DNA from: a virus
Strand: one strand, 5' to 3'
IMG/VR virus record: IMGVR_UViG_3300023178_000178
Span: 1 to 31,188 of that record
DNA: 31,188 bases
This document shows, piece after piece, positions 1 through 31,188 of the stretch (within the stretch, counting starts at the first letter, position 1; every line of letters begins with the position of its first letter). The notes beneath the pieces are model-generated. The model was not told the origin of the DNA. It saw nothing but the letters and a program-made list of their open reading frames with translations, and did not search any database. Made by a program: the position numbers and the translations under genes.

Positions 1-80
1 GACATAACGAATTTTCTGATAAAGAGTGCCCTTGCTTCGATGTGAGGGAATGGTGGAGCACGAAGAAAGCAACTTCTTAA
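1..80 (+). CDS. N-acetylmuramoyl-L-alanine amidase (T7 gp3.5 lysozyme-like), C-terminal fragment
   Basis: An open frame enters from the left edge (first full codon at base 3) and stops with TAA at 78-80. The 25 visible residues match the end of T7 lysozyme. HNEFSDKECP aligns without gaps to T7 HHEVAPKACP, and CFDVREWW aligns to SFDLKRWW. The His at codon 1, the Lys seven codons on and the Cys two after that correspond to zinc ligand His122, catalytic Lys128 and zinc ligand Cys130 of T7. The family cleaves the amide bond between the glycan and peptide of peptidoglycan, and in T7 it also inhibits the phage RNA polymerase. The frame overlaps the primase start by about 31 bases. No other endolysin is visible in the window, so this is probably the phage's lysis enzyme. 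The N-terminus, with the rest of the active site, lies outside. Confidence 0.8.
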   Translation, partial: HNEFSDKECPCFDVREWWSTKKATS

Positions 81-1687
81 CCCACAATCCTTGTCCGAAT
101 TGTCCATCGTCTGATGCGTTTGCTATTTATGACGATGGGCACGGATATTGTTTCTCGTGTGGGTATACAGAAAAAGATTGTCTCATTGAGACAGAAAGGA
201 GAGAAAAAGTGAATGCAGGATTAATTACAGATGGTGAACAAAAACCATTAGCTAAGAGAAGTATTAATCAAGCTACAATCAAGAAGTGGGATTATCAAGT
301 AGGTAACTACAATGGTAAAGCAGTACAGATTGCTAACTATAAAGATAATCAAGGAACAGTCATTGCACAAAAATTAAGATTTCCTAATAAAGATTTTTTA
401 TTTATTGGCAAGACTGAAAAAGTATCTTTGTATGGTCAATGGCTATGGAGAGATGGTGGTAAACAAGTAACTGTGGTCGAGGGAGAGATTGATGCTCTGT
501 CAATGAGCCAAGCCTTAAATAATAAATGGGCTGTTGTCTCTGTACCTCACGGAGCAGCAGGGGCAAAAAAAGATGTCGCTAAAGCTTTGGAGTGGTTAAG
601 TAAGTTCGACAAAGTTGTTTTTATGTTTGACAATGATGAGGCAGGTAGAAAAGCTGCTCAAGATTGTGCATCCATACTACCACCCAACAAAGCAAAGATT
701 GCTAGTTTACCAATGAAAGATGCCAATGAAATGTTGGTAGCAGGAAAGGTAAATGAACTTATTGATTGTATGTGGGATGCCAAGGACTTTAGACCAGATG
801 GTATTGTCAATGGAGCAGATTTATGGGAGTTAGTCTCATCGACAGATGATACTGAATCTTTTGAATATCCATTTAGTGGTTTAAATGGTAAAACACTTGG
901 ATTACGAAAAGGAGAGATTGTAACCATAACTGCAGGCTCTGGTGTAGGTAAAAGTCAACTCTGTAGAGAGATTGCCCATTATTTATTACATCAAGGGCAA
1001 ACAATTGGTTATATTGCTCTTGAGGAAAGTGTAAAGAGGTCAGCCCTTGGGCTTATGTCTATTGCACTAAATAAACCACTACACCTAGGTAATGTAGATG
1101 TAACTGACAAGGAACTAAAAAAATCCTTTGAAGAAACACTAGGAACTGGTAGAGTATATCTTTATGACCATTGGGGTTCTACTGAGTCAGATAATTTGTT
1201 GGCTAAGATTAGATACCTTGCAAATGGTTGTGGATGTTCTTTTATTGTTCTTGACCATATTAGTATTGTTGTGTCTGGTATATCAGAGGGAGACGAAAGA
1301 CGAACTATTGATAATACTATGACAAAACTAAGAGGATTAGTAGAAGAACTAAAGGTTGGCTTGATATTAGTCTCGCATCTTAAAAGACCAGATGGTAAAG
1401 ACCATACTGATGGAGCAAGAGTAAGTCTTGGTCAGTTAAGAGGTTCTAGTGGTATTGCACAACTAACAGATATTTGTATTGGTTGTGAAAGAAACTTGTC
1501 TGATAATTCTCCTACAACAACTGTAAGAGTATTGAAGAATAGGTGGACTGGAGAAACTGGAGTAGCTTGTAAATTAGCTTATGACAAACATACTGCTCGT
1601 ATGAGTGAGTTGACTGTTGATGATGAAGATGATATAGATGATATTACTTTTAATGAAAAGGATGAACTAAATGAAACTAGTATTTGA
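50..1687 (+). CDS. Bifunctional DNA primase-helicase (T7 gp4-like)
   Basis: Replicative enzyme that makes RNA primers and unwinds DNA at the fork. With ATG at 50 it is 545 aa (T7 gp4A is 566). Order of domains: a zinc-binding domain with C-x2-C near residues 15-18 and C-x2-C near 34-37; a TOPRIM primase domain with VEGEIDAL (about 143-150) and FMFDNDEAG (about 191-199); and a RecA-like hexameric helicase with Walker A AGSGVGKS (about 295-302), the acidic IALEES segment, the Walker B-like FIVLDHIS and the sensor segment ILVSHLKR. A GTG at 26 would add eight residues, but it lies deep inside the amidase frame and the extra residues do not look like T7 gp4, so ATG 50 is preferred. The gene overlaps the amidase upstream and the polymerase by 17 bases downstream. 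A likely second start at 209 would give a helicase-only form. A 15-bp dyad repeat is embedded in the linker after the zinc domain. Confidence 0.96.
   Translation: MVEHEESNFLTHNPCPNCPSSDAFAIYDDGHGYCFSCGYTEKDCLIETERREKVNAGLITDGEQKPLAKRSINQATIKKWDYQVGNYNGKAVQIANYKDNQGTVIAQKLRFPNKDFLFIGKTEKVSLYGQWLWRDGGKQVTVVEGEIDALSMSQALNNKWAVVSVPHGAAGAKKDVAKALEWLSKFDKVVFMFDNDEAGRKAAQDCASILPPNKAKIASLPMKDANEMLVAGKVNELIDCMWDAKDFRPDGIVNGADLWELVSSTDDTESFEYPFSGLNGKTLGLRKGEIVTITAGSGVGKSQLCREIAHYLLHQGQTIGYIALEESVKRSALGLMSIALNKPLHLGNVDVTDKELKKSFEETLGTGRVYLYDHWGSTESDNLLAKIRYLANGCGCSFIVLDHISIVVSGISEGDERRTIDNTMTKLRGLVEELKVGLILVSHLKRPDGKDHTDGARVSLGQLRGSSGIAQLTDICIGCERNLSDNSPTTTVRVLKNRWTGETGVACKLAYDKHTARMSELTVDDEDDIDDITFNEKDELNETSI
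179..193. repeat. Dyad repeat copy 1 (TGTCTCANTGAGACA), inside the primase gene
   Basis: Perfect 7+1+7 inverted repeat TGTCTCATTGAGACA. It is read in frame as CLIET in the flexible linker between the zinc and primase domains. It ends 4 bases before the internal Shine-Dalgarno sequence that appears to start the helicase-only form. The same word recurs at 2292, 5304, 10536 and, with one terminal mismatch, 31119. Confidence 0.85.
198..211 (+). promoter_or_regulatory. Internal ribosome binding site and GTG start for a helicase-only gp4B-like form
   Basis: GGAG at 198-201 is followed, after a 7-base spacer, by GTG at 209-211 in the primase frame. Translation from here would give about 492 aa, lacking the zinc-binding domain. 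T7 gene 4 is known to make a short form (gp4B) from an internal start at residue 64. The position here (Val54 counted from ATG 50) is equivalent. The purine-rich run encodes Arg, Glu and Lys codons, so chance cannot be excluded. Confidence 0.55.
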
Positions 1688-3443
1688 TATAGAAACTGAC
1701 GGACTTTTAGAGAGTGTTACTAAGATACATTGTATTGTTGCCAGAGATGTCAGCGACAATGATAAAGAGTACATTTTTAAAGAGGACACTATTGGAGATG
1801 GTATAGAATTTCTACAGAAAGCAGAAGTTCTAATTGGACATAACATTATATGTTTTGATTTACCAGTCATAAAAAAATTATATGGTGTAGAACCAAAAGC
1901 AATAGTGGTTGATACCCTTGTACTGGGTAGATTATATTTTCCAGATAGAAAAAATAGAGATTTTAAACTATTTAGAAAAGGTAATTTACCACCACAACTT
2001 ATAGGCTCACATAGTCTAAAAGCTTGGGGGTATAGAATAGGTATAAGCAAAGGGAAGTTTGCAGAAGAAAGTGACTTCTCTGTTTTTTCTGAAGATATGT
2101 TACAATATTGTCAACAAGATGTTTGGCTAAATACTTGTCTGTATAAAAAATTTGAGAACATAAAATACTCTCAAGATGCAGTTAAGTTGGAACATAGAAT
2201 TCAAGAAATTTTGTTTGCACAACAAGAACACGGCTTTCCATTTAATGAAGAGGCAGCACAAAAGCTTTTTTCTAAATTAAATGACGAGAGGTGTCTCATT
2301 GAGACAGACTTGAAGAAAGACATATCTGCTTGGGTACACGAAGAAGAGTTTGTACCAAAAGTTAATAGTAAAAAATATGGATATGAAAAAGGTGTACCTA
2401 CTATAAAGAGAACTGTTACTGAGTTTAATCCAAATAGTAGAGAACATATAGCCAGAATGCTACAAGAAAAGTATGACTGGAAGCCAAAAATTTTTACAGA
2501 GACTGGATTACCTAAAGTAGATGAACGAGTTCTTAGTTCTTTGGATTATCCAGAGGCAAAAGTACTAACTAAATATTTAACAATACAAAAAAGGCTAGGA
2601 CAACTTGCAGAGGGTAAACAAGCTTGGTTGAAACTAGTAAAGAAAGGAAAGATAAATGGATATGTTAACCCAATGGGAACATACACTTCGAGATGCACAC
2701 ACAAGAACCCAAATATGGCTCAAATACCTAGTGTCAAAGCTGAATATGGGGTGGATTGTCGTAGTTTGTTTTATGCTAATGATGACTACAGCCTTATGGG
2801 GTGCGATGCTAGTAGTTTGGAGTTGCGTTGCTTATCCCACTATATGGCTAACTGGGATGATGGTCGATATGGTAAGCAGGTTGTTAACGATGACATCCAT
2901 ACAATTAACCAAAATGCAGCAGGGTTACCAACTCGTGATAATGCCAAAACTTTTATCTATGCTCTCATTTATGGGGCAGGGAACGAAAAACTTGGTAAGA
3001 TTATTGGCAAAGGTAGCCAAGAGGGTAGCAGGATAAAAGCAGATTTCTTTAAAAAGATACCTGCATTAAAAAACCTAACAGAATCTGTTCAAAAAACTGC
3101 AGAGAATGGGTATATTTTTGGTATTGATAAAAGAAGAATACCAGTTATGCACCCACACGCAGCACTAAATACTCTTCTCCAAAGTTGTGGAGCAATTTTA
3201 ACAAAACGATGGATTGTTATATTTCACGATTTGTTAAAAGAAAGAGGCTATATAGATGGTTGTTGTTATAAACAAGTAGCCTATGTACACGATGAAGTGC
3301 AAGTATTAGTTAAAAAACATAAAGGAGAGGAAATTGGTAAAATCTGTGTCGAAGCAATCAAAAAAGCAGGAGAATATTACAACCTCAGAGTCCCCCTTGA
3401 CGGAGAGTTCAAAATTGGAAAGAACTGGGCTGAGACCCACTAA
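1671..3443 (+). CDS. DNA polymerase, family A, with 3'-5' exonuclease (T7 gp5-like)
   Basis: Replicative polymerase of 590 aa (T7 gp5 is 704). N-terminal proofreading domain: DIETDG with Asp6 and Glu8, Asp63 in HNIICFDLP, and Asp150 in YCQQDVW. Polymerase domain: motif A GCDASSLELR (Asp379), motif B RDNAKTFIYALIYG (Lys426, Tyr430) and motif C VHDEVQV (His540, Asp541). Tyr430 occupies the position equivalent to T7 Tyr526 and E. coli Pol I Phe762; Tyr or Phe there is the form usually seen in virulent phages. The thumb stretch before FNPNSREHI is about 40 residues shorter than in T7, so most of the thioredoxin-binding insertion is missing. The start overlaps the primase stop by 17 bases. A dyad repeat is embedded at residues 208-212. 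Confidence 0.97.
   Translation: MKLVFDIETDGLLESVTKIHCIVARDVSDNDKEYIFKEDTIGDGIEFLQKAEVLIGHNIICFDLPVIKKLYGVEPKAIVVDTLVLGRLYFPDRKNRDFKLFRKGNLPPQLIGSHSLKAWGYRIGISKGKFAEESDFSVFSEDMLQYCQQDVWLNTCLYKKFENIKYSQDAVKLEHRIQEILFAQQEHGFPFNEEAAQKLFSKLNDERCLIETDLKKDISAWVHEEEFVPKVNSKKYGYEKGVPTIKRTVTEFNPNSREHIARMLQEKYDWKPKIFTETGLPKVDERVLSSLDYPEAKVLTKYLTIQKRLGQLAEGKQAWLKLVKKGKINGYVNPMGTYTSRCTHKNPNMAQIPSVKAEYGVDCRSLFYANDDYSLMGCDASSLELRCLSHYMANWDDGRYGKQVVNDDIHTINQNAAGLPTRDNAKTFIYALIYGAGNEKLGKIIGKGSQEGSRIKADFFKKIPALKNLTESVQKTAENGYIFGIDKRRIPVMHPHAALNTLLQSCGAILTKRWIVIFHDLLKERGYIDGCCYKQVAYVHDEVQVLVKKHKGEEIGKICVEAIKKAGEYYNLRVPLDGEFKIGKNWAETH
2292..2306. repeat. Dyad repeat copy 2 (TGTCTCANTGAGACA), inside the DNA polymerase gene
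   Basis: Perfect TGTCTCATTGAGACA, identical to copy 1 and again read as CLIET. In an ungapped comparison with T7 gp5 it replaces part of a thumb helix (about LAARRSELLRKL) without changing length. The word is therefore tolerated by the protein rather than inserted as extra sequence. Confidence 0.85.
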
Positions 3444-3876
3444 GAAGACTCGCAAAGACTTTGATATTGACCTTGCTTTTGGAAAGCTACACGAAGATAA
3501 GATTCTCGATATGCTTGAGAATAAAAAGATTGAAGTAAAAACAGAAAGAGATGTGTGGACTCGTTCTGGTAATATAGCAATCGAATTTGAAAGTTATGGT
3601 AAACCAAGTGGCATTGCAGCTACTAAAGCTGACTACTGGTTTCATAATCTTTCAGTAGGTAGTCAAGTTTTTTGTACACTTGTATTTGATGTAAAAGTAT
3701 TGAAACAAGTTATAAAGAATTTAGATTACGAAAAAATAGTAAATGGTGGTGATAATTATGCATCAAAAATGTACTTAATTAATTTATCAAAACTATTTGC
3801 AAAAGACACACTAAAACTTTATAAAAACCTAGTACCAAAGATTGGAGAAAAAAATGGAAAAAGTACTACTGATTGA
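3415..3876 (+). CDS. Small PD-(D/E)XK-like nuclease
   Basis: About 153 aa. The motif set resembles a small phage nuclease family of the restriction-endonuclease fold: a Glu in FGKLHEDK (about residue 27), IEVK (Glu40-x-Lys42), then W-x2-(S/T)-G-N and an IEFE strand, and SGIAATKADYW. It probably cuts DNA during host-genome degradation or resolves replication intermediates; no substrate can be named from sequence. There is no ATG start. TTG at 3415 with GGAGAG at 3402-3407 (7-base spacing) gives a 29-base overlap with the polymerase and fits where the nuclease-like sequence begins. TTG at 3334, also with an upstream AGGAGAGG, would add 27 residues encoded wholly inside the polymerase gene and is less likely. 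It overlaps the exonuclease start by 23 bases. Confidence 0.75.
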   Translation: MERTGLRPTKKTRKDFDIDLAFGKLHEDKILDMLENKKIEVKTERDVWTRSGNIAIEFESYGKPSGIAATKADYWFHNLSVGSQVFCTLVFDVKVLKQVIKNLDYEKIVNGGDNYASKMYLINLSKLFAKDTLKLYKNLVPKIGEKNGKSTTD

Positions 3877-4675
3877 CGGAGACATTGTAGCTTATCAAGC
3901 TGCATCTGCCTCAGAACATCCTATACAATGGGATGATGACCTCTGGACTCTACATAGTTATGAGTCTGAGACTAATCAGAAAGCTGATGAGATTATAGAT
4001 AGTCTTATGGAGCAATCTGGTTGTAAAAAGAAAATGATTTTTCTTTCTGGTAAAAAAGTATTTAGGAAAGAAATAGATACTGAATATAAAGCAAACAGAA
4101 TTGATAAAAGAAAACCTATGGGTTTAGCTGCAGTTCGTGCTCATCTAAAAAAGAAGTATAGAGCAAAATCTATGGAACATCTTGAGGCTGATGATTTGCT
4201 TGGTATTTATGCCACAAAAGACCCAGACAAATATATTATATGGTCACCAGATAAAGACCTAAGACAAATTGCAGGACAACATCTTATAGATGGAGAAGTA
4301 GTAACCATAGAAAAGAATGTTGCTATGAAAAACTTTTACAAACAAATATTGACTGGTGATGTAGCTGATAACTATAAAGGAGTTAGAGGTATTGGCGAAG
4401 TTACTGCTGAGAAACTTTTGACACCAAAAGATGGAACAGAGGCTGATGAAAACTGGTTTTGGGCACAAGTTACTAATGCCTACAGAAAAGCCAAGATGTC
4501 AGAAGAAGATGCAATAAAGACTGCAAGATTAGCACATATTTTAACTGTAGACACAATGAATACTCTTTGGAGTCCTCCTATGGCTCAGTTAGATATTGTT
4601 GAGTTTTCTTCTCCTACTAATATGAAAATACATAAGAATGCTAATATGTTAGATGTATTTGACTTAGGCGATTAA
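3854..4675 (+). CDS. 5'-3' exonuclease (T7 gp6-like, FEN family)
   Basis: 273 aa, close to T7 gp6 (300). In T7 this enzyme removes RNA primers and degrades host DNA for nucleotide reuse. Metal-binding acids are visible in LLIDGDIVAY (Asp8, Asp10), in HLEADDLLG and in WSPDKDLRQI. A helix-three-turn-helix DNA-binding segment follows (GDVADNYKGVRGIGEVTAEK), matching T7 GDITDGYSGIAGWGDTAE. The ATG at 3854 has GGAG at 3844-3847 with good spacing; the TTG at 3842 lies on top of that ribosome binding site and is rejected. The TAA stop shares its last base with the next ATG. Confidence 0.93.
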   Translation: MEKVLLIDGDIVAYQAASASEHPIQWDDDLWTLHSYESETNQKADEIIDSLMEQSGCKKKMIFLSGKKVFRKEIDTEYKANRIDKRKPMGLAAVRAHLKKKYRAKSMEHLEADDLLGIYATKDPDKYIIWSPDKDLRQIAGQHLIDGEVVTIEKNVAMKNFYKQILTGDVADNYKGVRGIGEVTAEKLLTPKDGTEADENWFWAQVTNAYRKAKMSEEDAIKTARLAHILTVDTMNTLWSPPMAQLDIVEFSSPTNMKIHKNANMLDVFDLGD

Positions 4676-4926
4676 TGTATTATAATATTGTTAAAGCTAT
4701 GAGAGAAGACAAAATAAATAACCCATCGCACTATACACATTCTAAGATGGAGTGTATAGATGTAATCAAAGAAATGACTGGAGATGGTTTTGAACATTAC
4801 CTTAGAGGTAACATCATAAAGTATTTGTGGAGATGTAACCACAAAAACGAAAGTCCAGTAGAAGATTTGAAAAAAGCAAATTGGTATCTTAATCGTTTAA
4901 TAACACTTAAAGAGGAGGGCAAATGA
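4675..4926 (+). CDS. DUF3310 family protein (related to part of T7 gp1.7)
   Basis: 83 aa. The pattern NPSHY, then C-x-D-V-I near the middle, then YLRGNIIKYLWRC and a DLKKANWYLNRLI ending is the signature of DUF3310, a small phage family. I recall it as part of the T7 gp1.7 nucleotide kinase. Its position between the exonuclease and the ribonucleotide reductase suits a role in nucleotide supply, but the biochemical role of stand-alone copies is unknown to me. The ATG at 4675 overlaps the preceding TAA. A second in-frame ATG at 4699, just before the conserved part, is an equally possible start. The stop overlaps the next gene's ATG as ATGA. Confidence 0.82.
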   Translation: MYYNIVKAMREDKINNPSHYTHSKMECIDVIKEMTGDGFEHYLRGNIIKYLWRCNHKNESPVEDLKKANWYLNRLITLKEEGK

Positions 4927-6803
4927 TGATGAATGTTTACCAGAAATTTATAGCAATATCTCGCTATGCTAGATTTATTGAAGAAGAACAAAGGCGAGAA
5001 ACTTGGGAAGAAAGTGTTGACAGATATGTTGATTACTTTGCTAAGAAGCTACCCAAGGCAGAAAAACAACTAAGACAATATTCTGTCTTTATGAAAGACC
5101 TTGAAGTAGTACCATCAATGAGAGCCATTATGTCAGCAGGTCCTGCGTTAGATAGGGATAATATTGCAGGTTACAACTGTTCTTATATGACTGTTGATGA
5201 CCCAAAAGCATTTGACGAATGTCTGTATGTTCTTATGTGTGGTACTGGTGTTGGTTTTTCTGTTGAAAGAAAATGTGTGGAAAAGTTACCAGATATACCA
5301 GAGTGTCTCAATGAGACAGAAGAAGTCTTTGTAGTAGAAGACAGTAAATTAGGTTGGGCAAAAGGTTTGCGAAAACTAATTTCTAGATTGTATGCAGGAG
5401 AGATTCCAAAATGGGATTTGTCAAAAATAAGACCTGCAGGTGCAAGACTTAAAACATTTGGTGGTAGAGCAAGTGGTCCACAACCACTAGAAAATTTATT
5501 TAGGTTTACAGTCAACACATTTAAAAAAGCTGCAGGAAGAAAGCTAACAAGTATAGAAGCACACGATGTTATGTGTGCAGTAGCTGCTGCAGTTGTAGTA
5601 GGTGGTGTCCGTAGGTCAGCTATGATTAGTTTGTCAGATATGGTAGATGATAGGATGCGTAACTGTAAGATGGGAGACTGGTGGACTGAGAATGTTAATA
5701 GGTCATATGCTAATAATAGTATTGCTTACAATAGAAAACCAGAAATGGGTGGATTTATAAAAGAGTGGGCTGCTCTATATAGTTCTAAATCTGGAGAACG
5801 AGGAGTGTTTAACAGACAAGCAGCTAAAGAACAATCAAAAAAAACTGGTAGGAGAAACCACGATTACTATTTTGGAACTAACCCTTGTGGTGAAATAATT
5901 TTACGACCATCTCAATGTTGTAATCTTTCTGAAATAATTATTAAACCAAAAGATGATTTAGAAACTCTTAAAGTAAAAGCAGAGGTTGCATCTTTTCTTG
6001 GTACAATACAATCTACTCTTACTGACATAAGATATCTTAGACCTATATGGAAAAAGAATATGGAAGAAGAAAGATTGTTAGGTGTTTCTATGACTGGTAT
6101 TTTAGATAATGAGTTATTAGCTGATGTAGATAAAGTTACTAACACAGATGTATTAACTCAATTAAAACAAGTAGTTATAGACACAAATAAAAAGTGGGCA
6201 AAAATATTAGGAGTAAATCAGAGTACTGCTACAACTTGTGTTAAACCTAGTGGTACAGTATCTCAATTAGCTGATTGTGCATCTGGTATACATCCAAGAT
6301 ATTCTGATTATTATATTAGAAGAGTAAGAACAGATACTAAAGACCCTCTTGCAGAATGGATGATAAAAGAGGGAGTGCCGTATGAAAAAGATTCTTACAA
6401 CCCTCATAACTATGTATTTTCTTTTCCAATACAAAGTCCAACACATAGTAAAAAGAAAGAGGAATTAAATGCTATTGACCAACTTAAACTTTGGAAAGCT
6501 TACAGAGAAAATTGGTGCGAGCATAATCCATCAATTACTGTATATGTAGGAGAAGAAGAATGGATGGAAGTAGGTGCATATGTATATGAGCATTTTGATG
6601 ACATATGTGGTGTTTCATTTTTACCAAAAGAAGATGATTCTCACTCGTATGTACAAGCACCATATGAAAAAATAAATAACTTGCAATTTAAAAAGTTATC
6701 TGATAATATGCCTACAATTGATTTCTCAAAGTATAGAGAAGTCAAGGATATGACTACTAGTTCTCAAGAGTTAGCTTGTACTGGTAATTCGTGTGAATTA
6801 TAG
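4923..6803 (+). CDS. nrdJ: Adenosylcobalamin-dependent (class II) ribonucleotide reductase, monomeric type
   Basis: 626 aa. Converts ribonucleotides to deoxyribonucleotides for phage DNA synthesis. All cysteines of the monomeric class II enzyme (Lactobacillus RTPR type) can be placed: Cys86 in YNCSY and Cys333 in QCCNLSE as the redox pair; Cys322 and Glu324 in FGTNPCGEI as the thiyl-radical and general-base residues, with Cys322 to Cys333 spaced 11 as in RTPR; and a C-terminal Cys619-x4-Cys624 pair that regenerates the active site. There is no separate small subunit and no glycyl-radical motif, so the enzyme needs vitamin B12 from the host or the environment but no oxygen. Three ATGs occur in a row (4923, 4926, 4929); GGAGGG at 4914-4919 best fits the second. 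A dyad repeat is embedded at residues 128-132. A terminator follows the gene. Confidence 0.95.
   Translation: MMMNVYQKFIAISRYARFIEEEQRRETWEESVDRYVDYFAKKLPKAEKQLRQYSVFMKDLEVVPSMRAIMSAGPALDRDNIAGYNCSYMTVDDPKAFDECLYVLMCGTGVGFSVERKCVEKLPDIPECLNETEEVFVVEDSKLGWAKGLRKLISRLYAGEIPKWDLSKIRPAGARLKTFGGRASGPQPLENLFRFTVNTFKKAAGRKLTSIEAHDVMCAVAAAVVVGGVRRSAMISLSDMVDDRMRNCKMGDWWTENVNRSYANNSIAYNRKPEMGGFIKEWAALYSSKSGERGVFNRQAAKEQSKKTGRRNHDYYFGTNPCGEIILRPSQCCNLSEIIIKPKDDLETLKVKAEVASFLGTIQSTLTDIRYLRPIWKKNMEEERLLGVSMTGILDNELLADVDKVTNTDVLTQLKQVVIDTNKKWAKILGVNQSTATTCVKPSGTVSQLADCASGIHPRYSDYYIRRVRTDTKDPLAEWMIKEGVPYEKDSYNPHNYVFSFPIQSPTHSKKKEELNAIDQLKLWKAYRENWCEHNPSITVYVGEEEWMEVGAYVYEHFDDICGVSFLPKEDDSHSYVQAPYEKINNLQFKKLSDNMPTIDFSKYREVKDMTTSSQELACTGNSCEL
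5304..5318. repeat. Dyad repeat copy 3 (TGTCTCANTGAGACA), inside the ribonucleotide reductase gene
   Basis: Perfect TGTCTCAATGAGACA: both 7-base arms match copies 1 and 2 and only the central base differs (A instead of T). It is read in frame as CLNET in a part of the enzyme that I judge to be variable. The two bases after it (GA) are shared with copies 1 and 2. Confidence 0.85.
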
Positions 6804-6832
6804 TTATATTTCTTTCTTGTCAAAATAGTGGG

Positions 6833-6870
6833 CAGAGGGGGTTATGTAATAGTAATCCTCTCTGTTTTTT
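6833..6870 (+). terminator. Rho-independent terminator after the nucleotide-metabolism genes
   Basis: A 12-bp stem (6833-6844 CAGAGGGGGTTA with 6853-6864 TAATCCTCTCTG, two G-U pairs), an 8-base loop and a run of six T at 6865-6870. It separates the replication and nucleotide genes from the structural genes. Confidence 0.88.
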
Positions 6871-6890
6871 GGACAGTATTGGAAATACCT

Positions 6891-7073
6891 ATGAAATTAT
6901 TGACGGATAAACCTTTAATATCAAACGATGTGTTGAATTACTTAGAAAGGCAGTTTCCAGATAAGCTACCTAAAGACGAAAATATTTCTGTTGAAAAACT
7001 AAGATTTTTACAAGGTCAGCAGTCAGTAATTGAAAAGGTGAGACAACTAACTAACATAGATGATGAGGAGTAA
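6891..7073 (+). CDS. Conserved small protein of unknown function
   Basis: 60 aa from ATG 6891, acidic and probably helical, with segments LISNDVLNYLERQFPDK and SVEKLRFLQGQQSVIEKV. It looks like the short conserved proteins at the start of the structural block in marine podoviruses, but I cannot name a function. The frame is open further left to a possible start at 6828, which would run through the terminator stem and T-run and encode a hydrophobic, unrelated N-terminus, so the downstream ATG was chosen. It is the first gene after the terminator. Its stop is 6 bases before the next gene, whose ribosome binding site GAGGAG overlaps its last codons. Confidence 0.7.
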   Translation: MKLLTDKPLISNDVLNYLERQFPDKLPKDENISVEKLRFLQGQQSVIEKVRQLTNIDDEE

Positions 7074-7079
7074 ACTACT

Positions 7080-7325
7080 ATGTGCTTTATGAAAAGTCCA
7101 AAGATGCCTGCTCCCCCACCACCCCCTGCACCTCCTGCAGCAGTACCACAAGTAACTGCAAAGGAAGTTGATTTTGAAGCTATTGATACTGATTCAGCAG
7201 CTATGAAAAAGAAAAGGGATGGTAAGAAACAGTTCCGAGTAGATAGAAAACAAAATACATTGGGAACTAATCTAGCAGAGGGAACTGGTTTATCTATACC
7301 AAAAAAACAAACTAATACTAATTAA
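7080..7325 (+). CDS. Small proline-rich virion protein (T7 gp7.3-like)
   Basis: 81 aa. It opens with Met-Cys-Phe and a proline run (PAPPPPPAPPAA), and ends in a basic tail with the order KKKRDGKKQFRV, then G-T-G-L-S-I-P. I recall T7 gp7.3, a virion and host-range protein needed for tail assembly, ending with RAGGKKSLSV followed by GGGINI; the arrangement is the same. The next two genes end similarly, so the three are probably relatives. It likely acts in the virion or on its way through the cell envelope, but that is inferred from the tail motif and from the position just before the portal gene. Confidence 0.6.
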   Translation: MCFMKSPKMPAPPPPPAPPAAVPQVTAKEVDFEAIDTDSAAMKKKRDGKKQFRVDRKQNTLGTNLAEGTGLSIPKKQTNTN

Positions 7326-7339
7326 CAAGCGAGGAACAA

Positions 7340-7642
7340 ATGTTTGATTATGAAGACAAAATCCTCTCCAAAACTGTATGCTATTGTGGTGGAGGAGGAG
7401 GTGGAGGTGGTGGAGGTCCTGCCCCAAAGCCAAAAAGACAAGCTTCTACACCAGTAGCTGCTATTGAGGGAAGAGGTTCTGCAAAAGCAGTAGATGCTGA
7501 CGATGATGCAGTACCAAGTCCATCAGCACAAAGACGAAAAGACAGAATGGGAAAACGAAGATTCAGAGTTGGTCTTGATGTCAATGTAGCAAATGTTGGA
7601 GGGTCTGGAAAAACTGGTATCAACATACCAGAGTCTAGTTAA
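7340..7642 (+). CDS. Glycine-run virion protein (T7 gp7.3-like)
   Basis: 100 aa. Near the N-terminus is VCYC followed by ten glycines and PAPKPK, a low-complexity linker. The second half has RRKDRMGKRRFRVGLDVN and ends G-I-N-I-P, matching the basic block plus G-[L/I]-[N/S]-I-P ending of its upstream neighbour and of T7 gp7.3 as I recall it. The start ATG has CGAGGAA just upstream. The glycine run is encoded by imperfect GGN repeats, so its length could vary among relatives. The two cysteines before it are conspicuous in an otherwise cysteine-free protein. Confidence 0.6.
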   Translation: MFDYEDKILSKTVCYCGGGGGGGGGGPAPKPKRQASTPVAAIEGRGSAKAVDADDDAVPSPSAQRRKDRMGKRRFRVGLDVNVANVGGSGKTGINIPESS

Positions 7643-7647
7643 CCAAT

Positions 7648-8055
7648 ATGGCTAAAAAATACAGAAATATTGCAGAGGCAATAGGGATTGGAAATATGCA
7701 CGGAATGGCTTATGCTTTAAGCCAAGGAGCAAAAGATATGCAATCTGCATCAGCAATACAAAAAAAATATGTAGAAGATATGGGTATACCCTATATGGCT
7801 TTTTCTGGTAATATAAAAAATAAGAATAACACTAGAGCCGTTAGTGCTGTTGTTCCTAATGAATTTAAACAAACTAAGAAAAAGAAAACTGGGTTAAATA
7901 TAACAACTGCTAATCCACAAAAAAAGAAAAAAACAGATAATCGTTTGATTAAACCTAGAAAAGTTGTAGGACTAGGTATAGAATCAAGTGGTGGTTCTAC
8001 AAAGTCTAAAAATATTTCTTTGACTATGGGTGGGCTTAACATTCCGAGAGGTTAA
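7648..8055 (+). CDS. Basic small protein, third member of the G-x-x-I-P tail group
   Basis: 135 aa, strongly basic in its second half with several Lys runs. It ends in TMGGLNIP followed by Arg-Gly, the same ending as the two preceding proteins, but its N-terminal half (KKYRNIAEAIGIGNMHGMAYA) is unrelated to theirs and looks helical. The shared ending and tandem arrangement suggest that the three assemble together or are recognised by the same partner. No known domain is recognised. No clear ribosome binding site is visible; the start is 6 bases after the previous stop, so translation may be coupled. Confidence 0.6.
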   Translation: MAKKYRNIAEAIGIGNMHGMAYALSQGAKDMQSASAIQKKYVEDMGIPYMAFSGNIKNKNNTRAVSAVVPNEFKQTKKKKTGLNITTANPQKKKKTDNRLIKPRKVVGLGIESSGGSTKSKNISLTMGGLNIPRG

Positions 8056-8056
8056 T

Positions 8057-8170
8057 ATGATTGAAGAATATTGGAATAAAATAAAAAATAAGATGCAATG
8101 TATGAGTTGCCGTCAACCTATGTATTTAGGTATTATAGCTATTCTTTTACTTCTATTGTTGGTGTCTTAG
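8057..8170 (+). CDS. 37-residue single-span membrane protein with a CxxC motif
   Basis: A short gene between the gp7.3-like group and the portal. The N-terminal half is polar and contains Q-C-M-S-C (a C-x2-C pair). The C-terminal half, LGIIAILLLLLLV, is a clear transmembrane helix. The ATG at 8057 has GAGAGG at 8046-8051, 5 bases upstream. It sits directly after the previous TAA, and the portal ATG follows 1 base after its stop, filling the gap exactly as a real gene would. The function is unknown; a membrane-anchored role near the internal face is possible because of the paired cysteines. There is no signal peptide beyond the span itself. Confidence 0.6.
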   Translation: MIEEYWNKIKNKMQCMSCRQPMYLGIIAILLLLLLVS

Positions 8171-8171
8171 T

Positions 8172-9764
8172 ATGGAAAAAATTAAGTCTATAGCTAGTAG
8201 ATATGCAAACCTTGCTGCTAACAGAGATTCTTTTCTGCAAAGAGCAAGAGATGCAGCAGAGTTGACTGTACCAACTCTTATGCCACCAGAGGGTCATACT
8301 GGTTTTACTAACTATAAAACACCTTACCAAGCAGTTGGTGCAAGAGGTGTAAACAATCTTGCTAGTAAATTATTACTTACTCTTTTACCACCTAATTCAC
8401 CTTTCTTTAGATTAATTATTGATGATTTTGATATAGAAAAAATAGCAGGTAAAGAAGCAAGAGGAGCAATTGAAGAGGCTCTGTCTAGAATAGAAAGAAC
8501 ATCAATGCAGGAAATAGAATCAACTGCAATTCGTGTTCCAGTATATGAAGCATTAAAACAATTAATTGTAGCAGGTAATGCTTTATTGTTTTTCCCAAAA
8601 ACTGAGGGAGCAATGAAAGTATTTAGGTTAGATAGATATGTTGTAAAAAGAGACACGATGGGTAATGTAATGGAGGTTATAACTAAAGAGTCTGTATCTC
8701 CACTTATGTTACCAGAAAAAGCACGAATAATGCTTACTCAAGCAGATAATATTACTCAAGAAAGAGAAGCAGATTATAATAACAAAAACCTTGATTTATA
8801 TACTTATGTCTGTCGTAAGGAAGATAAGTTTCATATACATCAAGAAGTAAAAGGTATGGTTGTACCAGACTCAGAGGGTTTTTATCCCTTAAACAAAAGT
8901 CCATTTATTCCATTACGATTTACTAGAATTGATGGTGAAGATTATGGTCGTGGGTTTGTAGAAGAATACATAGGTGATTTAAGAAGTCTTGAAGCTTTAA
9001 CTAGAGCCATTGTAGAGGGTAGTGCTGCTTCTTCTAAAGTATTATTCTTAGTTAGACCTAACGGAACAACAAAACAAAATACACTAGCAAAAGCACCAAA
9101 TGGAGCAATTGTACAAGGTGATGCAAATGATGTAACAACTTTGCAGGTAAACAAATTTAATGATTTTAGAGTAGCACAAGAAACTGGATTAAGAATTACT
9201 GAACGATTATCTTTTGCTTTCTTACTTAATTCTTCTGTACAAAGACAAGCTGAACGAGTAACTGCAGAAGAAATAAGATTTATGGCACAAGAATTAGAAA
9301 GTGCACTTGGTGGTACTTATTCTATTCTTAGTCAAGAGTTTCAGTATCCACTAGTTGAGTTACTATTAGATAGGCTAGAGAAAAAGAAAAAGATGCCTAA
9401 AATGCCAAAAGATACAGTCAAACCACAGATTGTAACTGGGCTTGAGGCTTTAGGAAGAGGACAAGATTTAAATAAATTAGCACAATTTTTACAATATCTA
9501 CAACCATTAGGACCAGAGACTATCGCTTCTAGTCTTAATGTTGATGATTATATAGATAGACTAGGAGCATCGTTAGGAATTGATACTGGAGGTTTAATAA
9601 AAACACCAGAGCAAAAACAAGCAGAACAAGAACAAATGATGCAACAACAATCTATGAATAAACTAGAAGACACTATTTCTGGTATGGCACAAAAAGGTGC
9701 ATTACCAATAACCGAGAAAGCATTGGAACAAGTACAGCAACAAACTGACCAAGGAGTTGAATAA
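8172..9764 (+). CDS. Head-tail connector / portal protein (T7 gp8-like)
   Basis: 530 aa (T7 gp8 is 536). It forms the dodecameric ring through which DNA is packaged and ejected and on which the tail is built. The N-terminus (RYANLAANRDSFLQRARD, then LTVPTLMPP) and the stretch GARGVNNLASKLLLTLLPPN are typical of the T7 connector family. The segment ERLSFAFLLNSSVQRQAERV followed by TAEEIRFMAQELE is the conserved crown/wing region. The last 60 residues are rich in Gln. It is followed at 6 bases by the scaffold gene, as in T7. Confidence 0.95.
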   Translation: MEKIKSIASRYANLAANRDSFLQRARDAAELTVPTLMPPEGHTGFTNYKTPYQAVGARGVNNLASKLLLTLLPPNSPFFRLIIDDFDIEKIAGKEARGAIEEALSRIERTSMQEIESTAIRVPVYEALKQLIVAGNALLFFPKTEGAMKVFRLDRYVVKRDTMGNVMEVITKESVSPLMLPEKARIMLTQADNITQEREADYNNKNLDLYTYVCRKEDKFHIHQEVKGMVVPDSEGFYPLNKSPFIPLRFTRIDGEDYGRGFVEEYIGDLRSLEALTRAIVEGSAASSKVLFLVRPNGTTKQNTLAKAPNGAIVQGDANDVTTLQVNKFNDFRVAQETGLRITERLSFAFLLNSSVQRQAERVTAEEIRFMAQELESALGGTYSILSQEFQYPLVELLLDRLEKKKKMPKMPKDTVKPQIVTGLEALGRGQDLNKLAQFLQYLQPLGPETIASSLNVDDYIDRLGASLGIDTGGLIKTPEQKQAEQEQMMQQQSMNKLEDTISGMAQKGALPITEKALEQVQQQTDQGVE

Positions 9765-9769
9765 ACATT

Positions 9770-10534
9770 ATGGCTGAACAATTAAATACATATCAAGGGG
9801 AAACTCAAGAAGACCCTAATTATCAAAAAGAAATGGTAGAAAAAGCAGAAGCTGCAATACAGCCTCCTGCTACAGAAGAAGTCCAAGATAGACCAGACTG
9901 GCTACCAGAAAAATTTAACACTCCAGAAGATATGGCAAAAGCTTATTCTGAATTGGAGCAACAGTTTCACTCAAGTCGAGAAGCAGACAATGAGGCAGCT
10001 TTGGAAAACAAAGATGCAGCTATTGATGAACTAGAAGCACACGGAATTGACTATAGTGCTATGTCTCAAGACTTTTGGGAAAAAGGTGGTCTCTCAGATG
10101 AGCAGTATGACCAACTAGAAGATGCAGGTATACCATCAGATGTGGTAGACTCATTTATAGATGGACAGATGGCTCTTGTAGACCAAACTAGGCAACAAGC
10201 CTATAACTTAGTAGGAGGAGAAGAAGCCTACAAAAATATGATGGATTGGGCTGCAAATAACTTAACAGCAGATGAGCAAGAAGTATTTAACAGAACTGTT
10301 GATACTGGCAACCCTCAAGATGCTGTATTTGCAATTCAAGGTCTCCATTCTCGTTATCGTTCTGGTGTAGGTGTCGAACCAACCCTTGTAAAAGGTGAGG
10401 TAGGCGATGCAACAGTAGGGAACTTTCAAAGTCTGGCAGAAATTACTGCAGCGATGTCTGACCCAAGATACGAAAAAGACCCTGCGTATAGAAGTCAAGT
10501 AGCTGAAAAGTTACGAAAATCTTCTGTACTCTAA
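9770..10534 (+). CDS. Capsid assembly scaffold (T7 gp9-like)
   Basis: 254 aa, acidic, Gln/Glu-rich and predicted mostly helical, as expected for a scaffold that templates the prohead and is then lost. The motif RPDWLPEKFNTPEDMAKAY followed by SELE near residues 42-65 is typical of marine T7-like scaffold proteins. So is the C-terminal ITAAMSDPRYEKDPAYR, the end that in T7 contacts the capsid protein. It lies between the portal and the capsid gene. AAGGAG lies rather far (about 14 bases) upstream of the ATG. The stop is 1 base before dyad repeat copy 4. Confidence 0.92.
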   Translation: MAEQLNTYQGETQEDPNYQKEMVEKAEAAIQPPATEEVQDRPDWLPEKFNTPEDMAKAYSELEQQFHSSREADNEAALENKDAAIDELEAHGIDYSAMSQDFWEKGGLSDEQYDQLEDAGIPSDVVDSFIDGQMALVDQTRQQAYNLVGGEEAYKNMMDWAANNLTADEQEVFNRTVDTGNPQDAVFAIQGLHSRYRSGVGVEPTLVKGEVGDATVGNFQSLAEITAAMSDPRYEKDPAYRSQVAEKLRKSSVL

Positions 10535-10535
10535 C

Positions 10536-10550
10536 TGTCTCATTGAGACA
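10536..10550. repeat. Dyad repeat copy 4 (TGTCTCANTGAGACA), head of the capsid leader
   Basis: Perfect TGTCTCATTGAGACA, 1 base after the scaffold stop and about 130 bases before the capsid start. Its flanks (AC before, CAA after) are shared with copy 5 at the right end rather than with the copies inside genes. Confidence 0.85.
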
Positions 10551-10654
10551 CAAGTTACAAATACTAAAAGAGACTAGTATCTCTGACCCCTTGCGAGGGA
10601 TAATCTTAGAGAACGAAACTTGCAGAACTTTGTAATAATAAATCAATATCAACT

Positions 10655-10663
10655 TGCTATAAC
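10655..10663 (+). promoter_or_regulatory. Possible extended -10 promoter before the capsid gene
   Basis: TGCTATAAC matches TG-N-TATAAT with one mismatch. No -35 element is seen at 17 bases. A start near 10670 would leave only about ten bases before the capsid ATG. The same TGCTATAA word occurs at 31074 in the other main non-coding region. This is weak evidence in AT-rich DNA. Confidence 0.22.
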
Positions 10664-10680
10664 TAATAAGGAGGATAACT

Positions 10681-11790
10681 ATGGCTATGCAAGGTGCATC
10701 AAATCCTGCCTATGATGTGAGTAGATTAGGACAGACTAACCTTACTGGTGATGTTCGTGATTTGTTTTTAAAGCTGTATGCAGGAGAAGTTCTTACTGCA
10801 TTTGAAGCAAAAAACATTATGATGCCTCTTATGAGGACTCGAACTATTACTAAAGGTAAGTCAGCATCCTTTCCATTCTTAGGTAGAACAAGTGCTGAGT
10901 ATCACACCCCTGGAAATGAAATTACTGGTGGTAAGATACGAGCATCAGAAAGAATCGTAACAATTGACGATTTGTTAATCTCGGCTCAATTTGTGCCAAA
11001 CATTGACGAGGCAATCAATCATTACGATGTAAGGTCGACATACAGTAAAGAGGCAGGAATTGCCTTGGCAACTGAAGCTGACAAAAACATAATTAGAACA
11101 GCACTAAAAGCTGCTCTAGCAACTAACGCAACAAGGGCTGCTGCTCTTGTTCAAGACTACAAAGCATTCTCTGAAGAAGATTTCACAGACAATGTGACTA
11201 TCGGTGCAGCATCTGGAGATGTTACAGACCCTGCTAAATTAGCAAAGTCTATCTTTGATGCGAAGAAAGAATTCGATAAGAAAAATGTTCCAACTGATGG
11301 TGCGTTTGTAGTATTACCACCAGACCAATACTATGCGTTATTGGATGTAACTGATGGTAATAAACTGGTCTATATGAATCGTGACTTTGGTGGTACTGGC
11401 TCAGTAGCATCTGCAGTTGTTCCACAAATTGCAGGTATGCCTATTTATATGTCTAACCACTTAGTAGTAGCTGATGTTATTGAAACATCTGGTACTGATA
11501 AAGGTCAGTCTAAAGGTAATAGACCACTTGCTAATACTGCAGGTTCTGGTAGAACTACTGCATATGACATTACTAATACTACTACAGATGGTGTTAACTT
11601 AGTTGACCTAGCTGCTAAAGTAAAAGGACTAGTAATGACTAAAGATGCTGTAGCTACTGTTAAGCTTATGGACCTTGGAGTAGAAAGCGAGTACCAAATT
11701 AATCGTCAAGGTACATTGATGGTTGCTAAGTATGCAATGGGTCACAACATTCTTAGACCTGCTGCTGCTATCGCACTATCTAGTGTCTAA
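10681..11790 (+). CDS. Major capsid protein (T7 gp10A-like)
   Basis: 369 aa (T7 gp10A is 345), HK97 fold by family. The N-terminus (GASNPAYDVSRLGQTNLTGD followed by VRDLFLKLYAGEVLTAFE) and SASFPFLGRTSAEYHTPG are the typical opening of T7-like capsid proteins. YDVRSTYSKEAGIALATEAD and the C-terminal NILRPAAAIALSS also fit. GC content and codon use look slightly less AT-biased than in flanking genes, as is common for the most expressed gene. It has the strongest Shine-Dalgarno sequence in the window. There is no slippery site for a gp10B-like frameshift at the end, which closes with tandem stop codons. A hairpin terminator follows 12 bases later. Confidence 0.96.
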   Translation: MAMQGASNPAYDVSRLGQTNLTGDVRDLFLKLYAGEVLTAFEAKNIMMPLMRTRTITKGKSASFPFLGRTSAEYHTPGNEITGGKIRASERIVTIDDLLISAQFVPNIDEAINHYDVRSTYSKEAGIALATEADKNIIRTALKAALATNATRAAALVQDYKAFSEEDFTDNVTIGAASGDVTDPAKLAKSIFDAKKEFDKKNVPTDGAFVVLPPDQYYALLDVTDGNKLVYMNRDFGGTGSVASAVVPQIAGMPIYMSNHLVVADVIETSGTDKGQSKGNRPLANTAGSGRTTAYDITNTTTDGVNLVDLAAKVKGLVMTKDAVATVKLMDLGVESEYQINRQGTLMVAKYAMGHNILRPAAAIALSSV

Positions 11791-11801
11791 TAATACTAAC
11801 T

Positions 11802-11829
11802 AGGGGAGTCCGAAAGGACTCCTCTTCTT
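11802..11829 (+). terminator. Hairpin terminator after the capsid gene (T-phi position)
   Basis: A 10-bp stem (11802-11811 AGGGGAGTCC with 11816-11825 GGACTCCTCT, one G-U pair) closed by a GAAA tetraloop and followed by a broken T-rich tail. T7 has its T-phi terminator at the same place. The short U-run suggests partial read-through, which would let tail genes be transcribed at a lower level. Confidence 0.75.
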
Positions 11830-11843
11830 ACTTGGAGAAAAAT

Positions 11844-11921
11844 ATGTCTTGGAATAAACCACAAGTAACAGAGGTAAGTGTTGGTCTTGAAATCAATGCT
11901 TATGTGTGTGCAGTACTATGA
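11844..11921 (+). CDS. pqqA: PqqA-like peptide (putative PQQ precursor)
   Basis: 25 aa, the first gene after the capsid terminator. It has the pattern of PqqA, the ribosomal peptide from which pyrroloquinoline quinone is made: Trp3, Lys5-Pro6, Glu10, Gly14, then E-I-N-A-Y with Glu16 and Tyr20. PqqE cross-links a Glu and a Tyr separated by three residues in PqqA (Glu15/Tyr19 in Klebsiella); the spacing here is the same. Length (usually 22-30 aa) also fits. The ATG has GGAG at 11834-11837, 6 bases upstream, and the TGA overlaps the next ATG as ATGA, so it is placed as a translated gene. No pqqB-E genes are visible, so maturation would depend on the host pathway. The closest form I recall is alphaproteobacterial or methylotroph PqqA with E-I-N-x-Y. 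The alternative is an unrelated peptide. Confidence 0.72.
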   Translation: MSWNKPQVTEVSVGLEINAYVCAVL

Positions 11922-12286
11922 GTACTGCCACAAAGCGAGACCCCAAAAAATGGGCTGCAGCTAAAGCCAGAGCAAAAGCCAAAATGGGTGGTAAACACTC
12001 AGCAAGGGCTATGCAACTTGCAGTAAAATATTATAAAGATGCAGGTGGTTCATATTCTGGACCAAAAAAATCAAACAATAAATTACGAAAGTGGGGTAGA
12101 CAAAAATGGCAATATGCAGGTAAAAAAGGTGAATCAAGATATTTACCTAAAAAAGCGATTGCTGCGTTATCGCCATCCGAAAGGGCAGCGACTAATCGGA
12201 AGAAAAAAGCAGACACAAGAGCAGGAAAGCAATTTAGTAAACAACCAAAATCAATCTCAAACAAAACTAGGAGGTACAGAGTATAA
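11918..12286 (+). CDS. DUF5872-like basic protein
   Basis: 122 aa from ATG 11918, which overlaps the PqqA-like stop. It is very basic. The order RDPKKWAAAKARAKAKMGGK, HSARAMQLAVKYYKDAGG, LRKWGRQKWQYAGKKGESRY-LPKKAI and LSPSERAATNRKKKAD is what I recall of DUF5872, a small family found in phages and large DNA viruses whose role is not established. Its basic, Trp-containing core suggests nucleic-acid binding. It ends in RRYRV, and the next protein ends in RKYRV. A GTG at 11906 would add four residues but sits inside the upstream gene. The gene lies in the accessory slot between the capsid and tail-tube A. Confidence 0.75.
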   Translation: MSTATKRDPKKWAAAKARAKAKMGGKHSARAMQLAVKYYKDAGGSYSGPKKSNNKLRKWGRQKWQYAGKKGESRYLPKKAIAALSPSERAATNRKKKADTRAGKQFSKQPKSISNKTRRYRV

Positions 12287-12480
12287 TGCCAAAATTAGAC
12301 GGAAAAGAATATCCTTACACTAAAGCAGGAAAAGAACAACATAAAAAAGATAAAGCAAAGAAAAGTGGTCTAACTGCTAAACAAAAAACTTTGCCAAAAC
12401 AAATACAAACAAAAATTATGGCTGCTAAAAATAAGCCAAAACAAAGAACTAATTCTGGTATGAGGAAGTATAGAGTATGA
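12286..12480 (+). CDS. Small Lys-rich protein with K-Y-R-V ending
   Basis: 64 aa with about a quarter Lys. It begins PKLDGKEYPYTKAGKEQHKK, a motif seen in small proteins next to marine phage capsid genes. The last residues, RKYRV, repeat the RRYRV ending of the upstream neighbour. The ATG shares a base with the preceding TAA and is preceded by AGGAGG at 12269-12274. No enzymatic motif is visible. DNA or RNA binding, or a minor virion component, are possible but unproven roles. Confidence 0.65.
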   Translation: MPKLDGKEYPYTKAGKEQHKKDKAKKSGLTAKQKTLPKQIQTKIMAAKNKPKQRTNSGMRKYRV

Positions 12481-12524
12481 TTACTTACATTCTTGTATCA
12501 ACATTATTATGGGTGGTGTTCTAA
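12477..12524 (+). CDS. 15-residue hydrophobic peptide, overlapping both neighbours
   Basis: ATG overlaps the upstream TGA (ATGA at 12477-12480), and TAA overlaps the next ATG (TAATG at 12522-12526). The peptide, MITYILVSTLLWVVF, is entirely hydrophobic and could form one short membrane helix. There is no separate ribosome binding site, so translation would be by termination-reinitiation. It may be a real micro-protein or only a coupling device that brings ribosomes to the next start, which lacks a good ribosome binding site of its own. Confidence 0.4.
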   Translation: MITYILVSTLLWVVF

Positions 12525-12859
12525 TGGCTAAGACACCTGCGTGGCAACGAAAAGAGGGGCAAAACCCAAAGGGAGGACTTAACGCAAAAGGTCGTGCATC
12601 TTATAACAAAAAAACTGGTGGTAACTTAAAAGCACCAGTAGGAGGTGCAGCAGATAGCCCACAAAAAAAGAAACGCAAAGGCTCTTTCCTAGTAAGGATG
12701 GGGTCTTCTGCAGGACCACTAAACAAAGATGGGAAGAAGACGAGATTGAAGCTCTCACTAGAAGCTTGGGGGCACTCTGGTGATAAAGCATCAGCAGTAG
12801 CAAAAGGTCGAAGACTTCTTGAACAAGCAAAAAATGCAAAAGAAAGGAATAAAGCATAA
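12524..12859 (+). CDS. DUF6321-like protein
   Basis: 111 aa, basic. It has PAWQRKEGQNPKGGLNAKGR followed by ASYNKKTGGNLKAPV, then KGSFLVRMGSSAGPLNKDGK. This is the arrangement I recall for DUF6321, common in marine phages; its role is unknown. The C-terminus is a helical, Lys/Ala-rich tail. ATG 12524 was chosen over ATG 12509 because the conserved part starts right after it and because it overlaps the 15-residue peptide's stop. Its TAA overlaps the tail-tube A ATG, so it is probably translated together with the tail genes. Confidence 0.75.
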   Translation: MAKTPAWQRKEGQNPKGGLNAKGRASYNKKTGGNLKAPVGGAADSPQKKKRKGSFLVRMGSSAGPLNKDGKKTRLKLSLEAWGHSGDKASAVAKGRRLLEQAKNAKERNKA

Positions 12860-13461
12860 TGGCTCTGACAACAACAACTAAACTTGAAGCTATAAATACA
12901 ATGCTCTCAGCTATTGGCGAGAGTCCAGTTAACTCACTTACTTCTGGTTTGGTTGATGCTGAACAAGCTGAAACTATTCTTAACTCTGTAAATCGTGAAG
13001 TGCAGTCTATGGGTTGGTCTTTTAATACTGACTTAAAAAGACAGTTTGTGCCAGATACAAATAAACAAATACAAATACCATCAAATATTTTAAGAATTGA
13101 TATGGCTCAAGATAAAACTGATAAATTAGAACTTGTACAAAGAGGAACAAAATTATATAATAGAGCATCTAGTTCATTTTTTATGGATGATGATATTACA
13201 CAAGTTTTGATGAATGCAGTAGTATTATTAGATTTTGAAGATTTACCAGAAGCTGCTCGTAGATATATAACAATAAGAGCAGCCAGAATTTTCCAAGACA
13301 GAGTTGTTTCTTCTAATGACTTACATATTTATCAAGAGAGAGATGAATTAATGGCATTAGTAGAATTAAAAGACTCTGACAACCAAGTGCTAGACACCAC
13401 CATATTTGATAACTATTCTGTAGTTTCTGTTCTTGATAGAACTGGTGGGGGTGTCTTGTAA
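12859..13461 (+). CDS. Tail tubular protein A (T7 gp11-like)
   Basis: 200 aa (T7 gp11 is 196). It forms the adaptor ring between portal and nozzle. The typical opening is LEAINTMLSAIGESPVNSL, followed by DAEQAETILNSVNREVQSMG and W-S-F-N. The C-terminal half has AARRYITIRAARIFQDRVV. ATG overlaps the preceding TAA and is preceded by AAAGGAAT; the stop overlaps the next ATG in the same way. Confidence 0.95.
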   Translation: MALTTTTKLEAINTMLSAIGESPVNSLTSGLVDAEQAETILNSVNREVQSMGWSFNTDLKRQFVPDTNKQIQIPSNILRIDMAQDKTDKLELVQRGTKLYNRASSSFFMDDDITQVLMNAVVLLDFEDLPEAARRYITIRAARIFQDRVVSSNDLHIYQERDELMALVELKDSDNQVLDTTIFDNYSVVSVLDRTGGGVL

Positions 13462-15776
13462 TGGCTCTAGTATCTGCATCAATCCCAAACCTTATTAATG
13501 GTGTATCTCAACAGCCTCCATCTCTACGACTTAAAACTCAAGCAGAAATACAAGAAAATGGTTTTTCAACTGTTGTAGATGGCTTAAAAAAACGACCTAG
13601 TAGTGAACACATAAAAACTTTATCTAATGTTCCATCAAATATAGAAAATGCTTTTATTCATACAATTCGTAGAGATGAGAATGAATTTTATATATTAGTA
13701 ATAACAGATAATGTATTAAAAGTATATGATAAAACTGGAATAGAACAAACAGTTACAGAAAGTCCAACTGGAGCAATAAGTTATCTTAGTGGATTAACTG
13801 ACCCATCAAAAGAACTAACTGCAACAACAATAGCTGATTATACTTTTATTGTTAATAAAAATAAAGTAGTAGCAAAAGATACAACAAATAAATCACCAGT
13901 AAGACCAGAAGAAGCTATGTTTTATGTAAGGCAAGGTGATTACAAAACTGATTTTACTATAAGAGTAAAATATCAAGGTACAACTTATTCAGCTAGTAAA
14001 ACAACTTTAGATAGTTCAAGTGCATCTAACCAAGGCGATGTTAGGACTAACACTATTATGTCAGATTTAGCTACAACTCTTGATGGAGTTTTACCTACTG
14101 GATTTACTACAGAATTACTTGATAATGTTTATTATGTAAAAAGAGATGATGGTAATGCATTTGAAGTAGAAGCTTCTGATTCTAGAGGTGATACTTTTAT
14201 TTATGCATTTAAAGGACAGACAGCTAACTTTGATGATTTACCACCAAGAGGTAAAGAGGGATTTCTTATAGAAGTTGTAGGTGATAATGAAAAAGGACAA
14301 GATGATTATTATGTACAACTTAGTGACCCAGATGGTAATGGTCAATTAGTATGGAAAGAAAGAGTAGCACCAGACTTAGAAATTAATTTTGATAAAACAA
14401 CAATGCCTCATCAGCTTATCAGACAAGCTAATGGAACTTTTTTATTTACACAAGCATCTTGGAAAGATAGAAAAGCAGGTGATGATGACACAAACCCCTT
14501 TCCATCTTTTACTGGTTTTAAAGTAAATGATTTATTCTTCCACAGAAATAGACTAGGAATGCTATCTGATGAAAATGTTATTCTTTCAGAAGTTGGCGAA
14601 TACTTTAATTTCTTTCAAAATACTGTAATTACATTTGTAGATTCTGCTCCTATTGATGTTGCAGTCTCAAATAACCAAGTGTCAATTCTTAGACACGCAG
14701 TACCATTTTCCGAACAATTATTATTATTTTCTGACTTGACTCAGTTTGTTCTAAGAGCAGAACAGTTCTTAGCCCCAGATACAGTCTCTATTGATGTAAC
14801 AACACAGTTTGAGGCTAGTCTAAGAGCCAAGCCAGTAGGAGCAGGTAAATATGTTTTCTTTCCAACTAATAGAGGTAAGTTCTCTGGTGTACGAGAATAC
14901 TTTGTTGATAACTCATCAAACACAAACACAGTTAATGATGCTGCTGATATTACTGCTCACATTCCATCTTACATTCAAGGCGAAGTTATTTCACTTAAAG
15001 CATCATCCAATGAAGATGCATTATTACTTCTTACTGATGATTCTGCTGACACTCTTTATGTATATAAATATTATTGGAGTGCCACAGATAAATTACAGTC
15101 AGCTTGGTCAAAATGGAAGTTTGATGGAAGTTTATTGAATGTAGATTTTAACTTGTCAGAAATTTTTATTCTAATTAAAAGAGGAACAGATGTTTGTTTA
15201 GAAAAAATAAATTTATCTAAAGATGAAGCAGTTGATATAACAGATGCTAATCATCCTATTCTATTAGATAGAAGAGTAAAATTAACAAGTGGTGGTACAA
15301 CTACTGTACCTTATACAGATTCAAATACTATTTATGTTAGACAAGACGGACAACAAATAACACAATCTCAAGTAGCAACTGCTTTAGCTGCTAATAAAGT
15401 TGTTTATGCAGGTATACCTTTTACATTTAAATATGAGTTCTCTGAACAAGTAATTAAAAGAGATAATGCTCCAATAACTATTGGTAGATTATCTATTAAG
15501 AACTGGAACATTGTATATAACGATAGTGGGTTCTTTGAATGTAAAGTAACACCAGATAAACGAGCAACAAAGACTAGACGATTTACTGGTAGAAATATTG
15601 GTAGCTTGAACAATGTGATAGGAAAGGTGTCAATAGATAGTGGTACTTTTTCTTTTCCAGTTTTATCTAGAGCAGACTCTGTAAAAGTTGAGATTGAAAG
15701 TAATAGCTTTCTCCCCTGCATATTTCAGTCTGCTGAGTGGGAGGGTTTCTATACTCTGCGTTCTAGGAGATTGTAA
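13461..15776 (+). CDS. Tail tubular protein B, nozzle (T7 gp12-like)
   Basis: 771 aa (T7 gp12 is 794). It builds the hexameric nozzle of the short tail. The N-terminus SASIPNLINGVSQQPPSLRL and the nearby GLKKRPSSEHI are diagnostic for the family. PSFTGFKVNDLFFHRNRLGM followed by LSDENVILSEVGEYFNFF, near residues 350-390, is the other well-conserved block. The start overlaps the tail-tube A stop (TAATG) and the end overlaps the next ATG, so the three tail genes are translationally chained. It is mostly beta-rich and unremarkable in composition. Confidence 0.96.
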   Translation: MALVSASIPNLINGVSQQPPSLRLKTQAEIQENGFSTVVDGLKKRPSSEHIKTLSNVPSNIENAFIHTIRRDENEFYILVITDNVLKVYDKTGIEQTVTESPTGAISYLSGLTDPSKELTATTIADYTFIVNKNKVVAKDTTNKSPVRPEEAMFYVRQGDYKTDFTIRVKYQGTTYSASKTTLDSSSASNQGDVRTNTIMSDLATTLDGVLPTGFTTELLDNVYYVKRDDGNAFEVEASDSRGDTFIYAFKGQTANFDDLPPRGKEGFLIEVVGDNEKGQDDYYVQLSDPDGNGQLVWKERVAPDLEINFDKTTMPHQLIRQANGTFLFTQASWKDRKAGDDDTNPFPSFTGFKVNDLFFHRNRLGMLSDENVILSEVGEYFNFFQNTVITFVDSAPIDVAVSNNQVSILRHAVPFSEQLLLFSDLTQFVLRAEQFLAPDTVSIDVTTQFEASLRAKPVGAGKYVFFPTNRGKFSGVREYFVDNSSNTNTVNDAADITAHIPSYIQGEVISLKASSNEDALLLLTDDSADTLYVYKYYWSATDKLQSAWSKWKFDGSLLNVDFNLSEIFILIKRGTDVCLEKINLSKDEAVDITDANHPILLDRRVKLTSGGTTTVPYTDSNTIYVRQDGQQITQSQVATALAANKVVYAGIPFTFKYEFSEQVIKRDNAPITIGRLSIKNWNIVYNDSGFFECKVTPDKRATKTRRFTGRNIGSLNNVIGKVSIDSGTFSFPVLSRADSVKVEIESNSFLPCIFQSAEWEGFYTLRSRRL

Positions 15777-16237
15777 TGGCTCACTACAGACCAAGTTGTC
15801 TTGAGGATATTAACAGACTAGCCCCAGATGTAAGACAAGCAGATAGAGATGAAGTAATGGCATCTCACGGATTAGAACCTTTACCTGCTTTAGCTTATTG
15901 TATGGGTTCATCTGAAGAATCGAATACAATGATTGATGATAATAAGGACATTATAGGAATGTTCGGTGTAGCTAAGTTCGGTGAACTTGGTGTTCCGTGG
16001 ATGTTGTCTAGCGAAAGAATTTATCAAAAGAAAATAGCCAGACAGTTTCTTATTCAAAGTAAACAATGGATTGACTCTACTATGTTAAGGTATATGATAC
16101 TAACTAATTTTGTTAGTGCTGATAATACTAAAGCAATAAAATGGTTAAAGTACTTAGGATTTTCTTTTGTTAATTTAGATAAAGAACACGGAGTAGGTAA
16201 AAAACCATTCTATGAATTTATAAAAATAAGGAGTTAA
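15776..16237 (+). CDS. Internal virion protein A (T7 gp13-like, GNAT-like fold)
   Basis: 153 aa (T7 gp13 is 138). The position between the nozzle and gp14 matches T7 gene 13. SADNTKAIKWLKYLGF (residues 114-129) is the N-x2-A-x3-L-x2-L-G-F acetyl-CoA-site pattern of GNAT acetyltransferases, and the N-terminus (DINRLAPDVRQADRDEV) also resembles them. Many T7-like gp13 proteins share this similarity, but whether they acetylate anything is not established. In T7 gp13 helps build the core but is not kept in mature virions. The start overlaps the gp12 stop and has TAGGAGA upstream. Confidence 0.85.
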   Translation: MAHYRPSCLEDINRLAPDVRQADRDEVMASHGLEPLPALAYCMGSSEESNTMIDDNKDIIGMFGVAKFGELGVPWMLSSERIYQKKIARQFLIQSKQWIDSTMLRYMILTNFVSADNTKAIKWLKYLGFSFVNLDKEHGVGKKPFYEFIKIRS

Positions 16238-16242
16238 TTTAT

Positions 16243-16905
16243 ATGTGTTTTGCAGCAATTGGTGTAGCATTAGGAGCACAAGCAGGAACAGCAGCAGCGA
16301 CTACTTTAGGTATTACTGCAGTTAGTTCTGTGGCTTCAATAGGTATGACACTCTTTCAAGGGTATCAAGGATACCAAGATAAAAAAGCAGTAGCACAGTA
16401 TCAGCAACAACAATTTAATGCAAATAAAGTTCTTGCACAACAAGCTATGCTTACTGAAAGCAGAGGAATTCTAGAAAGACAAAGACAAGAAGAGTTAAGA
16501 ACATCTCAGTTACTAAGAGAAAATAAAATTAAAGAGGCTCAGACTATGGGTACTTTCTTGGCAGCAGGAGGAGACTCTGGTGTTGCAGGTCTCTCAGAAG
16601 TTTTACTACTTGCTGATATAGAAAGAATGTCTCTTAATAACGAGCAAACAATTAACAGAAACTTTGAGTATGTAAATAAAGACCTACAAAATAGAAATGA
16701 GGGTATTTATCAAAAAGCTATTGGAAGAATACAAAGTGTACCTCAAGGAGTTATGCCTAGTCTTACAAATACAATCATCGGTACTGGATTACAAATAGGA
16801 GGAGATTTATTTGCAGGTTATGATAAATATATGGAAAGAACTGGTGGATATTTACCAGATATATATGATACAGATTCTTCTAGGAGAGATATAAGATATG
16901 GCTAG
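16243..16905 (+). CDS. Internal virion protein B (T7 gp14-like)
   Basis: 220 aa (T7 gp14 is 196). It starts Met-Cys-Phe-Ala-Ala-Ile followed by an Ala/Gly-rich hydrophobic stretch, like T7 gp14 (MCWAAAIPIA). A long helical region rich in Gln (about residues 40-110) follows. In T7 gp14 is ejected first and forms a pore in the outer membrane. AAGGAG lies upstream of the ATG. It overlaps the next gene by 8 bases. Confidence 0.88.
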   Translation: MCFAAIGVALGAQAGTAAATTLGITAVSSVASIGMTLFQGYQGYQDKKAVAQYQQQQFNANKVLAQQAMLTESRGILERQRQEELRTSQLLRENKIKEAQTMGTFLAAGGDSGVAGLSEVLLLADIERMSLNNEQTINRNFEYVNKDLQNRNEGIYQKAIGRIQSVPQGVMPSLTNTIIGTGLQIGGDLFAGYDKYMERTGGYLPDIYDTDSSRRDIRYG

Positions 16906-18958
16906 AACAATTGTAAATAGAAGAAACTTAGCAAATTTTGGTGGTAACATACAACCTACAGCTACACCAATAGATACATATTATCGCCCAGTAAAACAAA
17001 CACCACCAGAAAATGAAGCAGTAGCAGGAATTATTAGTGCGTTAAAAATGGTTAATCCTGCTTTAGAAAAATATGGAGATAGAGTTGCAAAAGTTGCATC
17101 TGATGAAGAGTTTGCAGCAGGGCAAAAAGAATATGATTTAATGTCTCCAGAAGACAGAAAGAAAGCTTTAGCTGATATTAAAAGTGGTAAGATGAGTGAA
17201 GTCGAATCTCCGTTTTGGGTACGAGGGTTTGCTAAAAATCTGTTAGCTTCTGAAGCTTATAAGTTTGGAGAGTCTTTAGCAATTGAATATGAGCAAAAGA
17301 AAAACGAAGTTACTGCTGATGGTAATTCTCTTTTTGATTGGATGGCATCTAAAAAAGCAGATTTTATAAAAGCCAATGGACTAGAGGGTTTTGCACCAGA
17401 TGTTTTAGAGTCACACTTTATGACTCCAGTTAGACAGTTTGAACAAAACACACTTCAGAAACATACAGCTTTTAGAGTAAAAAAGATAAAAGACCAAAAC
17501 AATGCAAATTTTCGTGAGAGTTTAGTTGCACCAACAGATGGTTTTATAAATAATATAGAAATTGTTGATGACAAACTTCAAAGAGACACACTTACTGGAG
17601 AATTTATCAAAGCTACTAATTTTAAGATTCAAACTTATATAGATGAGGGAAACGACCCAAAGGAAACTCTTGATGGAGTTGAGCAGATGTTTAAGGATAA
17701 AATAAGAGAAGAATTTAGAGATGGTAATTCAGAATTAGCTGAACATATTTATAGAAAAGGATTATTGGAAATAAAAGGTAAAGAGGGAAAATTTGGTGAT
17801 TATAAAAGAGATAAGTTAGAACAATGGTGGGAGTCTGTTAAAGAAGACGAACTTAATAAATCATCTAAAGAAATTGAAAATAAAAGAAAAGTAAGAAAAG
17901 AAAGAATGAGAGTGGGTTCTCAAAAAATAAGAGAATTTATTCAAAGTTCAAACGAGGACTTTAATCCAGTAACATTTGGTAAAGATGAGAGAGTACCACA
18001 AGATTTACGAGATGAGTGGATTTTTATTTCTAATAATGAAACAGAATATGGTTCAGCATCACTAGTTCAATTATCTAATGATATTCAAAATAAAATAACA
18101 GCTTATGATGACACAGAGAAAATTGATGCCATTACCGAAGCCTTAACAGTAACACACGATTATCAAGAAGCTGAAGAGTTACTTGAAGCTGCGAGGGTAA
18201 AAAATAATGTTACCCCAACAACTTATTCTAATTTTAAAATTTTAATAGAAAAAGCAAAAAAAGATGTATATGATGTAATTGACCCAGATAAAACTTTAGA
18301 TAAAATGATTAAAGATATGACAAGGTCAGAAGAAGCTACTTTTGGCAGAGAAAGTTATGACCACGAACATTTTGAGTATGCAGCAGACATTCGTAATAAG
18401 GCTCGTAAATTAGCACTTGAACTTAAAAAACAAGTAGCAGATGGAACAAAAACGGAAGGAGAAGCTACTGTTGAGTTTGGTAAAAGTATTAATGGTTTTA
18501 AAGTAGCACATAAAGCTAATCTAGAGTTTGTAAAACAAAAAGATATACTAGAAAAAAAGAAAGACTATTTTTGGGAAAACAAAAATTTAGGAGTAGAAAA
18601 AGAGGATTATTCAACTCTTTTTGACCGAGCAAAAAGGTATCGTAATGCTAGAAAACAAAAACTTATATTAGAGTCTCAAGGAAAACAAAATAGTCACGAA
18701 TATTCAAATGTTCTTAATAATATGAAAATGATGGAAACTGGTTTTCGTAGAAGTCAATTCTATAAAAATATGGTTGCTAATAGGCAAGATAAAAATAATA
18801 CAATAGATGTATTAAATCAACAAATAGTAGCACTTGATAAAAATCAACCTCTTATTTCTGGAAGCCCAAGAGACCAATATCAACCTAAAAGTTTAGATGT
18901 ATCAATGGCTGATTTTTTAAGAGCAATAAAAGAATATGAAAGAGCAAACCCACAATAA
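16898..18958 (+). CDS. Internal virion protein C (T7 gp15-like)
   Basis: 686 aa (T7 gp15 is 747). It is identified mainly by order and size: highly charged, helical and repeat-free, between gp14- and gp16-like genes. The N-terminus carries basic NRRNLANFGG and a PTATPIDTYYRPV segment. The first 300 residues resemble gp15-type core proteins in having blocks such as PFWVRGFAKNLLASEAYKFG. In T7 gp15 and gp16 are ejected and form the trans-envelope conduit for DNA. No enzymatic motif is seen. AGGAGAG lies just inside the gp14 gene, about 11 bases from the ATG. Confidence 0.85.
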   Translation: MARTIVNRRNLANFGGNIQPTATPIDTYYRPVKQTPPENEAVAGIISALKMVNPALEKYGDRVAKVASDEEFAAGQKEYDLMSPEDRKKALADIKSGKMSEVESPFWVRGFAKNLLASEAYKFGESLAIEYEQKKNEVTADGNSLFDWMASKKADFIKANGLEGFAPDVLESHFMTPVRQFEQNTLQKHTAFRVKKIKDQNNANFRESLVAPTDGFINNIEIVDDKLQRDTLTGEFIKATNFKIQTYIDEGNDPKETLDGVEQMFKDKIREEFRDGNSELAEHIYRKGLLEIKGKEGKFGDYKRDKLEQWWESVKEDELNKSSKEIENKRKVRKERMRVGSQKIREFIQSSNEDFNPVTFGKDERVPQDLRDEWIFISNNETEYGSASLVQLSNDIQNKITAYDDTEKIDAITEALTVTHDYQEAEELLEAARVKNNVTPTTYSNFKILIEKAKKDVYDVIDPDKTLDKMIKDMTRSEEATFGRESYDHEHFEYAADIRNKARKLALELKKQVADGTKTEGEATVEFGKSINGFKVAHKANLEFVKQKDILEKKKDYFWENKNLGVEKEDYSTLFDRAKRYRNARKQKLILESQGKQNSHEYSNVLNNMKMMETGFRRSQFYKNMVANRQDKNNTIDVLNQQIVALDKNQPLISGSPRDQYQPKSLDVSMADFLRAIKEYERANPQ

Positions 18959-18967
18959 GGAGTAATT

Positions 18968-21900
18968 ATGTCTGACGATGAATTGACACTAGAAGAATTA
19001 GAAGAAATGGATGAAATCAGTAGAACTAGCGAGATATCTCGAAACAGAGTTTTACAAGAAGACTCCCCTTTTCTTGATACAGTAGCAGATGTTAGTTCTG
19101 GTGCAGCAAGAGGTGTTCTTAAAGCTGCTGATGAAACTGCTGATTTTCTTTATTCTACTGCAGATGCAGGTTTTGAGATGGTGGGAAAATATATTTTTGG
19201 TAATGAAGATGCAGAGGGTCTTGAAGACTTAGCTGTAGGAGAAAATCTTTTTGGAGTATCTGATTGGATTGATGCTCCTAGTTCAACAGCAGGACAAGTT
19301 GCTCAAGACTTAACTCAATTTATTGGTGGTTATATTTTGCCAGGGGGTGTAGCTTTAAAGACTGCAAAAGCAGGAACAAAAGCTGCTAGATATTTTGGTG
19401 CTAAGAAACCATTAAAAGGTAGTGACTTTGAAACAGTTCAGAAACTAGGTAAGGTAACTGGTAAAGGTATTAACAAAACTGCAAAAGCAATAGAGAAAGG
19501 TTTAGATAGTAGAGTAGGTAGCAGTATGTTTAAATCTGCTGTATCTGCTAGTGTTGCTCACGACCCTTATGCAAAAAGATTGTCAGATATAATTCAAGAA
19601 AATCCTGCGTTAGCAAATCCAGTAAATGAATGGTTAGCATCTGACCCTACAGATGGACAAGCAGTAAATAGACTTAAAGCTGCTCTCGAAGACATTGCCC
19701 TTGGTGGTATATTTGAGGGAGTACTAAAACTTGCTACAAAAGTTAAGGGAAGAGGAGCAGGTAAAGATACTGAGCCAGATGCAGTAACTGATGAGGCTAT
19801 AAAGAAAGACCAAGAAAAAACTGTAAAAGCTAGAGAGAAAAAAGTTGCTGAAAAAGGAAAGAAAGTTAAAGCTGCTGAAAAAGAACAGAAGTTAAAAGAA
19901 GAGGGTAAGAAAACAGATTTAAAAAATACAAAAGAATTGTTTACTGAAAATGTAGAAAAAAATGCAGCTAAAGATGGGATGGCAACTAGAGATTATTTAA
20001 ATTCTAAAAATAAGGATTGGTTAGCTAAATCTGCTGATGAATTAGGTATTAAATATAATACAAAGACTACAAAAAAAGAAATACTAGATAAATTAAATAA
20101 AGTTGTTAAAGATACAGAAAAACTTAGAAATACTACAAAAGTAAAAGTAAAAGATACTAAAACAAGTGGTATTAAAAAAGTTACAACACCAAAAGCTATA
20201 AATACTGAATTAGTAGAAAATTTAAAGAAATCTATAAAAGACCCTAAGTCTTTGAAACTTGCTCTTAATTCTCAAAAGAATATAATGAATTTTACTAACC
20301 ATACTAAAAAAGACGATAAGTATTTCTCAAGGTTTGCAAATGATGCATCTGATGAAATGGTTAATGTAATTAATGAGTCTATAAAAACTTTAGCACCTAC
20401 ATTAAAAGGTATAAAAAATAAACAGAGTATAGAAGAAGCTTTTCAAGAGTCTGCTAAGTTTTTACAAGATATGACTGGAACTAAGGCAAAGGACTGGGAA
20501 AAGATTGCATTCACTTATGGAAAAGGAATTGAACAAGCACAGTCTGCTCTTATTGGTATACAATCAAAAGTTGCAAACCAGTTAAATACTTTAAAGAATA
20601 TTGCTAAAGCTGACTCTGCTGCAAAAGATGCTAATGAAAAGTTATTATTAGAAAGAAAGTTTATTGAAGAGACTGAAGCTTTACAAAAATATCTTGCTGC
20701 ATCTAAAATGATACAAGCCCCTATTGGTAGAGCATTAAGAATGCAGAGAGAAAAAATTATGGACACAGATTCTATAATTACTGGATTTAAAGCTGCTGAA
20801 GATGCGTTAGGTGGAAAAGAGGCACTAAAGAAATTTAAGTTTGCTTTAGCTAACTCATCTTCTAATATGAGAGACTTTGGTAAAAATATGAAACTACTAG
20901 AACCTAGTGGTCTACATAAAAGCCAAGCAGTATTGTCAGAGTTATTTAGAAGTATGATTCTGTTTAACTTTAAAACACATATAACTAATACTTTATCTGG
21001 TCTTGTTGAAACTGGATTTGTTCCGTTGGAAAAAAAAGTAGGAGCAATAGCTGCAAGAGTATTTGGGCAAATTGATGCTGCTGAATATAAGCAGTTAACA
21101 AATCAAATAAAAGCACACTATATGGGAGTATCTCTAGCTAAGAAACAAGCTTACTATTATGCCAAACAAGCTTTTAAGAATGAGAGAAATATTCTTGACC
21201 CTTTAAATAGACAGCTTGAGCATCAAGACATTAACAAACTTACCTCTGAGTATCTAAATATCTCAAAAGGTAAGCTAGGCTCATTTGTGGACAGTATTGG
21301 AAAAACAACCAGAGGGTCACTAAGACTATTAGGTTCTGAAGACGAATTTATTAAGCAGATTAATTATCGTGCTAAGATATTTTCAGATGGTTACCTTGAG
21401 GGCTTAGAAATGGGTCAAAAAGGGGAAGCTTTAAAGAAATATGCATTAAAGAAAGTAGATGATGCGTTTGATGCAAATGGTATGGCTACAAACAAAGAAG
21501 CTTTGCAATATGCTAGACAAATTACCTTTACTGAAGATTTAGAAATATCTTTATTTAAAAATATACAACGATTAGCTAATCAAACACCTGCATTACAATT
21601 ATTTTTACCTTTTGTTAGAACACCAAGTAACTTAATTATTAGAGCAGCCCAAAGAAGTGGACCTCTAGGTTTATTAAGTAAAAGAATGAGAAATGATATA
21701 GTTAATGGTACACCAGAGCAAAAAGCTTTAGCTATTGGTAGATTAACTACTTCATCAACAATTGGCTTTGGTATCTTTTCTCTTATATCAGAGGGAAGAA
21801 TAACTGCAGGAGGACCACCAGACCCACAACAAAATAGATTATGGAGAATGGCAGGTAATCAGCCTTACTCAATAAGAGTGGGAGGTAACTGGATTGGATA

Positions 21901-22771
21901 CAATAGGCTTGACCCATTATTTATGCCAGTTGGTGCATTGGCAAACCTAGCAGAGGCTCAAGACTTTGATGCATCAGAAGATGCTGCTGCTGCCGTTATA
22001 TATGGCTTGTCTTCTGTCTTACAAGATAAGGCATACTTTCAAGGTATAACAAATTTACTTAGTGCTATCTCTGAATCAAATCCAGATAGAATTTCAGATA
22101 TGACATCTTTTGGAGAAAATCTAGTTGCATCATTTGTTCCTGCTGCACCACAACAATTAGCTGAAATGTTCTTTAGTAGTAGTTATAATGAATATGGGTT
22201 TGATGAAACTGAATATGCTCCTTTAAGAGAAGCTATTGGTTTAACTGATAAAATACGCAGAAGACTTCCTAGAGTAAACGAAAATCTACCAGTAAAATAT
22301 AATTGGTTAACTGGTAAGCCTCTATTAAACTATGACCCTATGTCAACTGGTTTCCCAGTAAAACCAGATGATTTTTCAGATGAAATATCAACAGAATTAC
22401 TTGATTTAAATTATGGATTTCAAGGAGTTCCAAAGACAATAAATAAAGTCGAATTAAATAGTCAAGAATTTTCTGACTTTAATAGATTTATGGGCACAGT
22501 AAAAGTTGATGGAAGAACATTACTTCAAAGTGTAAAAAGAGCAATGGATAATTCTAAGTATAGAAAAGGTGACCCAGATAGAGTTTATGATGGGATGTTT
22601 GCATCTCCAGAAATAAAAGTTATATCTGAGATTTTTTCTAAATATAGAAGTGCTGCAAAAGTAGAGTTAATGAAAAAACATCCAGAATTAAAACAGAAGA
22701 TATTCCTTTCAAAAAGAAGTAAAGCTACTGGAATAAATTATCTAGAACAATTTTTAGAGTCAAATAGGTAA
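18968..22771 (+). CDS. Large internal virion protein D (T7 gp16-like)
   Basis: 1267 aa (T7 gp16 is 1318), the largest gene. In T7 gp16 is ejected into the cell, starts DNA entry and carries an N-terminal lytic transglycosylase. Here the N-terminus is acidic (DELTLEELEEMDEISR), and I see no Glu-Ser or G-L-M-Q type transglycosylase motif. Residues 280-320 form a Lys/Glu-rich coil. Residues 349-379 (KDWLAKSADELGIKY, then TTKKEILDKL) look like a SAP or Rho-N type helix-extension-helix DNA-binding motif. The second half contains hydrophobic stretches, for example TSSTIGFGIFSLISEG. AAGGAG precedes the ATG. Confidence 0.88.
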   Translation: MSDDELTLEELEEMDEISRTSEISRNRVLQEDSPFLDTVADVSSGAARGVLKAADETADFLYSTADAGFEMVGKYIFGNEDAEGLEDLAVGENLFGVSDWIDAPSSTAGQVAQDLTQFIGGYILPGGVALKTAKAGTKAARYFGAKKPLKGSDFETVQKLGKVTGKGINKTAKAIEKGLDSRVGSSMFKSAVSASVAHDPYAKRLSDIIQENPALANPVNEWLASDPTDGQAVNRLKAALEDIALGGIFEGVLKLATKVKGRGAGKDTEPDAVTDEAIKKDQEKTVKAREKKVAEKGKKVKAAEKEQKLKEEGKKTDLKNTKELFTENVEKNAAKDGMATRDYLNSKNKDWLAKSADELGIKYNTKTTKKEILDKLNKVVKDTEKLRNTTKVKVKDTKTSGIKKVTTPKAINTELVENLKKSIKDPKSLKLALNSQKNIMNFTNHTKKDDKYFSRFANDASDEMVNVINESIKTLAPTLKGIKNKQSIEEAFQESAKFLQDMTGTKAKDWEKIAFTYGKGIEQAQSALIGIQSKVANQLNTLKNIAKADSAAKDANEKLLLERKFIEETEALQKYLAASKMIQAPIGRALRMQREKIMDTDSIITGFKAAEDALGGKEALKKFKFALANSSSNMRDFGKNMKLLEPSGLHKSQAVLSELFRSMILFNFKTHITNTLSGLVETGFVPLEKKVGAIAARVFGQIDAAEYKQLTNQIKAHYMGVSLAKKQAYYYAKQAFKNERNILDPLNRQLEHQDINKLTSEYLNISKGKLGSFVDSIGKTTRGSLRLLGSEDEFIKQINYRAKIFSDGYLEGLEMGQKGEALKKYALKKVDDAFDANGMATNKEALQYARQITFTEDLEISLFKNIQRLANQTPALQLFLPFVRTPSNLIIRAAQRSGPLGLLSKRMRNDIVNGTPEQKALAIGRLTTSSTIGFGIFSLISEGRITAGGPPDPQQNRLWRMAGNQPYSIRVGGNWIGYNRLDPLFMPVGALANLAEAQDFDASEDAAAAVIYGLSSVLQDKAYFQGITNLLSAISESNPDRISDMTSFGENLVASFVPAAPQQLAEMFFSSSYNEYGFDETEYAPLREAIGLTDKIRRRLPRVNENLPVKYNWLTGKPLLNYDPMSTGFPVKPDDFSDEISTELLDLNYGFQGVPKTINKVELNSQEFSDFNRFMGTVKVDGRTLLQSVKRAMDNSKYRKGDPDRVYDGMFASPEIKVISEIFSKYRSAAKVELMKKHPELKQKIFLSKRSKATGINYLEQFLESNR

Positions 22772-22779
22772 GGAGCAAT

Positions 22780-23712
22780 ATGACATTATTATCAATCAAA
22801 GAAATCACATCTAATGGTGACCCTGCACAAGATATATCGTTTAACTTTAGTTATCTAAACCAAAGCGATATTAGAGTCTTTGTAGGTGGTGTAGAAAAGA
22901 CTAGACCTGCTGATTGGGATTTTACAGATGCAAATACAATTGATTTTGTATCTCATCCACCCAACGGAACAGCCATAAGAATTGAGAGACAAACCCCTAA
23001 CGCAAGTCGAGTTGTTGATTTCCAAGATGGTTCTGTTCTCTCAGAGTCAGACCTTGATAATTCTGCAGACCAAATTTTCTTTATTGCTCAAGAAGCTGTT
23101 GATAAAGCTAACTCATCTATTATCAAAAACTCTCAGAACAACTGGGAGGGTTTAGGAGCAAGACTTTCTAATCTTGCTGACCCAGTAGACCCACAAGATG
23201 CAGCTACTAAAGCATCGGTTAGTGCAATTGTAACAACAGAAGTGTCTACGGCTCAAGCTGCAGCAACTGCTGCTCAAACTGCTGAAACAAATGCAGAAAC
23301 TGCTGAGACTGGGGCAGAGACAGCTAAGACTGGAGCAGAGACAGCAAAGACTGCTGCCGAAGCTGCACAAACGGCTGCTGAACAAGCAGAGGCAGATACT
23401 CTGCAAATTAAATCAGATATACAAACTATTCAACAAAATATTAACACAAACTTTGGTGCTTCAAATTTACCAAGTAGTTTAGTTGGTTTTGGAGGACAGT
23501 TCTTAGAAGTTAAGAGTGATGAAAGTGGTTACCAGTTTGTTAGTTCTGTTGCCAAACCAAAATTTTACGGATTAAAACTAACTAACGGTCAACTAAATGT
23601 AACAACAAGCACAACTGGTAATTATAATGTTTCAGATTATGACTACCAACTTATAGCTGAAAATGTAACATTTCAAATAGTTAACAACACTTTACAAATA
23701 GATTTACCATAA
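22780..23712 (+). CDS. Tail fibre N-terminal adaptor (short T7 gp17-like)
   Basis: 310 aa against 553 for T7 gp17. The first 150 residues match the T7 tail-fibre attachment domain: ISFNFSYLNQSDIRVFVGG, ADWDFTDANTIDF, RIERQTPNASRVVDFQDGS, LSESDLDNSADQIFFIAQEA. It continues with an Ala/Glu/Thr-rich coiled coil (about 150-205) containing a tandem seven-residue unit GAETAKT, encoded by two 21-base repeats at 23311-23352. It ends in about 90 beta-rich residues and no receptor-binding tip. The tip function has apparently moved to the two RCC1-repeat genes that follow, making this a docking subunit of a multi-protein fibre. AAGGAGC is upstream. Confidence 0.9.
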   Translation: MTLLSIKEITSNGDPAQDISFNFSYLNQSDIRVFVGGVEKTRPADWDFTDANTIDFVSHPPNGTAIRIERQTPNASRVVDFQDGSVLSESDLDNSADQIFFIAQEAVDKANSSIIKNSQNNWEGLGARLSNLADPVDPQDAATKASVSAIVTTEVSTAQAAATAAQTAETNAETAETGAETAKTGAETAKTAAEAAQTAAEQAEADTLQIKSDIQTIQQNINTNFGASNLPSSLVGFGGQFLEVKSDESGYQFVSSVAKPKFYGLKLTNGQLNVTTSTTGNYNVSDYDYQLIAENVTFQIVNNTLQIDLP

Positions 23713-23721
23713 GGAATAAAT

Positions 23722-25413
23722 ATGCAAATAAATATAGATAAATTAGGTTATAGATGGGTTGGTCAATATTCTGCAACGGCAACCTATAAAGAAAATGATG
23801 TAGTATTCAAAGACTCTGGAACTTATAGAGTTGATGCTAGTGGTAATCTAATTGCTTTTGCTTTAGGTCAACAAGATGTTTTAACTAAAGGTCATTTACT
23901 TACTGGTGGAGATTCTGTTGGTGGTGTTAATTCACAACTTCTACATTCTAAATTAAATTCAGGAATTGAGTTTAGACATACAGATGAAAGAAACGGAACT
24001 TATGTAAAAAGATTGATGAGTTTTGGAAATAATAGTCCACATAGAGGACAATATTTAGGAACTTTTTATGATACTCCTATGGTTGTTATGTCAGACGGTA
24101 CAGTTAGACAATGGGGTAGAAGAAATAATGATGGTAGACACGGAACTGGAGTTTACGGACAGAACAGTAATACTTTTAGACCAGCTATGCTTCCTTTTCC
24201 TAAAGGAGTTGTAATTGATAAATTATATGGAAATGGAGTATTAAAAATTGCAATAGATACAAACGGTCATTCTTGGAGTTGGGGTAAATATGATGGAACA
24301 GATACAAACACAAGTGGTGCATCTAATCAACAAACACCAAAAAGAATGTATGATGTATTACCTGAATTAGAGAATGAAAAAATTGTAGATGTACATTGTG
24401 GCTATGGTTGGTACGGAGATGGTCACATATTAATGCTTACAGAAAGTGGCAAAGTATATGGTTGGGGTCAAAACAACTATGGTCAACTAGGAGATGGTAC
24501 TACTACCTTTGTATATACAGTAAAAAGAATTGGTGAAGAATTAGGCACAATAAAAAGAATGTTTTCTCTCCCTGCTACTTATGGTTGGACTTGTTTACAA
24601 ACAGAAGATAATACTTTATGGACAACTGGTAATCATAGTAATTATGGTCTAGCACCAACTGGAACTACTTTTCAAAAGGTAACTATGCTTAACTCAGTTG
24701 GTTCTCCAGTTATTGATATAACTTCAAGTATACACGATGGTCATTGGGCAGCAGGTTCTCAATACTATGGAACTCTTATGATTTTACATCAAAATGGAAA
24801 TGTTACTAACTTAACTAATAGTGGATTAAACCAAGCAGGTTGGGGTACACAAGGACAAAACGGTTATACTGTTGTGCCTAGTGACCCTTTTGAAACTAAC
24901 TGTGCAGAAATAATTGCTATGAATGGTGGATATGGTAGAGCACTCTCAAGAAGAACTGACGGTACAATATGGCATAGAGGTTATAGTGGATTTAGTACTA
25001 GTCCTACTGGTGGTAACACTACTGGTTGGAATCAATACAGAGATTACAATAACGAACCAATCACAAATGTAACTAAAATTAATATGCTCGGAGGTCACTA
25101 TGGAAGTCATTTCTCAGCACTTACTAGTGATGGAATATTGTATTGTTGGGGTGCGACAAATCAAGGAAGTGACGGAGCAGGTCTTGGAAGTAATTATAAT
25201 AATGCAACAACACCTACTGGTCTGTCACCAGTAAAAATACCTGAGAAAATCATTGACTATGATGTTGGTGGTTATTCATCAAGTGGAACTGGATATTTTA
25301 CAGTTCTAGCATTAACTGAAAGTAATACTTTGTATGCTTTTGGTTACAATAATTATTACGCAAGTAATGATTTTAACGGAGCACGATGGACTCCAAAAAG
25401 AGTTCAATTTTAA
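23722..25413 (+). CDS. RCC1-repeat tail fibre protein 1
   Basis: 563 aa. The N-terminal 40 residues (YRWVGQYSATATYKENDVVF) resemble the small aromatic binding modules found at the start of marine phage fibre proteins; the next gene has the same module. From about residue 110 the chain carries seven or eight RCC1-type repeats, recognisable by D-G-T-V-x-x-W-G and the clear unit GKVYGWGQNNYGQLGDGTTT near residue 245. RCC1 repeats form a seven-bladed beta-propeller, usually a protein-binding platform. Being directly downstream of the fibre adaptor, this is the likely distal host-recognition protein. There is no signal peptide. Many Gly, Asn, Tyr and Trp residues suit a secreted, sugar- or protein-binding surface. 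The blade assignment is by eye. Confidence 0.8.
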   Translation: MQINIDKLGYRWVGQYSATATYKENDVVFKDSGTYRVDASGNLIAFALGQQDVLTKGHLLTGGDSVGGVNSQLLHSKLNSGIEFRHTDERNGTYVKRLMSFGNNSPHRGQYLGTFYDTPMVVMSDGTVRQWGRRNNDGRHGTGVYGQNSNTFRPAMLPFPKGVVIDKLYGNGVLKIAIDTNGHSWSWGKYDGTDTNTSGASNQQTPKRMYDVLPELENEKIVDVHCGYGWYGDGHILMLTESGKVYGWGQNNYGQLGDGTTTFVYTVKRIGEELGTIKRMFSLPATYGWTCLQTEDNTLWTTGNHSNYGLAPTGTTFQKVTMLNSVGSPVIDITSSIHDGHWAAGSQYYGTLMILHQNGNVTNLTNSGLNQAGWGTQGQNGYTVVPSDPFETNCAEIIAMNGGYGRALSRRTDGTIWHRGYSGFSTSPTGGNTTGWNQYRDYNNEPITNVTKINMLGGHYGSHFSALTSDGILYCWGATNQGSDGAGLGSNYNNATTPTGLSPVKIPEKIIDYDVGGYSSSGTGYFTVLALTESNTLYAFGYNNYYASNDFNGARWTPKRVQF

Positions 25414-25438
25414 TAATAATGTATAAAAGGAGCAAACT

Positions 25439-27574
25439 ATGACTACAGTAAGTCTTGGCAAAGTATCTTTTACTTGGAAAGGAAGCTATGATGCCAGTAC
25501 AACTTATAATTCACAAGATGTTGTGGAATATAACGGAGATTCATTTGTATGTGTAACAGATAATACAACTGGAACTACACCAACTACAACTAGTTCTACA
25601 ACTAGTCCAACAACAAGTAATCTAACAGTAACTGTACAACAATATTATGGCAGTAATTATTTTTACATTGATGGTGTAAAGACACCAACATTACAGCTTT
25701 ACGAGGGTAATACTTATGTGTTTGATGTTTCAGATTCTAGTCTTTCCAACCATCCTTTAAAGTTTTCAACAACAAGTGATGGTACTCACAACTCAGGTAC
25801 TGAATATACAACTGGAGTTACCACAAATGGAACAGCAGGTTCTTCTGGTGCAACAGTTACAATAGTAGTAGCTTCTGATGCTCCTATACTTTACTATTAT
25901 TGTGGAAATCACTCAGGAATGGGTGGAACAGCTAATACACCAACTTATGCTACAACAACAACAACAACATCTAATTGGAATTTACTTGCTCAAGGTAGTC
26001 TAGGGGTAGGTCAAAATTCTGGTGATTTAATTTATTTTGATGGTACACAATTACAGAGGCTTCCAACTGGTAATGCCAATCAAGTATTAAAAATAGATGG
26101 TACTACACAACTTCCAGTTTGGGGTGATACAAATTACAGAAGTGGTGTTAAAGGTAAGTATCTATGGAACTTTAGTGCTATGTCTTACAGAAGAAATTTT
26201 TGTGTAATGGAAGATGGTACTATGCGAGGTTGGGGTACAAACTCATACGGTACTCTAGGAGATGGTACTACGACAACTAGGTATGCTCCAGTAACTCCTG
26301 CATTTGACAATGCAAATAATTTTACTGGAATAAAACTAGAGTCTGATGGCACTATGAGAGATGGTGTTATAAAAGCTACTTATTATAATATGAATATTAT
26401 AGGCAACAACGGACACTTATATACTTGGGGTCAGAATTCGTATAGTCAAATTGCTGATGGAACGACAACAAATAGATTAACACCTTATGATGCTACTGCT
26501 GACTCAGCCAACTCATTAAATGGAAAAGAAGCATATCAAATAGCACAAACTGTTACTGCTCAAAATTATGATTCTCTAATGGTGTTATGTACTGACGGAA
26601 CACTTCACGGTGTTGGTTATAATGGTTATGGTCAATTAGGAAACTCATCTACAACAAACGCAAATAGATTTGGTGCTGTTTCTCAGACAGCTCTTAAATT
26701 TTGGAAAGTATTTGGAAGTGGGGATAGATACACTTCTTATATTGGATTAGGTGCAGTATATGGAGATGCACTAGTTGGTGGTGGTACAGTTGGTTCAACT
26801 ACTGATATTTTAACAGAAACACCAGTAACATTTAGAGTTTACTTCTGGGGTTATGCAGGAGATTATCAGAATGGTTTTAATACAAACACTAACTATTCTG
26901 TACCAACAGAAATAACTACTTTTTATTCAAACACTAATAATATAATTAAGTGTGTTCCAACAAGACACTCTTGGTTTGCTTTAAGTGATAATGGAACTTT
27001 ATATGGTTGGGGTTATCCTTATGGTGGGCATCTTGGTAACGGAACAACATCCACAACTCAAGCTGTTACACAAATTGAAACTAATGTAGCTGAAATAGTT
27101 GCATCAAAATCATCTAACGGAAATACTTGTGCTTGGTATAGAAAAACAAATGGTGAAGTATATGCTAGTGGGTATAACGGTTACGGACAACTAGGTGTAG
27201 GCGATACAACTGCAAGAAGCACATTTACACAATCAGCAACTGCTCCTACAAATATAACCAAGATGGTTGTATCAGGTGGGGAGAACTATGATTCTGTAAT
27301 GGCTTTAACATCTGACAACGAAGTATATGGGGTTGGATACAATGGTGTAGGTAATCTAGGAATTGGTAACACAACTAACCAAAGCACTTGGCAAAAAGCA
27401 TTATTTCAAAAACCAATAGTTGATATATGTTCTCTTGGTCACAATGGTTCAGAAAACGGTTATACAATTATTACTGATGATGGTGGAGTGTATTCTACTG
27501 GATATGGTAATACTGGTCAAACTGGTGATTATAGTGGTAATAATCAATCAACATTCCAACCAATTATATTCTAA
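25439..27574 (+). CDS. RCC1-repeat tail fibre protein 2 with a cupredoxin-like domain
   Basis: 711 aa. Order: an N-terminal module (FTWKGSYDASTTYNSQDVV) like that of the previous protein; a Thr-rich linker (42-60); a beta-sandwich of about 105 residues (62-168); a second Thr linker; then seven or eight RCC1 repeats such as GTLYGWGYPYGGHLGNGTTS and GEVYASGYNGYGQLGVGDTT. The inserted domain has His105 in SNHPLKFS and Cys155, His158 and Met161 in YYYCGNHSGMGG. That is a His/Cys/His/Met type 1 copper set with the C-x2-H-x2-M spacing of amicyanin. Similar domains occur in other marine proteins, to my memory, but copper binding on a phage fibre is untested. The RCC1 part is a diverged paralogue of the preceding gene. 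AAAGGAGC precedes the ATG. Confidence 0.8.
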   Translation: MTTVSLGKVSFTWKGSYDASTTYNSQDVVEYNGDSFVCVTDNTTGTTPTTTSSTTSPTTSNLTVTVQQYYGSNYFYIDGVKTPTLQLYEGNTYVFDVSDSSLSNHPLKFSTTSDGTHNSGTEYTTGVTTNGTAGSSGATVTIVVASDAPILYYYCGNHSGMGGTANTPTYATTTTTTSNWNLLAQGSLGVGQNSGDLIYFDGTQLQRLPTGNANQVLKIDGTTQLPVWGDTNYRSGVKGKYLWNFSAMSYRRNFCVMEDGTMRGWGTNSYGTLGDGTTTTRYAPVTPAFDNANNFTGIKLESDGTMRDGVIKATYYNMNIIGNNGHLYTWGQNSYSQIADGTTTNRLTPYDATADSANSLNGKEAYQIAQTVTAQNYDSLMVLCTDGTLHGVGYNGYGQLGNSSTTNANRFGAVSQTALKFWKVFGSGDRYTSYIGLGAVYGDALVGGGTVGSTTDILTETPVTFRVYFWGYAGDYQNGFNTNTNYSVPTEITTFYSNTNNIIKCVPTRHSWFALSDNGTLYGWGYPYGGHLGNGTTSTTQAVTQIETNVAEIVASKSSNGNTCAWYRKTNGEVYASGYNGYGQLGVGDTTARSTFTQSATAPTNITKMVVSGGENYDSVMALTSDNEVYGVGYNGVGNLGIGNTTNQSTWQKALFQKPIVDICSLGHNGSENGYTIITDDGGVYSTGYGNTGQTGDYSGNNQSTFQPIIF

Positions 27575-27690
27575 TGCAAGTAACTAAAGACTTAATAAAA
27601 TTATCAAATATCTTAATAAAGATACCAAAGGCTACAAAAAGAGTTTGGGATTTATCTGAGAATAGATGGGGGTATAAGAAAAATGCCTAG
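27574..27690 (+). CDS. 38-residue basic peptide of unknown function
   Basis: ATG shares a base with the fibre gene's TAA, and the TAG lies 5 codons into nothing but the next gene's start (8-base overlap). The frame is the only sense reading of this gap. The peptide is basic with an amphipathic helix (DLIKLSNILIKIPKATKRV) and a final W-D-L-S-E-N-R-W-G-Y. No domain is recognised. Tight overlap on both sides argues for real translation; the absence of a ribosome binding site suggests coupling. It precedes the lysis block and might belong to it. Confidence 0.5.
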   Translation: MQVTKDLIKLSNILIKIPKATKRVWDLSENRWGYKKNA

Positions 27691-27895
27691 ACTAAGTCAA
27701 ACGCAAGAATTAAAGACAACACAACAATTACAAACAGAACTTATAGCACACGAAAGAGAATGTGCAGAAAGAGCAAAATCAGTACAAGAAAAGCTGCAAG
27801 GCTTGGATAAAAGACTATGGAGGTTAGAAGCAATGATTATGGCATCCACTATTGCTATGATTACATTGTGTATTAATGTATTTATAAAATTTTAA
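27683..27895 (+). CDS. Small coiled-coil protein with C-terminal membrane span
   Basis: 70 aa. Residues 8-48 form a charged coiled coil (ELIAHERECAERAKSVQEKL), and residues 50-70 (AMIMASTIAMITLCINVFIK) form a membrane helix at the very C-terminus. The layout resembles XhlA-type lysis accessory proteins and some spanin-like proteins. Its place, where T7 has the holin gene 17.5, supports a lysis role, but that is inference from topology and position. The N-terminus overlaps the 38-residue peptide. Confidence 0.6.
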   Translation: MPRLSQTQELKTTQQLQTELIAHERECAERAKSVQEKLQGLDKRLWRLEAMIMASTIAMITLCINVFIKF

Positions 27896-27913
27896 TGACA
27901 AGAAAGGAATATA

Positions 27914-28372
27914 ATGTTAGCAGAACTAGCTGCTGCAAACGCAGCTTTTAGTATAATTAAACGCACAATATCAAATGGCAAGGAATTGTTTGAAGCAGGT
28001 GAAGCTATTGGAAAGCTAGTTCACGCACACGAAACTGTTAGAGATAAAGCCAACAAAAGAAAAAACTCTATGCTTACTGTTATTAGTAACAAAAAAGAAA
28101 GTGACCTTGAAGAGTTTATGGCTTTAGAAAAAATGAAAAAGTATGATGCAGAACTAAAAGAATATATGCTTATACACGGCAGACCAAACTTATATACAGA
28201 TTATGTAAAGTTTTGTGCAGAAGCTAGAAAAAGAAGAAAGCTTGAATTAATTAAACAGAGAGAAGCAAGACAACAACTTTTAGAAACAATTGGTATAGGG
28301 CTATTAGTTATTGGAGGAATAGTTGTTGTCTCTTTTATAGGATATATAATATTACAAAGTCGAGGAGGATAA
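27914..28372 (+). CDS. Conserved membrane-anchored protein of the lysis region
   Basis: 152 aa. The N-terminus is MLAELAAANAAFSIIKRTIS, followed by a long charged helical part with ESDLEEFMALEKMKKYDAEL and a short W-less YTDYVKFCAEARKRRK segment. A single strong membrane span, IGIGLLVIGGIVVVSFIGYI, lies at about 126-145. I recall this family as a common unnamed protein beside the holin in marine podoviruses. It might act as an inner-membrane spanin-like component, but it lacks a separate lipoprotein partner and the membrane span is at the C-terminus, which is not the usual Rz topology. AAAGGAAT lies upstream, and the next ATG follows directly after its stop. Confidence 0.65.
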   Translation: MLAELAAANAAFSIIKRTISNGKELFEAGEAIGKLVHAHETVRDKANKRKNSMLTVISNKKESDLEEFMALEKMKKYDAELKEYMLIHGRPNLYTDYVKFCAEARKRRKLELIKQREARQQLLETIGIGLLVIGGIVVVSFIGYIILQSRGG

Positions 28373-28744
28373 ATGATTTTTGGAGCAATAACAAATATTT
28401 TAGGTAGTGTAGTAAAAGGCTACTTTGAAACTAAAAAAGAGAAAGCAAAACAAAAGCTATTACAAGTACAAGCTGAGACAAAGATAATGGAAAAGAAAGT
28501 CTCAGGGGAAATTGATTGGGATATGGAAATGGCGAAAGCAAGTGACAATTCGTGGAAAGACGAATGGCTCACAATAATTTTTTCTATACCCCTTGTTTTA
28601 CTTTTGCTAGGGCAAGAGGAAAGAGTAACAGCTTTCTTTGCAGCTTTAGAAAGAGCACCAGATTGGTACACCTACCTGCTCGGTACAATTGTAGCTGCGT
28701 CATTCGGTATTCGTGGTGCTACTAAATTCTTTGGAAAGAAATAA
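28373..28744 (+). CDS. Holin, 3TM GTA-type family
   Basis: 123 aa. The pattern is an N-terminal amphipathic or membrane-surface helix (FGAITNILGSVVKGYF), a charged linker, SWKDEWLTIIFSIPLVLLLL (first clear span), then a Trp-Tyr-rich turn (PDWYTYLLG) and a second span ending in ASFGIRGATKF. This order, with the W-K-D-E-W and F-G-I-R landmarks, is what I recall of the 3TM holin family (GTA_holin_3TM). A holin would permeabilise the inner membrane so that the amidase can reach peptidoglycan. GAGGAGG lies just before the ATG, and the stop overlaps the HNH gene. Confidence 0.8.
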   Translation: MIFGAITNILGSVVKGYFETKKEKAKQKLLQVQAETKIMEKKVSGEIDWDMEMAKASDNSWKDEWLTIIFSIPLVLLLLGQEERVTAFFAALERAPDWYTYLLGTIVAASFGIRGATKFFGKK

Positions 28745-28983
28745 TGAAGAAAAGAAACTATAGAAAAGAGTATGATGATTATCACGGAACTCCAGAACAA
28801 AAGAAACGCAGAGTCGGTAGAAATGCTGCTAGGCGATATGCTATTAGACAAGGTAAAGTAAGAAAGGGCGATGGTAAGGAAGTCGACCATAAGGATTTTA
28901 ACACAACTAATAATAGTCCTAGTAATCTTAGAATTATGTCTAAGTCAGCTAACCGAAGCAAACAACCTAAAAGGAAAGGCTAA
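28744..28983 (+). CDS. Small HNH endonuclease
   Basis: 79 aa. EVDHKDFNTTNNSPSNLRIM is a compact HNH motif: Asp-His at residues 48-49 and Asn near 60 in the NNSPSNLR segment, followed by the Asn of NRSKQ. The N-terminal part is basic (RKEYDDYHGTPEQKKRRVGR) and likely binds DNA. Free-standing HNH genes next to terminase genes are frequent in phages; in HK97-like phages such proteins boost terminase cleavage, and a similar packaging role is plausible here. A homing endonuclease origin is the alternative. ATG shares a base with the holin stop. Confidence 0.85.
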   Translation: MKKRNYRKEYDDYHGTPEQKKRRVGRNAARRYAIRQGKVRKGDGKEVDHKDFNTTNNSPSNLRIMSKSANRSKQPKRKG

Positions 28984-29228
28984 TGAAAAATAAATCACAG
29001 AAATTATTAGAAGACCTACACGAGGCAACTGCAATAGAACTATTAGAACGAGTGCGTTCTGGTTCTGCTAAACCTGCTGACCTTGGTGTAGCTGTAAAGT
29101 TCTTAAAAGACAATGGTGTAGAAGCTATCCCAGTTGATGGTTCTACTTTAAATAAACTAATGGAAGAATTACCTTTTAATAATGATGAAGACGAACTCGA
29201 AGAAATCAAAACCCAACAAACTCATTGA
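28983..29228 (+). CDS. Terminase small subunit (T7 gp18-like)
   Basis: 81 aa (T7 gp18 is 89). QKLLEDLHEATAIELLERVR, SGSAKPADLGVAVKFLKDNG and an acidic tail (NNDEDELEEIK) are typical of T7-like small terminases, which recognise the concatemer and help the large subunit. It overlaps the large subunit start by 47 bases and the HNH stop by 1 base, matching the usual gp18-gp19 neighbourhood. Confidence 0.85.
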   Translation: MKNKSQKLLEDLHEATAIELLERVRSGSAKPADLGVAVKFLKDNGVEAIPVDGSTLNKLMEELPFNNDEDELEEIKTQQTH

Positions 29229-30879
29229 CTTTAGAAATTTTCTATATCTCGTTTGGAGACATCTCAACCTACCAGAGCCTACTCCAATACAGTATGATAT
29301 TGCTAACTATATACAAAATGGTCCTAGACGATTAGTCATTGAAGCTTTTCGTGGTGTTGGTAAAAGTTATATTACTAGTGCCTTTGTTGTGCATCAACTA
29401 TTGATTAATCCAGAACTAAAGGTTCTTGTTGTCTCAGCCAGTAAAACTCGTTCTGATGACTTCTCTACATTTACGCAGAGACTAATACACGAGATGCCTA
29501 TACTTAATCATCTAAAACCTAGAGAAGAGCAAAGAGCATCTAAGATATCTTTTGATGTAGGTCCTGCAGCAGCTTCACACTCTCCCTCAGTTAAGTCAGT
29601 AGGTATTACTGGACAACTAGCAGGTAGTCGTGCAGACTTAATTGTCGCTGATGATATTGAGATACCAAATAACTCTGCTACTCAAATGATGCGAGACAAA
29701 CTTGGTGAATCTATAAAAGAGTTTGATGCGATTCTAAAACCAGATGGTCGCATCGTATATTTGGGTACACCACAGACAGAATTGTCAATTTATGAAGAAT
29801 TACCCAATCGTGGCTATGAAATACGCATCTGGACAGCACGATACCCCTCAGAAGACGATATAAGCCGTTACAGCAGCCGTTTGTCACCTTTGCTATGTGA
29901 TACTATCTCCAGAGCCAAAAAACCTCTCTGTGGGCTTCCTACAGACCCCAAAAGATTTACGGATGACGATTTGCTAGAAAGAGAGTTGTCTTATGGTAAA
30001 ACTGGATTCGCACTTCAGTTTATGCTCGATACTACTCTGTCAGATGTAGACAGATATCCACTAAAAGCATCTGACCTAATTGTTATGCCAATTGATAACG
30101 ATAAAGCACCAGAAAAAGTTGTATGGGGTAGAAGTCCAGTTAATGAGATAAAAGACCTAACTAATCTTTCTCTAGCAGGAGATAAGTTTTATTCACCACA
30201 AGATACTGTTGGTTCTTGGATTGACTATACTGGTTCAATTATGGCTATTGACCCATCTGGTAGAGGACAAGACGAAACTTCATATGCTGTTATCAAAATG
30301 CTAAATGGTCAATTGTTTCTAATTGATGCAGGTGGAGTGCGTGGTGGTTACTCTAGTGAGACATTACAGAGTCTTAGTGTTATAGCTAAGAAGTATAAAG
30401 TAAATGCAGTAATAGTAGAAAGTAACTTTGGTGATGGTATGTTTACTGAATTACTAAAACCAGTACTGTATAAGATATACAATGTTAGTATAGAAGAAGT
30501 AAGACACAGTAAACAGAAAGAACTAAGGATAATAGATACACTAGAACCAGTTCTAAATCAGCATAGGTTGATTATAGACCCAAAGGTTATAGAAAAAGAT
30601 TGGCAATCAGTACAGTCTTATAGTTCTGAGAAAGCACCTAAGTATACTCTTATACATCAGATGACTAGAATAACAAGAGATAGAGGTGCTCTAGTCCACG
30701 ATGACCGACTAGATGCATTGTCTATGGCTGTTGCTTACTGGGTAGAACAAATTAGTGCTGATGCAGACAGAGCAATAAAAGACAGAAGAGAAGAATTACT
30801 AGACATAACTCTAGAGAAGTTTGCTACTAATACTTTGTTAAAGAAAGATGAAGAAGAATATCACCAATGGATTAATTAA
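29182..30879 (+). CDS. Terminase large subunit (T7 gp19-like)
   Basis: 565 aa (T7 gp19 is 586). This is the ATPase motor and nuclease that packages DNA into proheads. Walker A AFRGVGKS (55-62); Walker B ADLIVADDIE (151-160); the segment HSPSVKSVGITGQLAGSR is nearly identical to T7. The nuclease domain has MAIDPSGRGQDE (Asp357), IVESNFGDGM (Glu413) and VHDDRLDAL (Asp507, Asp508, Asp511). Start is ATG 29182 or 29185, within the small-subunit gene; no clear ribosome binding site is seen, so coupling is likely. It is the last clear gene. The close similarity to T7 gp19 suggests short direct terminal repeats as the packaging mode. Confidence 0.97.
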   Translation: MMKTNSKKSKPNKLIDFRNFLYLVWRHLNLPEPTPIQYDIANYIQNGPRRLVIEAFRGVGKSYITSAFVVHQLLINPELKVLVVSASKTRSDDFSTFTQRLIHEMPILNHLKPREEQRASKISFDVGPAAASHSPSVKSVGITGQLAGSRADLIVADDIEIPNNSATQMMRDKLGESIKEFDAILKPDGRIVYLGTPQTELSIYEELPNRGYEIRIWTARYPSEDDISRYSSRLSPLLCDTISRAKKPLCGLPTDPKRFTDDDLLERELSYGKTGFALQFMLDTTLSDVDRYPLKASDLIVMPIDNDKAPEKVVWGRSPVNEIKDLTNLSLAGDKFYSPQDTVGSWIDYTGSIMAIDPSGRGQDETSYAVIKMLNGQLFLIDAGGVRGGYSSETLQSLSVIAKKYKVNAVIVESNFGDGMFTELLKPVLYKIYNVSIEEVRHSKQKELRIIDTLEPVLNQHRLIIDPKVIEKDWQSVQSYSSEKAPKYTLIHQMTRITRDRGALVHDDRLDALSMAVAYWVEQISADADRAIKDRREELLDITLEKFATNTLLKKDEEEYHQWIN

Positions 30880-30920
30880 TGGACACAATAGGAGGGGGGG
30901 CTAAAGTACATATATAGTAT

Positions 30921-30950
30921 TACATAGTAGTACATAGTAGTACATAGTAC
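30921..30950. repeat. Three tandem 10-bp repeats (TACATAGTAG)
   Basis: TACATAGTAG, TACATAGTAG, TACATAGTAC in direct succession, about 40 bases after the terminase stop. One helical turn per unit could place a bound protein on one face of the DNA. T7 carries short direct repeats beside its terminal redundancy, so a role in end formation is possible. Confidence 0.85.
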
Positions 30951-31073
30951 TATAGTATACTATATACTGCTAGTTCTGTGTCTTATCTATAGGTCAAATA
31001 TTTAGTAAAAAAATGTGAAAGGGTTATACGCATAGGTTTCCGTGGCGATTCCCCCCATTGGTATGCAGGCAGG

Positions 31074-31082
31074 TGCTATAAA
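31074..31082 (+). promoter_or_regulatory. Possible extended -10 promoter at the right end
   Basis: TGCTATAAA matches TG-N-TATAAT with one mismatch. No -35 element is seen. If used, transcription would begin near 31089 and dyad copy 5 would lie about 30 bases downstream. The same TGCTATAA word precedes the capsid gene. AT-rich DNA makes chance matches common. Confidence 0.22.
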
Positions 31083-31118
31083 AAAGAAAGCTATGGTATA
31101 TGGTAGGAAATATGCGAC

Positions 31119-31133
31119 TGTCTCACTGAGACG
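31119..31133. repeat. Dyad repeat copy 5 (TGTCTCACTGAGACG), right end
   Basis: TGTCTCACTGAGACG: the arms match the other copies except for the last base, and the centre is C. Flanks AC before and CAA after are shared with copy 4 in the capsid leader, giving ACTGTCTCAYTGAGACRCAA for the two non-coding copies. Confidence 0.8.
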
Positions 31134-31188
31134 CAAAGCAACGGCAATGCTACTGCTTCAAAATGTTTTCTTTCTATGTCATAACATC

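Follow-up and report, generated by a model that had tools for sequence, protein, structure and literature searches.

A pqqA frame beside the capsid gene of a T7-like phage

The window analysed here comprises 31,188 nucleotides (positions 1 to 31,188 of the IMG/VR virus record IMGVR_UViG_3300023178_000178) and contains, on the downstream side of its major capsid protein gene, a short reading frame extending from ATG to TGA, whose 25 codons are translated into the peptide MSWNKPQVTEVSVGLEINAYVCAVL (Table 1). As described in an earlier note made from the letters of this DNA, the frame is preceded by a ribosome binding site and its stop codon overlaps with the start codon of the following gene in the sequence ATGA at positions 11918-11921.

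Table 1. Features surrounding the pqqA frame in the window.
Feature	Position	Strand	Basis
Portal (head-tail adaptor)	8172..9764	+	PHROG 449
Head assembly/scaffolding protein	9770..10534	+	PHROG 1052
Major capsid protein gene	10681..11790	+	PHROG 267 major head protein, E=9.5e-82
Terminator-like hairpin, 10-pair stem with broken T run, 3' of the capsid gene and upstream of pqqA	11802..11825	+	
Shine-Dalgarno-like GGAGA for pqqA, few bases 5' of the ATG	11834..11838	+	Read from sequence
pqqA, 25-residue PqqA-type PQQ precursor peptide	11844..11921	+	Translation; TIGR02107, PF08042
Small basic conserved protein MSTATKRDP...	11918..12286	+	PHROG 14910, unknown function

The same note had proposed a relationship of the peptide to PqqA, the precursor of PQQ, and had suggested a search against PqqA families. 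In profile searches the peptide matches the PqqA equivalog TIGR02107 with an E-value of 1.2e-10 (41 bits, cut-off 20) and PF08042 with an E-value of 3.3e-7 (30.6 bits, cut-off 21.1). Since it scores above both curated cut-offs, the match is not accidental, and it is far beyond chance even if the many small frames contained in 31 kb are taken into account. All residues that had been listed as characteristic are found, including Trp 3, Lys 5-Pro 6, Glu 10, Gly 14 and the E-I-N-A-Y stretch encompassing Glu 16 and Tyr 20 (numbered following PMC10906245). The core of the peptide reads G14-L-E16-I-N-A-Y20, with three residues separating Glu and Tyr and the glycine preceding the glutamate by two positions, which places both residues at the cross-linking positions of PqqA. 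The peptide shares its length class, the W-x-x-P leader, the G-x-E-[IV]-x-x-Y core, the numbering of Glu 16 and Tyr 20 and the curated family scores with cellular PqqA such as that of Methylorubrum extorquens. It differs from its cellular counterparts in that the gene stands alone in a phage, with no PqqE found in the window record.

The surroundings of the gene are those of a phage, as the earlier note had recognized. Matches to phage families identify the portal, scaffold, major capsid, tail and internal virion proteins and the terminase, and genes coding for a DNA polymerase, a primase-helicase and a ribonucleotide reductase are located upstream. The tail fibre contains a T7 N-terminal domain and the genes follow a T7-like order (tail fibre N-terminus, head-tail adaptor, scaffold, capsid, internal virion protein, terminase). 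The window belongs to a marine T7-like podovirus carrying pqqA alone, with the early region coding for the RNA polymerase located outside of the window. Its large terminase is closest to those of marine Roseobacter phages such as CRP-125 (about 61%), and no tRNA genes were found in the window. Further features include a tandem pair of tail-region genes (23722-25413 and 25439-27574) with RCC1-like beta-propeller repeats (Pfam RCC1, RCC1_2), both of which probably encode receptor-binding proteins, and a small HNH endonuclease gene (28744-28983; Pfam HNH_3) located shortly 5' of the terminase gene. The region of the portal gene has an inverted match of 67% identity in another contig (1552-2633), which may be a chimera.

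Presence and absence of pqqA in two phage lineages and the presumed host

The gene occupies the same place in seven other IMG/VR contigs, whose capsid proteins are at least 98% identical to that of the window. Within this clade the peptide differs only by the changes V8I, V21A and L25Q, and Glu 16 and Tyr 20 are invariant in the window and all seven contigs, in line with the conservation at the same locus that the earlier note had proposed to check. The three differences seen in the 75 nucleotides all alter an amino acid, and the clade on its own therefore does not show selection. Relatives with about 90% identical capsids cleanly lack pqqA, and in these the MSTATKRDP gene directly follows the capsid terminator. 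The slot behind this terminator is variable, and the small genes found there in relatives include those starting with MSYKEMAKSLENKF..., MTKGLYDNIHAKRK... and MKIPKKSRVNEAGNY....

A second lineage, identified by the motif G-L-E-I-N-A-Y, encodes a capsid protein that is about 40% identical to that of the window, and its PqqA (MAIWTKPKVQAIAIGLEINAYACAKK; TIGR02107, E=8.4e-8) differs from the window peptide. Here, pqqA starts 18 bases past the stop codon of the capsid gene and ahead of the terminator, and both genes could therefore be part of a single late transcript. In this lineage the empty site is found in phages with 95-97% identical capsids, which contain the same terminator and no pqqA. 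In both lineages, pqqA thus forms a clean small cassette on the capsid side, located in different registers with respect to the terminator, and close relatives of each lineage lack the gene.

The vicinity to the capsid gene had led to the prediction of strong late expression. The position on the capsid side stands and its consequence is plain in the second lineage, but in the window the terminator-like hairpin intervenes and transcription would have to read through. With this hairpin between the capsid gene and pqqA, strong late expression cannot be counted on from simple read-through, and the expression of pqqA in the window phage may be limited by it. At the same site, the hairpin of relatives lacking pqqA contains an unbroken run of seven T.

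The peptide was also compared to cellular sequences. The EINAY type followed by [AV]-C-A is found in 23 GTDB contigs, the titles of which all refer to alphaproteobacteria or groups within. In a sample of alphaproteobacteria, 55 of 385 genomes contain a match, with a best identity of 74% at most. Streamlined genomes are among those with the best matches, several of them carrying pqqA in two or three copies, and in one alphaproteobacterial genome three tandem copies precede pqqB. While the C-terminal tail of the peptide in the window clade reads VL or VQ, alphaproteobacterial relatives mostly carry an acidic residue after CA. Judged by its sequence, the PqqA of the window belongs to the alphaproteobacterial type, and the most probable host of the phage is a PQQ-making marine alphaproteobacterium. 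The type of the peptide also makes an OM43 methylotroph a less probable host than such a bacterium. The PQQ-making methylotroph that the earlier note had offered as example of a host is consequently not supported for the window phage with its alphaproteobacterial-type peptide and Roseobacter-phage-like terminase, although it is documented for cultured phages carrying the other type of PqqA.

Distribution and conservation of viral pqqA

A scan of IMG/VR with the pattern W-x2-P-x3-[ED]-x3-G-x-E-[IV]-x2-Y identified at least 120 stretches, and about 117 of the 120 stretches listed encode stand-alone PqqA-like peptides. Together with two further scans, the number of viral pqqA loci amounts to at least 295. 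The peptides fall into a beta/gamma-like type (with an example of 23 residues) and an alpha-like type (exemplified by MWSKPIITEISVGLEINSYACAEK), and the genes in their neighbourhood include exonucleases, Sak-like annealing proteins, endolysins, portals, capsids and terminases. No PHROG family covering PqqA was found. In another locus, a frame at about position 1684 (+) has a PqqA-like start (WTEPEITEVSVGLEINSYACA) that continues into a long acidic tail rich in Asp, Glu and Ser without encountering a stop codon.

In two scans, one for beta-type and one for alpha-type peptides, codons 16 and 20 were left free, and Glu 16 and Tyr 20 are retained in 120 of 120 beta-type and 120 of 120 alpha-type matches listed. 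The variation at these positions in related sequences, which the earlier note had named as argument against its own proposal, is thus absent from all 240. At codons that were not fixed by the pattern of the first scan, the overall pN/pS is 0.46 for the alpha and 0.30 for the beta type, with values of 0.25 and 0.12 in the core and 0.88 and 0.63 in the leader, respectively. As judged from these ratios, purifying selection acts across viral pqqA and is stronger in the core than in the leader.

PqqE was not detected above the cut-off in any of 50 longer viral records containing pqqA, whereas in two samples of cell genomes encoding a comparable PqqA it exceeds the cut-off in 11 of 13 and 12 of 16 cases. 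As far as tested by this key enzyme, viruses with pqqA appear to carry the substrate only. The adjacency to pqqBCDE that is usual for pqqA is consequently seen neither in the window nor in the 50 viral records, which does not preclude membership in the PqqA family since dispersed copies of pqqA are also found in cells. The PQQ_2 domain (PF13360) was found in one of the 50 records only, and most viruses with pqqA therefore show no PQQ dehydrogenase.

In searches of cultured phages, the beta-type query matches nine phages infecting Methylophilales/Methylophilaceae, namely P19250A, MEP301, Venkman, MEP401, MEP402 and four Melnitz phages, which were found by beta-type queries only. A tblastn search of the phage collection with alpha-type queries (the window peptide and two others) gave no true match. 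In all five cultured-phage records viewed, a ribosome binding site precedes the pqqA frame, which lacks a CDS annotation. The Melnitz record contains a hypothetical CDS on the opposite strand, and the publications describing MEP301, MEP401 and Melnitz make no mention of viral pqqA. As in the window, pqqA stands alone in the cultured phages, follows a ribosome binding site and has no annotated pqq enzymes in its vicinity. Unlike the window phage with its 25-residue alphaproteobacterial-type peptide, they encode beta-type peptides of 23-24 residues (EVTMY), belong to other phage families and contain the gene at other genome positions. Many genomes of one cell family, probably the Methylophilaceae, encode a peptide identical to that of P19250A, and in this family 80 of 80 genomes searched, some with a size of 1.2-1.3 Mb, carry between 1 and 12 copies of pqqA. 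A further candidate, the Acinetobacter phage MD-2021a (CAKLQF020000010.1), was rejected, as the presence of a polyphosphate kinase and of pqqA-pqqB-pqqC identifies the record as host chromosome.

A different arrangement is found in the 72-kb phage-like contig IMGVR_UViG_3300025120_009955, which combines pqqA with a PQQ-dependent dehydrogenase of the methanol/ethanol family (TIGR03075, 608 bits), a formate dehydrogenase and a quinoprotein-associated SoxYZ-like carrier. By its gene content this contig would hold a methylotrophy module in a virus, and it resembles a virus from Lake Baikal that encodes methanol dehydrogenase together with PqqA (PMC7678222). The contig also contains frames resembling GroEL and ribonucleotide reductase.

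Proposed function and its alternatives

The earlier note had proposed that the phage supplies extra precursor to a host that already contains the enzymes for PQQ synthesis. This reading has held up in sequence comparisons, where all 240 listed matches keep both cross-linked residues, and we consider it likely that pqqA is an auxiliary metabolic gene providing PqqA to a host equipped with pqqBCDE. In the established pathway PqqD binds the leader of PqqA and PqqE together with PqqD cross-links Glu 16 and Tyr 20, whereby one peptide is used per PQQ while the enzymes turn over (PMC10906245). The phage peptide would be translated during infection and enter the pathway of the host, with binding by PqqD, cross-linking by PqqE and conversion to PQQ by a protease, PqqB and PqqC. 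The newly made cofactor would load a PQQ-dependent dehydrogenase of the host, which may sustain the supply of energy or carbon during phage production. If the phage stops host transcription, PqqA would be the first component to be exhausted, and 75 bases of DNA might suffice to restore the flux. Such consumption would also explain why the phage carries pqqA only, because one peptide is destroyed per PQQ whereas the catalytic enzymes are already present in the cell. Work cited in PMC9851590 describes the conversion of added PqqA to PQQ by an extract of Gluconobacter, and work cited in PMC8102297 an improved growth of Gluconobacter after the addition of either pqqA alone or pqqABCDE together with fused dehydrogenases. 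Mature PQQ dehydrogenases may, however, hold their cofactor firmly, in which case newly made PQQ might be of limited use in the course of a single lytic cycle.

Phages often inhibit pathways of their host, and the peptide could conversely act as decoy that binds PqqD or PqqE and prevents PQQ from being made, which might serve, for instance, to shut down a competing host respiration. PqqD would be within reach of the peptide, which contains the PqqD-binding leader region (PMC10906245). However, titration would require the leader and not the cross-linked residues, and it is the leader that varies most and the core with its invariant Glu 16 and Tyr 20 that varies least, which weakens the case for a decoy. 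The several copies of pqqA found in hosts themselves also suggest that extra PqqA is tolerated. We thus regard inhibition as quite unlikely and favour a working substrate, since it is the chemistry that is conserved rather than the leader.

PQQ might alternatively be made for a non-metabolic purpose, by altering a TonB-dependent receptor and thereby reducing superinfection, as PQQ is known to block the PqqU-dependent phage IsaakIselin on E. coli (PMC12124388). There, the cofactor was supplied from outside to a host that does not produce it, nothing links the window phage to a PqqU-like receptor and pqqA is found in unrelated types of phages, which together render this use very unlikely. An equally low probability is assigned to a role as translational leader, where the small frame would matter only by coupling to the next gene. 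Although the good ribosome binding site and the ATGA overlap (11834-11921) would suit this purpose, the residues are specific for PqqA, the next gene directly follows the terminator in relatives without pqqA, and the overlap is found neither in the second lineage nor in the cultured phages viewed. Finally, contamination by host DNA, mis-assembly or a dead passenger can be dismissed as extremely improbable since, even if IMG/VR contigs can hold stretches of host DNA and the MD-2021a record is a host pqq operon, the same junction is found in eight contigs (the window and seven others), the other lineage has relatives with an empty site, complete genomes of cultured phages contain the gene, PqqE was found neither in the window record nor above the cut-off in the 50 viral records, and viral pqqA is under purifying selection.

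A function as substrate for host PQQ synthesis relates pqqA to phage auxiliary metabolic genes such as psbA, mazG and phoH, which are likewise derived from the host and thought to sustain the metabolism of infected cells. To our knowledge, auxiliary metabolic genes have so far supplied enzymes or protein subunits, whereas pqqA would provide the consumable ribosomal substrate of a RiPP-type cofactor pathway. Viral PqqA was previously reported in the Lake Baikal methylotroph virus VP_266 and there proposed as auxiliary gene for host PQQ (PMC7678222), and it is listed in a reservoir study (PMC13188868). The window shares with VP_266 a viral pqqA that is read in the same way. VP_266, which is linked to methylotroph hosts, additionally encodes a methanol dehydrogenase, whereas the window is a T7-like phage with an alphaproteobacterial-type peptide encoded next to the capsid gene and no dehydrogenase seen. 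We found no paper in the open-access literature searched on the breadth of viral pqqA, its substrate-only pattern or its presence in cultured methylophages. All three appear to be unreported, and the nine genes in cultured methylophages have seemingly been missed until now.

Taken together, we find it reasonably probable that the supply of PqqA is a general and convergent strategy of aquatic phages infecting PQQ-dependent bacteria, in which unrelated families have gained a gene of about 75 bases, sometimes beside the capsid gene, and which would be very common in phages of obligate methylotrophs and overlooked because the gene is shorter than gene callers accept. Current annotation misses pqqA, for which there is no PHROG family, and nine methylophages with cultured hosts already carry it. 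If our interpretation is correct, the gene would serve as sequence marker for viruses of PQQ-making hosts. Our results suggest that what viruses replenish in a host pathway is its starting material and not an enzyme, in which case a gene of 75 bases would allow phages to tune the oxidation of methanol, alcohols or sugars in abundant aquatic bacteria.
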